Source: Zestosphaera sp. (GTDB lineage: Archaea; Thermoproteota; Thermoprotei_A; Sulfolobales; NBVN01). Taken from it: DNA of 64,000 nucleotides. The stretch lies in contig JAVYVJ010000001.1 of NCBI GenBank assembly GCA_038727705.1, forward strand, positions 345,924-409,923, given 5' to 3'. Shown here in pieces: positions 1 to 64,000 of this stretch (position 1 is the stretch's first letter; the number at the start of each line of letters is the position of its first letter). The notes beneath the pieces are model-generated. The model did no database searches. It had not been told where the DNA came from and was given only the letters and a program-made list of their open reading frames with translations. Both the position numbers and the translations under genes were made by a program.

Positions 1-730
1 TCGGATGTTTTAGCACGTCGATGAAGTCGTCGAGTATTGGCATCAGGTTATCTGGGTTTGCCATGCCTACCCTTAACATGTAGTTCCCTTTAACCTCTTC
101 AGTGATCATCCGCACTAAGTCATGTAGTCTAATGTCGCCAAGGTCGATTCCGTATGCAGCAGTGTCCTGGGCCGTGAGGTCCAGCTCGAAGACGCCCTTG
201 CGCACTGCCTCCTTGGCAACCCTAACCACTAACTCAGGTCTGTAGGATCTTAGCCTCCGCCGAGCTATCTTGGTTATGCAGAAGGAGCAATTACCAAGGC
301 ATCCTTCAGCTATCGGTATGGAGGTTACGGATCCTTCTACTAAGGGCGCTAACCACGTAGTGTCCCTTTCCCCGCTTAGCAGGACAATTCGCCCGTCGTT
401 TTCAACGGCTTCATGTATTCTGATGACGTTCTGCGGGGATATCAGGGATGCCTCTGGAACCACTTTAGATATCGTGTACGGCTGCGCCGCTACCATGCAT
501 CCAGCTACAATTAGTTTGATCCCGTTCCCCACCTGCGTTTTAAGCCTACTGAGCCTCTTAACAATTCTTTGCTCAGTATCCAGTCTTACAGTGCAGGTGT
601 TCACGATCACTACGTCCGCCTCATCCATCGAATCCACTATCTCATGCCCCTTACCGATTAACACCTGCTTCATGAGCGCTGTGTCAGCGTTGTTTAACGC
701 ACATCCATACGTCTCTATGTAGACCTTCAT
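1..730 (-). CDS. tRNA N6-threonylcarbamoyladenosine (t6A) methylthiotransferase, partial
   Basis: MiaB/CDKAL1-type radical SAM enzyme that would thiomethylate t6A37 in ANN-decoding tRNAs. Read on the minus strand from ATG at 728-730, the protein begins MKVYIETYGCALNNADT, the N-terminal methylthiotransferase domain that binds the auxiliary Fe-S cluster. NTCTVR follows, and then the radical SAM signature EGCLGNCSFC (CxxxCxxC). The reading frame is open to base 1, so the C-terminal part of the SAM domain and the TRAM domain lie outside the window. It is divergent from the aIF2-beta operon, with about 70 bp between the starts. The family is clear. Assignment to the t6A (MtaB/CDKAL1) branch rather than MiaB rests on archaeal origin and overall pattern. 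Confidence 0.88.
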   Translation of the reverse strand, partial: MKVYIETYGCALNNADTALMKQVLIGKGHEIVDSMDEADVVIVNTCTVRLDTEQRIVKRLSRLKTQVGNGIKLIVAGCMVAAQPYTISKVVPEASLISPQNVIRIHEAVENDGRIVLLSGERDTTWLAPLVEGSVTSIPIAEGCLGNCSFCITKIARRRLRSYRPELVVRVAKEAVRKGVFELDLTAQDTAAYGIDLGDIRLHDLVRMITEEVKGNYMLRVGMANPDNLMPILDDFIDVLKHP

Positions 731-809
731 CTCGTATATCTAGCCTCAACAACACGATTTAGCTACTCAACTTAAAAGTTTTGATGTGGTCTATTAGGGG
801 GTGTGGCGG

Positions 810-1229
810 TTGAGTGGGTTGCCACCGTATGAACAGCTGTTGGAGGAGCTCTACAGTAAGTTGCCCGAGAGGAGAGCATTGACCGTTAGTCTAGACATAC
901 CGCCGCTCGAGATAGTCCACGTTGGACTTCAGACTCAAGTTAAGAACTTCAAGACAGTGTGTGAGGTAATATTAAGGGAGCCTAAAGTATGTGCTAGATA
1001 CCTCCTGAAGGAGCTGGCGGCTAGAGGGACTATAGATGACTCAGGGGTTTTCACGATATACTCTAGAGTTTCCTCGCAGACTCTGAACGCTTTATTCAGG
1101 AGGTTCCTTGAGTCCTACGTGATGTGTAAGACATGCGGGTCCTACCAGACAGAGCTCAGGAAGCAAGGTAAGGTGTGGATAATTAGATGTTTAGCCTGCG
1201 GCGCTGAAGCCCCTGTCAAGCCTGTATGA
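810..1229 (+). CDS. Translation initiation factor 2 subunit beta (aIF2-beta)
   Basis: Beta subunit of the heterotrimeric aIF2 that carries initiator Met-tRNA to the small ribosomal subunit. The protein shows the family layout: an N-terminal helix (YEQLLEELYSKLPE), the alpha-beta core, and a C-terminal zinc ribbon with CxxC pairs (CKTC and CLAC, about 18 residues apart). The frame is open from GTG at 801. I prefer TTG at 810 because it sits about 7 nt after GGGGTG at 797-802, the spacing seen for other genes here. It is the first gene of a tightly packed operon with DUF424, NMD3, aIF1A, RIO1 and Dim2, all concerned with initiation or ribosome assembly. Confidence 0.95.
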   Translation: MSGLPPYEQLLEELYSKLPERRALTVSLDIPPLEIVHVGLQTQVKNFKTVCEVILREPKVCARYLLKELAARGTIDDSGVFTIYSRVSSQTLNALFRRFLESYVMCKTCGSYQTELRKQGKVWIIRCLACGAEAPVKPV

Positions 1230-1236
1230 GGTGGGC

Positions 1237-1560
1237 TTGCTGGACGAGATCCTGGTATATGTGAGGATACATAAAACCGAGGGGATCTCGCAGGACTTTA
1301 AGGAAGTTGTGACGGTGTGTGATAAGGAGTTACTCGGCAAAACCCTCAAGGAAGGGGATGTTTCACTGGTCGTGAACGAAGAGTTCTTTGGCGGGTTCCT
1401 AGCAACCATAGATGAAGCCATGCATTACGTCAGGAACGCGCAGGTAGCGGTCCTCGTCGGCACGGTCTCCGTTAGTAGAGCCATTAATGAGGGTTTAGTG
1501 CATCCGGATGCGGTGCTCAGGATTAATGAGACCCCCTACGCGCAGGTAATGAAGTTATGA
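1237..1560 (+). CDS. DUF424 family protein
   Basis: Small archaeal protein of about 107 residues matching DUF424, a family of unknown biochemical function often found between aIF2-beta and NMD3. Visible features are an N-terminal strand (ILVYVRIHK), a central NEEFFGGF segment and an alternating strand-helix pattern. There are no catalytic motifs or membrane segments. The start is probably TTG at 1237, after the GAGGTG that overlaps the aIF2-beta stop, rather than GTG at 1231. Its stop overlaps the NMD3 start (ATGA), implying translational coupling. The context suggests a role in translation or ribosome assembly, but the sequence itself does not show one. Confidence 0.82.
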   Translation: MLDEILVYVRIHKTEGISQDFKEVVTVCDKELLGKTLKEGDVSLVVNEEFFGGFLATIDEAMHYVRNAQVAVLVGTVSVSRAINEGLVHPDAVLRINETPYAQVMKL

Positions 1561-2594
1561 GTACATCAAGAAGGTTCTGCTTGAGATGCGGAAGATCAGA
1601 GACCCCTGACGGGCCGTTGGTGGAGGGTCTCTGCCTAGACTGCTTTCTTAGAGAGAGGCACTTAGTCAGACTCCCAAGTAAAGTGACTTTAGTGAGATGC
1701 ACTGTCTGCGGGTCACTCTACATTAAGGGTTCCTGGACCCCGTTTCACGGAGGGGTTACGGAGGCCCTACAATACTACCTGAGGGAGGCGGTCCTTAAGA
1801 AGGACGTCGTAAACCCGAATCTTTCAGGAATAGATATTGATGTTTTAGGGATTTACGGAGGCCATGCCGAGCTGCTCATCAGAGCCTCGCTTAAAGGACG
1901 GCTTGTGGAGCAGAAGCTCGCTACCACGTACGAGGTCGTCGGAAGGCTGTGCCCGAGATGTCTAAACAGTAAGGTCAGGAACTATGAGGCAGTCCTTCAG
2001 ATACGATTCACAGGAGACCCGCCACGTGATTTAGTTAGGAGAATCGCTAGGATATTGGGGGAGAGTAGAAGCATCAGCGAGAGCGTAACTGACTACGAGG
2101 AACTTCACGAGGGCGTTGATGTGAAGTTCAGCAACGTCTCCGTCGCCAGGCATGCTGCAACATATCTGCAGAACCTCCTCGGCGGTTACGTGACGGAGTC
2201 TTGGAAACTCCACGGTGTTGTTAAAGGCAGGAGGTACAGTAAGGTGTCGATAGTTTTGAGAATACCGCTTTTCTCAGCTGGGGATTTAATAGATCTGAGG
2301 GGCTCTTTGGTGGAGGTCCTTGAAGTAAGGAGGGATAAGGTAGTGGTTCATGCATTGCGTGAGGGTAGGGTGATGAACTTGAGCCTTAGATCCCTCATTA
2401 AGGAGGGTTTCAGAGTCCTGGACACAGCCGATTATTCAGTTACTAAGTGCTTTATAGCCGATATACACGGCAACGAGGCTGTAGCAGAGTGTGAGGACGG
2501 CGATTTAGTCAGGTCGGTCATCACGAAGCCTCTCAAGGTTGGGGACGCGGTGTTGGCCTTAACTTATAAAGACGTTAAGTACCTCAAATATTAG
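1557..2594 (+). CDS. NMD3-family ribosome assembly protein
   Basis: Archaeal homologue of eukaryotic NMD3, the adaptor bound to nascent large ribosomal subunits. The N-terminal half is rich in paired cysteines: CLRC near residues 8-11, CLDC near 26-29, CTVC near 48-51 and CPRC near 132-135. These form the zinc-binding modules typical of the family. The rest is predicted alpha/beta with no membrane segment. Archaea lack nuclear export, so the role is presumably late large-subunit maturation. The ATG overlaps the DUF424 stop by 4 nt. Length (345 aa) is normal for archaeal members, which lack the eukaryotic shuttling tail. Confidence 0.9.
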   Translation: MSTSRRFCLRCGRSETPDGPLVEGLCLDCFLRERHLVRLPSKVTLVRCTVCGSLYIKGSWTPFHGGVTEALQYYLREAVLKKDVVNPNLSGIDIDVLGIYGGHAELLIRASLKGRLVEQKLATTYEVVGRLCPRCLNSKVRNYEAVLQIRFTGDPPRDLVRRIARILGESRSISESVTDYEELHEGVDVKFSNVSVARHAATYLQNLLGGYVTESWKLHGVVKGRRYSKVSIVLRIPLFSAGDLIDLRGSLVEVLEVRRDKVVVHALREGRVMNLSLRSLIKEGFRVLDTADYSVTKCFIADIHGNEAVAECEDGDLVRSVITKPLKVGDAVLALTYKDVKYLKY

Positions 2595-2602
2595 GTGATG
2601 TA

Positions 2603-2929
2603 TTGGGAAAGAAGAAAATTGGGGAGGTCTCCGAGACCCCTTACCCCAACCCTGAGGAGGGAACTGTAGTTTGCGTAGTTACCGAACCTATGGGCGGAAA
2701 CTACATGAAAGCCGTATGCATGGATGGGAAGGAACGTAAGCTAAGAATACCTGGTAAACTCAGGCACAAGGTATGGATAAATGTGAAGGACGTTGTTCTA
2801 GTGGGGAAGTGGGAGTTCGATGAGAGCAGAGGTGATGTGCTGTACAAATACAGCCGGGATGAGAGGAAAAAGCTCATTGAAGGAGGTTTTCTAGAACCCT
2901 CACTGATTGAGAGCGCTGGTGAACTCTGA
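2603..2929 (+). CDS. Translation initiation factor 1A (aIF1A)
   Basis: S1-like OB-fold factor that binds the ribosomal A site and helps position the initiator tRNA. The 108-aa protein has a basic N-terminus (MGKKK), the OB strands GTVVCVVTEPMGGNYMKAVC and RKLRIPGKLR, and the family's WINVKDVVLVG and ELIEGGFL-like tail (KLIEGGFLE). The TTG start at 2603 follows GGTGA at 2594-2598. It lies 8 nt after nmd3. The last codons overlap the ribosome-binding site of the RIO1 kinase gene, which begins at or next to this stop codon. Confidence 0.95.
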   Translation: MGKKKIGEVSETPYPNPEEGTVVCVVTEPMGGNYMKAVCMDGKERKLRIPGKLRHKVWINVKDVVLVGKWEFDESRGDVLYKYSRDERKKLIEGGFLEPSLIESAGEL

Positions 2930-3756
2930 TATCGGACAGGGGGTCTGAGGACTCGGTCGTTGATGCTACCCTCAGGTTTAGAGATAAGGAACGTAAGTTA
3001 ATAGATGAGGATCTCTTCGAGACTGTGGAGGAGGTCTTTGACAGAGCGACTGTTCAGGCAGTCCTTAAGTTGATGAGGAGAGGCACCATATCTGCCCTTA
3101 AGGGCGTGGTCAGCGCTGGCAAGGAATCCAGAGTCTACTGGGGGACGAATTCTAGAGGGAGTGATCTCGCCATCAAGATCTATCTAACATCCTCCGCTGA
3201 GTTCAGGAGGGGCATGATCAAATACATAGTTGGTGATTACAGGTTCGACAAGAATGTCCCTAAATCCACAAGAAAGCTAGTTACTCTGTGGGCTAGGAAG
3301 GAGTTCAATAATTACGTGGATCTATACAGGGCAGGCGTCTCAGTTCCTGAACCTATAGATCAACATGAGAATGTGTTGGTCATGGAGTTTATAGGTGAGG
3401 GCGGGGTCAGGGCTCCGTTGCTGAAGGAGGCGGTCCTAACCCGTGATGAGTATGAGAGAATGTTCAACTCTATAGTTGAGGACCTTCGCAAGGCGTACGT
3501 CAGGGCGAGGCTCATACACAGCGACTTAAGCGAGTATAACATAATGGTTTGGAACAGCAAGCACTACATAATAGACGTTAGTCAGGCAGTGCATGTAACC
3601 CATCCCAACGCCATGGAGTTGCTCAGAAGGGATGTAAGCAACATAGTAAGGTTCTTTGAAAAGGAGGCCGGTATTGAGGTACCCCCGCAGGAGAGCATAT
3701 TGAAGTATGTGACAAGCATGTCAAGCGATGTGAGAGATCAATTCGTGGAGTTTTAA
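2929..3756 (+). CDS. RIO1-type serine/threonine protein kinase, probable AUA start
   Basis: Atypical kinase/ATPase needed for small-subunit maturation. Visible are the flexible P-loop STGKES-like GVVSAGKESRVYWG, the RIO signature with the AVKIY-type lysine, the catalytic loop IHSDLSEYNIMVW and the metal loop IIDVSQAV. The first standard start is GTG at 3025, but the in-frame sequence upstream (RDKERKLIDEDLFETVEEV) matches the conserved N-terminal helix of archaeal RIO1. Nothing between the in-frame stop at 2920 and base 3025 is ATG, GTG or TTG. GGTGA at 2918-2922 stands exactly 6 nt before ATA at 2929, the spacing used by dim2. I therefore annotate ATA as start; CTG at 2926 is the alternative. 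The kinase call is firm, the start is inference. Confidence 0.85.
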   Translation: MSDRGSEDSVVDATLRFRDKERKLIDEDLFETVEEVFDRATVQAVLKLMRRGTISALKGVVSAGKESRVYWGTNSRGSDLAIKIYLTSSAEFRRGMIKYIVGDYRFDKNVPKSTRKLVTLWARKEFNNYVDLYRAGVSVPEPIDQHENVLVMEFIGEGGVRAPLLKEAVLTRDEYERMFNSIVEDLRKAYVRARLIHSDLSEYNIMVWNSKHYIIDVSQAVHVTHPNAMELLRRDVSNIVRFFEKEAGIEVPPQESILKYVTSMSSDVRDQFVEF

Positions 3757-3858
3757 GTCCTCTTGTTTACTTAGGATTAAGGTGATGGACAATACGAGGT
3801 AACCAAACCTTACACACCGCGAAGAGACCCTCATCCCATCAACCACAGGTGATTCAAA

Positions 3859-4458
3859 TTGGGTGACTCAAGTAGATCGACACATAGCTTGGCAAGAATC
3901 TATCTAAGAGTCAGACCCGAGAGGCTCGGCGTCCTCATAGGTGAGGAGGGCAAGTCTCTGAAGGAGTTGGAGAATAAAACTCAGACCGTAATAACTGTCG
4001 ATAGCGTGAACAGCAACGTCGTCATAGAGGCCGCAACCCCGAGGACCCCCGCCGACATGTTGCTGAGGGCCTCGGACTTCATCAAAGCTGTTGATTCAGG
4101 ATTCAATCCTGAGAAGGCATGGAGACTCCTCGAAGAGGACACTATCCTAGTGTTGATTAATCTTAAAGAGGTGGTCGGGGATGCACCGAACCACCTATAC
4201 AGGGTCAAGGCGAGGATCATAGGCGAGGAGGGCAGGGTTAGGGCAAACATAGAGCAACTGACGGGAAGCGATATAAGCGTGTACGATGATGTAGTAGCTA
4301 TCATAGGGGATTATGAGGGCGCTTACCTGGCTAGAGAGGCTGTCGAGATGATTGTCCAGGGGAGGGAGCACTCCACGGTTTACAAATACCTAAACAGGAG
4401 AGCCCGTGAGTTAAAACGTAAAAGATTAACTGAGTACTGGAGAAAAGAAGGGTTCTGA
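3859..4458 (+). CDS. KH-domain RNA-binding protein Dim2/Pno1 (Krr1-like)
   Basis: Archaeal Dim2, a two-KH-domain protein that binds the 3' end region of 16S rRNA during 30S maturation and partners with RIO kinases and Nob1. KH1 has the GxxG loop in VLIGEEGKSLKELE (about residues 25-38). KH2 has RIIGEEGRVRANIE (about 114-127) followed by SVYDDVVAIIG. The tail is strongly basic (RRARELKRKR). The TTG start at 3859 lies 6 nt after GGTGA at 3848-3852. The RIO1-Dim2 order is conserved in archaea and agrees with joint action in small-subunit biogenesis. Confidence 0.93.
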   Translation: MGDSSRSTHSLARIYLRVRPERLGVLIGEEGKSLKELENKTQTVITVDSVNSNVVIEAATPRTPADMLLRASDFIKAVDSGFNPEKAWRLLEEDTILVLINLKEVVGDAPNHLYRVKARIIGEEGRVRANIEQLTGSDISVYDDVVAIIGDYEGAYLAREAVEMIVQGREHSTVYKYLNRRARELKRKRLTEYWRKEGF

Positions 4459-4567
4459 AAGCCGTCGAACCCCCTGCGCCCTAAGTTTCTAGGGTATCTG
4501 GACTCCCTGAGAGTGGGGAGGGTTACGGCTAATTTTCGTCGAGGTTAGGAGCCCGTTCTCTCTTATG

Positions 4568-4697
4568 TGGTGGGCCCGGGGGGACTTGAACCCCCGACCT
4601 ACGGGTCTCTCACCAGGTTTTCCCTATCATCCCTTTTCGGTCTTCAGACCCGTAGAGGACTGGAGCCCGCCGCTCTGCCTAGCTGAGCTACGGGCCC
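4568..4697 (-). tRNA. tRNA-Trp (CCA) with a 53-nt intron
   Basis: The minus strand folds as a tRNA with acceptor GGGCCCG/CGGGCCC, D stem GCTC/GAGC, anticodon stem GCGGG/CCCGT, T stem GGGGG/CCCCC, A73 and an encoded CCA (4568-4570). The spliced loop is CT-CCA-GA, so the anticodon is CCA. A 53-nt intron (4607-4659) sits at the canonical 37/38 site. The predicted central helix CTCC/TGAG has only three of four pairs, so the bulge-helix-bulge is imperfect. The intron holds a stretch (CTACGGGTCT) perfectly complementary to 10 nt of the 3' exon and ends in a CTGA box. See findings. Confidence 0.92.
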
Positions 4698-4773
4698 ACC
4701 TCCGCTCATCATTAATCAAATACTCACTAGAGCTTTTAAATGCTTCCCCACAACTACTTTGGTGGTATGGTTC

Positions 4774-4926
4774 TTGAGTCCCTGGAAGCTAAAGTGCAGG
4801 GAGTGCAATACGGAGTGGATACTTAATGTGAGCCATGATCTCAGCGAGTTTAACCAGTTATATCACTATTGCAGGGTATGTGGTAAGAACACTTACCACG
4901 ACATCCTAGAGCTCGTGGAGATCTAG
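4774..4926 (+). CDS. Zinc-ribbon microprotein (50 aa)
   Basis: Short gene reading MSPWKLKCRECNTEW and ending HDILELVEI. Two CxxC pairs (CREC near residues 8-11 and CRVC near 33-36) about 22 residues apart look like a single zinc ribbon. The TTG start at 4774 has GGTGGT at 4761-4766, with the usual 7-nt spacing. It lies between the tRNA-Trp gene, which is divergent, and ThrRS-ed, which is convergent. The codon pattern and CxxC spacing make it likely to be real, but I do not recognise a named family. The function is unknown; a nucleic-acid or ribosome-associated role would be a guess. Confidence 0.68.
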   Translation: MSPWKLKCRECNTEWILNVSHDLSEFNQLYHYCRVCGKNTYHDILELVEI

Positions 4927-5027
4927 TAGGGGGGCGAGCTCCCCGCCCCTCAAGGATTGGGAGGAGGTCAACCCAATGCTGGCGAGGAAGTGTATGAGGG
5001 GAACTCACATGCCTGGGGGCGTGACCT

Positions 5028-6758
5028 TCACGACGTGGGGATCTGCTGGTGTTTGAGCAGATTCACGAATTCTTCAATGCTTAGTGACTTCTGGATGCCG
5101 AGGTGACGCACCCTAACGTTGACGGTGTTTGTTTCCTTTTCCCTCTCACCTACTACCACTATGTAGGGTATCCATTCCACACCAGCTTCACGAACCCTCC
5201 TCCCAAGCCCTAATTCTCTGCTGTCGACCTCTACACGCACGCCTGCATTCGCTAGCATCTCGGCCACGCTGTTTGCGTAGGCCACGGTATTGCTGTCAAC
5301 GGGTATTATCCTAACTTGTACCGGCATTATAAGTGGTGGTAGGTAGGGGGTCTTACCTGAGGCTTCCAGTTTGTGCGCCCTGTCCACTAACGCGTATATG
5401 AGGACCTCAGATGGGCCGAGTAGTTCCGACGAGATGATCAGCATCTGCTTGGAGGGTTCTAGCGCATTGTTCGTTCTACTGCCCATCGATGTTCTGCTCA
5501 CCAATGTGGGCACGCCTCCTGAGTCAACGTAGTGTAACTCTACAGCCAGACCACAGCGTAACTCATCCTCATCGCATTCCCTGACGATCAACACTACCTC
5601 ATCGAATGAATTGCTTAGCAGCTTGCTAATTGGTCTCCACACGCCTTCTTCGAAACTCTTGATGGTCATCACCATGACCGGCACCAGGCTGTCCCTCAGC
5701 TCCAGCGATTCAAGCCTGCCTAGCAGGTGCTCGACCAGGCGCGTGACAAGTTTAATGCCTTCCTCCTTATCCCTTGCGAATATCGTCAAATGAGGCTTTC
5801 TTAGGACGCTCAGCGAGCTTCTAAAGTCGTCGGCCTTGAAGGTCTTATGCACCGTAGCTACTTCGTAAATGTAATACGGTAGGGGTCCACCGGTCATCCC
5901 TAACTCGTCGGCCAGGGCAGCATGCTTGGCGTTGATGCAATCGCTTTCACACGTCGTTGCTATATAGTTGTCGATGATGACTCTTGCTCCACGTATATTG
6001 TACTCCCTCGCAAGCTCTGTGACGATGGACCTGCTCAACCCTATTAAAGTGTCATCGACGTCGACGCCTGGCCCAACCCTATACATAAGGGTTTTCGCAC
6101 CATCCTTTATCAGCCTGAAGGAGAACTTGCTTAGAAGTTCCCTAACCCTCTCCTCCATCCTCCATTCTCTGCTGACCTCCTTGGTTATGCATGCATGTCT
6201 GAAGAACATCAAATCGAGACCGCTAACGTATGTCTGACCCGAGTCTACCATGTGAAGGTTGCCTTCTTTATCTAAGATAAAGCACCTGGCGGCCGGGATT
6301 GTTGCGCCTGAGAGCTCCTCCGGTCTGTACTCCCTCGAAAGCTCTGAGAGCGGGTGACCATAGCATGCAATCGTGAACTGTTTGTACCAGCCGAAGGGTG
6401 TCCTATATACGGGAATTCCCTCGAGGACTTCACGCGTCCTTGCCTCCAGAGCCTTCAGAACCCTCAGCGCCTCCCCGGGTTTAGCCAAGTTTTTGGAGAG
6501 GTGTGCGTAGGGATATAGGACTACTGCAGAAGGTCTTAAACTAGCCGCGAGGCTTTTGAGGTCATTCGTGAACCTCACCACCAATTCATCCACAGCACTC
6601 TCATCGCCTTCCTCAACGCTCATGAAGGCAACTAAGGCGTTCTTGAGCGCTAGAGCGTTGAGCTCTGGGGGCTCCTCAGCCTCTCTGAGAGCTTTTTCAG
6701 TGATCCTCGTGCTGAATTCCTCTGCATGAATAATTAACGTTCTCACTTCCCTCCCCAA
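5028..6758 (-). CDS. Stand-alone threonyl-tRNA synthetase editing protein (ThrRS-ed)
   Basis: Crenarchaeal proofreading homologue of ThrRS that deacylates Ser-tRNA(Thr) in trans. Residues 1 to about 145 are the archaeal D-aminoacyl-deacylase-like editing domain (RTLIIHAEEF near the start, YPYAHLSKNLAKP, TPFGWYKQFTIACYGHPLSE). The C-terminal 110 residues are the class IIa anticodon-binding domain (PPLIMPVQVRIIPV, VRVEVDSRELGLGRRV). The middle occupies the place of the catalytic core, but I see no motif 2 or motif 3 arginines in proper context. That is the reported ThrRS-ed pattern; a separate ThrRS-cat should exist elsewhere. The start may be GTG at about 6746 (MRTLIIHAEE), giving the usual family N-terminus, instead of TTG at 6758. 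Confidence 0.85.
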   Translation of the reverse strand: MGREVRTLIIHAEEFSTRITEKALREAEEPPELNALALKNALVAFMSVEEGDESAVDELVVRFTNDLKSLAASLRPSAVVLYPYAHLSKNLAKPGEALRVLKALEARTREVLEGIPVYRTPFGWYKQFTIACYGHPLSELSREYRPEELSGATIPAARCFILDKEGNLHMVDSGQTYVSGLDLMFFRHACITKEVSREWRMEERVRELLSKFSFRLIKDGAKTLMYRVGPGVDVDDTLIGLSRSIVTELAREYNIRGARVIIDNYIATTCESDCINAKHAALADELGMTGGPLPYYIYEVATVHKTFKADDFRSSLSVLRKPHLTIFARDKEEGIKLVTRLVEHLLGRLESLELRDSLVPVMVMTIKSFEEGVWRPISKLLSNSFDEVVLIVRECDEDELRCGLAVELHYVDSGGVPTLVSRTSMGSRTNNALEPSKQMLIISSELLGPSEVLIYALVDRAHKLEASGKTPYLPPLIMPVQVRIIPVDSNTVAYANSVAEMLANAGVRVEVDSRELGLGRRVREAGVEWIPYIVVVGEREKETNTVNVRVRHLGIQKSLSIEEFVNLLKHQQIPTS

Positions 6759-6939
6759 GTAATACGGGGTTCTTAAATAATATCGGTTTTAGACTGTCCC
6801 CTCGGAGTTATTTCAGGTTTGGGGATGGCGGCGAAGGGCTAACGCCAAACGAAATAAAGGCTTGTCCCTCAGTTCTTAACCACGTTGAATCCAAGCAATT
6901 TAATAGGTACTTAATAGCTTATGAATTTGGGTGAGTATC

Positions 6940-7911
6940 TTGGAAGAATCTAAATCGCCTAACAGGAAAATAGCCTCCTTAGAGGATCTGGAGTTAACGC
7001 CGACGGTGCTTTCCAAGCTTATTGAGTCTGGGTACAAAACACTTGAATCCATAGCTGCTGCAAATTCGGCGGAGCTCGCCAGCATTGCTGGCATACCCCT
7101 CCCGACCGCTCAGAGGATAGTTCTTAGGGCTAGGGATTTGCTAGGCCTTAAGTTTAAGACAGCTCTTGACTTGAGGATAGAGCGGGCCAAGATAGGTAGG
7201 ATAACGACCGGCTCTAGGAGTTTAGACTCCCTTCTCGGCGGTGGCGTTGAGACTAAAAGCATTACGGAACTCTTCGGCGAGTACGGAACTGGCAAGACGA
7301 ACATATGCCATCAACTGTCGATTAACGTTCAGCTGCCTGAGGATAGAGGCGGGTTAAGCGGGAAGGCGCTGTACATAGATACGGAAGGCACCTTCAGATG
7401 GGAGAGGGTGGAGTCCATGGCGAGGGGTGTGGGGTTGGATCCAGAAACGGCCATGAGGAATATCATATGGGCTAGGGCCATAAACAGTGATCATCAGATA
7501 TCGCTGGTTGAGGAGGCGGCTAACGAGTTACTGCCCAACGAAAACATAAGGTTGCTCGTGATAGACTCTGTAATCAGTCACTTCAGAGCCGAGTATACTG
7601 GCAGAGAGTCCCTTGCTGTAAGGCAGCAGAAGCTCAACAAACACCTGCATGATCTGGCGAGAATAGCGGAGGCATTTGACATCGCCGTAGTTGTCACGAA
7701 CCAGGTTATGGCGAGACCTGATCTCTACTATGGTGACCCAACGCAGGCTGTCGGAGGTCACGTGCTGGCGCATGCGCCGGGCGTCAGAGTGCAGTTAAGG
7801 AAGGGCAGAGGTAACAAAAGAATTGCGAGGGTGGTCGACGCACCGCATCTACCTGAGGGCGAAGCAGTCTTCATAATTGCTGAGGAAGGCATTAGGGACG
7901 CTGAGGAATAG
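6940..7911 (+). CDS. radA: DNA repair and recombination protein RadA
   Basis: Archaeal RecA/Rad51 recombinase that forms filaments on single-stranded DNA. An N-terminal helix-hairpin-helix domain (about residues 17-70) is followed by the linker FKTALDL, Walker A GEYGTGKT (about 113-120 from the chosen start) and Walker B LLVIDSV. The L1/L2-region motif is VVVTNQV. No intein is present at the Walker A site. The frame is open from GTG at 6931. TTG at 6940 is 5-7 nt after GGGTGA and is preferred. It is divergent from ThrRS-ed, and the next gene, a prepilin peptidase, starts 6 nt after its stop. Confidence 0.96.
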
Positions 7912-7916
7912 CCAGG

Positions 7917-8645
7917 TTGAATTTCGAGGAGTTAGTTCTCGCTCTCTCAACATTGATCACGCTCTCATATGCCTCTATATCTGATCTTAGGTATAGGGAA
8001 GTCAAAGAGTATGTGTGGGTTCCGGCGACCGTTATTGCGGTGTCGATTAACTTCCTGTCCGGAAACTATAGACCCCTAGAACTTATGTTAGCATCGATCC
8101 CTGCAGTCTTAGTTCTGGTTTTGGCCGTGCTTGACATGATGGGGGGCGCTGACTTCCTAGCCCTGCTACTCGTGACTCTAGCATACCCCACCGTATACCC
8201 TAAGCCAGTGACCTACCTGACCCTTATCTACTCCCTAGCAATTCCGGTACTGCTTATGTTAGCAAATCTCATACAGGGTCTGAAAAGGCTGAACAACTAC
8301 AAGAGCCTAAGATGCGTTAAGGGGGGCAAGCTGTCATTGCTGATTCTCGGAAAGCCTATGAGGATCCGTGACTTCCTGAATTCTAGATTCACTTACCTCC
8401 TAACCATACCCTCGGAGTCTGACATCACCTTATTCGAGTGCCGTAAAACCTTCACAATGGACGACGCTCATGAAGAGAGGCTTAAGAGTAACCTCAGGGA
8501 ACTCGTGGAGAGGGGTCTTCTAAATCCGGACCAGATCATCTGGGTCACGCCAGGATTACCGCAGATAGTCCTCTATTTACTTGGATACGTAGCAGCGCTA
8601 ATAACGCCGTACGAGGCTATCCTTGGCTTCGTGCGGGGTTTATAA
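7917..8645 (+). CDS. A24-family prepilin/pre-archaellin peptidase
   Basis: Membrane aspartyl protease that removes class III signal peptides from archaellins and pilins. Catalytic aspartates are visible at D23 (ISDLRYREV) and D79 in the GxGD-like motif GGAD, almost the positions of the two in Sulfolobus PibD. Hydrophobic segments lie near residues 5-20, 33-50, 57-73, 80-105 and 110-122. A soluble domain (about 125-210) and a final hydrophobic stretch near 212-240 follow. The TTG start is 6 nt after radA, so the two are probably co-transcribed. No pilin genes are in the window. Confidence 0.85.
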   Translation: MNFEELVLALSTLITLSYASISDLRYREVKEYVWVPATVIAVSINFLSGNYRPLELMLASIPAVLVLVLAVLDMMGGADFLALLLVTLAYPTVYPKPVTYLTLIYSLAIPVLLMLANLIQGLKRLNNYKSLRCVKGGKLSLLILGKPMRIRDFLNSRFTYLLTIPSESDITLFECRKTFTMDDAHEERLKSNLRELVERGLLNPDQIIWVTPGLPQIVLYLLGYVAALITPYEAILGFVRGL

Positions 8646-8787
8646 GGTATGCGTTGCTCAGCGACCTGCAGCCCCCTGGATGCAGGGACGCTCCAAGCCA
8701 GTTGAGGACGGTGGAACCCCCCTAACCCGGTCTTATAATCCCTCTAAGTCTAAGGTTATTTAGTTAGATGGGTGAGGGCTGTCGGGC

Positions 8788-9261
8788 TTGAAGATACTCT
8801 GGGCTCCTTGGAGAATGAGTTACATAACTAAAGCCTTCTCGGAGGAATGCATATTCTGTAAGGCGGTGGGCGGAAACGACGAGGATAACTACGTCATTCT
8901 AAGGTCTAACCATAGCTTGGCAATGCTTAACCTGTTTCCGTACAACACCGCTCACGTGATGATCGCGCCGGTGAGGCATGTAGCGAGGCTCGAACTCCTG
9001 ACTCAGGATGAGGTGTTGGATATGTTCAGCGTGTTCTCTAAGATCGTTGAAGCCATCGACAGGGAATACAGCCCTCAGGGGTATAACATAGGGGTCAATA
9101 TGGGGAGGGTTGCCGGCGCTGGAATTGAATCACACGTACACGTACATGTAGTACCTCGGTGGCTGGGGGACACCAATTTCATGCCAGTAGTCTCAGGGAC
9201 TAAGGTAATGCCTGAGACTCTGAGTACAACCTACTCTAGACTTAAGAGGAGACTTAAGTAG
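8788..9261 (+). CDS. HIT-family nucleotide hydrolase
   Basis: Histidine-triad protein of 157 aa, of the HINT/FHIT type that hydrolyses dinucleotide polyphosphates or nucleoside phosphoramidates. The active-site triad is SHVHVHVVPRW (H116, H118, H120). A zinc-type CxxC (CIFC at 21-24) is near the N-terminus, and NLFPYNTAHVMIAPVRH is the conserved substrate-binding region. Upstream there is a TATA-like TTATAAT near 8732-8739. The physiological substrate cannot be read from sequence. The TTG start matches the typical N-terminus (KILWAPWRM). Confidence 0.9.
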   Translation: MKILWAPWRMSYITKAFSEECIFCKAVGGNDEDNYVILRSNHSLAMLNLFPYNTAHVMIAPVRHVARLELLTQDEVLDMFSVFSKIVEAIDREYSPQGYNIGVNMGRVAGAGIESHVHVHVVPRWLGDTNFMPVVSGTKVMPETLSTTYSRLKRRLK

Positions 9262-9372
9262 TTCCTTTCGTGCTGTTGCCGACCCTCGAGAAGTAGGGCT
9301 TTTCGATTGTAAAAAATATTTAATTATGACGGCAAAAATATTTAGTAGAACCCACCATAGGCTGGTGTCGCA

Positions 9373-10347
9373 GTGATGCACGCGTCATTCAGGAGTGAGA
9401 AGTACGTGTTGATAGCGCTCGGCGGTAATGCCTTCCAGTCTAAAGGTGACAAAGGAACTCCCGAGGATTACTGGAAGAACGCCTATAGAGCGGCTGAGAC
9501 TGTGGTAAGGATAGTTAAGGAGGGCTATAGAGTAGTCGTCACTCACGGCAATGGCCCTCAAGTAGGTATTATAATGGAGTGGATGGAGAGATCTAAAGAC
9601 GAGATACCTCCTTTAACCATGGACATAGCCGGAGCGATGTCGCAGGGTTGGTTGGGCTATCTGTTGACTCAGTCTATAAACAACCTCCTCAATAAGGAGG
9701 GGATTAAGGACTCGGTTAAAGGGGTAATCTCGATAATCAACCAAGTTGAGGTGAGAAGAGACGATCCAGCTTGGAGCAATCCAACTAAGTACGTCGGTAG
9801 CTGGTACACTGAGGAGGAGGCCAGGAGGCTGGCTATTGAGAAAGGGTGGGTCTTCAAGCCTGACCCTAGAGGAGGTTATAGGAGGGTGGTCCCGTCACCG
9901 GATCCCTACAATAACGTGGAGGTCAGTGCAATCAAGAAGCTGGTGGATGAGGGGTGGATAGTGGTGGCTTCAGGTGGTGGTGGAATACCTGTTGTAAGGA
10001 ATGCTGACGGAACTATGCAGGGTGTTGAGGCGGTGATTGATAAAGATCTAGCCGGTGAGGTCCTCGCCACGGCTTTGGGTGTCGGCGCCTTCGTAATCCT
10101 AACAGACGTTGATGGAATCTATTTGAACTTCGGCAAGCCTAACCAAAGGAAGCTGGACATGGTCACGGTTTCTGAGTTAGAGAAGTATTACGGTGAGGGT
10201 CACTTCGCTCCTGGATCCATGGGACCTAAGGTGTTGGCTGTGCTCAGGTTTGTGAGGAGGGGTGGAAGAAGGGCTGCCATAGGTCACCTCTATAAGGGTT
10301 ATGATGTAGTCAAGGGCGTTTCAGGCACTACAGTTCTATCGGACTAG
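9373..10347 (+). CDS. arcC: Carbamate kinase
   Basis: Amino-acid-kinase-fold enzyme interconverting ATP plus carbamate and ADP plus carbamoyl phosphate. Motifs: ALGGNAF near residues 15-21, THGNGPQVG near 56-64, ASGGGGIPV near 200-208, and DKDLAGEVLATALG, which is diagnostic for carbamate kinase over acetylglutamate or uridylate kinases. Length is normal (324 aa). The start is GTG at 9373 or ATG at 9376 after GGTG at 9363-9366; the N-terminal extension is short. It is monocistronic in this window, so whether it serves arginine fermentation or carbamoyl-phosphate synthesis is not shown. Confidence 0.95.
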   Translation: MMHASFRSEKYVLIALGGNAFQSKGDKGTPEDYWKNAYRAAETVVRIVKEGYRVVVTHGNGPQVGIIMEWMERSKDEIPPLTMDIAGAMSQGWLGYLLTQSINNLLNKEGIKDSVKGVISIINQVEVRRDDPAWSNPTKYVGSWYTEEEARRLAIEKGWVFKPDPRGGYRRVVPSPDPYNNVEVSAIKKLVDEGWIVVASGGGGIPVVRNADGTMQGVEAVIDKDLAGEVLATALGVGAFVILTDVDGIYLNFGKPNQRKLDMVTVSELEKYYGEGHFAPGSMGPKVLAVLRFVRRGGRRAAIGHLYKGYDVVKGVSGTTVLSD

Positions 10348-10440
10348 TGAATCTGCACCCCACCTTGACCAGGCGTACCTTATAATGATTCCGTTTTTAT
10401 CTTTGTATTCAGTATTAGTTTTTAGGCGGGGTTTAGGCGG

Positions 10441-11454
10441 TTGAATGTCGACATCGCAGTTGCAGAGTCGATGCTGAGGATAAACAATCACGGAGGTATA
10501 GTGATTGACGGGTCTTTAGTGATTGACGGTCATGAGAGCTCTTGTGAGAGGGTCGTGACGCATATACACAGCGACCATACCGTGAGGTTATCGGATTCGC
10601 TACGTCGCAGGCAGAGGCTCATAGGAACGCCGCTTACCCTCGAATGGATTTCAATTATGAACAGCTTTGCGGATCCCACACTTCACAATCCGCTTGACTA
10701 CGGGCAGAGGTATAGGTTAGGCAAGCTTAGGATCACGCTCAAGAAAGCTGTCCACATACCTGGGACAGCACAGGTCCTGGTAGAGCACGAGGATGGGATT
10801 ACCATAGGATATACTAGTGACTTCAAGAAAGTAGGTTGGGGAACCGAGGTCCTTCAGCCCGACATACTGATCATGGATGCAGTCTACGGACATCCCTCCT
10901 ATGTTAGAGAGTTCGATGACTTCATAGAGACCGTGCTGGCGGATTTAGTTAATGAGCTGCTCAGCAGGGGTCCTGTGCATGTGTATGCATACTACGGTAA
11001 GGTCCAGGAGGTGATGCAGGTGTTGCGTGAACGTGGGGTTATAGCGCCCTTCATACTCAATCACAAACAGTACACACTAACTAGGACTGCGGAAAGGCAT
11101 GGGATGCGGTTTGGTGATTATTTCCACATAGACTCGCGAGAGGGGGGTGAGGTACTTAAAGACGGTTGGTACGTGTATTTGACCCACTCAACCAGTTACT
11201 CAAAACTTAAAGGCAATGCTAAGGCAAGCCACGTAATGCTCAGTGGCTGGGAGTTCACACGTCCGTATAGAAGGATAGATGACACCAACTTCTTAGTAGC
11301 GTTCAGCGACCACTCGGACTTCAGAGGTCTTGTTGAGTATGTTGAAAACTCTAAACCGAAGGTGTTAATAGTAAACAGCGCGAGAAGTTCGCAGGGCAGG
11401 GTCTTCGCAGATTACGTAGCTTCGAAACTGGGTATAAAGGCAATCCTGCTTTAG
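10441..11454 (+). CDS. Metallo-beta-lactamase-fold hydrolase, RNA-processing exonuclease-like
   Basis: MBL-superfamily protein of 337 aa with the zinc motif THIHSDH (H41, H43, D45, H46), later ligands in VHIPGTAQ and TSDFKKVGWG, and the C-terminal LVAFSDHSDF histidine typical of the beta-CASP/COG1236 group of 3'-end processing-like proteins. The beta-CASP region is abbreviated compared with CPSF73 homologues, so a DNA- or RNA-nuclease role is an inference from family resemblance. The start is TTG at 10441. An AT-rich promoter-like stretch (GTTTTTATC) lies about 45 bp upstream. Confidence 0.75.
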   Translation: MNVDIAVAESMLRINNHGGIVIDGSLVIDGHESSCERVVTHIHSDHTVRLSDSLRRRQRLIGTPLTLEWISIMNSFADPTLHNPLDYGQRYRLGKLRITLKKAVHIPGTAQVLVEHEDGITIGYTSDFKKVGWGTEVLQPDILIMDAVYGHPSYVREFDDFIETVLADLVNELLSRGPVHVYAYYGKVQEVMQVLRERGVIAPFILNHKQYTLTRTAERHGMRFGDYFHIDSREGGEVLKDGWYVYLTHSTSYSKLKGNAKASHVMLSGWEFTRPYRRIDDTNFLVAFSDHSDFRGLVEYVENSKPKVLIVNSARSSQGRVFADYVASKLGIKAILL

Positions 11455-11478
11455 GAAGAGGGCGTCCCCGGTTTACTG

Positions 11479-12477
11479 TTACTCACTGGATTCCTCTTCC
11501 CCCAATATTGAAGGACTTACACCTACCTCCCTTAACTCGGCCCCGTATTCTTCAACCAGTATCAACAGTGCAGCTTGAGGAGGCATTACCCCCTTCTCCG
11601 TTATTATTGCATCTATGTACTCCGGCGGGGTTACGTCGAAGACGGGGTTAAGCACCCTAACATTCTTATTATCGTTTAGCCAAGCTTCATCGACTATCTC
11701 CCTTGGGTCCCTGACCTCTATAGGCACTAGCTCGCCTAACAACGTGTAGGGGCTGAATTTAAATGTTTCTGTGGCGACGTAGAACCTGACCCTAGCTTCC
11801 TTGGCTGCTAGCGCTACTAATGAAGTCCCTATCTTATTAACTACCGCCCCGTTCGCAACCACGGTATCGGCACCGACCACCACCTTATCCACTCTCTTCA
11901 TGTAGTACCTTACTCCGGAGTCGGGTATCAGTATCACGTCAAGACCCTCATCCGCCAGGATCTTAGCGGTGATGAGTCCTTGAAGGGCAGGTCGCGTCTC
12001 CTTAACGTAGACCCTACTGACCCTCCCCATTTTATGGGCAGTGGCTATTAGTGACGTGGCTACAGTGCTGTGGCAGTGCGTCATTATAGTGTCGCCGTTC
12101 TCGATTCTTTTGGCGCCTAAGTCGCTTATTATCTTAACGGCTTCATTCGCGTATCTGATGAATTCCTCAGCAGCCGATATAACTATCTCCTTACCTTCCT
12201 CAATGGATGTAGGGCGACCTCTTCTAAGCCTGCTCATCACGTACGACACAGCGTTGGGCAGTGAGACCGCGGTTGGCCTGGCACTCCTTAAATAGGAACC
12301 TACGTACTCCATGTAACGAAGGAATTCGTTCACATCCGACCCTTTAAAGCATTCTGCTGCGTCCTTCAGCGCGCTTGCCGCGTACTTAGCTATCCTACCG
12401 GCTCCCCTTACGGCCATCGTTCTTATACCCTCACGAACCTCCACCACATATTTAGACAACTCGTACTCTCTGGTCAC
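11479..12477 (-). CDS. Ribose-1,5-bisphosphate isomerase (eIF2B-like family)
   Basis: Converts ribose 1,5-bisphosphate to ribulose 1,5-bisphosphate in the archaeal AMP/nucleoside pentose-bisphosphate pathway upstream of form III RuBisCO. The catalytic pair is present: Cys in MTHCHSTV (C135) and Asp in VVGADTV (D204), matching the Cys133/Asp202 pair reported for the Thermococcus enzyme. The FDVTPPEYIDAIITEKG signature is near the C-terminus. The start overlaps the upstream aIF2B-like paralogue by 4 nt. The segment at 11588-11642 is identical to one in that paralogue. Neither RuBisCO nor AMP phosphorylase is in the window. Confidence 0.88.
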   Translation of the reverse strand: MTREYELSKYVVEVREGIRTMAVRGAGRIAKYAASALKDAAECFKGSDVNEFLRYMEYVGSYLRSARPTAVSLPNAVSYVMSRLRRGRPTSIEEGKEIVISAAEEFIRYANEAVKIISDLGAKRIENGDTIMTHCHSTVATSLIATAHKMGRVSRVYVKETRPALQGLITAKILADEGLDVILIPDSGVRYYMKRVDKVVVGADTVVANGAVVNKIGTSLVALAAKEARVRFYVATETFKFSPYTLLGELVPIEVRDPREIVDEAWLNDNKNVRVLNPVFDVTPPEYIDAIITEKGVMPPQAALLILVEEYGAELREVGVSPSILGEEESSE

Positions 12478-13532
12478 AACCTGCCCACCTCCTCCAACAA
12501 ATCCCCCAAAGACCTGACTTTAGGAGGCCAGCCGTATGTCATCATTATTAACATGGGTATCGCCTGGGGGGCTAGGACCCCCTTCTCCGTTATTATTGCA
12601 TCTATGTACTCCGGCGGGGTTACGTCGAAGAGCGGGGTGTCTACAGTAACTCTGCCAGCAAGTTCCGCGATCCTATCTTCAGGTATGATTAGCTCCGGAT
12701 TCCTCAGAACAGCCTGCTCAACCAGCTCCCCGAATACGGTCTCGAACGAGAACTTGTAGAGTCCTGCCAGGACGAAGAGGCGTGCTCTGGCTTCTTTCGC
12801 AGCCAACGCTACAGCCGAGGTTCCAATTTTGCTCACCACCGCTCCGTTAATAGCTATTGCGTCCGCACCGACTAGGACTTTACGAACATACTTCATGACG
12901 TACCTGACGGCCGAGTCCACTATGAGCGTCGTGTCGATTCCTAGCTTACTTACCATGCTGGCTGTCGTCTTGCCCTCGCCGACAGGCCTTGACTCGGTTA
13001 CGTAGACGTTGAAGCTAACCCCCCTCTCAAGAGCTTTTTCAAGGGTCCTCATAACGGTTGTGCTGTAGGAGTGAGTTAATATGGTGTCACCGCTCTCAAT
13101 TCTTTTAGAGCCTATTTCGGCAATCGCTTCTCTCACCTGATTCAAGCTATTGACCAGTTGATCTACCAGTGTTGGGGTCTCGTCGATAGCTCTCTTTAAC
13201 CCTCCCTCACTTGCCACGGTTAGGAACTTCTCGAGATACATGCGGATTAGATTCTCTAGGACCTGCGACGAGGGTCTTGAGGCAATTATCAATGGAATGC
13301 ATTCCCTGAGGAAATCCCTGAACTCCTTGCTGCACTCGCCTGAGGCATTCTTTATTAACTCTAAAGCGTTCAAGGCAGCCTCAGTTGAGCCTAAAATAAC
13401 ACCGTTTCTTAGCCCGATCAGAAGTGCATTAAGTCTATGTCTGATGGGATTGCAAACAAGTTCCTCCATCCCTTCAAACCCCTGCCTTTGGTCTAGAAAC
13501 GTTTCAGAGGCTAATATGCCTTTCCTCAACAC
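12474..13532 (-). CDS. aIF2B/eIF2B-alpha-like protein without the isomerase cysteine
   Basis: Tandem paralogue of the neighbouring ribose-1,5-bisphosphate isomerase, sharing GSKRIESGDTILTHSYSTT, VLVGADAIAINGAV and the C-terminal FDVTPPEYIDAIITEKG block. The catalytic Cys is replaced by Ser (about S155), while the GADxI aspartate is kept. It is therefore unlikely to be an isomerase of the same type and may be the aIF2B-alpha-like regulatory form. The frame is open from 13532, overlapping the PfkB gene by 29 nt. ATG at 13469 (MEELVCNPIRHRL) gives a start clear of that overlap and is plausible. It is probably in the same operon as the isomerase, kinase and IleRS. Confidence 0.8.
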   Translation of the reverse strand: MLRKGILASETFLDQRQGFEGMEELVCNPIRHRLNALLIGLRNGVILGSTEAALNALELIKNASGECSKEFRDFLRECIPLIIASRPSSQVLENLIRMYLEKFLTVASEGGLKRAIDETPTLVDQLVNSLNQVREAIAEIGSKRIESGDTILTHSYSTTVMRTLEKALERGVSFNVYVTESRPVGEGKTTASMVSKLGIDTTLIVDSAVRYVMKYVRKVLVGADAIAINGAVVSKIGTSAVALAAKEARARLFVLAGLYKFSFETVFGELVEQAVLRNPELIIPEDRIAELAGRVTVDTPLFDVTPPEYIDAIITEKGVLAPQAIPMLIMMTYGWPPKVRSLGDLLEEVGRL

Positions 13533-14484
13533 TCACTATCTTAACACATTCCGCGTGAAGATCCTCAAGCTCTTCTTTTGATGGCGCGCCGCGTGGATCC
13601 TCTTTAGAAGCCTTTATGGTGGAAGCGCATGAAGCGTAAGTCATCGCCGTAACATCCTCGAACCCGCATAGCTTGTAGGCAGTGAAAACCCCTGTGTACG
13701 TATCACCGCAACCAGATGTTGACACTAACTTAAGTCCGAGAGCCTGCGGGTCCACTGAAGCCACATGGGTTAAAGTACCGAGGCTTAAGTCAACTAAGTA
13801 GGACCCCCTCACACCTGACTTAATCACTAGTTTAGGTCTGCGTGTGTGCCTTGCTAACTTATCAAGAGCTCCTAAAACGTTATTAGCGCCCGTCATCATC
13901 AGGAGCTCCCACTCATTTGGCATGAGGTAATCGACGTGCATCATCACAGGACTTAACTCACGCAACCCGCCAGCGGCGAGCATGCCTGGATCCCAGAAGA
14001 CCTTCTTAGAGCGGCGTGATGCCTCACCAACTAGAAATCTAGCCACGTTTAATGGTGGGTTCATGACCAACAAACCTTCAAAATCCTCACCAACTGTGGC
14101 GAGGGCATTGCTGGCGTGCTCCACCTGAAGGAACTCGTTAGCACCGTAGTAGCTATAAACCGCAGTATCGCCGTCCGGGCTGACGGCCACGAAGGACTGC
14201 CCTGAAGGAGTCCTTGAAATCTTGACGACGTGGTTCGTTATAACACCATGTCTCTCTAAGTCGTTGAGTTGAAGGCGTCCTATTTCATCATCTCCCACAG
14301 CCCCTAAAAAGGCTACCTTACCAGGACCCAATATCTTAGCTGCGCTGACGGCTGCGTTGCCTCCGGACCCACCTAGAAATGTCTTCAGCCTATTAACACG
14401 GGTTTTGGGAGGTGCGAATCTTTCGACGAAGAGCATTACGTCATAGTTCAGCGACCCAACTACCAGTAGCTTCACATCACGCAT
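13504..14484 (-). CDS. PfkB-family carbohydrate or nucleoside kinase
   Basis: Ribokinase-fold kinase of 326 aa. The N-terminal PfkB signature (FLGGSGGNAAVSAAKILG, about residues 36-53) and the C-terminal signature STSGCGDTYTG, with the catalytic Asp near 260, are clear. The usual anion-hole GAGD reads GCGD. It sits just upstream of the aIF2B-like and ribose-1,5-bisphosphate isomerase genes. By analogy with the nucleoside-degradation pathway in Thermococcales, where a PfkB enzyme phosphorylates ribose 1-phosphate, that substrate is a reasonable guess. Cytidine or ribose are alternatives. It overlaps the ileS stop by 13 nt. Confidence 0.85.
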   Translation of the reverse strand: MRDVKLLVVGSLNYDVMLFVERFAPPKTRVNRLKTFLGGSGGNAAVSAAKILGPGKVAFLGAVGDDEIGRLQLNDLERHGVITNHVVKISRTPSGQSFVAVSPDGDTAVYSYYGANEFLQVEHASNALATVGEDFEGLLVMNPPLNVARFLVGEASRRSKKVFWDPGMLAAGGLRELSPVMMHVDYLMPNEWELLMMTGANNVLGALDKLARHTRRPKLVIKSGVRGSYLVDLSLGTLTHVASVDPQALGLKLVSTSGCGDTYTGVFTAYKLCGFEDVTAMTYASCASTIKASKEDPRGAPSKEELEDLHAECVKIVSVEERHISL

Positions 14485-17462
14485 TTCCTTATCCCGATTC
14501 TTATCTTCATTCCCTCAATATCCCACTCGGTGACGCTCATGTCACTACTTATGGTTTCGAAGATGTTTCTAGCCCTGACCTCCCTCGCTATATAATCTTT
14601 CATAGCGTTTAACGCCTCCTTAAGTTCCGGCTCTTCAGTCTCAATTCCAACATCTATGAATTCATCCACGACCAGGTTCGCTCTATTACGCATTACCTGA
14701 ACCCTTCTAATCACCTCTCTTGAGAGGGCCTCGTTAAGCAAGTCCTTATCGAGTTTCCTGGGCATGCACACGAGGAATGAGTCCGTCTTTAAAGTGGAGT
14801 ACGTGTCGCTCTCGTTACACTCACTTGGTAACTGATCGGTGAGGACTACTTCCTTAGCGTTACTGAGGAACTTCAGGGACTCCTCCAACCCTGACAACCT
14901 CCTCAACGTCGCGGATTCCGCGGAGATATACACGACCCTTACAGGCCACCTCAGCTTGAGCTCTAAATTATTTCTCAACGCAGCCGCAGCGCTGAAAACC
15001 TCGAAAACCTTGTCAAACCCCTCCTCTAAGTCAGGTCTTATGAACTTCTCGTCGACGCCCTCTAAAACGCTTAGGTGCACGCTCTCCTCAAGAGCAGCGT
15101 CATAATATCTGAAGAACCTCTGCCAAAGCACCTCCGCTAGGTGGGGTGTTGCTGGAGCCAACATCTTCAGAGCCCTCCTCAGGACATAGTAGAGGACGGA
15201 GTACGCTGTGAACCTGTCAACGCTCTCCTCCTCCCACACCCTCCTTCTTATCAGTCTCAGATACCTGTGGCTTAGATCCTCGACAAAGAAGTCAATGACG
15301 TCCCTAACGGCTAGGTGTATGTTGTAACTGCTTAACTCGCTCAAGTAGTTCTTCATCACAGTATTGACCCTGGAGAGAATCCAGAGGTCCTCAGGCCTTG
15401 CGTTGGATATCAGCTCCTCCACCTTGTGGGTTTCTGGGTTGAACTTGTCTAGTGACATGTAGGTGTGAGCGAACCTAAACACATTCCAAATTATGTTCAT
15501 CGATGTGAGAACATTCCTGATTTCATCCTCGTTATATATGAAGGGATCTCCAGGGGGGTACGTGCTGAGAATGTAGAGCCTTAAAACATCAGCACCGTGC
15601 TTCCTGAGAGCCTCCTCAGCGTAAACGACGTTTCCCAGATGTTTAGACATCTTACGTCCATACTTGTCAAGAATCAAGCCTTGAATGAGTATGTTCTTGT
15701 ACGGCGCTCTCCCAGTAAGTATGACTGAAGTTACGAGGAGTGAGTAGAACCAACCCCTGGTTTGATCGACCCCCTCCGTTATGAAATCGTAAGGGAACAG
15801 CTTGCTGAACAATTCAGCATTCCTGAAACCGTCGACTCCTGCACCCCACGCTACACCGCTGTCTATCCACACGTCCACTACAAAGGGCTCCCTAACCCAT
15901 TCACCACACTCCTCCGTTCTGATCTGCACCCTGTCTATCCAGGGTCGGTGCACGAGCTCAAAGTCGTTTAGCCCTTCAGCGTCGACGGCTAAGCCCCTTA
16001 ACTCGCTCAAACTACCAACAACCAGTACCTTGTTCAGATCGTCCCTGCACCTCCATATCGGAAGCGGCGTCCCCCATATACGGGACCTTGATAGAGTCCA
16101 GTCTTTCGCATTAGCCACCCAATTAGTGAACCGGTCCTTCAGCTTAGGTGGGTACATATTGACTTTCTCAAGCTCGTTCATTAACCTCTCCCTCATATCT
16201 GTTATCTTGATGAACCACTGCCTATCCGCTCTGTAGATTAATGGGTTGTGGCATCTCCAGCAGTGAGGGTATGCGTGCCTTATAGTGCCTGAGTGGAGAA
16301 GTAGCCCCTTGGACTTCAGAACCTCAACCACCTTCTTTGATGCATCATCCACGTGGAGATCGCTAAAGACTCCGCCGTCTTCGTTAAAGACCCCATTGAT
16401 CCCTACACTACTCGTTATTGGGAGTCCGTTTCTAGATCCTAACTCGAAATCTTCGGGTCCGTGACCAGGTGCTATGTGGACAAGTCCAGTCCCTTCATTC
16501 AGAGAGACGAACTCCCCGGTCAGTACCTTATGAGCGTTACTGTGAGCTCTGTGTATCGGAACTTCATCAACTAATGGATGTTCGTACTCCAAACCGGCGA
16601 GCCCGCGTCCTACCACCTTCTCGACACACTCGCCCCTCAAGCCAGTCAGCGTGGCCACTTCATCCACTCTAGACTCTGCCACCCACCAGTATTCGTTTCC
16701 GACCCTCAGTTTGCAGTACACTCCGTCAGGATTGGCTGCGACAGCCTCGTTGTCAATTAAGGTCCACGGTGTCGTAGTCCATATGAGCAAGTACGTGTTC
16801 CCCGCACCCGCAACCTTAAACTTGACTATGATTGAGGGGGAAGTTCTCTCTTCATAACCTAAATCAACTTCAGCGTCGCTAAGCACTGTCTCACATCTGG
16901 GGCAGAATGGCAGCACCCTGAAACCTTCATAAAGAAGTCCCTCCTGATACGCCTTCTTAACTAAGCGCCACACATATTCCACGTAGTGCGGTTCCCTGGT
17001 TTCATACGCGTTCTCGAGGTCAAGCCATAGGGCTATGTCACGCGTTGCGTATGACTCCCAGAATCTCAGATAGTAGTCGACCAGCTCGTTACACTTCCTT
17101 ATGAAATCCTCCATAGATATCCTGGTGCCTATCTCCTTCTTATGTTTTATCCCCAACTTCTTCTCGGTCTCGACCTCCACCGGCAACCCCTGCTCATCCC
17201 AGCCCCCCTGCGCCCAAACGTTATAGCCTCTGAGCCTCATTAACTTGAGGACGAAGTCCTTGTATATCCTCCCTCTCAGGTGTCCTATATGCGGGACGCC
17301 GTTTGCCGTAGGAGGTCCTTCAAGGAAGGAGAAGACAGGTCTTCCGTCACTCCACGATCTCCACTTACTAGGTATGCTGTGGGACTCCCAGAATCTCTTA
17401 GCTTCCTTCTCTACTTCACTTAACCTCATACGTCCCAAATCAATACTGGACACCGACATCAC
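14472..17462 (-). CDS. ileS: Isoleucyl-tRNA synthetase
   Basis: Class Ia synthetase charging tRNA-Ile. The HIGH box is PHIGHLRG (about residues 57-64), and the KMSKS box is YGRKMSKHLGNV (about 600). Zinc cysteines are visible in PFCPRCETVLSDAEVDLG and YPHCWRCHNPLIYR. The CP1 editing region carries LIWTTTPWTLIDNEA and NEGTGLVHIAPGHGPEDFE. The tail is the long-form anticodon-binding and C-terminal region of eukaryotic/archaeal-type IleRS. GTG at 17453, after GGTGA, is an equally good start. It is the first gene of a four-gene minus-strand operon with PfkB, aIF2B-like and R15P isomerase. Confidence 0.97.
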   Translation of the reverse strand: MMSVSSIDLGRMRLSEVEKEAKRFWESHSIPSKWRSWSDGRPVFSFLEGPPTANGVPHIGHLRGRIYKDFVLKLMRLRGYNVWAQGGWDEQGLPVEVETEKKLGIKHKKEIGTRISMEDFIRKCNELVDYYLRFWESYATRDIALWLDLENAYETREPHYVEYVWRLVKKAYQEGLLYEGFRVLPFCPRCETVLSDAEVDLGYEERTSPSIIVKFKVAGAGNTYLLIWTTTPWTLIDNEAVAANPDGVYCKLRVGNEYWWVAESRVDEVATLTGLRGECVEKVVGRGLAGLEYEHPLVDEVPIHRAHSNAHKVLTGEFVSLNEGTGLVHIAPGHGPEDFELGSRNGLPITSSVGINGVFNEDGGVFSDLHVDDASKKVVEVLKSKGLLLHSGTIRHAYPHCWRCHNPLIYRADRQWFIKITDMRERLMNELEKVNMYPPKLKDRFTNWVANAKDWTLSRSRIWGTPLPIWRCRDDLNKVLVVGSLSELRGLAVDAEGLNDFELVHRPWIDRVQIRTEECGEWVREPFVVDVWIDSGVAWGAGVDGFRNAELFSKLFPYDFITEGVDQTRGWFYSLLVTSVILTGRAPYKNILIQGLILDKYGRKMSKHLGNVVYAEEALRKHGADVLRLYILSTYPPGDPFIYNEDEIRNVLTSMNIIWNVFRFAHTYMSLDKFNPETHKVEELISNARPEDLWILSRVNTVMKNYLSELSSYNIHLAVRDVIDFFVEDLSHRYLRLIRRRVWEEESVDRFTAYSVLYYVLRRALKMLAPATPHLAEVLWQRFFRYYDAALEESVHLSVLEGVDEKFIRPDLEEGFDKVFEVFSAAAALRNNLELKLRWPVRVVYISAESATLRRLSGLEESLKFLSNAKEVVLTDQLPSECNESDTYSTLKTDSFLVCMPRKLDKDLLNEALSREVIRRVQVMRNRANLVVDEFIDVGIETEEPELKEALNAMKDYIAREVRARNIFETISSDMSVTEWDIEGMKIRIGIRKCVM

Positions 17463-17593
17463 CTACATTCTAGATTCTAATAAACTTTACTGTTTTAAGC
17501 AGTTCAGCCGGTGGGGAGATTGTGGCGCAGCTTTCGGACGTAAATTAAGTTTTTATTCCTGCTCGTTGTAAAATAATGTTTCGGGGTGCTTTA

Positions 17594-18268
17594 ATGCCTA
17601 AGGTTAGGACTAAATTAGTCTCATGGAATGAGGTAGTTGACTGGGCTAGAGACTTGTCAGAAAAGGTTGAGGCCTCAGGCTACAGACCTGACGTGGTGGT
17701 CGCGATAGCGAGAGGCGGCTTCGTGCCCGCGAGACTCGTATGTGACTTCTTGTTGGTTGAAAACCTCATATCCCTTCAGTCGCAGCACTGGACTGAAGCC
17801 GCTAAGGTTGAGGAGAAGGCCTTGATTAAGTATCCCTACACTTTAGACCTTAACGGCGGTAAAGTCCTCATAGTTGACGACATAGTGGACACGGGGGATT
17901 CTGTATTGCTAGCTAAGGAGTTTATTGGCAAGAACTGGAACGTCAGTGATGTGAGGGTGGCGGTACTCCAGTGGATCTCGCCTGTCGCTAAGTTCAAGCC
18001 GGATTACTACAGCATGGAGGTCCGTGAGTGGATCTGGTTCCAGTATCCATGGACCAGGCTGGAGGACACCTTTCAATTCCTCAAGAGGTTACTGAATGAG
18101 GAGGGTAGATATAAGAAGGTCTGGACCTACGAGGAACTGGTGGAAAAGTTTAGGGAGTGGTATGAGATAGATGTCGGGAGAGAATACTACGGAGACGCTG
18201 TTGAATGGCTCATTAAGAGGGGATTGCTCGAAGTTAAGGATGATCATTACATCCTACGCACGGTTTAA
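17594..18268 (+). CDS. Purine-type phosphoribosyltransferase
   Basis: Type I PRTase, with the PRPP-binding signature VLIVDDIVDTGDS (about residues 93-105) and the PPi loop VVAIARGGFVPARL. C-terminal to the PRTase fold is an extension with KVWTYEELVEKFREWY and a winged-helix-like end. It resembles archaeal hypoxanthine/guanine/xanthine PRTases acting in purine salvage; base specificity cannot be read. ATG at 17594 has GGGGTG 5 nt upstream. ATG at 17576 is in frame and would suit a leaderless transcript from the TTTTTATT box near 17550. Its 3' end overlaps the convergent CdvB-like gene by 15 nt. Confidence 0.87.
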   Translation: MPKVRTKLVSWNEVVDWARDLSEKVEASGYRPDVVVAIARGGFVPARLVCDFLLVENLISLQSQHWTEAAKVEEKALIKYPYTLDLNGGKVLIVDDIVDTGDSVLLAKEFIGKNWNVSDVRVAVLQWISPVAKFKPDYYSMEVREWIWFQYPWTRLEDTFQFLKRLLNEEGRYKKVWTYEELVEKFREWYEIDVGREYYGDAVEWLIKRGLLEVKDDHYILRTV

Positions 18269-18793
18269 AACGGCCGTCTCCTTCAGACGCTCCCTGGCTA
18301 TGACCTCAGCCTCCGAAAGGACCTTCCTAACCTCATCGGTTTCAGGCGTTGTGAAGCTCTCCCTCGGAGTGTTGATACCAAATTCCAGCAAATCGTTGGA
18401 CCTATCTATCAGATCGTCAACCACCATAGAAACGTCTGGGATCTCACTCACTTGACTCCTTAGCCTAGTGAGGACCTCCTTAACCACTGAGATATCTCTG
18501 ACAGAGATGTTTAGGAGTCCCAGGCTTTCCAGCTTAACTATAAGAACCTCTAGGACAGCTTCGATCTGAAGGAGGGTTTTACAGAGGTTCACGTATATAC
18601 GTATGTTATTCAGTATCTCATTCCTGATCTGGGGCTCGTCCACCTGAGTGAGCCTGCTCTGCAACCTCTCTATATTATCCTGTACCTTAACCCTGTAGAA
18701 GAAAACCCTCTTATGCAACTGCTTTAAATCTATTATGAGCCTCCCTATACTACGCACATTGAACTTGACTTCCCTATGTCTACCGCCGAATAT
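18254..18793 (-). CDS. ESCRT-III/CdvB-family protein, probable AUA start
   Basis: Helical, coiled-coil protein resembling the ESCRT-III-like CdvB paralogues that act in crenarchaeal cell division and vesicle budding. Key segments: LHKRVFFYRVKVQDNIERLQ (helix 1), IYVNLCKTLLQIEAVLEVLI with KLESLG (core), and an acidic DLIDRSNDLLEFG tail. The standard start is GTG at 18757. In-frame codons upstream read I-F-G-G-R-H-R-E-V-K-F-N, and CdvB proteins often begin MFG. ATA at 18791-18793 lies after TTGAGGGG, with no ATG, GTG or TTG between it and the upstream TGA. No cdvA or cdvC is adjacent. Family by pattern; the start is inference. Confidence 0.72.
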   Translation of the reverse strand: MFGGRHREVKFNVRSIGRLIIDLKQLHKRVFFYRVKVQDNIERLQSRLTQVDEPQIRNEILNNIRIYVNLCKTLLQIEAVLEVLIVKLESLGLLNISVRDISVVKEVLTRLRSQVSEIPDVSMVVDDLIDRSNDLLEFGINTPRESFTTPETDEVRKVLSEAEVIARERLKETAVLNRA

Positions 18794-18924
18794 AACAGCC
18801 CCTCAATAAAGCTGTACTCGCCTTAAGTATTTAAGGCTAGACCCAAATTGCGGTCAAAGTCCCGGGATCTTGGAGTGGGATGAGAAACGTTTTTAACCTC
18901 CTTAAAACGTAGTAAATATTGGGT

Positions 18925-19046
18925 CCCCCGGTAGCTCAGCGGTTAGAGCACCCGGCTGTAGTCAGCCCCGGAGGGTACATTAAGCCTAACAAACCCCTCC
19001 GGCAGGGACCGGGGGGTCGGGGGTTCGAATCCCTCCCGGGGGACCA
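18925..19046 (+). tRNA. tRNA-Tyr (GTA) with a 46-nt intron
   Basis: Acceptor CCCCCGG/CCGGGGG has the C1-G72 pair typical of archaeal tRNA-Tyr. The D stem is GCTC/GAGC, the anticodon stem CCCGG/CCGGG and the T stem GGGGG/CCCTC; A73 and CCA are encoded. The loop after splicing is CT-GTA-GA. The intron (18962-19007) lies at the canonical 37/38 position. The exon CTGT pairs with GCAG at the intron end as the central helix of a bulge-helix-bulge, and CCGGAGGG/CCCTCCGG forms an internal hairpin. A TATA-like TTTTTAA lies about 30 bp upstream. Confidence 0.95.
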
Positions 19047-19193
19047 CATGACCTCATAGAGTTTGTAGTCATAACTAAGGCGTCTTTTTAGCATGGCTTT
19101 CTGAATGTAGTAGTTACAAACGCTTAGAACATGAACATCTATAGATGGATGCAGAGGCTTACTGCTCTCAACTAGTCTTCGACGTGTAGACGT

Positions 19194-19826
19194 TCAGCAT
19201 TTCCTAACCAGCTTGTATCTCAGCATCACGTCAGTCACGAAAGATCTCAGGGATTCCGTCACTCCTCTAGCTATGTCAACTTTCCTTCTAACGTTAGGTA
19301 GGACGGCGTCCGGGTAATCTAAGTGTTGTAGATGCTCATATATTACCTCCATGACATTGAAGAATTCCTGCGCCTCCTCAAGGCGTTCCTCCGAGAGCAG
19401 CTTGAGGACGTACCTCTTTAACTCGCCGACAACTTCCAGTAAGCCGAGTAGGTAGGGGACATGATCCACCTCCAATTCCTCGGGTGTGGCTAGCCTATGG
19501 TTCCTGACCAAATGATACAGCACTAGGGCCTCAACGTATTCACTTACGAGGTCAACAACCAAATTGGAGTACTCATAGCACGGGTGCCTCTTCAGAGTTT
19601 CACGGAGCTTCCTATAGGACCCCATCAATCTGCTCAGGTTAGCCTCCACCTCCCCCCATCTGTCGGTATGTATGTTCGTCACCACATACCCTGACATCCT
19701 CACAACCTCACGTCCAGTCTTTATCAACTCCTCACGCACTAAGTCCCGGCTATTCAGTATTTCCTCAACTCTCGAAAGGTATTGCTTTAGACCTTCCTCA
19801 ACGTAAGGAACCCACGACTCGGACAT
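19194..19826 (-). CDS. Translin-family protein
   Basis: All-helical 210-aa protein consistent with archaeal translin (COG2178), an octamer-forming RNA/DNA-binding family with possible RNase activity when acidic residues are present. Features visible: an N-terminal helix with ILNSRDLVREELIKTGREVVR, a middle segment EYVEALVLYHLVRNHRL, PYLLGLLEVVGELKRYVL and the C-terminal NVRRKVDIARGVTESLRSFV. The latter two correspond to conserved helices of translin. The ATG start at 19826 is close to tRNA-Asn, also on the minus strand. The substrate is unknown. Confidence 0.82.
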   Translation of the reverse strand: MSESWVPYVEEGLKQYLSRVEEILNSRDLVREELIKTGREVVRMSGYVVTNIHTDRWGEVEANLSRLMGSYRKLRETLKRHPCYEYSNLVVDLVSEYVEALVLYHLVRNHRLATPEELEVDHVPYLLGLLEVVGELKRYVLKLLSEERLEEAQEFFNVMEVIYEHLQHLDYPDAVLPNVRRKVDIARGVTESLRSFVTDVMLRYKLVRKC

Positions 19827-19856
19827 TGTATGCCACGCTGCCCGTGTTGATGTGTT

Positions 19857-19933
19857 TGGCGCCGGGGGGAGGATTTGAACCCCCGACCACCGGGTTAACA
19901 GCCCGGCGCTCTACCCGGCTGAGCTACCCCGGC
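19857..19933 (-). tRNA. tRNA-Asn (GTT)
   Basis: Minus-strand tRNA with acceptor GCCGGGG/CCCCGGC, discriminator G73, D stem GCTC/GAGC, anticodon loop CTGTTAA, T stem GGGGG/CCTCC and an encoded CCA (19857-19859). The anticodon GTT specifies Asn. There is no intron, and all stems pair apart from one G-T in the T stem. Confidence 0.95.
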
Positions 19934-20014
19934 TCCCAATAAACATTGTTGAAGAGGGTTTTAAATCCTTATACCTTCAGGTGATGTTATCCCTTGCTAT
20001 AAGAATCGTAGAGG

Positions 20015-21175
20015 TTAGAAGCCGTATTCACTTAACACCTCCTGCGCCGCCCCTACACCGCTACCTAGCTTGACAGGGTATCCTAGCTTCTTAAGACTCC
20101 TCTCCAGTGCCGCTATGGTGGATAGCACATCGTTTGCGTTAACCTCACCCATGTGACCAACCCTAAACATCTTCCCAGCTAGCTCGCTTAAACCCCCCGC
20201 TATCACTACATTGCGATTCATCATCTCCGAGCTCAGGTCTTGGAGTTTTATGCCTTCAGGTAGCCAGACAGCAGTTACCGTGTCAGATCTGAAGTCTTTC
20301 TCCGCTACTATAGAGAGTCCTAACTCCTCTACACCTTGTCTGAAGGATTCCGCCATCACCTTGTGTCTTACGTACCTGTTCTCAAAGCCCTCCGAGCTTA
20401 TCCTCTTGAGGGACTCGTTCAGCGCATATATCATGTTGACAGGCAGGGTTGAAAAGTAGTTTCTTACGCTCCTCATCATCGCCAACCATTTACGGCCATT
20501 GAAGAAGAATAGTTCGTTGGTGCTACTCTCCAACATATCAACAGCTCTCTTACTTAAAGCAACTATCGCCAACCCAGGCGGCACTGCCAGGGCCTTCTGA
20601 GAGCCTGTGAAACACACGTCAATACCCCATTCCCTCATGTCGATTTCCATGCCTCCCAAAGAGGCAACCGCATCCACTATGAACAGTTTATCACTGCCCT
20701 TCAAAGCCTCACCTATCTCCCTGATGCGGTTAGCAACGCCTAATGAGGTCTCGACGTGCTGCACTGTGACTGCCTTGACGTCCTCCCTCAATACAAGTTC
20801 CCTGACCTCACCCCCTCTGAAGCCTTGACCGAGTTTAGACCTAACCTGTATTGAGATCCCGCCTCTAGCTTTTGTTGCCTGAACCAGATACTCTCCAAAG
20901 AATCCGCTGACTAGATTAAGTACTCTGTCCCCGGGCTTCACGAAATTATCTATCGCGAACTCCATCGCCGATGTCCCGCTTCCAGGCATAACGATGACCT
21001 CCCCGTCAGTGTTCAGCAATCTCTTCAAAATCTCGAGAGACTCCTTCAAAACAGCTTCAACTTCACTTGAGGTATGGGGTCTTGTAACCTTAGCTAAGCT
21101 TAGTAAGGTGCTCGGCTCTGAGAACGTGGGCCCGGGTATCATCATGAGGAACCTCTCGTCCACCTTACACACCAC
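20015..21175 (-). CDS. Class V aminotransferase (alanine/serine-glyoxylate type)
   Basis: PLP enzyme of the AGXT/SgaA group. Motifs: MIPGPTFSEP near the N-terminus, the cofactor loop MPGSGTSAMEFA, the aspartate in LFIVDAVASLGG, and the Schiff-base lysine in TGSQKALAVPPG (about K194). The C-terminal domain RVGHMGEVNANDVLSTI is standard. The family's other archaeal members act as serine/alanine:glyoxylate or (S)-ureidoglycine aminotransferases; specificity is not visible. GTG starts near 21175 are used by the open frame. ATG codons at residues 11-12, directly before IPGPT, would match the usual family N-terminus. Confidence 0.9.
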   Translation of the reverse strand: MVCKVDERFLMMIPGPTFSEPSTLLSLAKVTRPHTSSEVEAVLKESLEILKRLLNTDGEVIVMPGSGTSAMEFAIDNFVKPGDRVLNLVSGFFGEYLVQATKARGGISIQVRSKLGQGFRGGEVRELVLREDVKAVTVQHVETSLGVANRIREIGEALKGSDKLFIVDAVASLGGMEIDMREWGIDVCFTGSQKALAVPPGLAIVALSKRAVDMLESSTNELFFFNGRKWLAMMRSVRNYFSTLPVNMIYALNESLKRISSEGFENRYVRHKVMAESFRQGVEELGLSIVAEKDFRSDTVTAVWLPEGIKLQDLSSEMMNRNVVIAGGLSELAGKMFRVGHMGEVNANDVLSTIAALERSLKKLGYPVKLGSGVGAAQEVLSEYGF

Positions 21176-21400
21176 ACTATTAATTTAATGTCTGAATTAA
21201 AATAACTAGAACGCCGAGGATGTACCCGCATCCAATGCTTTATGAGAGCTAGTGCTTGGAGACCAGCCCGCCATGAGTGCGAGGGAACCCTGAGCTATGA
21301 CTTCTTGATTAGGATTTCAGATGGTTGTTCTTTAATCATGCATGTAAATCTTCATTAGGGTATGTGAGTCAACTAAGATATAATTATGAACTCCTATCTG

Positions 21401-21433
21401 AAGTAATACATCAAATAATTTGATGTATTACTT
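21401..21433. repeat. 33-nt palindrome (16-bp arms, 1-nt centre)
   Basis: Left arm AAGTAATACATCAAAT at 21401-21416, central A at 21417, and right arm ATTTGATGTATTACTT at 21418-21433, the exact reverse complement. It stands about 80 bp upstream of the cren7 start codon and about 225 bp from the aminotransferase start. With essentially no loop it is better suited to a DNA operator or cruciform than to an RNA hairpin. Confidence 0.9.
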
Positions 21434-21470
21434 TAAAGATCGAGCGAGGTTTAAGTGAAGATTTGAAGTT

Positions 21471-21481
21471 AAGTTTAAGTA
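21471..21481 (+). promoter_or_regulatory. Probable TATA box of cren7
   Basis: AAGTTTAAGTA at 21471-21481 is TATA-like and lies about 33-43 bp before the ATG at 21514, placing initiation near 21500 with a very short leader that includes GTGAGTGATAG. This is inference from spacing only. Confidence 0.5.
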
Positions 21482-21513
21482 GGGGGAAATTCATAATCTA
21501 GTGAGTGATAGCC

Positions 21514-21693
21514 ATGAGCAAGAAGCCCGTGAAGGTCAAGGATTCGACCACAGGGAAGGAGGTAGAGCTGGTTCCTGAGAAGGTCTGGGCGTTAGCGCCG
21601 AAAGGTAGGAAGGGGGTTAAGATAGGGCTCTTCAAGAGCCCCGAGACCGGCAAGTACTTCAGGGCTAAAGTTCCTGAAGACTATCCAGCCTAA
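21514..21693 (+). CDS. Chromatin protein Cren7
   Basis: Small basic SH3-like DNA-binding and -bending protein found across Thermoproteota. The sequence [10 protein letters not shown], then [20 protein letters not shown] and [20 protein letters not shown] is nearly the textbook Cren7 sequence, including the [11 protein letters not shown] segment that inserts into the minor groove. Its length is 59 aa from ATG at 21514; GTG at 21505 is in frame but less like the family. It is monocistronic, with its own TATA-like box, a 33-nt palindrome upstream and a hairpin/T-run downstream. Confidence 0.97.
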
Positions 21694-21730
21694 CCACAAC
21701 TAGCGAAGTGATGAACAAGAGTTAATTTTT

Positions 21731-21752
21731 GGTTTCTAAACCACTTTTTTTC
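21731..21752 (+). terminator. Hairpin with T-run after cren7
   Basis: GGTTTCTAAACC (21731-21742) is a short inverted repeat followed by seven T residues at 21745-21751. This fits archaeal oligo-T termination of the cren7 transcript. The following gene starts about 30 bp further on. Confidence 0.5.
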
Positions 21753-21783
21753 TTGGTTCTCGACGTATGGAGAGGTGCTTCGA

Positions 21784-22341
21784 ATGGAGGTGCTCGTTTT
21801 ATCTGACCTGCATGACAGCCTTGAGGCCCTGTCCAGGCTGAAGGATGTAGTGATTAAGAAAGGATACGATTTGGCGGTTCTTCTCGGGGATTTCACATCG
21901 CCTTTTACTTTGAAGGGTCTTCTGGAATTACTGCCTAGTGTAATGGGGGTCTTCGGTAACAACGACGGTGATGTAGACCTTCTGAAAACCCTGGCCCCTC
22001 GACTCACTGAACAGCCTCTAGAGGAAATTATAGAGGGTTGGAGAGTTATCATGCTTCACGGGTTTAAGAGCCCGCAACTTACTGAAAAGCTTGTTCATTC
22101 TCTCTGTATGTCAGGCTATTACGACTTAGTTCTTTACGGACATACACATATACCTAAAGTCGAGGTCTTCAAGACCTGCTTAGCCATCAATCCAGGCACT
22201 CTCTCAGGTTATCTGGCTTCCGCAAGAACTTACGGCGTCTTAACCCTGTCGAGTAGCAGTGCTAGCGCGGCGATAGTAGATTTGGACTCGGGTCGGGAGC
22301 TGGCTCACTCATCGCTTTGCAAGCAATCCGAAAAACCTTAA
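21784..22341 (+). CDS. YfcE/MJ0936-type metallophosphoesterase
   Basis: Calcineurin-like phosphodiesterase with a metal-binding series: D in VLVLSDLHD (about 6-12), GDF in LLGDFTSP, GNND in VFGNNDGD, H in MLHGFKS, and GHTH in LYGHTHIP, then NPGTLSGY. This order defines the small YfcE/MJ0936 family of phosphodiesterases acting on cyclic nucleotide or phosphodiester model substrates. ATG at 21784 is about 6 nt after GGTG; GTG at 21775 is in frame upstream. The C-terminal 30 residues are serine-rich and less conserved. The biological substrate is unknown. Confidence 0.9.
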   Translation: MEVLVLSDLHDSLEALSRLKDVVIKKGYDLAVLLGDFTSPFTLKGLLELLPSVMGVFGNNDGDVDLLKTLAPRLTEQPLEEIIEGWRVIMLHGFKSPQLTEKLVHSLCMSGYYDLVLYGHTHIPKVEVFKTCLAINPGTLSGYLASARTYGVLTLSSSSASAAIVDLDSGRELAHSSLCKQSEKP

Positions 22342-22388
22342 CGCTTTTAAATTAAGTACTCTACTGAGAACTTATCTGGTGCTTAAGG

Positions 22389-22688
22389 GTGAACGAGTTT
22401 AAGGAGAGGCTTAAGAAGATTCTAGAGGCTATGGTCGGCAAGGTAGTCACACCCGGGGATGTGGTGGCTCTCTCCGGACTGCCAAGATATGAGGTATTGG
22501 CGACATTCCATGTTCTGGAGACGCTGGGTATAGCTGAGGTGATCAACGAGAAAGGTAATTACAAGGTCTACAGGCTAACGGAGCTAGGCCTTAAACTGCT
22601 CAAAGCGTTGGATGAAGTAAGTAAAGTGTCTATAGAGATAGTTACGTCCTCTGCTCGAGAGCCGGCTGTGGTGGAAGCCGTGACGTAA
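22389..22688 (+). CDS. Small winged-helix protein
   Basis: A 99-aa protein with a clear winged helix-turn-helix: VTPGDVVALSGLPRYEVLATFHVLETLGIAEVI is helix-turn-recognition helix, GNYKVYRLTELG is the wing, and a C-terminal LLKALDEVSK helix follows. It is likely a DNA-binding regulator, possibly local. The GTG start lies 7-8 nt after GGTG. It is about 50 bp downstream of the phosphoesterase and just upstream of the DUF123 gene. I do not recognise a named family and no target can be assigned. Confidence 0.7.
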   Translation: MNEFKERLKKILEAMVGKVVTPGDVVALSGLPRYEVLATFHVLETLGIAEVINEKGNYKVYRLTELGLKLLKALDEVSKVSIEIVTSSAREPAVVEAVT

Positions 22689-22714
22689 GACTACCTTAAC
22701 ACGCCGGTGTGCAT

Positions 22715-23173
22715 GTGGGCGGGGTCTACTCATCCTACGCGCTTGTTGTTAGCTGCGACGACGCTATAATCAATGTTAAATCCCTTGGAAGCATTCAAAT
22801 CACCAAGGGCTACTATATCTATGTGGGTTCTTCAAATATTCGGAAGCCGTATTTGAGAGTGTTAAGGCACTTAATGAGGAGTGTTAAGAAGATTAAGTGG
22901 CACGTAGACACTTTAACCACGGTCTGCAACCCGGTCGCAGGTTTAGTGTGTGGAGGAGTTAGTGAGGACCTTCTTTACCGAGCGTTTAGTTCATGGGGGC
23001 ATGCAACCCCACTTGCGAAAGGTTTTGGCTGCAGCGATTATAGAGACCACTACACACACTTATTCAGCATACGTGGAGTTGCTGGTGAGGGTGTCTATGA
23101 AGTTCTGAGGCTTATCGCACGGAAAATGCTTGATTTATGTAGTTGTGTTGAGTTTGTTTTAAGCGACGTATAA
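22715..23173 (+). CDS. DUF123 (Uri/GIY-YIG-like) protein
   Basis: A roughly 152-aa protein matching the archaeal DUF123/COG1833 family, also found fused to endonuclease III and resembling GIY-YIG nucleases. Conserved features: GYYIYVGSSN, R..RH (LRVLRHLMR), KIKWHVDTLT, and the C-terminal GCSDYRDHYTHLF. The tyrosine, histidine and acidic residues of the putative active site are retained. GTG at 22715 follows GGTG and is preferred to GTG at 22709. The function is presumed to be a nuclease, but this is not established for the family. Confidence 0.83.
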   Translation: MGGVYSSYALVVSCDDAIINVKSLGSIQITKGYYIYVGSSNIRKPYLRVLRHLMRSVKKIKWHVDTLTTVCNPVAGLVCGGVSEDLLYRAFSSWGHATPLAKGFGCSDYRDHYTHLFSIRGVAGEGVYEVLRLIARKMLDLCSCVEFVLSDV

Positions 23174-23205
23174 AAAGATATTCACGTACGGTGCTGGGTT
23201 TAGAG

Positions 23206-23538
23206 TCAGTCCTCACCGAACTTTATCAATTCAGCATCACTAAGCTGACTTAGGATCAGCACGAGTACTTCCTTCAGCTCGTCTTCAGTTATCTCTTGAG
23301 GAGATGACTTCAGATCTTCGAGCACGTGGTTCACTAAGTCGTTAACGCTCTTGCTTCCATCGCATAGTTGCCACACGTAGAATGCGCTCAATGATAATGA
23401 GTAAACTTTCTCTTCATTGATTCCAACTATGTAGTTATCCCCCTCAACCCCCAGTTCCACGCCCTGCTTTAAGGGGTGCTTGTTCTTGATTTCCTCGTAT
23501 GTGATCATTAAGTCCGCCTCACTCTTCATCCTCGCCAA
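23206..23538 (-). CDS. PqqD-family protein
   Basis: A 110-aa protein with the PqqD/RRE fold pattern: GINEEKVYSLSLSAFYVWQLCDG followed by a helical KSVNDLVNHVLEDL. PqqD-like domains act as peptide recognition (RRE) modules that deliver substrates to radical SAM enzymes. No radical SAM partner, precursor peptide or transporter is next to it. The frame overlaps the SSB gene by 20 nt. Internal ATG codons (MKSEADL, then MITYEEI) are alternative starts. The role is unknown. Confidence 0.75.
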   Translation of the reverse strand: MARMKSEADLMITYEEIKNKHPLKQGVELGVEGDNYIVGINEEKVYSLSLSAFYVWQLCDGSKSVNDLVNHVLEDLKSSPQEITEDELKEVLVLILSQLSDAELIKFGED

Positions 23539-23983
23539 AGCCGGATGATCTCTCCCTCCTGAAGGGCCTCCTCGTCCTCGGGAACCTCCTTCCGGGGGTC
23601 CTCCTCTGCTCTGGTCTGTAGCCTTCAGGTGCCTGCGGGTATTTATCCGGTATCTCCTCAGGCTCGGGCAGTCCGCTCTCAGAGCTTGGCGAGATGTTCT
23701 CTTCCCCGCCGACGTTAAGTTGCACTACCCCTTTAAACACAGTCGTCCAGGCGTTCTTGACCTCTACAGTGTCTCCCTGCTTCAACTTATCGGCTAGAGA
23801 CCTTCCCCATAGAGTTAACTTAACTCTCCCGGTCTCATCTCCCACAATCACTTCAGTGATCGTTCTGAGGCCTGATCTAGTGTTTATGGTTCTGGAGGGC
23901 TCCACGTTAACTACGCGTGCCACGAGACGAACTCCGTTCATCTCCGGTTTTAGATCCGTTACTTTTAGTCTGGTTTCTCCCAT
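23519..23983 (-). CDS. ssb: Crenarchaeal single-stranded DNA-binding protein (SSB)
   Basis: Single OB-fold SSB of the Sulfolobus type, which resembles eukaryotic RPA/hSSB1 domains. The OB core spans about residues 1-95 (VTDLKPEMNGVRLVARVVNV, EVIVGDETGRVKLTLWG, LKQGDTVEVKNAWTTVFKG, VQLNVGG). It is followed by a flexible Pro/Arg/Glu-rich linker and an acidic tail ending FGEDEE. The basic RRTPGRRFPRTRRPFRRER patch in the linker is a variation. It overlaps the downstream PqqD-like gene by 20 nt, so both are probably translated from one transcript. Confidence 0.92.
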   Translation of the reverse strand: MGETRLKVTDLKPEMNGVRLVARVVNVEPSRTINTRSGLRTITEVIVGDETGRVKLTLWGRSLADKLKQGDTVEVKNAWTTVFKGVVQLNVGGEENISPSSESGLPEPEEIPDKYPQAPEGYRPEQRRTPGRRFPRTRRPFRRERSSGFGEDEE

Positions 23984-24115
23984 TTTCTTCCTCTCCGATG
24001 TTTACGATACGCTTAACGTTACGTTACAACGCTTATAAATTAAGCGGTTTTATCTTGTGCGATGAAAACTAGAAGTGGCCTTAACTAAGTTATCTGAAAT
24101 TAGCACGTGCTATTT

Positions 24116-24355
24116 TCACGCCTTCTCCACTAGTATCGCTCCGACCGGGCAGGCAGTTCTTCCCTGCTCAACACAATCAGCCAGGTCGTCTGGGACAGTG
24201 CCTTCAGTCACGTCGCTTCCTCTGTACTCCTTAACTATCTGTGATTTCCCATCGGCGCCTGCCTCAAACACCTGAGGACAGAGCGCATAGCAGACGCCAT
24301 CGGCTATACACAGATTCCAATCTACCTTTACCTTCAGGGGCATTTGACTCACCAC
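24116..24355 (-). CDS. 4Fe-4S ferredoxin with an Asp ligand (Pyrococcus furiosus type)
   Basis: A 79-aa single-cluster ferredoxin. The ligand pattern is CIADGVC (C16, D19, C22), ending with C69 in ACPVGAI. D19 replaces the usual second Cys, as in P. furiosus ferredoxin. C26 and C61 correspond to the pair that forms a disulphide in that protein. This allows reversible 4Fe/3Fe interconversion. A linker near residues 45-55 is longer than in Pyrococcus. It is likely the electron carrier for 2-oxoacid or aldehyde oxidoreductases encoded elsewhere. The start may be the internal ATG (MPLKVKVDW). Confidence 0.92.
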   Translation of the reverse strand: MVSQMPLKVKVDWNLCIADGVCYALCPQVFEAGADGKSQIVKEYRGSDVTEGTVPDDLADCVEQGRTACPVGAILVEKA

Positions 24356-24479
24356 AAGATATTTTCACGGTATCTAGTAATAAATGTTTCGCTCTAGAGC
24401 TGAACCTGCGGGACGTGCTTGAAGCCCGTGCGTGAAATACGACTGAAAATTTAAAAAGCGTTAAAGTAAGATAACGTAG

Positions 24480-24580
24480 GGGCCCGTAGCTCAGCCAGGC
24501 AGAGCGCCCGGCATAGGCTGTTAAAGCCTACGGGACTCATAACCGGGCGGTCCGGGGTTCGAATCCCCGCGGGCCCACCA
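24480..24580 (+). tRNA. tRNA with CAU anticodon (Met-elongator or Ile2) and a 24-nt intron at 32/33
   Basis: Acceptor GGGCCCG/CGGGCCC, D stem GCTC/GAGC, anticodon stem CCCGG/CCGGG, T stem CGGGG/CCCCG, A73 and encoded CCA. The spliced loop is C-T-CAT-AA. The intron (24513-24536) is bounded by an exact bulge-helix-bulge: central helix CCCG/CGGG, bulges GCA and ACT, inner stem TAGGCT/AGCCTA. Cleavage therefore falls between positions 32 and 33, a non-canonical site. The anticodon stem lacks the GGG/CCC of initiators. The GGGCCCG acceptor is like tRNA-Ile, so an agmatidine-modified Ile2 is as likely as elongator Met. Confidence 0.9.
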
Positions 24581-24680
24581 AAACTGGAGATCACAGCTAT
24601 TCAAGTCATCGTTTAAAGATCGTTAAATTATAATAATATATATTAATTAATGGTATCTATGAGGAGGCGGAATACGGGTC

Positions 24681-25610
24681 ATGAGTAGTGCCTGGGATTA
24701 TGCTAAGGGTCTAGTTAGCGATGTATTGAGTGATTACTCACGTGTCGAGAAGTTCGTGAGTAGTGTAACTGAGGAGATTCTTCGGAAGGAGCTGAGGATG
24801 TTGGGAGGGCCTATTGTAACTAAGGAAAGCGGTAAGACCTTCTTCATAGTTGGTGACACGCATGGGGATCTGGAAACCCTCGGTAAAATCCTCTCAAAGC
24901 TTAACGTCAACCTGCTTAAGGAAGGCAGTGTTGAGGTAGTCTTCCTCGGGGATTACGTGGATAGGGGTTCGGAGCAGCTCGAGTGTCTGCTGTTCGCGTT
25001 AGTGCTTAAGAAAGAGTTTCCTGAGAGGGTGACGCTTCTGAGAGGCAATCATGAACCACCTCCTCATCTACTGCCTATACCCCACGACTTCCCTCAGGTT
25101 CTCAAGAGACTTTACGGATATACGAAAGGGGTTGAAATCTATCAGAAGTTCCTAGAGCTGTTTGAATGTATGCCCCTCGTTCTACATGCTAGAAACACGT
25201 TCATAGCGCTTCACGGCGGCCTGCCAACGCAGAATTACAATTCTGAGGTGTCCCTCAATGAGTACTTCCTAGGCTCTGGTAAGCACGAGCAGGGGAAGCT
25301 GGTGGAGGAGATACTGTGGAATGATCCCGTGGACTTGAATATCGAGAGGAGTCCATCACCGAGGGGGGCGGGCTACCTATTTGGGATGCCCGTGACGCAG
25401 TGGTTCATGAAGCGCTTTAAGATCCGGCTAATTGTGAGGGGACATGAACCCTCCTACGAGGGGTTCAAGCTAAACCATAGGGGAAGAGTGGTCACTCTCT
25501 TCAGTCGGGTTGGGGGGCCTTACTACAATAGGTACGCGTCCTTCATGTCTCTAGATACCTCCACCACCGCATGCCTGGAGAATCCGACGCAATGCATACA
25601 CAGGATCTAA
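24681..25610 (+). CDS. PPP-family serine/threonine protein phosphatase
   Basis: Archaeal homologue of PP1/PP2A. The three PPP signatures are intact: GDTHG (58-62), GDYVDRG (90-96) and RGNHE (121-125). The later metal histidines are in ALHGGLPT and VRGHEPSYEG. An N-terminal helical extension of about 50 residues precedes the catalytic domain. Length (309 aa) is as in other archaeal PPPs. The ATG follows GGAGGCGGAA. The preceding 40 bp are extremely AT-rich and likely hold the promoter. No kinase partner is adjacent; the RIO1 kinase is far away. Confidence 0.93.
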   Translation: MSSAWDYAKGLVSDVLSDYSRVEKFVSSVTEEILRKELRMLGGPIVTKESGKTFFIVGDTHGDLETLGKILSKLNVNLLKEGSVEVVFLGDYVDRGSEQLECLLFALVLKKEFPERVTLLRGNHEPPPHLLPIPHDFPQVLKRLYGYTKGVEIYQKFLELFECMPLVLHARNTFIALHGGLPTQNYNSEVSLNEYFLGSGKHEQGKLVEEILWNDPVDLNIERSPSPRGAGYLFGMPVTQWFMKRFKIRLIVRGHEPSYEGFKLNHRGRVVTLFSRVGGPYYNRYASFMSLDTSTTACLENPTQCIHRI

Positions 25611-25649
25611 GGAGGAACCGAGTAATGTGGTGTTTGCTTTCAGTAGTTG

Positions 25650-27095
25650 TTAGCCCTTGACAACCCCTATAGGGCGCATCCTAGCCACCAGTATCGCTAT
25701 TCCAACTCTATGAGAGACTAGGGCCACTCTGTCGACATCTTTATATGCTTCAGGCATCTCCTCTACCACAGTCTCCTTAGATGTGGCTCTGACGTATATC
25801 CCGGAATTAAGGAGCTTGCTGAGGACTGTATCTGCTCTGCCCCTCCTCATCGCTTCATTTCTAGAGAGCCATCTGCCAGCTCCGTGAGCCGCTGAGTAGA
25901 AGGTCCTCTTACCGTCAGGAATTCCTACCATCAAGTAGCTCGCAGTTCCCATAGATCCAGGTATCAGGACCGGCTGACCTATGCCTCTGTAAATTCTGGG
26001 TATCTCCGGGTGCCCGGGTGGGAACGCCCTCGTAGCACCCTTCCTATGTACCACCAGCTTAACGCTCCTGCCGTCCACTTCATGCTCCTCTAGCTTAGCT
26101 ATATTGTGCGCCACATCGTAGATGGCCCTTAAGTCCAGGCTCTCGGGCTTTGTCTTAAAGACGCTGGCAACCGATTCCCTGACCCAGTGGGTTATTATCT
26201 GCCTGTTAGTGAACGCATAGTTAGCGGCAGCAGCCATTGCTTTGAAGTAGTCTTGACCCTCTCTGGAGTTGAAGGGCACTGAGGCCAACTCTCTGTCGGG
26301 AGGGTTGAAGCCGTATTTACGCATCGCCCTCTCCATAACCCCTAGGTAATCGCTCGCTACCTGGTGTCCTAACCCCCTAGATCCTGTGTGGACCATTACC
26401 GTCACCTGTCCTTCATGATCTATTCCCATAGCCTTAGCCAGTCTCTCATCGTATATCTTGTCAACCACCTGGATTTCAAGGAAGTGATTGCCTGCCCCCA
26501 GAGTGCCTAGTTGATCGGCCCCCCTCGACTTAGCGGTGTTGCTGACCTTGCTAGCGTCAGCGTGCTCTATTCTGCCGTAACTCTCTATGAACTCTCTATC
26601 CTCATCCCATCCGAATCCCTTGCTAATAGCCCAATCAACCCCCTCGTTCAGCACCCTGTCCAGCTCTGAGAAGCTGAGCTTCAGCTTGCCAGTACTGCCA
26701 ACGCCGGAGGGCACATTCCTGAAAATAGTGTCAACAAGTTCCTTGACTTTATCCTTCACGTCCTTTAAACTAAGGTTAGTTCTCAGCAACCTAACGCCGC
26801 AGTTGATGTCGTAGCCCACACCCCCGGGCGATACGTACCCGTCCTCAGCTCTTACTCCCGCCACCCCCCCTATCGGGAACCCGTACCCCTGATGCCCGTC
26901 AGGCATCACGTACGAGGCCCTCTCAATCCCCGGCAGGCAACCGACATTCGCTGCCTGCTCCAGCGTCAGATCCTCACTCATCTTCGAAATGAGGAAGTCG
27001 TCAGCGAATATTACCGCAGGGACCTTCATGCAGTCCTTATAGCTAGTTGGTATTTCCCACTCGAACTCGCTGACCTTCTTAAGAGGCGTCTTCAC
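25650..27095 (-). CDS. rtcB: RNA-splicing ligase RtcB
   Basis: GTP- and Mn-dependent 3'-phosphate RNA ligase that joins tRNA exons after endonuclease cleavage, and presumably the cbf5 mRNA exons. Conserved active-site pieces: MPDGHQGYGFPIGGVAG, GGVGYDINCGVRLL (catalytic Cys), GAGNHFLEIQ, VMVHTGSRGLGH, and HGAGRWLSR containing the guanylylated His. Length is 481 aa with no intein, although RtcB is a frequent intein host in archaea. It is divergent from the uL22 operon. Three intron-containing tRNA genes and the cbf5 intron in this window are plausible substrates. Confidence 0.97.
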   Translation of the reverse strand: MKTPLKKVSEFEWEIPTSYKDCMKVPAVIFADDFLISKMSEDLTLEQAANVGCLPGIERASYVMPDGHQGYGFPIGGVAGVRAEDGYVSPGGVGYDINCGVRLLRTNLSLKDVKDKVKELVDTIFRNVPSGVGSTGKLKLSFSELDRVLNEGVDWAISKGFGWDEDREFIESYGRIEHADASKVSNTAKSRGADQLGTLGAGNHFLEIQVVDKIYDERLAKAMGIDHEGQVTVMVHTGSRGLGHQVASDYLGVMERAMRKYGFNPPDRELASVPFNSREGQDYFKAMAAAANYAFTNRQIITHWVRESVASVFKTKPESLDLRAIYDVAHNIAKLEEHEVDGRSVKLVVHRKGATRAFPPGHPEIPRIYRGIGQPVLIPGSMGTASYLMVGIPDGKRTFYSAAHGAGRWLSRNEAMRRGRADTVLSKLLNSGIYVRATSKETVVEEMPEAYKDVDRVALVSHRVGIAILVARMRPIGVVKG

Positions 27096-27225
27096 GTATC
27101 ATCCCCCGACTTAGTTAAGTATTTACTCAGAATATAAGCAGTTGTGCTCAGCACCGGCTTTCCCTTCCTCCAGCCCTATCGCCTGGTACGTGGTGGTTGA
27201 AATAACTTTTTAAGGTTATTTATAG

Positions 27226-27233
27226 TTTAAAAG
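27226..27233 (+). promoter_or_regulatory. TATA box of the uL22 ribosomal operon
   Basis: TTTAAAAG at 27226-27233 lies about 29-36 bp before the uL22 ATG at 27262. Transcription would begin just before the GGGGGAG ribosome-binding site. Placement fits a large operon starting at uL22. Inference from spacing. Confidence 0.55.
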
Positions 27234-27261
27234 GTAGTCGTTAAGGATTTAGGGGGAGTAG

Positions 27262-27744
27262 ATGGTGCCGGTCTGGAGGTACTCCGTTAGAGTGAAGGAT
27301 GAGGGCAGAGTCGCTAAGGCTGTAGTTAGGGATGTACCTATTTCTTTAAAGGAGAGCTATGAGATCTTCAAGGTCATCAGGGGAATGAAGCTGAGGGATG
27401 CTGAGAACCTCCTGGAGAGGGTGCTTAGGATGGAGACCCCCCTGCCCTACGTAAGGTATAAGTTAAGCATCGCTCACAAGAAGGGGCTTTCCTCCACCTT
27501 TCCAAGGTGGAAGTCGCCTGTCGGCAGGTACCCGGTTAAAGCCGTTAGTGAAGTTCTCAAATTACTTAAGAACGTAGAGAACAACGCTGAGAATAAGAAC
27601 TTAGATACGGAGCGTCTCTACATAAGCCACATAGCCGTCCATAAGGGGCGTTACGTTAAGAGGTGGATGCCGAGAGCCTTCGCAAGAGCTACGCCCAAGA
27701 TTAGGACTACCGTCAACCTTGAGGTCATAGTCACGGAGAGGTGA
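27262..27744 (+). CDS. rpl22: Large ribosomal subunit protein uL22
   Basis: Archaeal uL22, which lines the peptide exit tunnel. It has SVRVKDEGRVAKAVVRDVPI at the N-terminus, KGLSSTFPRWKSPVGRYP in the middle and the extended beta-hairpin/loop KRWMPRAFARATPKIR near the C-terminus. ATG follows GGGGGAG. It heads this superoperon: the genes that usually precede it (uL3, uL4, uL23, uL2, uS19) are not present, and rtcB diverges instead. It overlaps uS3 by 4 nt. Confidence 0.96.
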   Translation: MVPVWRYSVRVKDEGRVAKAVVRDVPISLKESYEIFKVIRGMKLRDAENLLERVLRMETPLPYVRYKLSIAHKKGLSSTFPRWKSPVGRYPVKAVSEVLKLLKNVENNAENKNLDTERLYISHIAVHKGRYVKRWMPRAFARATPKIRTTVNLEVIVTER

Positions 27745-28421
27745 GTGTGTTGGTCAATATTAAGGAGCATTTCCTAGGCCTTAACCTCGTCAGGCTTAAG
27801 ATAGACGAGTTCCTTGCTAAGAATTTCGTTAGGGCTGGATACTCGAGGGTTGAGATGATAAAGACCCCGCTTGGCACTAGAGTGGTTCTCTACGCTGACA
27901 GACCGTCGATGATCATAGGCAGGAAAGGCCAGACGATAAAGCAGCTCACAGAGGTTCTGGAGAAGTACTTCAAGATAGAGAATCCGCAACTCGTCGTCAC
28001 TCAGGTTGAGAATCCAGACCTTGACGCGAGAATAGTTGCGAGCAGAATAGCGTTAGCCATTGAGAAGGGCTACCACTTCCGCAGGGCCGCGTTCGTGGCT
28101 CTCAGGAGGGTCTTAGCTGCCGGGGCTCAGGGTGTTGAGATAGTGATTAGCGGTAAGATAGTGAGTGAGAGGGCTCGCTACGAGAAGCTGAGGGCTGGAA
28201 AGGTCTACAAGACCGGCCAGCACCTAGACAGGTTGCTGGACAGGGCGATCGTACACCTCCTCCTTAAGCCAGGCATTTACGGAATTGAGGTACTGCTGGT
28301 CAAGCCGAGCGAGCCTGACGACGTCGTGAAAGTGACCACTGAAGCACATGCCGTCAGTCAGGAACCTCAGCAAGTTCTAGCGGATCGCGAAGGTGGGCCG
28401 GCTGAAGGTGGTGCGGCATGA
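27741..28421 (+). CDS. rps3: Small ribosomal subunit protein uS3
   Basis: Archaeal uS3 at the mRNA entry site. It has an N-terminal KH domain with IIGRKGQTIKQL (GxxG loop), the RIALAIEKGYHFRRAAF segment and IVISGKIVSERAR typical of uS3. The last 35 residues are a low-complexity tail rich in E, G and A. The open frame starts at GTG 27741. TTG at 27750, placed after GAGGTGAG, gives MVNIKEHFL and is likely. It overlaps uL29 by 4 nt. Confidence 0.97.
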   Translation: MSVLVNIKEHFLGLNLVRLKIDEFLAKNFVRAGYSRVEMIKTPLGTRVVLYADRPSMIIGRKGQTIKQLTEVLEKYFKIENPQLVVTQVENPDLDARIVASRIALAIEKGYHFRRAAFVALRRVLAAGAQGVEIVISGKIVSERARYEKLRAGKVYKTGQHLDRLLDRAIVHLLLKPGIYGIEVLLVKPSEPDDVVKVTTEAHAVSQEPQQVLADREGGPAEGGAA

Positions 28422-28639
28422 GTCTGTCCGCTAAAGATCTGAGAGGTAGGAGTAGGGAGGAGCGTGTTAAACTGCTTGACGAACTGAGAACCGAGTTAGT
28501 CAAGCTGAGAACTCAGGCTAGATTGGGAACTCTTAAGGACACGGCCAGGATAAGGATAGTCAGAAAAAACATTGCTAGAATACTCACCGTTAATCGGGAG
28601 GAGGAGCTTAAAGAACGAGAGGTCGGGAAGGGGGAATAA
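28418..28639 (+). CDS. rpl29: Large ribosomal subunit protein uL29
   Basis: A 73-aa two-helix protein at the exit tunnel rim. The family pattern is LSAKDLRGRSREERVKLLDE, then ELVKLRTQARLGTLKDTARI and RKNIARILTV. It overlaps uS3 at its start and the RNase P subunit gene at its stop by one nucleotide, a continuous translational-coupling arrangement. Confidence 0.95.
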   Translation: MSLSAKDLRGRSREERVKLLDELRTELVKLRTQARLGTLKDTARIRIVRKNIARILTVNREEELKEREVGKGE

Positions 28640-28917
28640 TGAGGAGGACTCCTAGAAATCTAAGATATCATGAGTTAGTGGGTCTTATCGTCACAGTCGT
28701 CACTCATACCGACGAATCCCTGATTAATGTGTCTGGACGCGTGGTCGGCGAGACTAAAAACATGCTGAAGTTGCTGAAGGACGGGAAGCTTATGCACGTA
28801 CCTAAGAACGGTGGTGTTTTTACTTTTAAGCTTGAAGACGGAACTAATGTCTTAGTGGATGGTGATGCTCTAGTGGGGAGACCTGAGGATAGGATGAGGA
28901 GGTTGGTGGGTGGTTGA
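28639..28917 (+). CDS. Ribonuclease P protein component 1 (Rpp29/Pop4)
   Basis: Archaeal Rpp29 homologue of 92 aa, an Sm-like barrel that binds RNase P RNA and partners with Rpp21 in tRNA 5' processing. Segments NLRYHELVGLIVTVVTHTDE, NVSGRVVGETKNMLKL, KNGGVFTFKLEDG and VLVDGDALVGRPEDR match the family. Its position between uL29 and uS17 is the conserved archaeal location. It overlaps uS17 by 8 nt. Confidence 0.93.
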   Translation: MRRTPRNLRYHELVGLIVTVVTHTDESLINVSGRVVGETKNMLKLLKDGKLMHVPKNGGVFTFKLEDGTNVLVDGDALVGRPEDRMRRLVGG

Positions 28918-29275
28918 GGTGAGCAGCTCACAGGTACGCGATATAGGGGTTAGGTTTGAAGGTCTTCAACCCCCTACTGAGGTGTGTGGAGATCCTGAAT
29001 GCCCGTGGCACGGGAGTATTAAGGTCAGGGGCGGCCTGCTTGTGGGCAGTGTGGTCAAGCTGAGGGCTAAGAAAGTGGCTGTCGTTGAGCGGGAGTACTT
29101 GGTTTACGTAAGCAAGTACAGGAGGTATGAGAGACGTAGGTCTAAGATCCATGCTAGAATCCCTCCATGCATTCCCTTGAAGCTCGGGGATCAAGTCTTG
29201 ATAGGGGAGACTAGACCTCTCGCCAAGTCAGTTGCTTGGGTTATTCTTGGAATCATTAAGAAGGGTGGTCAGTGA
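28910..29275 (+). CDS. rps17: Small ribosomal subunit protein uS17
   Basis: OB-fold protein of the 30S body, archaeal form of 121 aa, with the extra N-terminal region [18 protein letters not shown] containing a CxxxxC pair. The core includes [37 protein letters not shown], and [20 protein letters not shown] start. The stop overlaps the uL14 start region. Confidence 0.96.
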
Positions 29276-29694
29276 TGTCTGAGAAGAAGGGCGGTGCAGC
29301 CATTGAGCGCTTAGGCAGGGCGGCTGGGATAACTCTTGGAACTAGCCTCAAAGTGGCGGATAACAGTGGTGCTAAGTTAGTCATGGTTGTGGGGATCCCT
29401 GGAGTGAAGACTAGGCTGCGAAGACGTCCTTCAGCGACCGTAGGCGATTTGGTCACGGTTGCTGTTAAGAAGGGCAGTACGGAGCTTGTGGGGCAGGTCC
29501 TGCAGGCAGTCATCATAAGGCAAAGGAGGCCATTTAGAAGGCATGACGGCAGATGGTTGTGTTTCGAGGATAACGCGTGCGTCGTCATAGCGCCCGACGG
29601 AACTCCTAAAGGAACTGAAGTTAGGGGGCCAATGGCTAGAGAGGCGGCTGAGAGGTGGCCCAAGATAGCCACACTAGCTTCAATAATCATATGA
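29272..29694 (+). CDS. rpl14: Large ribosomal subunit protein uL14
   Basis: Five-stranded barrel protein at the subunit interface. Diagnostic segments: [41 protein letters not shown]-type [20 protein letters not shown] and [18 protein letters not shown] at the C-terminus. The frame starts with GTG-ATG, and ATG at 29275 is the likelier start. It overlaps the uS17 stop. Confidence 0.97.
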
Positions 29695-29705
29695 GGTGCT
29701 GAGCG

Positions 29706-30164
29706 ATGAGTCCATCAATCAAACCCAGTAAGCAGAGATTGCAGATCTATAGAGCACCGCCGCACCTCAGACGTAAGTTCATGTGCGCTAAACTTTCTGA
29801 GGAGCTGAGGGAGAAGTTAGGGGTTAAGAGGCTCTACGTGAGAACAGGCGACGTCGTAAGGGTTTTGAGAGGCGATTGGAGAGGACATGAAGGTAAAGTG
29901 GTTAAGGTGGATTATGAAGAGATCGCCCTACACATCGAGGGAGTGACCATAAAGAAGGCTGATGGAACCCCCGTCTACTATCCGGTACATCCCTCTAAGG
30001 TAATGATAATCAAGTTAGATCTTAGTGACAAGAAGCGTTCGAAGATGGTTGAAAGGAAGGGAGGTAAGCCTGAAGAGGTTAAGAAGGAGGAGGTTAAGGC
30101 CGAGAGCGGCGGTAGCGCTAATAAGCAACCTAACCAAAGTGAAGGAGGGGAGGTAAATGGGTAG
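29706..30164 (+). CDS. rpl24: Large ribosomal subunit protein uL24
   Basis: Archaeal uL24 with its KOW motif in VRTGDVVRVLRGDWRGHEGK (about residues 44-63), preceded by the basic SKQRLQIYRAPPHLRRKFMC extension typical of archaeal and eukaryotic forms. The last 40 residues are a Lys/Glu-rich, then polar, low-complexity tail, longer than average. It overlaps the eS4 start by 8 nt. Confidence 0.95.
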   Translation: MSPSIKPSKQRLQIYRAPPHLRRKFMCAKLSEELREKLGVKRLYVRTGDVVRVLRGDWRGHEGKVVKVDYEEIALHIEGVTIKKADGTPVYYPVHPSKVMIIKLDLSDKKRSKMVERKGGKPEEVKKEEVKAESGGSANKQPNQSEGGEVNG

Positions 30165-30915
30165 GAAAGGAAGCAGCAGGCACATCAAGAGTCTGGAAGC
30201 TCCTGCCTTCTGGCCGGTGCTTAGGAAGGAGCATAAATGGACTGTGAAACCCTCGCCAGGTCCTCACCCCGTCAGCAGGTCACTGCCACTGCTCGTAGTT
30301 GTTAGAGATCTCATGGGCTTGGCTGAGACCAGCGGTGAGGCCAGGAAGATTATAGTTGAGGGTAATATCAAGGTTGATGGCAGGGTGCGTAAGGACTATA
30401 AATTCCCGGTCGGCGTTATGGACGTAATCGAGGTCGTGAGGACTGGGGAGTTGTTTAGAGTTCTTCCAGTGCCTACTAAGGTGCTGGGGTTAGTGGCCAT
30501 CAGTGAGGAGGAGGCTTCCTTCAAGCTCTGCAGAATAGAGAATAAGAGCGTGGTTAAAGGAGGTCACGTTCAACTCAACCTTCATGATGGAAGGAACGTG
30601 CTGGTAAGAGTCTCAGACCCTAGGAAGCCGGTTGAAGACGCTTTCGAAACCTTAGGCACGCTCAAACTCTCCCTTAGAGACGGTAGGATCGAGGACTACT
30701 ACCCCATCGGGGTTGAGGCGCCTGCCATAATAACGGGGGGCAGGAACGTGGGCAGGGTTGCTAAGATTCTTAAGGTGCATGAAGGGATGAGGCATTACCG
30801 CAAGCAGGTTCAGTTACGCGACTTCAGGGGGTATGAATTCTTCACCACCTTGGATAAGGTGTTCGTGATAGGTCGTGGGGGACCGGTGATTAAGGTTCCT
30901 GAGGGAGCTATATGA
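30157..30915 (+). CDS. rps4e: Small ribosomal subunit protein eS4
   Basis: Archaeal/eukaryotic eS4 of 252 aa: N-terminal S4-like RNA-binding segment (VVRDLMGLAETSGEARKIIV), then central domain with LNLHDGRNVLVRV and a C-terminal KOW domain (AIITGGRNVGRVAKILKV). The basic N-terminus MGRKGSSRHIKSLEAPAFWP is characteristic. Positioned between uL24 and uL5 as in other archaea; overlaps both neighbours. Confidence 0.96.
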   Translation: MGRKGSSRHIKSLEAPAFWPVLRKEHKWTVKPSPGPHPVSRSLPLLVVVRDLMGLAETSGEARKIIVEGNIKVDGRVRKDYKFPVGVMDVIEVVRTGELFRVLPVPTKVLGLVAISEEEASFKLCRIENKSVVKGGHVQLNLHDGRNVLVRVSDPRKPVEDAFETLGTLKLSLRDGRIEDYYPIGVEAPAIITGGRNVGRVAKILKVHEGMRHYRKQVQLRDFRGYEFFTTLDKVFVIGRGGPVIKVPEGAI

Positions 30916-31490
30916 GTATAGCTCGTAAGGACTTAAGGAGCGTCGATGAGGACCTCATTAACAAGGTCCTGCGTGTTTGGGAATCCAACCCCATGATCAA
31001 GCCTAGGCTGGCTAAAGTGACCGTCAACATAGGGGTCGGAGAGTCTGGGGAGAGGCTTAAGAAAGCCGAGAGGATTCTTGAGATGTTGACTGGGCAGAAA
31101 CCCTCGGAGAGGAAGGCTAAGAGGACTATCAAGGAATTTGGTGTTAGGAAGGGAGAGCCCATCGCGGTAGCCGTGACTTTAAGGCGTGAGAGGGCTCTAG
31201 AATTTCTGAGCAAGGTCCTCGACGCTGTCGGCAGACGTGTTAAAGCGTCAAGCATTGACGATTTCGGCAATGTCTCCATAGGCCTTAAGGAGCACATAAT
31301 GCTTCCAGGTGTGAAGTATGATCCCGAGTTGGGCATCTTCGGCATGGATGTTTGCATCACGCTCGAGAAGCCAGGGCTTAGGGTGATGCGGAGGAGGGTA
31401 AAGAGGTCAAGGATCCCGTACAGGCAGAGGGTCTCAAAGCAGGAGGCAGTAGTTTTCTTAATGAAGGAGCTGAACGTCAGGGTGATGTAG
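30912..31490 (+). CDS. rpl5: Large ribosomal subunit protein uL5
   Basis: uL5 binds 5S rRNA in the central protuberance. Seen: [20 protein letters not shown] near the N-terminus, [40 protein letters not shown] and [13 protein letters not shown]. Length is 192 aa, normal for archaea. It starts at ATG overlapping the eS4 stop by 4 nt. uS14 begins 2 nt after its stop. Confidence 0.96.
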
Positions 31491-31492
31491 CG

Positions 31493-31657
31493 ATGGGTAA
31501 GTTCAAGCTACCTAAAGCCAGGAGGTACGGTAGGGGTGTGCAGGTATGTCAGCGTTGCGGGTCTCAAGATGCTGTTATACAGAAGTACGGAATATATCTT
31601 TGCAGACAGTGCTTTAGGGAGGTAGCTCAGGAACTGGGCTTCAGGAAGTATATGTGA
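31493..31657 (+). CDS. rps14: Small ribosomal subunit protein uS14, zinc-binding form
   Basis: A 54-aa protein reading [20 protein letters not shown] and ending LGFRKYM. CxxC pairs CQRC and CRQC, about 15 residues apart, form the zinc site typical of short C+ uS14. It lies between uL5 and uS8, its conserved place, 2 nt after uL5 and 11 nt before uS8. Confidence 0.96.
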
Positions 31658-31668
31658 GGGTGAGATGA

Positions 31669-32070
31669 ATGGTCATAATGGACACGTTGGCTAACGCCTT
31701 AACAACCCTGAAGAACAGTGAGTTCAGAGGGAGGAGGGAGGCGGTTATAATGCCTGCTTCTAAGTTGATCGCGATGGTTCTGAGAGTGTTGCAGAAGTAT
31801 GGATATGTTGGCGAGTTTGAGTACATAGATGACGGTAGATCCGGCAAGATAAAAGTCCAGCTCCTCGGCAGAATAAACAATGTAGGGGTCATAAAACCCA
31901 GGGTGCCGATAAAATATGCGGAGCTACGTAGCATGCCTGACTGGCTGAAGGAGATTCTGCCATCGCGGGACATCGGCCTGCTCATACTGTCAACCCCGCA
32001 GGGCGTCATATCGCATAAGGAGGCCCTTGAGAGGAAGGTTGGGGGTGTTCTCCTAGCATACATCTACTAG
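31669..32070 (+). CDS. rps8: Small ribosomal subunit protein uS8
   Basis: uS8 binds helix 21 of 16S rRNA. Segments: [40 protein letters not shown], and the C-terminal [19 protein letters not shown] with its conserved STxxG-H. Length is 133 aa. The ATG follows GGGTGAG. uL6 starts shortly after its stop. Confidence 0.96.
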
Positions 32071-32082
32071 GGGGTGTGGTCG

Positions 32083-32643
32083 ATGGTTAGGATTGCGGCC
32101 GTTAGGGATAGCGTCAAGATTCCTGAGAATGTCACGGTGCAGGTTGAGGGTAGCAGGGTTAGCGTTAAAGGACCTAAGGGTTTGGTAGTCAGGGACTTCA
32201 GCTACGCTGAGAAGGTCAAGATATTCGTTGAGGGCGGTGAAGTGATTGTGACTGCCTCCTTTGCTAGGAGGCGGGATGTGGCTCAAGTCTACGCCGTCTC
32301 TGCTCACATAAGGAACATGGTGATCGGCGTCACTAAAGGGTACAGGTACTGGCTGAGGGTGGTTTACTCGCACTTCCCCATAAATGTTAAGGTCGACGGC
32401 GATAAAGTCCTCATAGAGAACTTCATAGGTGAGAGGAGTCCTAGAGTGGCCAGGATAATGGGTAACGCTAAGGTGAAGGTTCAGAAGAACGACATAATTG
32501 TGGAGGGTATTGATCTGGAGGAGGTCAGTCAAACCGCCGCAAACATAGAGCAGGCCACCAGGATAAGAGGCCTCGACAGACGTGTATTTGCCGACGGTAT
32601 CTACATATATAGAAGGGAGCTCATGGAGGGTGGTGAGGCTTGA
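32083..32643 (+). CDS. rpl6: Large ribosomal subunit protein uL6
   Basis: uL6 stabilises the sarcin-ricin region. It has two similar domains. The N-terminal part has VKIPENVTVQVEGSRVSVKG. The C-terminal part has the conserved NFIGERSPRVARIMGNAKVK and DLEEVSQTAANIEQATRIRG. ATG at 32083 is 6 nt after GGGGTG at 32071-32076, so the in-frame GTG at 32074 is part of the ribosome-binding site. It overlaps eL32 by 4 nt. Confidence 0.95.
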   Translation: MVRIAAVRDSVKIPENVTVQVEGSRVSVKGPKGLVVRDFSYAEKVKIFVEGGEVIVTASFARRRDVAQVYAVSAHIRNMVIGVTKGYRYWLRVVYSHFPINVKVDGDKVLIENFIGERSPRVARIMGNAKVKVQKNDIIVEGIDLEEVSQTAANIEQATRIRGLDRRVFADGIYIYRRELMEGGEA

Positions 32644-33017
32644 GCGGCATGAATAGGAAGGTAAAGCTGATAAGGAGTAAGAGGAGGGTCAGATTCCTGA
32701 GGCATCAGTGGTGGAAGTTCTGGAAGTTCATCAATAATCCGAAGTGGAGGAGGCCTCGAGGTGTAGATAACCCCTTACGCTTAAGGCTTAAGGGCCTGCC
32801 TCCTAGAGTCTCGTCAGGTTTTGGGACTCCTAAGGAGATAAGAGGTCTCCACCCGTCAGGACTGAAGCCTGTGGTAGTTTATAGCGTCAAAGAACTAGAG
32901 GGACTTAACCCTGCTGAAGTCATAGTGTATGTCGGCAGGACTGTGGGGAGGCGTAAGAGGGCTGAAATACTTACTAAGGCTAAGGAGTTAGGAGTCTTAG
33001 TAGCTAATGGGAGGTGA
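32640..33017 (+). CDS. rpl32e: Large ribosomal subunit protein eL32
   Basis: Archaeal/eukaryotic eL32, 125 aa. Conserved motif RQWWKFWKF-type (HQWWKFWKFINNPKWRRPRG), RVSSGFGTPKEIRGLHPSG and the end region VYVGRTVGRRKRAEILTKAK. The start is in the region of TTG/ATG around 32640-32649. It overlaps both neighbours. Confidence 0.95.
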   Translation: MSGMNRKVKLIRSKRRVRFLRHQWWKFWKFINNPKWRRPRGVDNPLRLRLKGLPPRVSSGFGTPKEIRGLHPSGLKPVVVYSVKELEGLNPAEVIVYVGRTVGRRKRAEILTKAKELGVLVANGR

Positions 33018-33478
33018 TTCAGGGTATGGGTGACTTAACACTTCAGAAGAGGTTGGCGGCTGAAATATTGGGGGTAGGTGTGTCAAGAGTTAAGATAGAC
33101 CCCTCCAAGGCTGAGGATGTGGAGTCAGCATTGACTAAGGATGATGTGAGGAGACTCATAGATTCTGGAGTCATATGGGTGGAGCAGGCTAAGGGTAATT
33201 CCAGAGGGAGATGGAGAGAACTGCACGAGAAGAGAAAGAAGGGACATAGGAGGGGTTATGGAAGGAGGAAAGGCAGCAAGGGAGCTAGAAGGAGTGAGGA
33301 CGAAATCTATGTCAACACGTCGAGGAAGCTAAGAACCTACTTAAGGTTCTTGAGGGATCAGGAAGTGATAGATAGAAAGACATATAGAAGGCTATACCTA
33401 CGTGTTAAGGGCGGGATGTTCAGGAATCTCTCGGACCTTAAAAGACACCTCACTGAATTGGGTATAAAGGTGAGATGA
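33014..33478 (+). CDS. rpl19e: Large ribosomal subunit protein eL19
   Basis: eL19, 154 aa. Typical: LQKRLAAEILGVGVSRVKID, ALTKDDVRRLIDSGVIWVEQ, the highly basic linker KGHRRGYGRRKGSKGARRSE and YLRFLRDQEVIDRKTYRRLY. A bridge-forming long C-terminal helix is expected. The start overlaps the eL32 stop. Confidence 0.96.
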   Translation: MIQGMGDLTLQKRLAAEILGVGVSRVKIDPSKAEDVESALTKDDVRRLIDSGVIWVEQAKGNSRGRWRELHEKRKKGHRRGYGRRKGSKGARRSEDEIYVNTSRKLRTYLRFLRDQEVIDRKTYRRLYLRVKGGMFRNLSDLKRHLTELGIKVR

Positions 33479-33479
33479 G

Positions 33480-34082
33480 ATGGCGCGTGGACCTACCTAC
33501 AGGGTTCCCAGAAGAAGGAGGAGGGAGGGAAAGACGGACTACTACAGACGCTATAGGATCATAAAGTCAGGGCAACGGGTCAGGGCCATAGTCAGGAAGA
33601 CAAACACTCAGATCATAGTTCAGGTCGTCGAATTTTCTCCAAACGGCGACCACACCATAGTGGGCGTTAGCAGTAAGTCCCTACGTAAGCATGGCTGGCT
33701 GGGCGATCTCAACAATACGTCGGCTGCCTACCTAACCGGCCTGCTTGTCGGCCTCCTCGCTGTCAGGAGGGGTGTGAGTTACGCTGTTCCTGATATAGGC
33801 CTGCATAAAGCTACTAAAGGCGCCCGCGTTTTCGCGGCGATAATGGGCTTGCGGGACGCCGGTGTTGAAGTGCCGGTGGCCGATGAGGTCCTGCCGTCGA
33901 CTGAGAGGGTTGAAGGGGTTCACGTGGCCAAGTATGCGGAGCAGCTCTTTAACCAGGGTGAGGAGCTCTTTAGGGCTAGATTCGCTAAATACCTTAGCAG
34001 GGGCTTAGATCCGCGTAGCCTGCCTGATCACTTCAAAGAAGTAAGTGACAGGATAAAGGGGGAGTTTTCTTCAGGTGAGTGA
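33480..34082 (+). CDS. rpl18: Large ribosomal subunit protein uL18
   Basis: uL18 binds 5S rRNA with uL5. Segments: [20 protein letters not shown] (archaeal/eukaryotic N-terminus), [20 protein letters not shown] and [20 protein letters not shown]. Length is 200 aa. The start codon is 1 nt after the eL19 stop, and the end overlaps uS5 by 4 nt. Confidence 0.96.
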
Positions 34083-34717
34083 GTATGAGTGAATCTGTGG
34101 GTGAGTGGGTTCCGAAGACCAGACTCGGCAGGATGGTCAAGGAGGGTAGGATAACAAGTCTTAAGGAAGTCTTCGATCAGAACATCGTGATCAGAGAGCC
34201 TGAGATCGTTGACTACTTACTGCCTAACTTAAAGCATGAAGTGCTGGACGTCGCTATCGTTCAGAAACAGACGGACGCCGGTGAGTCCAGCAGGTTTAGG
34301 GTGGTTGTAGTCATAGGGAATTTCGACGGATACGTTGGGCTGGGCATAGGTAAGGCAAGGCAGATAAGGCAGGCTATAGAGAAGGCTGTGAGGAATGCGA
34401 AACTCAATATAACCCCTGTAAGGAGGGGTTGTGGTAGCTGGTCGTGTTCCTGCACGGAGCCTCATAGTATACCTTTCAAGACGGATGGGAAAGGCGGTTC
34501 TGTACGAATATCCCTGGCTCCCGCTCCTAAGGGCACGGGCCTAGTGGGCGGTGACGTAGCTAAAGTCGTCCTGAGGTATGCCGGCATTCGGGACGCGTGG
34601 ACCTGGTCTAAAGGAGAAACGAGAACCACTATAAACTTTGCCTACGCTGTATTTGACGCGTTGAAGAAGACTTATAGCTTCGTAACTCCATATGACTGGG
34701 TTAGGGGTGGTTCATAG
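34079..34717 (+). CDS. rps5: Small ribosomal subunit protein uS5
   Basis: uS5 at the mRNA entry site. The dsRBD-like N-terminal domain has [20 protein letters not shown] and [20 protein letters not shown], then the ribosomal fold with [20 protein letters not shown] and [20 protein letters not shown]. The insertion [20 protein letters not shown] is typical of archaeal/eukaryotic forms. ATG at 34085 (MSESVGEW) after GTGAGTGAG is the likely start. Confidence 0.96.
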
Positions 34718-35190
34718 TGAGTTCACTCTACGCCATAGTTAGGGTTAGGGGTCTCGCGGACGTCCCACCGGATGTCGAGAACACGTTAAGGAAACTCAGG
34801 TTGACCAGGAAGTACACGACCGTCATCTACCCAAAGAACTCTTCCGTGGACGGGATGCTTAGAGTGATTAAAGAGTGGGTTACTTGGGGGGAGATAGACG
34901 AGAATACGCTTAAGGAGTTACTGCTGAAGCGTGGCAAGTTAGTAGGTAATAAACCCATTACCGAGGGGTTCATCAGGGAGAGGTTCGGCATGAGTGTTGA
35001 CGAGTTTGTTAAGGCATTGATTGAGGGTAAACTACAGCTACATAAGCTTGACGACGTTATAAAGCCCGTCTTCAGACTTCATCCCCCTAAGGGAGGTTTC
35101 AAGAGAAGCACTAAAAAGCCCCTGGGGAGTGATGGGGAGTTAGGCTACCGGGGTAGCGAGATAAATAAGCTCATACATAAGATGGTTTAA
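34717..35190 (+). CDS. rpl30: Large ribosomal subunit protein uL30
   Basis: Archaeal uL30, longer than the bacterial form (157 aa). It has YAIVRVRGLADVPPDVENTL, LRLTRKYTTVIYPKNSSVDG and TEGFIRERFGMSVDEFVKAL, ending with the archaeal LHPPKGGFKRSTKKPLGSDG extension. GTG start at 34717, overlapping the uS5 stop by one base. Confidence 0.95.
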   Translation: MSSLYAIVRVRGLADVPPDVENTLRKLRLTRKYTTVIYPKNSSVDGMLRVIKEWVTWGEIDENTLKELLLKRGKLVGNKPITEGFIRERFGMSVDEFVKALIEGKLQLHKLDDVIKPVFRLHPPKGGFKRSTKKPLGSDGELGYRGSEINKLIHKMV

Positions 35191-35201
35191 GGTGATCCTC
35201 G

Positions 35202-35663
35202 ATGGTAGTTAGGAAGGAGAGGAAATCTAGGAAGCTAAGGGGGAGCAGGACCCATGGCTATGGTAGCGTAGGTCAGCACAGGAAGGCTGGTAGCAGAGGC
35301 GGTAGGGGCGCTGCCGGCATGCATAAACATAAATGGACGTGGATCGTCAAGTACTATCCTGACTGGTTCGGTAAGCACGGGTTTAAGAACCCCAACCCAA
35401 CTATAGTTAAGGATGAGCTCAGGGTTATCAATCTAAGAGAGCTCTCAGAGATGGTGGAGGTATTGTTAAGGAACGGAGAGCTTAAAGCCGAAAAGGGTTT
35501 GGTTGAAGTCGATCTCCAGAAGTTAGGTTTCAACAAATTGCTTGGGGAAGGCGAGCCCACAAGGCCGTTAAGGATATTGACCCCCAGTGCAACAAAGAGA
35601 GCTGTGGAAAAGGTAAAAACAACCGGCGGTGAAGTAGTTTTATTAACGAGCAAAAGTTCCTAG
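35202..35663 (+). CDS. rpl15: Large ribosomal subunit protein uL15
   Basis: uL15, 153 aa. It shows the Gly/Arg/Lys-rich N-terminal extension (KLRGSRTHGYGSVGQHRKAG, then GGRGAAGMHKHKWTW), the folded C-terminal part and PTRPLRILTPSATKRAVEKV. It is the last ribosomal protein of this transcription unit. About 200 bp without a clear gene separate it from secY. Confidence 0.96.
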   Translation: MVVRKERKSRKLRGSRTHGYGSVGQHRKAGSRGGRGAAGMHKHKWTWIVKYYPDWFGKHGFKNPNPTIVKDELRVINLRELSEMVEVLLRNGELKAEKGLVEVDLQKLGFNKLLGEGEPTRPLRILTPSATKRAVEKVKTTGGEVVLLTSKSS

Positions 35664-35830
35664 GGTCGCCCTGAATCCCCTGTTATTGCCAGGGCACGTT
35701 AAGAACTGCTTCAAAATTCGTAGAAGCTCACATCGGTTGGTTGTTTAGTGATTTAACCGTGACCTACCTGAGCGCGGGATTTGGGATCTACGGTCTACTC
35801 CTAACGTTGTATAGGATCCCTCGAGTAAGC

Positions 35831-35838
35831 TTTATAAT
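35831..35838 (+). promoter_or_regulatory. TATA box of secY
   Basis: TTTATAAT at 35831-35838 lies 28-35 bp before the secY ATG at 35866, implying an almost leaderless transcript. In many archaea secY is co-transcribed with the preceding ribosomal genes. Here the 202-bp gap and this box suggest an independent promoter. Confidence 0.6.
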
Positions 35839-35865
35839 GACCTAGAATTAACACATTAGGGATAG

Positions 35866-37263
35866 ATGGTGGGTGTGCTCTCCTGGTTAGCCAAGGTAGG
35901 TGAATACGTGCCTTCGACTCCTAAGCCCTCCAGGAAGCCAGACTTAAGTAAGAGGCTCTTCTACACCCTCCTGGTCGTCGTCACTTTCTACGTTATGTCA
36001 TCGACTTACGCTTTTCCTTTATCGGCTTATCCACATATTCAGGGCGTTGAGCTACCGACGCTCATTAACGTCATCTTCGCGTCTCAGAGTGGTTCCCTGA
36101 CGCAATTAGGCATAGGCCCGCTCGTAACTGCAGGCCTGATAATTCAGATACTGGCTGGGGCGAAGCTCATAGAGCTTGACCTAACGGATCCGGAGGACAG
36201 GAAGTTATTTACACAAAGCCAGAAAGGACTGGCATTGATAATAGCGGTTGTCGAGGGCTTGGGTTTCGCACTCTACTATAGGTTAAACGCATTCATAACG
36301 GTTGCGCTCTTCCTTCAATTCATAGCGGGTGCTTTAATCTTGATGGTTATGGATGAAGCCATGCAGAAAGGGTACGGCATAGGTTCTGGCGTTAGCTTAT
36401 TCATCCTTTCAGGTATAGCAAGAACGATCTTGTGGTCCATATTCGCGCCTGTTAGTATCTCCGGGACAAATCAATACTATGGCATAATCCCCTACATGGT
36501 GAACGTCCTCAGAGGGGGGGCATTCGACACCACTAGGGTTGTGTTCGGCATTGTAAGCACCGCCTCAGGAACCATTACAGCGCCGTCGCTGGTTGGGCTC
36601 ATAGCTCTCTTCATGCTTATAGTAGTTATCGTGTATCTGCAGGACATGAAGGTCAACATACCGATAACATCCCATAGAATGCCCGGCGTTAAGTCCGGGA
36701 TGCCTCTTCAGTTCCTCTACGTCAGCAACATACCAATACTCCTAGTCGGGATACTGATATCCGACCTAATACTTTTCTACAGACTTGCGTCAACCTACCT
36801 CTCCAACGTTCCTTGGTTGATAAACGTGTTCAGCACCGCAGTCTATTACCTAAACTCTCCGTCATCAATGCTTGAACTGCTGGTCAATCCTGTCAGGGTG
36901 GGCATATATGCGGTGGTACTTATAGTTCTGGCCGTGCTCTTCGGCCTTATGTGGGTCGAGGTCGCAGGACTTAATCCTTCAGCGCAGGCCGAGAACCTGG
37001 TTAAGTCCGGCCTGCTGATACCGGGGCATAGGAGCAACCCCAAGGCATTTGAGATGGTCCTGTCTAAGTACATATATCCCCTGGCCATACTTAGTTCGAT
37101 AATAGTTGCCTCAATAACTCTGGTGGCAGATGTTTTCGGGGTTTATGGCTCAGGTATGGGCATTTTGCTCGCAGTCGGCATAATACAGCAGTTCTACGCT
37201 CAGATAACCTACGAAAGAGCGCTTGAAGCATATCCCCTACTAAAGAAATTGCTGGGCGAGTGA
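35866..37263 (+). CDS. secY: Protein translocase subunit SecY
   Basis: Channel-forming subunit of the Sec translocon, 465 aa with about ten hydrophobic membrane segments. Conserved pieces: the plug/TM2 area with QLGIGPLVTAGLIIQILAGA, GYGIGSGVSLFILSGIARTI, VIVYLQDMKVNIPITSHRMP and a C-terminal TM10 near GVYGSGMGILLAVGIIQQFY. ATG at 35866, with GTG codons shortly after as alternatives. It overlaps adenylate kinase by 4 nt, the usual archaeal secY-adk pairing. Confidence 0.97.
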   Translation: MVGVLSWLAKVGEYVPSTPKPSRKPDLSKRLFYTLLVVVTFYVMSSTYAFPLSAYPHIQGVELPTLINVIFASQSGSLTQLGIGPLVTAGLIIQILAGAKLIELDLTDPEDRKLFTQSQKGLALIIAVVEGLGFALYYRLNAFITVALFLQFIAGALILMVMDEAMQKGYGIGSGVSLFILSGIARTILWSIFAPVSISGTNQYYGIIPYMVNVLRGGAFDTTRVVFGIVSTASGTITAPSLVGLIALFMLIVVIVYLQDMKVNIPITSHRMPGVKSGMPLQFLYVSNIPILLVGILISDLILFYRLASTYLSNVPWLINVFSTAVYYLNSPSSMLELLVNPVRVGIYAVVLIVLAVLFGLMWVEVAGLNPSAQAENLVKSGLLIPGHRSNPKAFEMVLSKYIYPLAILSSIIVASITLVADVFGVYGSGMGILLAVGIIQQFYAQITYERALEAYPLLKKLLGE

Positions 37264-37889
37264 TTGGCTTGAACACCGGTCCGAGGGTAGTCGTTGTGGT
37301 CGGGGTTGCGGGGGTCGGTAAATCGACTGTCCTGCATCACGCTAGGAAATTCCTCGAGGGCGATGGATACCTAGTCGAGACTCTGAACTACGGAGATTTC
37401 ATGCTAAAGTTTGCGATAGAGAGAGGTATGGTGTCAAGTAGAGATGAATTGCGGAGGTTACCTCTCATCGAGCAGAAGAGGATACAGAACCTCGTTGCTA
37501 AGGAGATAAGGAAATATATTGACGCACTCGCAGGCAAACACCCCGAAGGAAGGATAGCAGTTTTCATAGATACACACGCCGCCATAAAAACCGCCACAGG
37601 CTTCTGGCCAGGCCTCCCTGAATACGTGGTTAAGGAGCTAATGCCTGATTCCATCATAGTGGTTGAGGCCGATCCTGAAATCATAGTTCAGAGACAGGTC
37701 AGGGACTCATCCAGGGTCAGGAGTGACTACAGCAACGTCAGCGTGGTTAAAGAGATCATGAACTTCATAAGGATGTTCTCCATATCTAGCGCAACTCTAG
37801 TCGGCGCGTCAGTAAACGTGATCCTCAACGAGGAGGGTAAGGCTGAGGATGCGGGTAGGTCCCTAGCTGAGATAGTCAAGGGGATATAG
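37260..37889 (+). CDS. adkA: Adenylate kinase, archaeal type
   Basis: Archaeal adenylate kinase (AMP + ATP to 2 ADP), distinct from the bacterial adk. The P-loop GVAGVGKST is near residues 15-23. The segment LNYGDFMLKFAIERGMVSSR followed by DELRRLPLIEQKRIQ is typical of the AdkA branch, as is FIDTHAAIKTATGFWPGLPE. It lies between secY and an EMC3-like gene, overlapping secY. Length is 209 aa. Confidence 0.95.
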   Translation: MIGLNTGPRVVVVVGVAGVGKSTVLHHARKFLEGDGYLVETLNYGDFMLKFAIERGMVSSRDELRRLPLIEQKRIQNLVAKEIRKYIDALAGKHPEGRIAVFIDTHAAIKTATGFWPGLPEYVVKELMPDSIIVVEADPEIIVQRQVRDSSRVRSDYSNVSVVKEIMNFIRMFSISSATLVGASVNVILNEEGKAEDAGRSLAEIVKGI

Positions 37890-37890
37890 C

Positions 37891-38349
37891 GTGCTCACCC
37901 TGCTTTACGTAATGACGATCTTGACGCTCATGCTTCCCTGGTCCTACACGGCCAGCTGGATAGGGCTCAGTAAGTTGAGGGTGATGGAAGTCGTTAAGGA
38001 ATTGAGGCTCATCGAGAAAGAATATAAGACCCTGAACCCTCAGGAGAAGAAGGCAAAAATACTTGAGGAGAGGGCCGGTAGGCTGAAGAGGAGACTCAAC
38101 AACTTCTTTCTAGTTAACCTACTGTGTTTGTGGGGCGGCGTGTTCGTGTCTATGATGGTCTCCGAGTACATGTATTTCTACTTTATGCTTACCTATGGTG
38201 GGGGCAGACCCATACCGTCCCCACTGAGTCTGCCTCTGGTCTCAGGTCCTGAAGGTTATTTTAATGAGCTCTTTATTTTCCTAGCTACATTGCTAGGTTA
38301 CCAGGCACTTCACAACAGGATAGTTGGGATTGATGCTCTGAAGGCCTGA
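37891..38349 (+). CDS. EMC3/DUF106-type membrane insertase-like protein
   Basis: A 152-aa membrane protein with hydrophobic segments near residues 3-25, 72-95 and 128-142. Between the first two is a charged coiled coil (KLRVMEVVKELRLIEKEYKT, then KKAKILEERAGRLKRRL). This is the topology of archaeal DUF106, part of the Oxa1/YidC/EMC3 superfamily proposed to insert membrane proteins. Position after secY-adk supports a role in membrane protein biogenesis. GTG start 1 nt after adk. Confidence 0.85.
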   Translation: MLTLLYVMTILTLMLPWSYTASWIGLSKLRVMEVVKELRLIEKEYKTLNPQEKKAKILEERAGRLKRRLNNFFLVNLLCLWGGVFVSMMVSEYMYFYFMLTYGGGRPIPSPLSLPLVSGPEGYFNELFIFLATLLGYQALHNRIVGIDALKA

Positions 38350-38402
38350 TGCGACCGGTCGGCTGGATCGTTAACTTGACCTCAGGGTTCTATATTGAAA
38401 AC

Positions 38403-38410
38403 TTTATAAA
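38403..38410 (+). promoter_or_regulatory. TATA box of the eL34-cmk-eL14 unit
   Basis: TTTATAAA at 38403-38410 lies 27-34 bp before ATG at 38437. It is preceded by an A-rich stretch (GAAAAC) that could be the BRE. Placement implies a leaderless or near-leaderless eL34 transcript. Confidence 0.6.
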
Positions 38411-38436
38411 TCTGGCTTACCACCTATTCATGGTCG

Positions 38437-38709
38437 ATGACGATGTCAGGGGCGTCCATTAGGTCAAGGTCTTTGAAGAAGGGCTGGAGGCGAACCCCAG
38501 GTGGCAGGAGCGTAGTTCACTACAAGAGGAGTAAATCTTACATAGCAGTGTGCGGGATCTGCGGACAGGAGCTGGGCGGTGTCCCGAAGTCCAGTTACAC
38601 GCTGAAGAAGAACGTCAAGTCATCCAGAAGACCTGAGAGGTTTTTCGGAGGCGTTCTCTGCCCCTCATGCCTATCCCTGGCTTTAAAGCTGGCGGTAAGG
38701 AGTTCATAG
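38437..38709 (+). CDS. rpl34e: Large ribosomal subunit protein eL34
   Basis: eL34, 90 aa, with the N-terminal SRSLKKGWRRTPGGRSVVHY and two CxxC pairs (CGIC and CPSC) for zinc. ATG at 38437 or 38443. It is first of a unit with cytidylate kinase, eL14 and Cbf5, a gene order common in archaea. Confidence 0.94.
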   Translation: MTMSGASIRSRSLKKGWRRTPGGRSVVHYKRSKSYIAVCGICGQELGGVPKSSYTLKKNVKSSRRPERFFGGVLCPSCLSLALKLAVRSS

Positions 38710-38722
38710 AGGAGGCCTTATA

Positions 38723-39277
38723 TTGAGTAGCTCCTGCAAGTTAGTGATAGCGGTTAGTGGAGCGCCTGGAAGCGGGAAGTCAACGCTTGCCAGAAGACTT
38801 TCTGAGCATTTTGGATTAAGGCTGACCTCGTCGGGGGCGATGTTTAGAAGCCTTGCGTCACAAAAAGGTCTTTCCCTAAGCGAGTTTTCTAAGATTGCGG
38901 AGGTGGATCCGTCAATAGATAGGCTGGTCGACGAAGCCGCCATCGTTGAGGCCAGTAAGGGTTGTGTAGTCATAGACGCTCATATAGCTGGCTGGATTCT
39001 TAAGGACTTAGCACACCTCAGAATATATTTGACAGCGCCTGTGGACGTCCGAGCCCGTAGAATCGCTGAGAGGGACAGCAAGAACTACGAGGAGGCTTTA
39101 CATGAACTCATTACGCGTGAAGAATCTGAGGCCAAGAGATTCAGCCGATACTATGGTATAGACATTAAAGATTTGAGCGTGTTTGACCTGATTATCAACA
39201 CCGCTAGATTCAACGCTGACGAGGTCTTTGAAATATCGAGAAAGGCCGTCGAGCTAATTACTGGTGGTAAAATCTAA
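38723..39277 (+). CDS. cmk: Cytidylate kinase, archaeal type
   Basis: P-loop kinase phosphorylating CMP/dCMP, 184 aa. P-loop SGAPGSGKST is near residues 11-20. LTSSGAMFRSLASQKGLSLS is the substrate-binding region, VIDAHIAGWIL the Walker B area and RRIAERDSKNYEEALHELIT the lid. TTG start about 14 nt after eL34, following GGAGGCC. Confidence 0.93.
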   Translation: MSSSCKLVIAVSGAPGSGKSTLARRLSEHFGLRLTSSGAMFRSLASQKGLSLSEFSKIAEVDPSIDRLVDEAAIVEASKGCVVIDAHIAGWILKDLAHLRIYLTAPVDVRARRIAERDSKNYEEALHELITREESEAKRFSRYYGIDIKDLSVFDLIINTARFNADEVFEISRKAVELITGGKI

Positions 39278-39326
39278 GAGCAATCCTTATTAATTCCACC
39301 GCATGAATTTCAGGTAGGTGATCGAG

Positions 39327-39650
39327 TTGGCGGCAATCGAGGTCGGGAGGGTGTGTGTTAAAATCCGTGGAAGGGAAGCCGGGAGGAAATGCGTCATAGT
39401 CGACATTATAGATGAGAACTTCGTTTACGTGACAGGACCTAAGAGCCTCTCAGGAGTTAAACGTAGGAAAACCAACGTAAATCACATCGAGCCGACAGAT
39501 AAGAAGGTGGACATTAGTAAGGGGGCGTCGGACGAGGAGGTGCTACAGGCGCTGAAATCCAACGGCTTGGAGGATTTCATGAAGGAAAAGGTCCGGGTAA
39601 GCGCTAAGGAATTACTCTACACTAAGACATTGATGACCGTACCTAAGTAA
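39327..39650 (+). CDS. rpl14e: Large ribosomal subunit protein eL14
   Basis: eL14, 107 aa from TTG at 39327, an SH3-like barrel. Segments: IEVGRVCVKIRGREAGRKCV, IVDIIDENFVYVTGPKSLSG and RKTNVNHIEPTDKKVDI. TTG at 39327 sits after AGGTAGGTGA. The frame is also open from GTG at 39318, which is part of the ribosome-binding site. Confidence 0.93.
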   Translation: MAAIEVGRVCVKIRGREAGRKCVIVDIIDENFVYVTGPKSLSGVKRRKTNVNHIEPTDKKVDISKGASDEEVLQALKSNGLEDFMKEKVRVSAKELLYTKTLMTVPK

Positions 39651-39791
39651 TTCACTGTATTGCTTAGCAGGTCGGGCAAGCTCCGCCATTAGCAGCGGGA
39701 GAAGGACGTTCCTACTTCGTTCTTCAGGATAAGGCTTTCTCCGGACTAGTTTAGTCGTGTTTATAAGTTCCACATCGTAGAGTTTGACTGA

Positions 39792-40891
39792 ATGAGTAAG
39801 GTGTTGGGATTGAGTTCGGGCATCGAGTTTATCAAGAAGCTAGATGACTTCGCCGGAGTCAATAGGCAGTACGTCCTGGTCAGGGAGTTTAGGACTGACG
39901 AGAGTTTTGGAAAGATACCTGAGCAAAGATCTCTAGATGAGAAGTTGAGGTTTGGCGTGATTAACCTTGACAAGCCTCCAGGGCCTACAAGTCACGAGGT
40001 CGCTGCATGGGTTAAGGAACTCCTTGGCCTTGATAAGGTAGGTCACGGCGGTACCCTAGAGTCCTTGAACCTGTAGGCGTGCGTCCTACAGGACGAGGGC
40101 GGGGAGATCCTAAAGTCACTGGCGTGTTGCCCATCGCTTTAGGTAATGCTGTGAAGCTGGTTGGGCTGCTGATGCAGTCTAGTAAAGAGTATGTGGCCGT
40201 GATGCAACTGCATAAAGAAGTTGACTTGGAGAGACTAAGGGGGGTCGTCGGACTGTTCAGGGGGAAGGTGTATCAGAAGCCGCCTGTCAGGTCCTCGGTC
40301 AAGAGGGCCGTGAGGGTTAGGGAGATCTTCAGGCTGGAGCTAGCTGAATATGAACACCCTTACGCATTACTTATCGTGGACTGTGAGCACGGCACGTACG
40401 TGCGTAAGCTAATCCACGATATAGGAGACGTTCTGGGTGTGGGTGCGCACATGCGTGAGTTAAGAAGGACTCGAGTAGGTCCGTTCAGCGAAGCTTCAAA
40501 CCTAGTTAAGATGCACGAACTCTCTGAGTACGTGCGTCTGTGGCGTGCTAGAGGGGAGATGGGGATGCTTACAAGCGCTGTAATGCCGGGAGAGTACATG
40601 GCTTCACACCTACCTAAAGTAGTTATAAATGACGTTGCAGTCAGCGCGGTCGCCTACGGCGCTGATTTAACGGTTCCAGGGATTTCAATCATGCATGAGA
40701 AGATACGTAAAGGTGATGCTGTAGCCATGTTCTCGCTTAAAGGGGAGTTGGTGGCGGTCGGGATTGCTCAGATGCATACTGAGGAAGTACTCCAGACCCG
40801 TAGGGGGGTTTTCGCTAAGACTAAAAGAGTAACTATTTGTAGGGATGCCTACCCGCCCTTGTGGAGAAAGAGGGAGAGACAACAATCGTAA
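39792..40891 (+). CDS. cbf5: tRNA/rRNA pseudouridine synthase Cbf5 (TruB family), interrupted by an intron
   Basis: Catalytic subunit of H/ACA ribonucleoproteins. Exon 1 is 39792-40059 and exon 2 is 40107-40891; joined they give about 350 aa. Conserved: FGVINLDKPPGPTSHEVAAW, GHGGTLDPKVTGVLPIALGN with the catalytic Asp, YVAVMQLHKEV, HGTYVRKLIHDIGDVLG, then a PUA domain. The continuous reading frame stops at TAG 40074-40076, inside the intron. Splicing restores GHGGTL-D-PKVTG exactly, with the Asp codon split G|AT. TTG at 39810 after GGTG is an alternative start. See the intron entry. Confidence 0.95.
40060..40106 (+). other. 47-nt bulge-helix-bulge intron in cbf5 mRNA
   Basis: The intron ends are defined by a canonical bulge-helix-bulge. 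Exon CCCT (40054-40057) pairs with GGGG (40101-40104). Each flanking bulge is AGA (40058-40060 and 40105-40107), cut after its second base. The inner helix GTCCTTG/CGAGGGC (7 bp, two wobbles) and a stem CCTGTAGG/CCTACAGG capped by CGTGCGT complete the fold. Length 47 is not a multiple of three, and the intron contains an in-frame TAG. Processing would need the tRNA splicing endonuclease and RtcB. Introns in crenarchaeal cbf5 are established knowledge. Confidence 0.94.
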
Positions 40892-40928
40892 AATATAAAT
40901 CTCCAAGAGTATTCATAAACATGAAGTA

Positions 40929-41016
40929 GCCGGGGTGCCCGAGCGGCCCAAGGGGCTGGCCTGGAGAGCCAGTGGGCGCAACGCCCTCGCGGGTTCAAAT
41001 CCCGCCCCCGGCGCCA
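40929..41016 (+). tRNA. tRNA-Ser (GGA)
   Basis: Class II tRNA with acceptor GCCGGGG/CCCCGGC, G73 and encoded CCA. The anticodon stem-loop is CTGGC-CTGGAGA-GCCAG, giving GGA. The long variable arm TGGGCGCAACGCCC and T stem GCGGG/CCCGC are present. No intron. A TATA-like AAATATAAAT lies about 30 bp upstream (40891-40900). Confidence 0.95.
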
Positions 41017-41147
41017 CGATAGTGGCGTGAGATTTTCATCAACTGCCTCCTTGAATTCCGTTTAAACCTCCTTGACGTGAAGGTATGGTGTTTTGTTGTG
41101 AAAAGGCTTAACTATCGCAAAGTCAATAATTAATAAGGAGGAGGGGC

Positions 41148-42224
41148 TTGGTCAGGTTATTGGTTGTAGCTGTTGACTACGATGACGACATTTCTCTGAG
41201 CGGTTTTGATACGCCCATCATCGGCTATGACAGAGTCGTTGAGGCTTCAGTTAAGTTCGGTGTTTCGCGACCTGACGACTCAGATCTTAATGTCTTGTTC
41301 CACGCGCTCTCCGTCTACTTAGACCTTAAGAACAAGGGGGAAGACGTTGAGGTAGCGGTTATCTCCGGGCATCCGGAAAGCAACATTGAGGCAGGTAGGA
41401 GGCTTAGGGAGCAGGTTTCCTATCTGATGTCAACCCTTAACTCCAAGGATTTTGTCTTGGTTTTGGATAGTGCTGAGGACGAACTCATTATACCAGTCAT
41501 TCAAAACATGGCTAACATAGTAGCGGTCGAGAGAGTGGTCATAGAGCAACTCAGAGGGGTTGAGGAGACCTACGTCTTGATCGGGAGATATCTTAGAAAG
41601 GCGGTCGAGGAACCCCGCTTCTCTAAGATACTCCTCGGAATTCCGGGCGTTTTGTTAGTGGTCTTCGCAGCCATCACTCTATCGCCTCTCTCGGCTTACG
41701 TCTGGGAGATCCTGGTGGGCGTCCTCGGGTTATTTCTGATAGTCAGGGGCTTTCAGATTCATGAAGTCGTTTGGAGGAAGTGGAAGCAGTCATCTATATA
41801 CAGGATCTCAAGCGTTCTCTCGATCTTCTCACTGTCGGTCGGAATTGCCTTAACTGTGTCACTGATGTCCTCTCGGGACTTCTCCTACGACCCGGCCTCA
41901 ATCAGGGTTTACTCTGAAGTGATGGTACCCTTCGCGGCTCTCTCTGCCTCCATACTGTTTGCTGGCAGAATGATCCACAGAATACTTAGAAGGAGCATCA
42001 GAATATGGCGCGACGTGGTGGCCCTCCTGACTATAGCACTCCTTGCTAGATACGTGCTTAACCTGGTTGAGATCATTACGACCTACCCGGTTGAAAGCAT
42101 AGTTGATATACTCTACTCCTATAACTTAATACAAGTATTTGCGTTGATATCCGTTCTTATAGTGGTTGTAGTCTTCCTGATGAACTTCATAGAACGACAG
42201 ACTAGAACCGCTAGGCAAGTTTAA
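41148..42224 (+). CDS. DUF373 family membrane protein
   Basis: A 358-aa protein of the archaeal DUF373 family. The soluble N-terminal part (about 1-150) begins VRLLVVAVDYDDDISLSGFD, with an acidic DYDDD cluster typical of the family, and has NKGEDVEVAVISGHPESNIE. The remainder has about six hydrophobic membrane segments (near 165-190, 220-240, 262-280, 290-310, 325-350). The function is unknown for the whole family. TTG start. It stands alone between tRNA-Ser and a small ORF. Confidence 0.83.
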   Translation: MVRLLVVAVDYDDDISLSGFDTPIIGYDRVVEASVKFGVSRPDDSDLNVLFHALSVYLDLKNKGEDVEVAVISGHPESNIEAGRRLREQVSYLMSTLNSKDFVLVLDSAEDELIIPVIQNMANIVAVERVVIEQLRGVEETYVLIGRYLRKAVEEPRFSKILLGIPGVLLVVFAAITLSPLSAYVWEILVGVLGLFLIVRGFQIHEVVWRKWKQSSIYRISSVLSIFSLSVGIALTVSLMSSRDFSYDPASIRVYSEVMVPFAALSASILFAGRMIHRILRRSIRIWRDVVALLTIALLARYVLNLVEIITTYPVESIVDILYSYNLIQVFALISVLIVVVVFLMNFIERQTRTARQV

Positions 42225-42345
42225 GGACCTCAAACCGATATCGCATCACCTCCTACACATGACTCCAGTAGGACGTCGGGACGGAGACCGCGATTGTATT
42301 AAACTCTGCGGGGGGTCGTTACTTAACACCTGTTGGTGATGAGGA

Positions 42346-42356
42346 TATTTATAAGC
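42346..42356 (+). promoter_or_regulatory. TATA-like box upstream of the CxxC ORF and alaX
   Basis: GATATTTATAAG around 42344-42355 has a good archaeal TATA core. It lies about 40 bp before ATG at 42393, so transcription would start near 42378 and cover both the 37-aa ORF and alaX. Inference from sequence and spacing only. Confidence 0.5.
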
Positions 42357-42392
42357 CTCTCTCAGAGGGTGTCATGATGGTGAGGTTTAGAA

Positions 42393-42506
42393 ATGCCTGA
42401 ATGTTTGAGGTGTCTCGCTCAAGCACGTAGGCGTCCGTACGAAGCCTTATTAGGTGTCACAGCCTCTGAAGTTACAGGCCTTAATAGGACTGCTACGGGG
42501 TCGTGA
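42393..42506 (+). CDS. CxxC microprotein (37 aa), leader-like ORF
   Basis: ATG at 42393 follows GGTGAGG at 42379-42385. The frame reads MPECLRCLAQARRRPYEALL and ends TGLNRTATGS. A single CxxC (C4, C7) and an Arg-rich middle are visible. The stop is 6 nt before the AlaX ATG. It could be a real small metal-binding protein or a regulatory leader peptide for alaX and pckG. I recognise no family, and the short length makes coding status uncertain. Confidence 0.45.
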   Translation: MPECLRCLAQARRRPYEALLGVTASEVTGLNRTATGS

Positions 42507-42512
42507 TGCGTA

Positions 42513-43010
42513 ATGTCCTTGCAGGAGGGTGTTAACGTATACCCTGATGAGATGAGAACCCATACAGCTCTTCACGTTGTTAAGGGGGCTGTCGTCAGGG
42601 TTCTTGGCGAGGGTTCGATGTGGACTGCGTCAACATACGTGTCTGGAAAGCATGGAAGGTTGACTGTAACGTGTTCCTCGAAACCTGACGAGACTCAGAT
42701 GAGGAGGGTTGAAGAGTTGGCTAATGCGAAGGTTATGAGTGATCTACGCATAGAAACTGTGGTTATATCAAGGGAGGATGCTGAAAGAATGTATGGTCAC
42801 GTAATATATGACCTATTTCCAGTGCCGCCTGATGTGAAAGAACTGACCCTGGTCATACTCTATGACGTGGACGGAGGCGTCTGGAATATAAACGCCTGCA
42901 ATAAGGAACACCTCCCTTCAACTAGGTTCATCGGTGAGATCCGGCTCGAGAAACCCAGATACAGGGCGTCTAAGGGGTTACTCGAAATACCTTTTGACAT
43001 AAGTCCTTGA
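42513..43010 (+). CDS. alaX: AlaX-type alanyl-tRNA editing protein (short form)
   Basis: Trans-acting deacylase homologous to the AlaRS/ThrRS second additional domain, clearing Ser- or Gly-tRNA(Ala). Zinc ligands are HTALH (H17, H21) near the start and CNKEH (C129, H133), the family HxxxH/CxxxH set. At 165 aa it lacks the C-terminal Ala-type OB/C-Ala extension, as in AlaX-S. It begins 6 nt after the microprotein stop. The downstream PEPCK frame overlaps its stop. Confidence 0.88.
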   Translation: MSLQEGVNVYPDEMRTHTALHVVKGAVVRVLGEGSMWTASTYVSGKHGRLTVTCSSKPDETQMRRVEELANAKVMSDLRIETVVISREDAERMYGHVIYDLFPVPPDVKELTLVILYDVDGGVWNINACNKEHLPSTRFIGEIRLEKPRYRASKGLLEIPFDISP

Positions 43011-43060
43011 AACGCACTACTTTATTAATTTTTGAGTTATATACCTTAGCGGGGGACAAC

Positions 43061-44944
43061 TTGAGTAGGGAGGCGTTTACTTCTGAAGAATACGATTATA
43101 TGAGCTTTCTACGCTCCTCCATGAGGGGGGAGATGCTTGAGAGACTCTTAAGGATACCTGACCCTAAGCTTCACAGGTGGATAGCCGACATAGTTAGGGT
43201 GGCTAAGCCTTCGTCCGTGTACGTCAACGTGGGCGACGAAGGCGATCTGGAATACATCAGGCGTGCAGCCCTAGCCAACAGGGAGGAGCTGCCGACTAGG
43301 AATGCGAGACACACGGCACACTTCGACGGACCTAAGGATTTAGCACGTGACAGGGGCAACACAAGGATACTGTTGTCAAGTGGAGAGAAAATACCTCTAA
43401 TAAACACCTATGAAAGGAGGTCGGGCCTCAATGAAATCAAGGAGTTGTTCAGAGACGTAATGAAGGGGAAGGAGATGTTCGTGTCCTTCTTCTGCTTTGG
43501 CCCTAGGGACTCGCCCTTCACATTGCATGCGGTGCAAGTGACGGATTCAGCTTATGTAACCCACAGTGAGAATATTCTCTACAGGATATGTTATGACTAC
43601 TTCGTTAAATATGGTGAGAACCTGGATTACTTGAGGTTCCTTCACTCAGCCGGCGAGCGCGACGCGAACGGCTGGAGCAAGAACATCGACAAGAGGAGGA
43701 TCTACATAGACTTAGAGGATGACACGGTATACAGCGTGAATACTCAGTATGCAGGTAATACGGTAGGTCTGAAGAAACTTGCCCTAAGACTATGCGTTAA
43801 TAGAGGGTTGAGAGAGGGTTGGTTGTGTGAACACATGTTCATAACGGGCGTCAAAGGCCCCGGCGACAGGGTAACGTACTTCACGGGCGCTTTTCCAGCC
43901 GGGTGCGGGAAGACGTCCACAGCTCTAATGTCTGACACGGTGGTTGGGGATGACTTAGCCATAATTAAGGAGTTCGACGGTGTAGCAAGGGCAGTCAATC
44001 CGGAGGTCGGGATGTTCGGCATCGTTGACGGGATAAACCCGAGGGATGATCCGGAAATATACGAGATACTCACCTCACCCGATAGTGAGGTGATATTCTC
44101 GAATATCCTGTTGATGGATAATGGTGAGGTGTGGTGGTCAGGGAAGGTGGGTGAGCCTGGCAAGGGTATCAACTACGCTGGTGAGTGGTGGCCTGGCAAG
44201 GATAATCCACCGTCACATCCTAACTCTAGGTTCACTACATCCATAAGGTACCTTAAGACACTCGATCCCAGGATTGACGACCCGCTTGGAGTTCCTGTAG
44301 GTGGCATGATATTCGGCGGGAGGGACTCAGATACGTTGCCGCCCGTCGAAGAATCTTTTGACTGGGTTCATGGCATAGTCACTAAGGGTGCTGCCTTAGA
44401 ATCTGAGAGGACTACTGCAGTTCTAGGAAAGGCCGGTGAAAGAGAGTTCAACCCGTACGCGATCCTGGACTTCCTATCGATATCCGTCGGTAAATTCACG
44501 GAACTCCACTTAAGGTTTGCCGAGAAGCTTAAAGTAAAGCCTAGAGTGTATGGTGTTAACTACTTCCTGAAGGATGAGAACGGCAACTACCTTGCTGAGA
44601 AGGTGGATAAGAAGGTGTGGTTGAAGTGGATGGAGTTAAGGGTTCACAATGATGTAGAGGCTGTAGAGACGCCGACAGGTCTCATACCTCTCTACGAGGA
44701 TCTGAAGGTACTCTTTAGCAAGCACCTTAACAAAGACTATCCTGAGGCCTTATACGTGAAGCAATTCATGGTGAGGGTGCCGCAACAACTGTCGAAGGTT
44801 GAAAGGATCTGGGCTATATATGAGGGCATACCGGACGCGCCTAGGGAGTTATTCGATGTCCTTAGGGCTCAGAAAGAGAGGCTTAAGGAAGCTGGAAGTA
44901 AGTGGGGCGACTTCATATCGCCGTTCATCTTCATTAGGAGATAA
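43061..44944 (+). CDS. pckG: Phosphoenolpyruvate carboxykinase (GTP)
   Basis: GTP-dependent PEPCK converting oxaloacetate and GTP to PEP and CO2, here the gluconeogenic or anaplerotic step. GTP-type landmarks: SFFCFGPRDSPFTLHAVQVT, the P-loop GAFPAGCGKTSTALM with the hyper-reactive Cys, VVGDDLAI with metal ligands, NPEVGMFGIVDG, and NPHSRF-like HPNSRFTTS. The frame is open from 43007, but those 18 codons are AT-rich and promoter-like (TTTATTAATT, GTTATATACC). TTG at 43061 after GGGGGAC is the better start. Length is about 627 aa. Confidence 0.95.
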   Translation: MSREAFTSEEYDYMSFLRSSMRGEMLERLLRIPDPKLHRWIADIVRVAKPSSVYVNVGDEGDLEYIRRAALANREELPTRNARHTAHFDGPKDLARDRGNTRILLSSGEKIPLINTYERRSGLNEIKELFRDVMKGKEMFVSFFCFGPRDSPFTLHAVQVTDSAYVTHSENILYRICYDYFVKYGENLDYLRFLHSAGERDANGWSKNIDKRRIYIDLEDDTVYSVNTQYAGNTVGLKKLALRLCVNRGLREGWLCEHMFITGVKGPGDRVTYFTGAFPAGCGKTSTALMSDTVVGDDLAIIKEFDGVARAVNPEVGMFGIVDGINPRDDPEIYEILTSPDSEVIFSNILLMDNGEVWWSGKVGEPGKGINYAGEWWPGKDNPPSHPNSRFTTSIRYLKTLDPRIDDPLGVPVGGMIFGGRDSDTLPPVEESFDWVHGIVTKGAALESERTTAVLGKAGEREFNPYAILDFLSISVGKFTELHLRFAEKLKVKPRVYGVNYFLKDENGNYLAEKVDKKVWLKWMELRVHNDVEAVETPTGLIPLYEDLKVLFSKHLNKDYPEALYVKQFMVRVPQQLSKVERIWAIYEGIPDAPRELFDVLRAQKERLKEAGSKWGDFISPFIFIRR

Positions 44945-45043
44945 ACTTTCTAATTATCCCAGCCATAGGTGGTAGACTCGTAATAGTTAAAGAAGACCTA
45001 TGCTTATTATGTTGTAACGCTTCATTAACGTGGGATTTAGACG

Positions 45044-46405
45044 ATGAGCGCCCCTGACCCAGTTGAGAGAGTGTTCGGTGGGGGTTGTAGCGTTTCAGTG
45101 TTTGGGCTGGGTTATGTAGGTCTCGCTCTGACGGCTGCCTACCTCAGGAAAGGGTTAAAGGTTGTTGGAGTTGATAAAGATCCGAGCAGGATATCCGCCT
45201 TGACGTCCCTCTCCCTCAAATTCCTGGAAAGGGAGGTCGGGGAAGCCATTAACTCAGGGTTAAGCTCAGGGCTGTTAAGACTAACCACCAACGGACTTGA
45301 GTACTCCACGGAGACCTGCGTCAATGTGGTCACAGTCCCTGTTTACGTGGATTGGCTAACTAAGGAAGTGAACTACGACGCAATACTTCAGGTGGCTGAC
45401 ACTGTGGGGAAGGGCTTGAAGACTGGGGATATGGTGATCTTGGAATCAAGTGTGCCGCCGGGCACAACTGAGGGGATGTTTAAATCAAGGCTGGAGGAGG
45501 CTAGCGGGTTGACTGCCGGCAGAGATTTCTACCTGGCTTACAGTCCTGAACGTATATATGTTGGGCACGCACTCAGAGATATAGAGGCTAACTACCCTAA
45601 GATCGTGGCAGGCGTCGATGCCTCCTCTACTGAATGCGTCGCTAGGTTCTATTCTAAGATAGCGTTGAAGGGGGTTATCAGGATGAGTTCAATCAGGGCC
45701 GCAGAGTTCTCGAAGTTAGTGGAGGGTGTTTATAGGGATGTTAACATAGCATTAGCTAACGAGTTAGCCATCCTCTCAGAACTTCTCAGTGTGGATTACT
45801 ATGAGGTCAGAAACGCCGCTAACTCTCAACCATACTGCCACCTCCACCTGCCGGGGCCGGGGGTTGGCGGCCCTTGCATCCCCATATATCCCTACCTCCT
45901 TGTCGGGAGGGCTCTGAGTAAGGGATTTGTACCCAGGCTAATCAAACTTGCTCGAGAGATCAACGAGTCAATGCCTTACGAGGTAGTCAGGAGGGTAGAG
46001 CTATTCTTAAGGGATTATGGCCTTGCATTAGATCGGGTCAGCGTAGCGGTTCTTGGCGTGGCTTTCAGGGGTGACACAGACGATGCTAGACTTTCCCCTG
46101 CACGTGAGGTCATAGCCCTACTCAAGGCCAGGGGATGTAAGAATATCATAGCTCAAGACCCCCTAGTTTCAAAGGATGAGGTGCTTGAATCACTTCAGGT
46201 CCCCCTAACGAGAGATCTACGTGTAGCCTTAGAAGGGCGGGAATTAGTCGTCGTCCTAACCAGACACTCGGAATATGATAAACTAACAACGGAAGACATA
46301 GTTAGGTTAAGCGGTAATCCCAACATTCTAATCTTCGACTCCGTCAATATCATACACGATAACAGCAGATACAGGAGAATACGTAAATTAGGTGGTTCAG
46401 GGTGA
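45044..46405 (+). CDS. UDP-sugar dehydrogenase (UDP-ManNAc/UDP-GlcNAc 6-dehydrogenase type)
   Basis: NAD-dependent nucleotide-sugar dehydrogenase, 453 aa, producing a uronic acid for surface glycans. The N-terminal Rossmann motif is VFGLGYVGLALTAAYL (about 19-34). The middle has ESSVPPGTTEGMF and YSPERIYVG, typical of the WecC/WbpA branch. The catalytic Cys is in PGVGGPCIPIYPYLL (about 270-280). The C-terminal UDP-binding domain is VAVLGVAFRGDTDDARLSP. Adjacent amidotransferase and acetyltransferase genes suggest an N-acetylated sugar acid. Exact substrate not shown. Confidence 0.9.
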   Translation: MSAPDPVERVFGGGCSVSVFGLGYVGLALTAAYLRKGLKVVGVDKDPSRISALTSLSLKFLEREVGEAINSGLSSGLLRLTTNGLEYSTETCVNVVTVPVYVDWLTKEVNYDAILQVADTVGKGLKTGDMVILESSVPPGTTEGMFKSRLEEASGLTAGRDFYLAYSPERIYVGHALRDIEANYPKIVAGVDASSTECVARFYSKIALKGVIRMSSIRAAEFSKLVEGVYRDVNIALANELAILSELLSVDYYEVRNAANSQPYCHLHLPGPGVGGPCIPIYPYLLVGRALSKGFVPRLIKLAREINESMPYEVVRRVELFLRDYGLALDRVSVAVLGVAFRGDTDDARLSPAREVIALLKARGCKNIIAQDPLVSKDEVLESLQVPLTRDLRVALEGRELVVVLTRHSEYDKLTTEDIVRLSGNPNILIFDSVNIIHDNSRYRRIRKLGGSG

Positions 46406-46777
46406 TTGTGCGGAGAAGCCCATTCAAATTAACATATGATATGTGTCCCTACACCTGAACGAGGAGGTAGGCTAAGCTACCTGCCCTCCAGTAACGACGG
46501 CATTCAAACACCGACTAAATCGTTTTGAAACGTCCGTCATCAAGACACATAGTGGAACCTACGCCGAAATAATCTGGAGCTCCTGACCTAAGCTCACACA
46601 CCCACCCAGTCCAGACACACGGCTAAAGCAGATCTAACACAACAACGTGAACTTCATTATCGGTATCCTCAGAGCAGCTACCCCGACACCAGCGTTCAGA
46701 GTGTTAGCAGGCAGGTCCCGTGAAGACATTCTGGTAATAAAATATTTCACATCTAGAGGATTATTGGGTGAAGTACT
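46406..46777. other. 372-bp region without a recognisable gene
   Basis: No ORF of coding quality on either strand. It holds a short hairpin AGGTAG-GCTAAG-CTACCT at 46466-46483 and, overlapping it, CTGAACGAGGAGGTAGGC (46455-46472), repeated in inverse orientation at 48379-48396. A TATA-like AATAAAATATTT lies near 46736-46747, upstream of the amidotransferase. Confidence 0.6.
46455..46472 (+). repeat. 18-nt inverted repeat, left copy
   Basis: CTGAACGAGGAGGTAGGC, identical to the reverse complement of 48379-48396. The two copies bracket the amidotransferase and acetyltransferase genes. Confidence 0.75.
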
Positions 46778-47638
46778 GTGTGCAGGGTTCTGGTCGGTGT
46801 GATGGATAAGGATTTCATGAAAGCTAACCTGAAGGAGTTGATGGGCGAGTTCGTCGAGTCCTCACGTAAGGATCCTCACCTCGCTGAAGTGACCAGAGGT
46901 CGCAGGGAAGCCCATGATGATGGGTGGGGACTAGCTGTAGCAGGATTTAAAAATGAATTACTCTCAATATTTCATGAGAAGACGGCGCACCCCATATTCA
47001 GTCCACAGTCAATAGAACTCCTAGAAGTTTTCAGCAGTAAATTAAGCAGATACGATAAAGTACTGCTGGAACTGCATTCACGTGCTACGGGGACGGAGCC
47101 CCTGGGAACCACTAACGCACATCCCTTCGAAGTGGACTACGGGCTAGGTAAGATCTGGTTCATACATAATGGTGGCGTGGACAAGGTTAGGATCTCTAAA
47201 GAAGTTGGAATAAACCCCTACCTTCATGTGGACTCCTACGTGGTCGCCAAATACCTAGCAAGAAGGCTAAGTGATTGTGCTAAAGTATGCGCAGACTTAG
47301 ATCAATGCGTCGCCAGCGCCTACAGTAAGCTGTACTATGAGCATCTACGCACCGGTGACGCTCTGATAACAGGACTCCTGACACTTTGCGAGGACAGCGA
47401 CGTCAGGATATACTTCTCGTCGTTGGTGAGGGGTTACGAAGCCCTCAGCGAGGAGGTGAGGAGGTACTATCTAGTCTATAGAGTCTGGGGTCAAGGCTTT
47501 AACGTGCTGTCATCCTCAACGCTAGTTGATTACTACTTGAGGCTAACAGGCCATAGAACGGAAACAGCGCAACAGCGGGTGGGTAGGGTGGAGTTAGACA
47601 GGGTCGAGGTTCTGTGGGAGGAGGGTGTTTCACAATGA
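46778..47638 (+). CDS. Class II glutamine amidotransferase-like protein
   Basis: A 286-aa Ntn-hydrolase-fold protein beginning MCRVLVGV. After Met removal, Cys1 would be the nucleophile. DDGWGLAVAG, LELHSRATGTEPLG and NAHPFEVDYG, then WFIHNGGV match the EgtC/YafJ-like class II amidotransferases (R, N and H ligands for glutamine or gamma-glutamyl substrates). No synthetase domain is attached, so the acceptor is unknown. GTG start after GGGTGA. Co-transcribed with the acetyltransferase (4-nt overlap), suggesting a role in amino-sugar or surface glycan modification. Confidence 0.82.
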   Translation: MCRVLVGVMDKDFMKANLKELMGEFVESSRKDPHLAEVTRGRREAHDDGWGLAVAGFKNELLSIFHEKTAHPIFSPQSIELLEVFSSKLSRYDKVLLELHSRATGTEPLGTTNAHPFEVDYGLGKIWFIHNGGVDKVRISKEVGINPYLHVDSYVVAKYLARRLSDCAKVCADLDQCVASAYSKLYYEHLRTGDALITGLLTLCEDSDVRIYFSSLVRGYEALSEEVRRYYLVYRVWGQGFNVLSSSTLVDYYLRLTGHRTETAQQRVGRVELDRVEVLWEEGVSQ

Positions 47639-48234
47639 GCGATTCTAGGAAGTATTATGCCCACCCGACCGCAGTCGTTGAAGAAGGCGTTGAAATCGGC
47701 GAAAACACCAGAATATGGCATTTTGCACACATTAGGAAGGGGGCTAAGATAGGTAGAAACTGCAACATAGGTAAGGACGTCTACATAGACGTTGACGTCA
47801 GGATCGGCAACAACGTTAAGATACAGAACTTCGTTTCCGTATATCGAGGTGTGGTGCTGGAGGACGACGTTTTCGTAGGGCCGCACGCCACCTTCACCAA
47901 CGACCTATACCCAAGGTCCTATAACGTTGAGTGGGAGGTGGTGCCAACCCTAGTTAAAAAGGGTGCGTCCATAGGGGCTAACGCGACGATCGTCTGCGGC
48001 GTAACTATAGGTGAGTACGCAATGGTGGGTGCCGGAGCGGTGGTGACTAAGGACGTAGTCCCCCATGGACTGGTGGTTGGTAATCCAGCCAGACTGGTGG
48101 GTTTCGTGTGCTACTGCGGCAAACCGCTTAAAGAGGATGAGAGATACAGGGCTGAAGGGGACCTGATAATATATAAGTGCAGCAGATGCGGAAAGGAAGT
48201 AAAGATACGCAAAATCACTACGGAAATGTTGTAG
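47635..48234 (+). CDS. Hexapeptide-repeat N-acetyltransferase (WbpD/WlbB-like) with zinc ribbon
   Basis: Left-handed beta-helix acyltransferase of 199 aa. Hexapeptide turns such as IGENTRIWHFAHIRKGAKIG, IGRNCNIGKDVYID and IGANATIVCGVTIGEYAMVG define the coil. FTNDLYPRS and GAVVTKDVVPHGLVVGNPAR are typical of UDP-3-amino-uronate N-acetyltransferases. The C-terminus adds a zinc-ribbon with CYC and CSRC pairs. ATG at 47635 follows GGAGGAGGGTG and overlaps the amidotransferase stop. With the upstream UDP-sugar dehydrogenase it suggests a diacetamido-uronic acid pathway, partly encoded elsewhere. Confidence 0.88.
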   Translation: MSDSRKYYAHPTAVVEEGVEIGENTRIWHFAHIRKGAKIGRNCNIGKDVYIDVDVRIGNNVKIQNFVSVYRGVVLEDDVFVGPHATFTNDLYPRSYNVEWEVVPTLVKKGASIGANATIVCGVTIGEYAMVGAGAVVTKDVVPHGLVVGNPARLVGFVCYCGKPLKEDERYRAEGDLIIYKCSRCGKEVKIRKITTEML

Positions 48235-48378
48235 GAGTAGGAGACCTACAGCCTCACAACACTTCCAAACGCTAGGAAGGAAGCTGGTCCCTCTCCACCT
48301 TGTAGAATGAGGGATTTCCTTCGATGGATCCATGCTTCACTGCTGGTGAGCACTGCATGCACCTACTCCGCTCCGCCC

Positions 48379-48396
48379 GCCTACCTCCTCGTTCAG
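48379..48396 (-). repeat. 18-nt inverted repeat, right copy
   Basis: Plus-strand GCCTACCTCCTCGTTCAG, the exact reverse complement of 46455-46472, about 1.9 kb away. Confidence 0.75.
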
Positions 48397-48639
48397 CCAG
48401 TCAGTCCGTTAGTCTCTTAACAGGGTTTGCTGACCCGTCACGAATGATGCTAACGCGTGATCAAGTGCATCGCTAAACACGTCGTGAATTACCGATGAGA
48501 CGTAAGACAAGTGAGGGAGACCTTAGGACGTAGTGCGGTAGGGGTTCCTAAAGCGTGGGTTAATTAAGTGAGTTTTGCTGTTATCCATCGCTACCCTTGC
48601 AGGCACGTTAAATGGCTGTGACTGTTGAAAGAGACTAAA

Positions 48640-48649
48640 ACTTATATAC
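48640..48649 (+). promoter_or_regulatory. TATA box of the uS13 operon
   Basis: ACTTATATAC at about 48640-48649, preceded by the A-rich GACTAAAA (possible BRE), lies about 30 bp before GTG at 48678 and about 41 bp before ATG at 48690. It is the likely promoter for the uS13-uS4-uS11-RpoD unit. Confidence 0.6.
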
Positions 48650-48677
48650 TGCCTATGACCTTTAATCTAGGTGTGCG

Positions 48678-49169
48678 GTGAATAATGGAATGAGCGAGGC
48701 TAGGTTCAGACACATAGTGAGGATTGCCGGCGTTGATATCGGAGGGGATCAGCTCGTCCCCTACGGGCTTGCACGGATAAAGGGTATCGGATATCACACG
48801 GGTTTGACTATAGCGCGTATTCTAGGGCTCGACCCTCATACACGCATAGGTTATTTAAGTGATTCCGACGTTCACAGGATTGAGGACGTCATAAACAACC
48901 CTATGAAGTACGGTATCCCCAGCTGGTACTTGAACAGGAGAAAGGATATCACAACTGGAGAGCATAGACACCTAATAACAGCTGACTTAATGTTTGAAGC
49001 CAGAGGGGATATAGAGAGGGAGATCAAGACGAGGAGCTGGAGGGGTGTGAGACATCAGCTAGGCCTTAAGGTCAGGGGGCAGAAGACGCACACTACAGGC
49101 AGGATAGGGCCTGTTGTAGGCGTGACTAAAGGTAAAGTCGCTCAGCAACAGAAGAAGGAGGGTGAGTAG
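48678..49169 (+). CDS. rps13: Small ribosomal subunit protein uS13
   Basis: uS13 of the 30S head, 163 aa. RIAGVDIGGDQLVPYGLARI, KGIGYHTGLTIARILGLDPH and the C-terminal RSWRGVRHQLGLKVRGQKTH match. The last residues are Lys/Gln-rich. The open frame starts at GTG 48678. ATG at 48690 (MSEARFRH) after GGTGA is equally likely. First gene of the alpha-type operon. Confidence 0.96.
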   Translation: MNNGMSEARFRHIVRIAGVDIGGDQLVPYGLARIKGIGYHTGLTIARILGLDPHTRIGYLSDSDVHRIEDVINNPMKYGIPSWYLNRRKDITTGEHRHLITADLMFEARGDIEREIKTRSWRGVRHQLGLKVRGQKTHTTGRIGPVVGVTKGKVAQQQKKEGE

Positions 49170-49181
49170 GGGGGAATCGCT

Positions 49182-49730
49182 TTGGGTGACCCTAGGAAAT
49201 CGAGGAGGAAATGGGAAAGACCCGGACATCCCTGGATTAAGGATAGATTGGCTGAAGAGATGGAATTACTTGGTAGGTATGGTTTAAGGAATAAGCGTGA
49301 GTTATGGATTGCTCAAACCATATTGAGGAATATAAGAAACAGGGCTAAGTACCTCCTTTCACTTCCGCCGGATGAGAGGATGGTCAGGGAGAGGGAGCTG
49401 GCCAAGAGACTCTACCGGTCCGGTTTCTTAATGAATGAGAACGGCACTGTTGATGACATTCTTGGCTTAACCGTGGAGGACGTCCTCCAGAGAAGATTGC
49501 AGACGCTGGTTTATAGGAAGGGTCTAGCTGTGAGTATTCATGAAGCCCGGCAGCTGATAACCCATGGACACATAGCCATTGGTGGCAGGAGAGTGACCTC
49601 GCCGGGCTACCTGGTTAACAGGGATGAAGAGCAGATAATAGATTTTATGCAGGGTTCCCCCGTTGCAAGCAGGGTGAGGATCCAGGAGGCTAGCGGGGAA
49701 GGCGTTGAGGAGCTCACAGACAGCGGGTAG
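49182..49730 (+). CDS. rps4: Small ribosomal subunit protein uS4
   Basis: Archaeal uS4, 182 aa. N-terminal [20 protein letters not shown], helical [20 protein letters not shown], and the S4 RNA-binding domain [20 protein letters not shown] followed by [14 protein letters not shown]. The C-terminal tail is acidic. TTG start at 49182. Confidence 0.96.
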
Positions 49731-49740
49731 GTGGTGATGG

Positions 49741-50142
49741 ATGGCTTTCACATCAAGAGAACTTAAATGGGGTATCGCGCACATATACAGTTCTTTCAAC
49801 AACACTATAGTTCATATAACGGACTTAAGCGGGGCTGAGACCGTAGCAACCATGTCGGGCGGTATGGTGGTCAGGGCTGATAGGGAGAAGCCCTCACCCT
49901 ACGTCGCGATGCTGATAGCTTACAGATCGGCTCAGAAAGCGATGGATAAAGGTATAAACGCTATACACATAAAGGTCAGGGGTCCCGGCGGACACGGACC
50001 TAAGATACCAGGCCCTGGAGCTCAAGCAGCTATAAGGGCTTTGGCTAGGACGGGGTTCATAATAGGGCGTATTGAAGACATAACCCCTATTCCGCATGAC
50101 ACCACGCGCAGACCTGGCGGCAGAAGGGGTAGGAGGGTGTAA
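49741..50142 (+). CDS. rps11: Small ribosomal subunit protein uS11
   Basis: uS11 of the 30S platform, 133 aa. Characteristic: [40 protein letters not shown] and the basic end [20 protein letters not shown]. The start is around 49741. The RpoD gene begins 2 nt after its stop. Confidence 0.97.
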
Positions 50143-50143
50143 A

Positions 50144-50980
50144 GTGCCGTACTTAGTCAGAGTCGTTGAGAGAAGCGGGAATTTTATAAAGCTACTCTTT
50201 AAGGACGTCCCGCTCTCGCTTCTGAACGCGGTTAGGAGAGCGGCTATGGAGTACGTTCCGACGATGGCTGTGGATTTCGTGGTTTTCGACAACAATACGT
50301 CAGTTCTGCATGATGAGATAGTAGCACATAGGTTGGGATTAATACCTCTTGACTCGAATGAAGCGTTACGAAGATATAAGAGCCCTGAGGAATGTGCTGA
50401 CGTAAGTCCTGAGGAGTCTGCAGAGTGTTATGCCGTCTTGTCGCTGCGAGACTCTGCCAGGGAGGGTGAGGTGAAGACCATCTACTCTAATAATCTAAAC
50501 CCTGTTACGGATCCTGATGTGAAGCCTGTTTACGGTAATATCCCCTTGGTGGTGCTGGGGCCTAAGCAGGAGATATCTCTGGAGGCTTACGCCAGACTAG
50601 GGAGGGGGGTCGAACACATAAAATGGTCTCCGGTCACCACATCTACGGTAACGCACTCCGCAAGGTTGTGTGTTAGGCAAGAGCTGTGTAACCTGTGCGG
50701 TAGGTGTGTGGAGGTTTGTCCTAGAGGGGCGCTGACCCTCAGTGAGGGTAGGGTGGTGACTCATGAAGAGAACTGCATTCTTTGCAGGCAATGCCTTAGG
50801 GTATGTCCAACTGAGGCGATAGATCTGAGTTCTAAGGAGGACGAATTCTACCTTGTCATAGAATCCTCTGGAGCTCTGAGGCCTGAGGTTATAATAGCTG
50901 AAGCCTTCAAGGTAATTATATCAAAACTGGACGCTTTTTTAAGTGCGTTAGACTCTATTAAGGTTCAGGGTGGTGAGTGA
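50144..50980 (+). CDS. rpoD: DNA-directed RNA polymerase subunit D with two ferredoxin-type Cys motifs
   Basis: Alpha-like assembly subunit (with subunit L) of archaeal RNA polymerase, 278 aa from GTG at 50144. The alpha-NTD dimerisation part is NFIKLLFKDVPLSLLNAVRR and HDEIVAHRLGLIPL. An inserted domain carries two complete motifs, CNLCGRCVEVCP and CILCRQCLRVCP, each CxxCxxCxxxCP, so it can bind one or two 4Fe-4S clusters. FYLVIESSGALRPEVIIAEA ends the dimerisation domain. The longer frame from 50096 overlaps uS11 and is not homologous, so GTG 50144 is chosen. Confidence 0.96.
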   Translation: MPYLVRVVERSGNFIKLLFKDVPLSLLNAVRRAAMEYVPTMAVDFVVFDNNTSVLHDEIVAHRLGLIPLDSNEALRRYKSPEECADVSPEESAECYAVLSLRDSAREGEVKTIYSNNLNPVTDPDVKPVYGNIPLVVLGPKQEISLEAYARLGRGVEHIKWSPVTTSTVTHSARLCVRQELCNLCGRCVEVCPRGALTLSEGRVVTHEENCILCRQCLRVCPTEAIDLSSKEDEFYLVIESSGALRPEVIIAEAFKVIISKLDAFLSALDSIKVQGGE

Positions 50981-50981
50981 G

Positions 50982-51344
50982 ATGGCCAGGACGGGTCCTA
51001 CCAACATAGTCGTAAGGTCGCTGATAGATGATCTAAGGAAGACGGCTAACCGCTGCAAAGCCCCTATATGGGACTACGTGGCCGAGATCCTTGAGAAGCC
51101 TTCACGAAGAAGAGTCGTTGTAAACGTATCTAAGTTGAGCAGGGTAGCTACTGAGGGTGAAGTACTGTTAGTTCCTGGGAAAGTTCTAGGGTCCGGCCTT
51201 GTCAATAAGAGGGTGACAGTAGCTGCTCTAAGCTTCTCATCTAGAGCCGTTGAGAAAATTAAGGGTGCGGGGGGAGAGGCTATGAGTATTAAGGAGTTGA
51301 TGTCTATTAATCCCCAAGGGAGTGGAGTGAGGGTGATAGCATGA
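50982..51344 (+). CDS. rpl18e: Large ribosomal subunit protein eL18
   Basis: eL18, 120 aa, homologous to uL15 in fold. RTGPTNIVVRSLIDDLRKTA, RVVVNVSKLSRVATEGEVLL, VPGKVLGSGLVNKRVTVAAL and the end region AMSIKELMSINPQGSGVRVI are diagnostic. ATG at 50982 follows GGTGAGTGAG; the in-frame GTG at 50970 is in the ribosome-binding region. Overlaps uL13 by 4 nt. Confidence 0.95.
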   Translation: MARTGPTNIVVRSLIDDLRKTANRCKAPIWDYVAEILEKPSRRRVVVNVSKLSRVATEGEVLLVPGKVLGSGLVNKRVTVAALSFSSRAVEKIKGAGGEAMSIKELMSINPQGSGVRVIA

Positions 51345-51793
51345 CCGCTCAGAATGAAGAAATTGAGAATGTGGTCATTATAGATGCTGAAGGCGCTATC
51401 TTAGGCAGGCTGGCCTCCAGCATAGCCCAACTCCTCAAGGAGGGTTACAGGGTCTACGTGGTGAACGCTGAGAAGGCTGTGGTGAGCGGGGATAAGAGGA
51501 GGGTTATTGAGGGCTATAAGGTATGGCTTTCAATCAAAACTTTAAGGAATCCTGGCAAGTCTTCTCCGAGGAGGCCTAAAAACCCTGTCTCCATAGTTAA
51601 GTACACCGTGCGTGGGATGTTGCCTAAGACCTTCAACAAAGGACGTTCAAGGTTGAGCAGGTTAAAGGTTTTTGTCGGAGTTCCTAAGGAGTTTGAGGGT
51701 AGGAAGATGATTAAAATTCCTTCTTCAGGGATTAAGAGAGTGGTGTCAGTGAGTGAGATAGCTGAAGCACTCGGGTGGAGGGGCAGGAAATGA
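51341..51793 (+). CDS. rpl13: Large ribosomal subunit protein uL13
   Basis: uL13, 150 aa. IIDAEGAILGRLASSIAQLL, VYVVNAEKAVVSGDKRRVIE, RRPKNPVSIVKYTVRGMLPK and LKVFVGVPKEFEGRK are the conserved segments. Overlaps eL18 and uS9 by 4 nt each, so the operon is fully coupled here. Confidence 0.96.
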   Translation: MTAQNEEIENVVIIDAEGAILGRLASSIAQLLKEGYRVYVVNAEKAVVSGDKRRVIEGYKVWLSIKTLRNPGKSSPRRPKNPVSIVKYTVRGMLPKTFNKGRSRLSRLKVFVGVPKEFEGRKMIKIPSSGIKRVVSVSEIAEALGWRGRK

Positions 51794-52218
51794 GCATGCA
51801 ATCATCGCCGCATGGACTAAAAGTAGTTATTGCTGTGGGCAAGCGCAAGACAGCCGTTGCGAAGGCTGTGATAGAGGAGGGCAAGGGCAGGGTATGGGTG
51901 AATGATGTTCCTATAGAGCTCTGGCCTGTAGAGATGGCCAAACTGAAGATGATGGAGCCCTTGATGCTGGCCGGCGAGAACGTGTGGGGTAAGGTAGATA
52001 TTCATGTGTATGTTACGGGCGGCGGTGTCATGGCTCAAGCAGACGCCGTCAGGACGGCGATAGCGCGGGCACTCGCATCCTTCACGAACAACGAGGAGTT
52101 AAGGAGGATCTACAGCGAATACTCTAGGGCGATGCTGGCAGGTGATCCTAGGCGGACGGAGCCTGAGAAGTGGATGCGCTACTCTGCCAGACGGTTTAGG
52201 CAGAAGTCTTACAGGTGA
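51790..52218 (+). CDS. rps9: Small ribosomal subunit protein uS9
   Basis: uS9, whose C-terminal tail contacts P-site tRNA. VVIAVGKRKTAVAKAVIEEG, VYVTGGGVMAQADAVRTAIA, AGDPRRTEPEKWMRYSARRF and the terminal RQKSYR are canonical. ATG at 51790 overlaps the uL13 stop and follows GGAGGGGCAGG. Length is 142 aa. Confidence 0.96.
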   Translation: MSMQSSPHGLKVVIAVGKRKTAVAKAVIEEGKGRVWVNDVPIELWPVEMAKLKMMEPLMLAGENVWGKVDIHVYVTGGGVMAQADAVRTAIARALASFTNNEELRRIYSEYSRAMLAGDPRRTEPEKWMRYSARRFRQKSYR

Positions 52219-52225
52219 TGAGCTG

Positions 52226-52429
52226 ATGGTTATCTTCCCTGTCAGGTGTTTCACATGCGGGTCTGTGATCGGTGATAGGTGGGATGCATTCGTCGAGGGG
52301 GTCAAATCCGGCAGAGAGCCGGGTAAGGTGCTTGACGAGTTGGGTGTTAAGAGGTACTGCTGTAGGAGAATGTTTATTTCTCATCTCAATCTAATTGAGG
52401 AACTAGTAATGTATTCTAGGAAGGTGTGA
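52226..52429 (+). CDS. rpoN: DNA-directed RNA polymerase subunit N
   Basis: RpoN (eukaryotic Rpb10) of 67 aa. [19 protein letters not shown] and [14 protein letters not shown] contain the zinc-binding CxxC...CC pattern. ATG at 52226 follows GGTGATG. The next gene is uS2, 4 nt after its stop; the rpoK gene that often sits here is absent. Confidence 0.96.
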
Positions 52430-52433
52430 TGGG

Positions 52434-53072
52434 ATGAGTGAGGACGTGGATCGTGAGAGGTTAGCCGGTAGCGAGCTCTTGGTGCCGCTTAACTTGTATC
52501 TTGAGGCAGGGGTTCACATAGGCACTTATATGTGCACTAAGCACATGGAGAGGTTTGTGTATAGGCAGAGGCCGGACGGCCCTTACATAATAGATGTTAA
52601 GAAAATAGATGAGCGGATACGTGTAGCTGGTAAATTCCTGGCGAGCTACAAACCTGAGTCAGTTCTCGCCGTCTCGGCGAGGCCCTACGGCTTCCAGCCC
52701 GTGCAGAGATTTGCTGAGATAACCGGTGGTAAAGCTATCGTGGGAAGGTTCATACCTGGCACTCTGACCAACCCCAACTTGAGTGCCTACATAGAGCCGG
52801 ACATATTAGTAGTGACGGACCCTAGGGTCGACCAGCAGGCGTTACTTGAGGCGTCAAGAATAGGCATACCCGTAGTGGCGATCGTCAGCACCGACTCGAA
52901 AACTAACAATATCGATTTAGTGATTCCAGGCAACAACAAAGGCAGGAAATCTTTGGCTGTCATATACTGGTTACTTGCTAGGCAAACCCTCAGAGAGAGG
53001 GGGCTCATACCGTCGACCGGCGAACTGAGCGTTGGTCCCGAGACCTTCGAGACTAGGGTGCTCAGTAAATGA
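52434..53072 (+). CDS. rps2: Small ribosomal subunit protein uS2
   Basis: Archaeal uS2, 212 aa. [60 protein letters not shown] and [20 protein letters not shown] are diagnostic of the archaeal/eukaryotic form. ATG 4 nt after rpoN, and a 4-nt overlap with the MEMO gene. Confidence 0.96.
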
Positions 53073-53920
53073 GCCTTAGAAAAGCGGCGGTGGCCGGTTA
53101 TTTCTATGAGGGGAAAAGAGAAGAGCTGATCAGAAGGATTGAGTGGGCATATACCCATAGCCCAGGACCTGGCGTTCTCCCCAGAGTTTCCGATACCAGG
53201 AATAAGGAGAGCTTGGGTTTCATAGTACCGCACGCTGGCTACGTGTACAGTGGGCCTGTGGCTGCGCACTCTTACGCCAAGATGGCATCGGAGGGCAGAC
53301 CTGACGTGTTTGTAATGCTGGGTCCTAACCACACAGGAGTTGGCGAGGCTGTATCTGTTTGGGATGAAGGTGCCTGGGAAACCCCATTAGGTCGCGTCGA
53401 CGTTGATGTAGAGTTAGCCAGGAGGGTAATTGAGAACTCGCAATACGCTAGGTCGGATAAGCTGGCACATTACGAAGAGCACTCTATCGAGGTGCAGCTA
53501 CCGTTTCTACAGCATCTATTTAGAGATGTGAAAATAGTGCCTATATCGATAATGTATCAAGTGCCTGAAGTGGCTAAGGATCTAGCTACCGCGATCCTTA
53601 AGTCCGTGACTGAGTTAGGTAGGGACGCCGTCATCATCTCAACCACTGACTTAACTCACTATGAACCCCATGAAAACGCGATCAGGAAGGACCAGCTAGT
53701 CTTGGACAGGATTAAGGCGTTGGATCCGGAGGGTTTGTTTGAGGTGGTCCTCAGGAGGAATATCTCTATGTGCGGGGTTGCGCCAGTCATGACGCTGTTG
53801 CTTTACGCCAACCTAAGTAAGTCCTCAGGCGCTGAAATCCTTAAGTATGCTACCTCAGGAGATATTTCAGGAGATAAGTCACTTGTCGTCGGCTATTCGT
53901 CTATAAGGATCCTTAAGTAG
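53069..53920 (+). CDS. MEMO1 (AmmeMemoRadiSam B) family protein
   Basis: A 283-aa MEMO-family protein related to non-haem-iron dioxygenases. [20 protein letters not shown] at the N-terminus, [29 protein letters not shown] and [17 protein letters not shown] are conserved, including putative metal-binding histidines. The family often sits beside radical SAM and AMMECR1 genes; here it is between uS2 and isoprenoid genes, its common crenarchaeal location. Biochemical function in archaea is unresolved. Confidence 0.9.
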
Positions 53921-53970
53921 CCAATCCCTCATTTAGTCTGGTTTGCGGGTATTTAAGAGGATTGATCGTG

Positions 53971-54714
53971 ATGAAGCTTACTAAGAGTGGTTACGGATGG
54001 GTACCGCTGTTCCACATACCTATTCCTGGCAGACATAACCCACTGATAGTGTTCCCAACAACGCATGAGGTTGTTGCAGAGGCTACCCTCATCGAGGGAG
54101 GCCTCAGGGTGGAAGTCTCAGGCTCTACTGATCCAGCGTATGTAGAGGGCAGGGTTACAGCCTTTCTAAGGCATTTGTTGTCTGAGGTAGGTATGAGCGT
54201 GTCGTTGGAACTGAGGCTTAGAGCTTCTTCCGACACGCCGAGGGAGTACGCATACGTCCACGCGACAAACACGGCTCTGGAGTTGCTTGGGGGTAAGCTG
54301 GACGAGGACATAGTTGAAGCTGCTTGGCACGTGGACGTTAAGGTTGGCTTGCCGCACAGCGTCCTAGCATTGAGGAAGGCGCAGATAGTCGGCAAGCCCT
54401 ACATATGGAGGTTTGGTGAAGGCCATGTCGAGTTAGACAAGGATCTCATGGCTGAGGTGTTCAGCCGCTCGGAAGTCGCGTTTACCCTGCACACGCCCCC
54501 GCTCGCAGATTATCTAACACACTTAGCGGGGAACTGCATAGTAAACATATTTACCGGGTTGAGGGAGGGTGAAGACTTAAGCGACTTGATCAGGCTGTAC
54601 AACGCTCTGTGGTATGCAATTCACGGCGTTTACCCCCCTCACGGGGAGAGAGGATTTGGAGTGATTTTCCCGGATGCAGACAAAGCAGTAAGTGCTGAGG
54701 TGACTATTGATTGA
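53971..54714 (+). CDS. GHMP-like protein of the isoprenoid cluster lacking the ATP glycine loop
   Basis: A protein of about 247 aa in the position occupied by mevalonate-pathway kinases in related archaea, between MEMO and isopentenyl phosphate kinase. The order of elements vaguely follows GHMP kinases: IPGRHNPLIVFPTTHEVVAE, a beta region, and RASSDTPREYAYVHATNTAL (where GHMP enzymes have P-x(2)-GLGSSA-type loops). A helix LLGGKLDEDIVEAAW and a final GERGFGVIFPDADKAVSAEV follow. The glycine-rich ATP loop is missing. I do not recognise it as an active kinase. Overlaps the kinase downstream by 4 nt, so it is part of the operon. ATG at 53971 follows GATCGTG; GTG/ATT codons at 53962 are also in frame. 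Confidence 0.6.
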   Translation: MKLTKSGYGWVPLFHIPIPGRHNPLIVFPTTHEVVAEATLIEGGLRVEVSGSTDPAYVEGRVTAFLRHLLSEVGMSVSLELRLRASSDTPREYAYVHATNTALELLGGKLDEDIVEAAWHVDVKVGLPHSVLALRKAQIVGKPYIWRFGEGHVELDKDLMAEVFSRSEVAFTLHTPPLADYLTHLAGNCIVNIFTGLREGEDLSDLIRLYNALWYAIHGVYPPHGERGFGVIFPDADKAVSAEVTID

Positions 54715-55481
54715 AGGTCGTGGTCAAGCTCGGCGGTTCAGTCATCACTAGGAAGGATGAGCCATTCTCCATCCGCTTAGATACGGTGATCAGGCTGGCT
54801 GGCGAGGTGTCTGTCTTTAGGGCCTCCCACCAAGATTGTGGACTGGCTCTCGTGCATGGAGGGGGTTCCTTCGGTCATCCGGTAGTTGAGGAGTGTCTTA
54901 AGACTGCCGGCTGCATAGATCAAGAGTGTTTCTCTAGAACGTCGTTCTACATGGATCTGCTGAGTCATGCAGTCGCTGAAGCGCTATTGAGTTCACGCCT
55001 ACCTGCGGTGAGGATTCCGCCCAGATCGGTGTGTGAGGGGGTTGAGTATGAGAGCTGCGACCTATGGATTGTGAGTAAGATGGTCGACGCTGGCGTCATA
55101 CCACTCCTTTATGGTGACGTGGTTTTAAGTAGGGATGGCTTCAGAGTAATATCTGGTGACGATATTGTCTGGTACTTAGCAAAGTTCCTAGGTGTTGAGA
55201 AGGTCATTTTCGTCACTGACGTGAATGGGGTTTACGATAGAAACCCCAAGAAGTTCGGTAATGCTAGGGTGTTGAGCGGGATGCACGTTAATGAGGCGTT
55301 AAGAATTGCTGAGTTCTGGGGTGTTCATGACGTGACTGGCGGCATGTTGAGTAAACTCAGGAAGGTTTTGATGTTGGATCTCAACAATGTTGAGATCTAC
55401 GTGATCAATGGTTTGATTCCCAACAACTTATTAAACGCCCTTGAGGGAAAGAAGGTAGTAGGGTCAGTGCTATGGGTTTAA
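54711..55481 (+). CDS. Isopentenyl phosphate kinase
   Basis: Amino-acid-kinase-fold enzyme making IPP from isopentenyl phosphate in the modified archaeal mevalonate pathway. KVVVKLGGSVITRKDEP at the N-terminus, LALVHGGGSFGHPV with the catalytic His (H56), VISGDDIVWYLAKF, FVTDVNGVYDRNP and HDVTGGMLSKL are diagnostic. 256 aa. TTG start after GAGGTGAC, overlapping the upstream gene. Followed by type 2 IPP isomerase, completing a C5 unit. Confidence 0.94.
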   Translation: MKVVVKLGGSVITRKDEPFSIRLDTVIRLAGEVSVFRASHQDCGLALVHGGGSFGHPVVEECLKTAGCIDQECFSRTSFYMDLLSHAVAEALLSSRLPAVRIPPRSVCEGVEYESCDLWIVSKMVDAGVIPLLYGDVVLSRDGFRVISGDDIVWYLAKFLGVEKVIFVTDVNGVYDRNPKKFGNARVLSGMHVNEALRIAEFWGVHDVTGGMLSKLRKVLMLDLNNVEIYVINGLIPNNLLNALEGKKVVGSVLWV

Positions 55482-56554
55482 GCGGCGAGAATCGTGCCAG
55501 AAAACTGGAGCACATAGATGTGGTCCTCAACAAGCATGTTGAAGGACCTGGCACGACGTGGTTTGAGTACGTGTTTCTGCTACATCACGCGGCATCGGAA
55601 GTGTCATTGAGCGATGTCGACGTCAGGACTCACTTCCTCGGCAGGGAGTTAAGGGCCCCTCTCCTAATTTCAGCCATGACAGGCGGGGCTCCGGGCACTG
55701 AAGAAATAAATCTTAAGCTCGCTGAGGTTGCCGAGAAGTTCGGTATAGGGTTAGGTCTTGGGAGTCAGAGAGCGGCTGTTGAGGATTCAAGACTTGAGTA
55801 TACATACAGGGTGGTTAGGGAATATGCTAGAAGCGTTCCGGTCATAGGTAATATAGGGGCGTACGAGTTCATCAAATATGACTTGAGAACTATTGAAAAA
55901 CTGGTTAGCATGGTCGAGGCTGATGCGCTGGCCGTTCACTTAAACCTAGCTCAAGAGATTGTGCAGCCTGAGGGTACCCCCAACTTCAGCAACTTGGTCA
56001 GAAAGGTTGAGTTAATTGTTAGGGAGCTCTCAATCCCTCTGGTAGTTAAGGAAGTTGGTCAGGGCCTCTCATACGAAGTCGTTAAGGATCTAAGCAATAT
56101 CGGCGTTAGAATATTCGATGTCGCGGGTGCTGGAGGAACTAATTGGGTGGTCGTTGAGAAGCATAGGGCGCAGAGAAGGGGCGATAAACTCAAGGAGTTG
56201 ATTGCTGGGAACCTGATCGATTGGGGGATACCGACAGCTGCCTCCATCATTGAGGCTCGGAGGGCGGCCCCTCACTCCACCGTGATAGGTTCGGGCGGCA
56301 TTAGGACCTCAATCGATGCTGTAAAGGCTTTGAGAATAGGCGCTGACTTAGTGGGGATCGCGGCCCCCGTTCTTAGGTCCTACTTCGGTGGTTGCCTGGA
56401 TGAGTATATAGGTGCCTTCATACACGGCATTAAGGCTGTTATAGCCCTGACGGGAAGCAGAAGTCTTGAGGAGTTGAGAAGTAGACCCGTGGTCATTACC
56501 TCAATGTTGAGGGAGTGGTTGATGAGCAGGGGGTTCGACGGGCGGGCTGAGTAG
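55472..56554 (+). CDS. fni: Isopentenyl-diphosphate delta-isomerase, type 2
   Basis: FMN- and NADPH-dependent isomerase converting IPP to DMAPP, 360 aa. KLEHIDVVLNKHVEGPGTTW at the N-terminus, LISAMTGGAPGTEEINLKLA, GLGSQRAAVEDSRLE, VHLNLAQEIVQPEGTPNF and DVAGAGGTNWVVVEKHRA are family motifs, with the FMN-phosphate loop GSGGIRTSIDAVKALRIGAD. Overlaps the preceding kinase by 10 nt. Confidence 0.96.
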   Translation: MGLSGENRARKLEHIDVVLNKHVEGPGTTWFEYVFLLHHAASEVSLSDVDVRTHFLGRELRAPLLISAMTGGAPGTEEINLKLAEVAEKFGIGLGLGSQRAAVEDSRLEYTYRVVREYARSVPVIGNIGAYEFIKYDLRTIEKLVSMVEADALAVHLNLAQEIVQPEGTPNFSNLVRKVELIVRELSIPLVVKEVGQGLSYEVVKDLSNIGVRIFDVAGAGGTNWVVVEKHRAQRRGDKLKELIAGNLIDWGIPTAASIIEARRAAPHSTVIGSGGIRTSIDAVKALRIGADLVGIAAPVLRSYFGGCLDEYIGAFIHGIKAVIALTGSRSLEELRSRPVVITSMLREWLMSRGFDGRAE

Positions 56555-56619
56555 TTCAAACCTTTTAGGTGTGGAAACTTGTTTAAATTTTATGCCCGCA
56601 CTATATCTGGGTATACTGG

Positions 56620-57627
56620 ATGAGCAGGGACTTCAGTAGGTTGATGGGCTATGCGAGGTACGTGGCGTCAGAGGTGAACAAAATCATTGATGAGGTCGTC
56701 AGCGGCAAACCCTCGAAGCTCTATGACGCGTCTTCACATCTAATCAAGGCGGGCGGTAAGAGACTGAGGCCCTTGGCCCTCGTCTTAAGTGGTAGGATGT
56801 ACGGGCTGAATGAAAAGCTGGGCTTCATAGCTGGGGCGTCTGTCGAGATACTTCATAACTTCACGCTAATTCACGACGATATAATGGATAAAGATCAGTT
56901 CCGCAGGGGAGTTCCAACGGTACACACAGTCTATGGAGAAGATACAGCAATACTTGCTGGTGATTTGCTGTTTGCTAAATCCTACGAGACCCTCTCGAAG
57001 CTCTCAGGCCTTGTGCCGAGCGACAGGTTGATCAACGCTTTTAAGGAACTCACGTGGGCTGCCGTAACCGTTGCTGAGGGCCAGGCGCTCGACATGGAGT
57101 TTGAGGGAAGGTGGGACGTTACGGTCGACGAGTATCTTGAGATGATCTACAAGAAGACCGCCGGGCTCTTTAAATCGAGTCTAGTCATAGGTGCGCTCCT
57201 GGCAGGAGCACCCAGTAGCGAGATCACATATCTCGAGGAATTTGCCAAGGGTGTCGGGATAGCGTTCCAGATCAGGGACGATGTCCTGGGATTAGTGGCG
57301 GACGAGGCTGTTTTAGGGAAGCCTGTCTACAGTGATTTGAGGGAGGGCAAGAAGACGGTCTTAGTCATTCATGCTTTAAGCCGGCTGAATCCCGGTGAGA
57401 AGGAGAGGTTGATGAGCGTCCTGGGTAAGAGGGATGTGAAGATTGGGGAGTTAAAGGAGGTTGCTGACCTAATTAGGTCAACCGGTGCCATAGAGTTTGC
57501 TGAGGGCTTGGCCGACACGTACCTTATGAAGGGGTTAGACTACCTAAGCAGGACGCAGCCAGTGGATCATGAGGCTAAGGATCTCCTGAAGGATTTAGCT
57601 CTCTACGTTACTGAGAGGAATTACTAA
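56620..57627 (+). CDS. Polyprenyl (geranylgeranyl) diphosphate synthase
   Basis: Trans-prenyltransferase extending DMAPP with IPP, probably to C20 (GGPP) or longer for membrane ether lipids. First aspartate-rich motif LIHDDIMDKDQFRRG (D86, D87, D90) and second QIRDDVLGLVADE (about 216-228); the KxxG-R motif is KAGGKRLRP. FNLIHD-type aromatic residues before the first motif (FTLIHDD) leave chain length unspecified. 335 aa, TGG-rich promoter region 66 bp after fni. Confidence 0.93.
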   Translation: MSRDFSRLMGYARYVASEVNKIIDEVVSGKPSKLYDASSHLIKAGGKRLRPLALVLSGRMYGLNEKLGFIAGASVEILHNFTLIHDDIMDKDQFRRGVPTVHTVYGEDTAILAGDLLFAKSYETLSKLSGLVPSDRLINAFKELTWAAVTVAEGQALDMEFEGRWDVTVDEYLEMIYKKTAGLFKSSLVIGALLAGAPSSEITYLEEFAKGVGIAFQIRDDVLGLVADEAVLGKPVYSDLREGKKTVLVIHALSRLNPGEKERLMSVLGKRDVKIGELKEVADLIRSTGAIEFAEGLADTYLMKGLDYLSRTQPVDHEAKDLLKDLALYVTERNY

Positions 57628-57629
57628 GG

Positions 57630-58076
57630 ATGAGGTTGAGAGGGTCTCGAAAATCTGGCGAGGTCGTCGGCGGCTTGGGGAGATCCTCCGATCCCTATAA
57701 GCAACCTGATTGCCATGTTAAGGTAGGAGATACGTTGAAGAGGGTTCAGTGTTATGAGTTGGTAGAGTTTATGATGAGACCGGAGGGGAGGCCTGATTTT
57801 ACTGTATGTGGCCCCTCCGGTGAATGCGTTAGTGTAAGTGTTGAGGACAGGTTGAGAGTGATCGAGATCAGCGGTAGTGAAGTAATGGTGGATGTTGAGG
57901 AGGGTATGTGTGTGAAACTCGGCGGAAGGTTAGGGTCTATAATAACTGGTAAAGGGGAGGTCCGGAGCGTTAGATCCGACGTAAGTGGAGTGGTAGTCCT
58001 AGTCCATGAGGTACCGGTGTCTAGGCCTTCCACAACTCTCGTGTTTATTAAGGTAGGTGATTGTGTTGAGCGATAG
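57630..58076 (+). CDS. DUF2118 family (lipoyl/biotinyl-like) protein
   Basis: A 148-aa protein resembling archaeal DUF2118. The C-terminal half (GSIITGKGEVRSVRSDVSGV, then VVLVHEVPVSRPSTTLVFIK) has the biotinyl/lipoyl-carrier-like barrel pattern, but there is no modifiable lysine in an MKM-type motif. The N-terminal 50 residues are polar and weakly conserved. Starts 2 nt after the prenyl synthase; TTG at 57636 is possible. Overlaps gltX by about 11 nt. Function unknown. Confidence 0.65.
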   Translation: MRLRGSRKSGEVVGGLGRSSDPYKQPDCHVKVGDTLKRVQCYELVEFMMRPEGRPDFTVCGPSGECVSVSVEDRLRVIEISGSEVMVDVEEGMCVKLGGRLGSIITGKGEVRSVRSDVSGVVVLVHEVPVSRPSTTLVFIKVGDCVER

Positions 58077-59850
58077 GACTGAACTGCCTCCGGACATCCA
58101 AAGGTTGGTCAGGGGGTTAGCCCTCAAGAACGCTTACGAGCATGGTGGAAAGGCTGTAGAGGGCCCTGTGATGAGTGCAGTCCTCGGGGAGCATCCTGAA
58201 TTAAGGCCGTTTGCCAGGAGCCTGGCTAAGTTCATCTCGCAGGTCGTTAAGGAGGTCAACGCGCTACATCCGAGTGAGCAGGAAAGGCTGCTGTTGAGCG
58301 AGTTCCCTGAACTCCTTGAGCAGAGGAGGGAGAAAGGGGGGAAGAAAGGGCTACCACCGCTTCCGAACGTTGAGTCATACAGACTCGTCAAGACTAGGTT
58401 CGCACCAAACCCTGACTTCTACATTCACTTAGGAAATGTGAGGCCTGCGCTCCTAAGCTACGAATACGCTAAGATGTACAAGGGCGTGATGATACTGAGG
58501 TTTGAAGACACGGATCCGAGGATAAAGACGCCTTTACCTGAGGCCTACCAGCAGATCAAAGAAGATCTAAGGTGGTTGGGCATTGAGTGGGGTGAGGAGT
58601 ACATACAGTCCTTGAGAATGAACACATACTATAGGGTCGCTGAGGAATTGCTACGCAAGGGAGTTGCGTACGTCGATCTGTGCAGTCAGGAAGTGTTTAG
58701 GGGGTTTAAGTTGAAGCGTGCGGCATGCCCGCACAGGAACTTGAGTCCTGAGGCCAATCTTGAGCTTTTCGACAAAATGAGGTCCGGCTATTTTGGAGAG
58801 GGGGATGCGGTGGTGAGGATTAAGACCGACCTGAACCACCCGGACCTCTCCGTGGTTGATTGGGTTGCCTTCAGAGTGATTGACACTGATTCCCACCCTC
58901 ATCCTATAGTAGGCTCCAAGTATGTTGTATGGCCGACATACAATTTTGCTGCGGGGGTTGACGATCACCTGATGGGTGTTACACACATACTCAGGGGCAG
59001 AGAGCATTCACTGAACACCGTTAAGCAGAGATACCTGTATCAGCATTTAGGCTGGGTCTACCCTGAGGTGCTTAACCTGGGCAGGCTCAATCTGGAGGGT
59101 CTCATACTTAGTAAGTCAAGAATAAAGGAGTTGATCGCGGGCAAGCCAGGCGAGTTCAGCGGTCCCTCAGACATAAGGTTCGGCACCGTTTCCTCCTTAA
59201 GGAACAGAGGTATTGAACCACAGACCATACGTGAGGTCATTATGGAGGTAGGAGTTAAGTTAAGTGACGCGTCTATTAACTGGGAAAACATAGCGGCATT
59301 AAACAGGAAGATCATAGATAAAAAGTCTAAGAGGTTCATGAGCGTCTCCAACCCGGTTGAGCTACGCATATTAAAGTACTCAGGCCCTGCTAGGGTGGTG
59401 CTTCCCAACCATCCCGAGAACCCCTCCCTCGGAAGTAGGGAGGTATTGCTGGACCTCTCTGAGGACGGGTTATCCGTATACATAGATCGTAACGACTTGG
59501 GCGAGATAGTGAGTGCTGGAGCGTTTAGATTGATGGAGCTCTGCAATACTAGGGTGCTTAAGGTTGAGGGGGATGTGGTGTTAGGCGAGTTCATCGGCAA
59601 TGACCTAAAACAAGCCAAGGAAATGAGACTACCTATAGTTCAGTGGGTTCCGGTAAGGAATAGTATAAAGTTAAATGTCTTAGTTCCAAAGGGACTGGAG
59701 TTGCAGATCATCAGCGGCTTAAGCGAGCCGGCAGTACGTGACTTAAACCCTGGTGAGAAAGTACAGTTGGTTAGGTTCGGATTCGTTAGGATATTAAGAA
59801 CCGCGCGCGACGAAGAGACGGCCGTTGAGGCCGTATACATGCATGATTAA
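58066..59850 (+). CDS. gltX: Glutamyl-tRNA synthetase, archaeal type
   Basis: Class Ib synthetase charging tRNA-Glu and probably, non-discriminating, tRNA-Gln in an organism without GlnRS. Catalytic landmarks: RFAPNPDFYIHLGNVRPALL (HIGH-like HLGN), MILRFEDTDPRIKTPLPEAY, and the KMSKS-equivalent GLILSKSRIKELIAG. The C-terminal half is the beta-barrel anticodon domain of archaeal/eukaryotic type. An N-terminal helical extension of about 100 residues is typical of archaeal GluRS. TTG at 58066 after GGTGA is preferred over GTG 58057. Confidence 0.96.
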   Translation: MSDRTELPPDIQRLVRGLALKNAYEHGGKAVEGPVMSAVLGEHPELRPFARSLAKFISQVVKEVNALHPSEQERLLLSEFPELLEQRREKGGKKGLPPLPNVESYRLVKTRFAPNPDFYIHLGNVRPALLSYEYAKMYKGVMILRFEDTDPRIKTPLPEAYQQIKEDLRWLGIEWGEEYIQSLRMNTYYRVAEELLRKGVAYVDLCSQEVFRGFKLKRAACPHRNLSPEANLELFDKMRSGYFGEGDAVVRIKTDLNHPDLSVVDWVAFRVIDTDSHPHPIVGSKYVVWPTYNFAAGVDDHLMGVTHILRGREHSLNTVKQRYLYQHLGWVYPEVLNLGRLNLEGLILSKSRIKELIAGKPGEFSGPSDIRFGTVSSLRNRGIEPQTIREVIMEVGVKLSDASINWENIAALNRKIIDKKSKRFMSVSNPVELRILKYSGPARVVLPNHPENPSLGSREVLLDLSEDGLSVYIDRNDLGEIVSAGAFRLMELCNTRVLKVEGDVVLGEFIGNDLKQAKEMRLPIVQWVPVRNSIKLNVLVPKGLELQIISGLSEPAVRDLNPGEKVQLVRFGFVRILRTARDEETAVEAVYMHD

Positions 59851-60043
59851 GTTCTGGAATCCCCTAGCACTCCCGAGGAATTAGAGCTCCAGGGGATCAA
59901 TGCTCTCCTCTGTCTGCTCGAGCTTACCACCGAGGCAAATCCATAGCCATTCCACCCTATTGTAAGCTGTGGGGCTTTCCGGTTGTAAAGCTTAAAAGTT
60001 CCATATGTGTATAGTGTCTGGTACGACGACTGAGGGGATGAGG

Positions 60044-60427
60044 ATGAGTAAGGCCGTACATATAAAGTTTAAGACACCGCCTGAGGTGGCTGAGAAAGCC
60101 TATGAGGCGGTTAAGAAGGCTAGAGAGACCGAGGGTAAGGTTAGGAGAGGGGCTAACGAGACGACCAAGGCCATTGAGAGAGGCATAGCTAAACTAGTGG
60201 TTATAGCTGAGGATGTGGAGCCTCCTGAGGTTGTCATGCACCTCCCGTTACTCTGCGAGGAGAAGAAAGTCCCGTACGTGTATGTGCCTAGTAAGAAAAG
60301 GTTGGGCGAGTCTGCGGGGCTGCAGGTGGGTGCGGCAGCAGTGGCGGTGGTCGAGCCTGGACAGGCTAAGGAAGTAATAGAGGAGCTTGCCAGAGCTTAT
60401 CAAGAGCTGAAGTCCAAGGGAGCTTAA
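60044..60427 (+). CDS. rpl7ae: Ribosomal/C-D and H/ACA RNP protein L7Ae (eL8)
   Basis: Kink-turn-binding protein of 127 aa that serves in the 50S subunit, box C/D and H/ACA sRNPs and archaeal RNase [61 protein letters not shown] and a C-terminal helix are canonical. ATG at 60044 after GAGGGGATGAGG gives the usual start. The longer frame from 60005 adds 13 unconserved residues. TATA-like CTTAAAAG lies near 59990-59997. Confidence 0.96.
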
Positions 60428-60507
60428 TAGGGAACCTGAATCCACAACTTTTTGTAGAGTTAACGCTCTGAAACAGACGTTAGTTGGGGACCTAACACCT
60501 GAAACAC

Positions 60508-60516
60508 TTATAAACG
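60508..60516 (+). promoter_or_regulatory. TATA box of the eS28 unit
   Basis: ACTTATAAA around 60507-60515 lies about 32-40 bp before GTG at 60547 and likely drives eS28, eL24 and ndk. Inference from spacing. Confidence 0.55.
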
Positions 60517-60546
60517 TATTTCAAGTCATGTTTAAGGTGCTGAGGA

Positions 60547-60810
60547 GTGAGCGAGGAAGGCAAGAAGGTGGATATCACGCAACAGCTCACGGACGTGATC
60601 GAGGAGTTCGGTTTCCCTGCAGAGGTTCTCCAGATAATTGGTCGCACGGGCGTTACCGGGGAGATCACGCAAGTTAGAGTCAGGGTTCTTGAGGGCAGGG
60701 ACAAGGGCAGAATCTTAACCAGGAATGTTAAAGGACCGGTACGTGTTGGCGACATAGTAATTCTGAGAGAAACTGAGAGAGAGGCGAGGAAGCTTACCGC
60801 TAGAAGGTAG
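60547..60810 (+). CDS. rps28e: Small ribosomal subunit protein eS28
   Basis: eS28, OB-fold, 87 aa (the family is usually about 70; the extra is at the N-terminus). [40 protein letters not shown] and [19 protein letters not shown] match exactly. GTG start after GCTGAGGA. Followed closely by eL24 and ndk, the standard archaeal L7Ae-S28e-L24e-ndk cluster. Confidence 0.95.
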
Positions 60811-60820
60811 GTGATGCTCG

Positions 60821-61021
60821 GTGGTTCGCGTCGACAAGTGTTCATTCTGTGGTAGTGAGGTACGTCCAGGCACTGGCTTAACGCTGGTCAAAAACGACGG
60901 CACGCTCCTCCACTTCTGCTCCAGCAAGTGTTTCAAGAACTACAAGCTGGGGAGAGATGCCAAGAGAACCCCCTGGTCTAAGTACTTCCTAGGTAGGAAG
61001 GGCAGGGGTTCGGCGACTTGA
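60821..61021 (+). CDS. rpl24e: Large ribosomal subunit protein eL24
   Basis: eL24, 66 aa, with a treble-clef zinc finger CSFCGSEVRPGTGLTLVKND and CSSKCFKN. RVDKCSFCG near the start and TPWSKYFLGR at the end complete the family pattern. GTG start after GGTGATG. Overlaps ndk by 4 nt. Confidence 0.95.
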   Translation: MVRVDKCSFCGSEVRPGTGLTLVKNDGTLLHFCSSKCFKNYKLGRDAKRTPWSKYFLGRKGRGSAT

Positions 61022-61437
61022 TGGAGAGGACATTACTCATAGTGAAGCCTGACGGGGTTAAGAGAGGTCTCATCGGTGAAGTCATAAAGAGGGTTGAGAA
61101 CAAGGGCCTAAGAATAACGCGTATGAGGATGATATACCCAACCATAGAGTGTATTGAGAAACTCTATGACATACATAAAGGGAAGCCATTCTATGAGGAC
61201 CTGGTCAAGTTCATGTTATCGGGTTCCATAGTCGCCATGGTCATAGAGGGTGATGAGGCCGTGAAGGTGGTGAGAAGACTAATAGGCGACACGGATGGTA
61301 GGGAGGCTGCGCCAGGCACTATAAGAGGGGATTACTCGCTTTCCGTTAGGGAGAATATAGTTCACGCTGCGGACTCGGCCGACAGGGCTAAGTATGAAAT
61401 CGAGCTCGTTTTCTCTGGATCGTGCGGGTATTTCTGA
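61021..61437 (+). CDS. ndk: Nucleoside diphosphate kinase
   Basis: Transfers gamma-phosphate between NTPs and NDPs via a phospho-histidine. RTLLIVKPDGVKRGLIGEVI, FYEDLVKFMLSGSIVAMVIE, GDTDGREAAPGTIRGDYSLS and the active-site NIVHAADSADRAKYEIELVF with catalytic His are present. 138-139 aa. ATG at 61018 or 61021. Convergent with aIF5B, with 23 bp between the stops. Confidence 0.96.
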   Translation: MERTLLIVKPDGVKRGLIGEVIKRVENKGLRITRMRMIYPTIECIEKLYDIHKGKPFYEDLVKFMLSGSIVAMVIEGDEAVKVVRRLIGDTDGREAAPGTIRGDYSLSVRENIVHAADSADRAKYEIELVFSGSCGYF

Positions 61438-61460
61438 GTTTTCGCGCGTTGAATCCCTTC

Positions 61461-63881
61461 CTAAATCCCCCTTAATTTCATGAGTACGCTTAAGCCGAAC
61501 CTCCTGTCTTCATTCTGCTTTATCTTTATGATTTCTTTTATCAGGTCGACCGTTTCTTTCGTGACTTCATTTTTAAAGTCAGTTATGAAGGTGATTAGAT
61601 CGTCCTCTGTTGGGTCTGTGTAGATTACGTCACCTTCGTCCAAGTGTCTCCCCACCAATACGTCGCCTTCGATTGATATCGCCACTTCAGCGCCTGAACG
61701 GGCCTCGTGGAGTGTCTTACCCTTAAGCTGTATCTGATGTATCTTCCCTAACGGTTTACCGTCTGCTCTCATGATCCTGTAACCAGGTCTTATAGTGCCT
61801 CCTAATACCTTAACCCCTACTATGGCTGGGTTGCTCCTTCGGAAGACGTAACCGGGAAGTACTTGAAACTTCGCTGGGAAGACTACCTCTAGGGCTTTCC
61901 TGTAAGACTCCTTAGCCTTCTCCTCCGCGACCCAGTCCTCGTACTCCTCTATGAGTTTGTAGATGATATTCCCCTTGAATATCTTCACACCCTCACTAAC
62001 TGCCAACTCCTCTATGTCAGGAGGGGCTTTCACGTTAAATAGTAGTACAACCCCCAGGTATCTGTTCTCCTTGGCAACTATTGAAGCTTCAATGACCTCC
62101 CTCCTGGTTAGGGGTCCTACGTCAGCTAATCTAACCGGGACCCCTCTGTTCTCAAGCATGGAGACCACCGCCTCTAAAGTCCCCAGAGTATCTGCTTTAA
62201 CGACGACCCCCACCACATTCTTCGTAAACCTAACCTGCATTAACTCTTCCGCTATCCTCTTCCTATATTCCTCAACCTCCCCCTCGTTTTCCGCAACATG
62301 CAGTGGAGCGCCGGCCAACACCTTATCGATTTCGGGCGCGCTGATCCTGACGCCCGCTGCCGCCACCACCTCCTCTATGTTGGTGAAACCTGACTCACCG
62401 GCAATACGCATTTCCTCCAAAGGCCTAGGCATTAGGAGTGCCCTGACCTTAGTGACGATAGGGCCCTCATACCCTCCGACGACCACCGTATCCCCCCTTC
62501 TCAGAATACCGTCGTATATGATTGCATCAGCGCAGTGACCCAAGCCCAAGATCTCCTTGACCTCGAGCACAACACCCTTGGCCGGGCCTGAGGTGAACAT
62601 TATTCTGTGGGTTAAGAATCTCTGTATTATTCCAGCCAGCACCGCCAGAAGCTCTGCAATCCCTTCCCCGCTCTTAGCAGAGATTGGTACTATAGCTATT
62701 GATTTTCTAAAGTCTTTTATCCTATCATACCTTTCTGAAGGTATGTTAACCTGCGATAATTGACCAACTAACGTGTAGATACGCTTGTCCAACTCCTCAA
62801 GCGCTTGCGCACTCTGCCCCTTCAGACTTAGTGTGAGCGGCAGGTCGGGATGACTCCTCCACCCGGGAATCTTATCTATCTTGTTAGCAGCTATTACGAA
62901 GGGCACCTTCCTACTCATGAGGATCTCGACGGATTCCATCGTCTGCTTCTTAACCCCCTCCATTACATCCACGACCAATATCGCGAAGTCCGCCACACTA
63001 CCTCCACGCCTTCTCAGGTTGGAGAAGGCTTCATGGCCCGGTGTGTCTATGAATAGAAGGCCTGGTATAGTTAGTTTTATTGGGAAAACATGTTTGAGCG
63101 GTGCTATGACCTTTTCTATAACTGAGGCAGGGACCAGGCTGGCGCCTACGTGTTGCGTCATCTCGCCGGGTTCCTTGCTAACTACGGCAGTGCCTCTAAT
63201 CTTATCTAAGAGCGTTGTGTTGTGGACCACTATGTTGTTAGCTATGAAGGACTGTGTCCCGGGGACGGAGAGGTCGTATAGATATCCCTCGTACTCATTC
63301 ACATCAATCTTAATTACTTCCTCGAACCTAACCTCTCCACGACTCGCGTAATTCACTTCGGAACGCGCCGGGTTTCGCCTGTCTTGAACTGTTGACGATA
63401 ATGAAACTTTTTCAACTCCGTTCGCGTGGTTGTAGCTGCGCTCATGAATATTAAAATCGCCAATGCCTGCGTTCGATGAAAGCTCAGCGATTAGATCCTT
63501 CATCTCAAGCTGATCCGCTCTAACCCATCCACGACTGGTCAGGAACGGATGTTCCGGCGTGACTCTGACGTAGCTCCCACTCCTTAACACGACTTTATAG
63601 ATAGGTCCCCTATAACTAATTCTCCAAACGCTCTCAGCGACAGCGGTTTTGAGGCTACCATCAGGGCTTAAGGTCAGCACGGGAATTTTCTTAATGAAGA
63701 CTTCATAATCACCGCTTCTGAAATCCGGCTTCAGACCCTTAATCAACTTAGGGAGCTTAAGACCCTCTCCATTCGGGGTGAGGACGGTTTCATCTGGGTG
63801 GATGCATTTGCCGTGATCCACGTGACCTAAAACAACCACGATCGGGGATCTCAGCTTCTTAGCTTCACCGCACATCATCAC
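61461..63881 (-). CDS. infB: Translation initiation factor 5B (aIF5B/IF2), interrupted by a mini-intein
   Basis: GTPase that promotes subunit joining. The precursor is 806 aa; removing the 196-aa intein leaves about 610 aa, the normal length. GTPase motifs: G1 GHVDHGK-TTLLDKIRG split by the intein, G2 around MTQHVGASLVPASVIEK, G3 LLFIDTPGHEAFSNLRRRGG, G4 IAANKIDKIPGW, then domain 2 (GPAKGVVLEVKEILGLG), VKADTLGTLEAVVSML and the C-terminal PIGRIHQ-like LGKIHQIQLKGKTL with KNEVT. Several start options (GTG/ATG/ATG) lie at 63881-63873. Convergent with ndk. Confidence 0.96.
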   Translation of the reverse strand: MMMCGEAKKLRSPIVVVLGHVDHGKCIHPDETVLTPNGEGLKLPKLIKGLKPDFRSGDYEVFIKKIPVLTLSPDGSLKTAVAESVWRISYRGPIYKVVLRSGSYVRVTPEHPFLTSRGWVRADQLEMKDLIAELSSNAGIGDFNIHERSYNHANGVEKVSLSSTVQDRRNPARSEVNYASRGEVRFEEVIKIDVNEYEGYLYDLSVPGTQSFIANNIVVHNTTLLDKIRGTAVVSKEPGEMTQHVGASLVPASVIEKVIAPLKHVFPIKLTIPGLLFIDTPGHEAFSNLRRRGGSVADFAILVVDVMEGVKKQTMESVEILMSRKVPFVIAANKIDKIPGWRSHPDLPLTLSLKGQSAQALEELDKRIYTLVGQLSQVNIPSERYDRIKDFRKSIAIVPISAKSGEGIAELLAVLAGIIQRFLTHRIMFTSGPAKGVVLEVKEILGLGHCADAIIYDGILRRGDTVVVGGYEGPIVTKVRALLMPRPLEEMRIAGESGFTNIEEVVAAAGVRISAPEIDKVLAGAPLHVAENEGEVEEYRKRIAEELMQVRFTKNVVGVVVKADTLGTLEAVVSMLENRGVPVRLADVGPLTRREVIEASIVAKENRYLGVVLLFNVKAPPDIEELAVSEGVKIFKGNIIYKLIEEYEDWVAEEKAKESYRKALEVVFPAKFQVLPGYVFRRSNPAIVGVKVLGGTIRPGYRIMRADGKPLGKIHQIQLKGKTLHEARSGAEVAISIEGDVLVGRHLDEGDVIYTDPTEDDLITFITDFKNEVTKETVDLIKEIIKIKQNEDRRFGLSVLMKLRGI
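63219..63806 (-). other. Mini-intein of aIF5B (196 aa, no homing endonuclease)
   Basis: Insertion after GHVDHGK in the P-loop. It starts with Cys26 of the precursor (block A CIHPDETVLTPNGEG), contains block B GSYVRVTPEHPFLTSRGWV, block F YEGYLYDLSVPGTQSFIANN and ends VVHN (block G) before the extein Thr-Thr. Splicing restores GHVDHGKTTLLDKIRG. No LAGLIDADG or HNH motif is present in the 90-residue middle region. All catalytic residues for splicing (Cys1, TxxH, His-Asn, +1 Thr) are seen, so it should be active. Confidence 0.95.
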
Positions 63882-63923
63882 TACCTAACCAATATAGGCC
63901 CTTGAAACTTATTAAGAAGTGTA

Positions 63924-64000
63924 TTGGGCTTCAAATCACTCAAGCGTGTTGTGGCGACTCTGACGGTGGTTCAGGCTTTGTCCTTCACGGCGGTGAGGAA
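63924..64000 (+). CDS. Possible truncated ORF (N-terminal start only)
   Basis: Divergent from aIF5B, TTG at 63924 opens a frame running to the window edge, about 25 codons: MGFKSLKRVVATLTVVQALS, then FTAVR. It is hydrophobic with a basic N-terminus and could be the start of a membrane protein. No family can be named from this fragment, and it may be chance. Confidence 0.3.
   Translation, partial: MGFKSLKRVVATLTVVQALSFTAVR

Follow-up and report, generated by a model that had tools for sequence, protein, structure and literature searches.

The window, the whole 64,000-nucleotide stretch of a Zestosphaera sp. genome that was analysed, carries the gene for the initiation factor aIF1A, followed by those for the kinase RIO1 and a Dim2/KRR1-like protein. 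The following features bear on the start of RIO1.

2603-2929, + strand: aIF1A (PF01176, 7.9e-20; NF003082, 5.5e-37), with a TTG start at 2603, a Shine-Dalgarno (SD) GGTGA at 2594-2598, and a TGA stop at 2927-2929
2918-2922, + strand: SD GGTGA of RIO1, within the 3' end of aIF1A; the anti-SD GGATCACCTCC is present in the genome's own 16S
2926-2928, + strand: CTG, a rival near-cognate codon 3 nt past the SD, in a CTGA overlap with the aIF1A stop
2929-2931, + strand: ATA, the proposed RIO1 start codon, 6 nt past the SD and found in 21 of 30 family genomes
2929-3756, + strand: RIO1 coding sequence, 275 aa (PF01163, 5.1e-60)
2932-3024, + strand: N-terminal coding stretch, conserved by pN/pS and invariant residues, without ATG, GTG, or TTG
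3025-3027, + strand: GTG, the first canonical in-frame codon and an unlikely start
3859-4458, + strand: Dim2/KRR1-like KH protein (NF010328, 1.2e-71), TTG start at 3859; used as a control gene

An earlier, sequence-only reading of this DNA had named the kinase gene RIO1 and proposed that it starts at AUA. The profile match bears out the name. The protein has a RIO domain, a GKE P-loop, and the motifs HxDLSEYN and IDVSQ; residues G64, K65, E66, H197, D199, S201, E202, N204, and D216 are invariant in the alignment A1, and the closest solved structures are human RIO1 and archaeal Rio1. The positions on which the AUA proposal was built are also correct. A TGA at 2920-2922, itself part of the GGTGA, closes the RIO1 frame upstream, and the first ATG, GTG, or TTG thereafter is the GTG at 3025-3027, 34 codons on. 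The GGTGA stands exactly 6 nt ahead of the ATA, the spacing likewise claimed for Dim2 and found there between GGTGA at 3848-3852 and the TTG at 3859. The 3' end of the genome's own 16S, located with an Rfam model and the genomic stretch, reads GGATCACCTCCTTT; GGTGA is thus a true SD core. Three features of the junction went unmentioned in that reading: the upstream gene is aIF1A by its profile matches, its stop shares one base with the ATA (TGATA), and the CTG at 2926-2928 is a second near-cognate candidate. Further downstream, a tRNA-like sequence with an apparent intron lies at window positions 4565-4700 on the minus strand.

We compared the locus across the window's family, a set of 31 genomes, including the window's own (G000); 30 of them, from 11 genera, have RIO1, and start codons were assigned by eye on the basis of SD spacing, overlap, and homology. 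The calls are ATA in 21 genomes, ATT in 1, GTA in 1, and a canonical codon in 6 (ATG 1, GTG 2, TTG 3); the remaining genome (G030) is ambiguous between GTG and an ATA at 5 nt. ATA occurs in 8 of the 11 genera, and GGTGA or GGTGG (GGTGR) stands 6 nt before it in nearly all ATA genomes; genus g7 has a weak SD only, and its assignment is ambiguous. Close relatives had been named as the place to look for a standard start. Within the window's own genus, ATA is kept at the homologous place in four of five genomes, the window's included, while the single exception, G003, has ATG with a shifted SD of its own (GTGA-TCCCCG-ATG). Where ATA has been lost elsewhere, GTG, TTG, ATT, or GTA stands mostly at the homologous spot, as with the GTG of L110 and L111. 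The codons in front of ATA vary between genera (ACT-CTG, GCT-TTA, GTT-CTA, TTC-TGA, TTC-TGC, TAC-TCT, TAC-CAT, TAT-GGT), and in L102 the codon immediately before it is a stop, so that ATA alone is common to these genomes.

Canonical alternatives are scarce in the same genomes. In 18 of the 30, no ATG, GTG, or TTG precedes the FETV motif of RIO1. The first canonical codon falls at query residue 120 in L093, 63 in L094, 98 in L102 and L104, 134 in L105, and 62 in L108; in these six genomes it lies inside or beyond the P-loop, and a canonical start there could give no kinase. A tree of the start state requires about 7 changes. The apparent non-canonical start is therefore conserved in the family yet not fixed. 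A weak start is widespread there and probably ancestral.

The sequence ahead of 3025 evolves as protein, in agreement with the claim that conserved RIO1 sequence extends upstream of that position. In the stretch from ATA to FETV, pN/pS ranges from 0 to 0.10 within the genera g10 and g2 and from 0.16 to 0.52 within g1, resembling the rest of RIO1, and residues D12, D26, D28, F30, and E34 are invariant. In an unbiased scan of about 464 kb, covering 361 genes, RIO1 came out on top for coding-like sequence ahead of the first canonical codon. Spacing was assessed in the same 464 kb of the 1.59-Mb genome, made up of the window and 20 other stretches. Among the spacings open to a clean test (3, 6, 9, and 12), the genome uses 6: canonical codons at GGTGA+6 open frames of at least 100 codons in 23 of 65 cases, versus 20 of 1101 for other codons (p = 1e-19). 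At GGTGA+3 there is no clear signal (4 of 47 canonical versus 39 of 1188 other codons). This usage favours ATA over CTG. Across the genome, GGTGR-N6-ATA has 129 matches versus 112 in the control, an excess small enough that AUA starts must be rare. Ile is, moreover, most often encoded by ATA here, with ATA reaching 88% in internal Ile columns; the start column, with ATA in 19 of 20, shows a mild excess over the best of these. Codon counts thus exclude only weakly that the ATA is an ordinary Ile codon, and the case for a start is made by SD spacing and overlap.

Taken together, these data make it likely, in our judgement, that RIO1 is translated from the AUA at 2929, a weak but conserved start reached by SD-guided reinitiation after aIF1A and giving little RIO1. 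Ribosomes ending aIF1A at the TGA at 2927-2929, or new 30S subunits, would be held by GGTGA at 2918-2922; this hold would set AUA in the P site, where the initiator tRNA would start less efficiently, placing methionine at a near-cognate codon. The aIF1A stop and the RIO1 start share 1 or 4 nt, as in termination-reinitiation pairs: the -1 overlap (TGATA or TAATA) occurs in genera g1, g2, g8, and g10, and the -4 overlap (ATAA, ATAG, or GTAA) in g3, g4, g5, and g7, with GTAA in L108. Such overlaps couple translation tightly in Haloferax (PMC10666635), and AUA starts in Staphylococcus aureus yield about 10% of AUG (PMC13009471). Genomes with TAATA, TGATA, or ATAA are one A-to-G substitution away from an ATG that would leave aIF1A unharmed; the rarity of that substitution suggests that the weak start is being retained. 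Selection would presumably keep it since the cell needs far less of RIO1, a catalytic assembly factor, than of aIF1A.

Beyond the family, the survey extends over the order; a class-level search brought almost no genomes from outside it. In 16 of 60 sampled genomes of other families, RIO1 has no canonical codon before FETV. RIO1 begins with CTG-GGN in 7 of 7 clear genomes of f7 (L207-L213, several complete), with CTG 6 nt past GGTGG in 3 of 3 genomes of f10, and with CTG at the aIF1A TAG in 4 of 18 genomes of the Ignisphaera family; CTG also appears as the start in two genomes of f8 and in part of f2, and GGTGR-7-ATA occurs in two genomes of f4. The sampled genomes of f3, f5, f9, and f11 start RIO1 with ATG, GTG, or TTG. 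At the same loci, the control gene Dim2 is without a canonical start in 1 of 94 cases and aIF1A in 11 of 137; the latter represent six distinct genomes (L087, L095, L109, L165, L166, and L171), where CTG or ATA follows the SD with no ATG, GTG, or TTG. Apparent non-canonical starts are thus concentrated on the aIF1A-RIO1 pair, chiefly on RIO1.

A rival reading keeps the same AUA start but gives its weakness a function as a sensor: RIO1 synthesis might track start-codon stringency, that is, the level of aIF1/aIF1A, much as infC does with IF3. We regard this as a reasonable but tentative possibility, somewhat doubtful at present. It fits the placement of RIO1 directly after aIF1A in the family, the recurrence of the non-canonical state with AUA, CUG, AUU, and GUA in different lineages, and the CTG or ATA start of aIF1A itself in six genomes. 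Sulfolobus aIF1, as cited in PMC6237735 and PMC8211752, discriminates against non-canonical starts, and infC of S. aureus itself starts with AUA (PMC13009471). Against it, several families use ATG, GTG, or TTG for RIO1, and at least one unrelated gene, coding for a DUF58 protein, keeps an ATA as well; the feature therefore reaches beyond translation genes. Extended to the order, and put forward with the same reserve, the idea is that the aIF1A-RIO1 operon might act as a stringency sensor, in which weak, exchangeable starts let initiation accuracy set small-subunit maturation. Such a sensor would parallel infC autocontrol in archaea, having evolved independently on another gene.

The remaining alternatives dispute the AUA start itself. 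Initiation at the CTG at 2926, in the CTGA overlap, has precedents in the apparent CTG starts of f7, f10, and parts of f2 and f8, and L087 also has CTG at that place. We nevertheless reject it as unlikely on spacing and relatives: this genome makes scant use of a 3-nt distance from GGTGA, and most relatives have TTA, CTA, TGA, TGC, TCT, CAT, or GGT at that position while ATA stays.

Initiation at GTG 3025 or another canonical codon downstream would leave the preceding stretch untranslated as RIO1. In this genome, considered by itself, such a start would still leave the kinase fold complete, since the fold prediction gives residues 1-34 low confidence (pLDDT about 42); that same low confidence makes the prediction unhelpful in deciding the matter. 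The equivalent codon is GTA, GTT, or GTC in most relatives, the first canonical codon comes as late as residues 62-134, the upstream stretch is under coding selection, and the SD at ATA is conserved. A start at 3025 is therefore rejected as very improbable.

Still less probable is that RIO1 arises solely as part of an aIF1A-RIO1 fusion, through frameshifting or stop-codon readthrough. In four genomes of the Ignisphaera family (L166, L169, L171, and L173) the two genes do share one frame, with a single TAG between them, and a readthrough fusion is possible there. The TAG is followed by CTG in L166, L171, and L173 and by CTA CTG in L169. In the window and in most genomes of its family the two genes lie in different frames, and there we reject a fusion; the SD and its exact spacing would serve no role in one, and no slippery heptamer was seen by eye at the aIF1A-RIO1 junction. 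A sequencing or assembly error can be dismissed as scarcely credible: most of the surveyed genomes are metagenome-assembled, and single-base errors occur in such data, but the same ATA stands in 21 independent genomes, and non-canonical (CTG) RIO1 starts occur in the complete single-contig genomes L169, L200, L207, L209, and L210.

Non-canonical starts exist elsewhere in the window's genome but are rare. The scan led by RIO1 also pointed to the DUF58 gene and to a class-V aminotransferase gene. The DUF58 gene (L157:10097-11401, minus strand; G000:C1:656097-657401; also L223-L227) reads GGTGCC(T/G)AGACC-ATA with an ATAG or ATAA overlap in 5 of 5 genus genomes, two of which have no canonical codon for more than 20 codons; by its sequence it is likely a second conserved AUA start. 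In the aminotransferase gene (L143, minus strand, near 2310; G000:C1:39039-40310), ACG occupies the position at which two congeners carry ATG or GTG; it could be a genuine ACG start or an erroneous base. A homoserine-kinase-like frame, VKAPASIANLGPGFDIL, at L243:14535 on the plus strand has no canonical start for 39 codons. Within the window, the frame at 53916-54710 on the plus strand has GTA in a -4 overlap (GTAG) and its first canonical codon at codon 15, a possible non-canonical start.

Returning to the AUA start of RIO1, the earlier remark that archaeal AUA initiation has been little described agrees with a review (PMC8211752), and we found no literature on Rio1 with aIF1A, Crenarchaeota CTG starts, Ignisphaera starts, or archaeal pre-30S Rio1. 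The genomes indicate a gene-specific, family-wide non-canonical start directly after the gene for initiation factor 1A, with CUG in its place in other families. This makes it testable whether archaea use start-codon stringency as a regulatory input. There is also a practical consequence, in that gene callers limited to ATG, GTG, and TTG would leave RIO1 shortened or misplaced across dozens of genomes.

The locus can be set beside several known systems. As a protein, the window's RIO1 resembles archaeal Rio1 (PDB 1zp9) in its full RIO domain and its catalytic and P-loop residues, and is unusual in its start codon alone. Termination-reinitiation pairs of Haloferax and Escherichia coli (PMC10666635) likewise show overlaps of -1 and -4 nt; their starts are canonical as a rule, in contrast to the TAATA or TGATA and ATAA or ATAG of aIF1A-RIO1. 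S. aureus ccpN and citZ likewise combine AUA with a good SD, and the AUA of ccpN is conserved (PMC13009471), but these are bacterial metabolic genes whose starts were demonstrated by ribosome profiling and reporters, whereas the start of RIO1 is read from sequence. The nearest likeness is to bacterial infC, the gene for IF3, which has an AUA start in S. aureus (PMC13009471) and an AUU start in E. coli (Butler et al. 1987, as listed in PMC9845219). In both cases a gene belonging to the translation apparatus combines a conserved near-cognate start with a strong SD, and RIO1, like infC, has no usable canonical start, the usual SD spacing, and a non-canonical state kept across species. The differences are that RIO1 is archaeal, encodes a maturation kinase and not a factor that checks start codons, and sits downstream of, and overlapping, aIF1A; autocontrol is hypothetical in its case. 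The family-wide pattern at RIO1 suggests that archaea, as some bacteria do, may deliberately retain weak start codons on certain genes.
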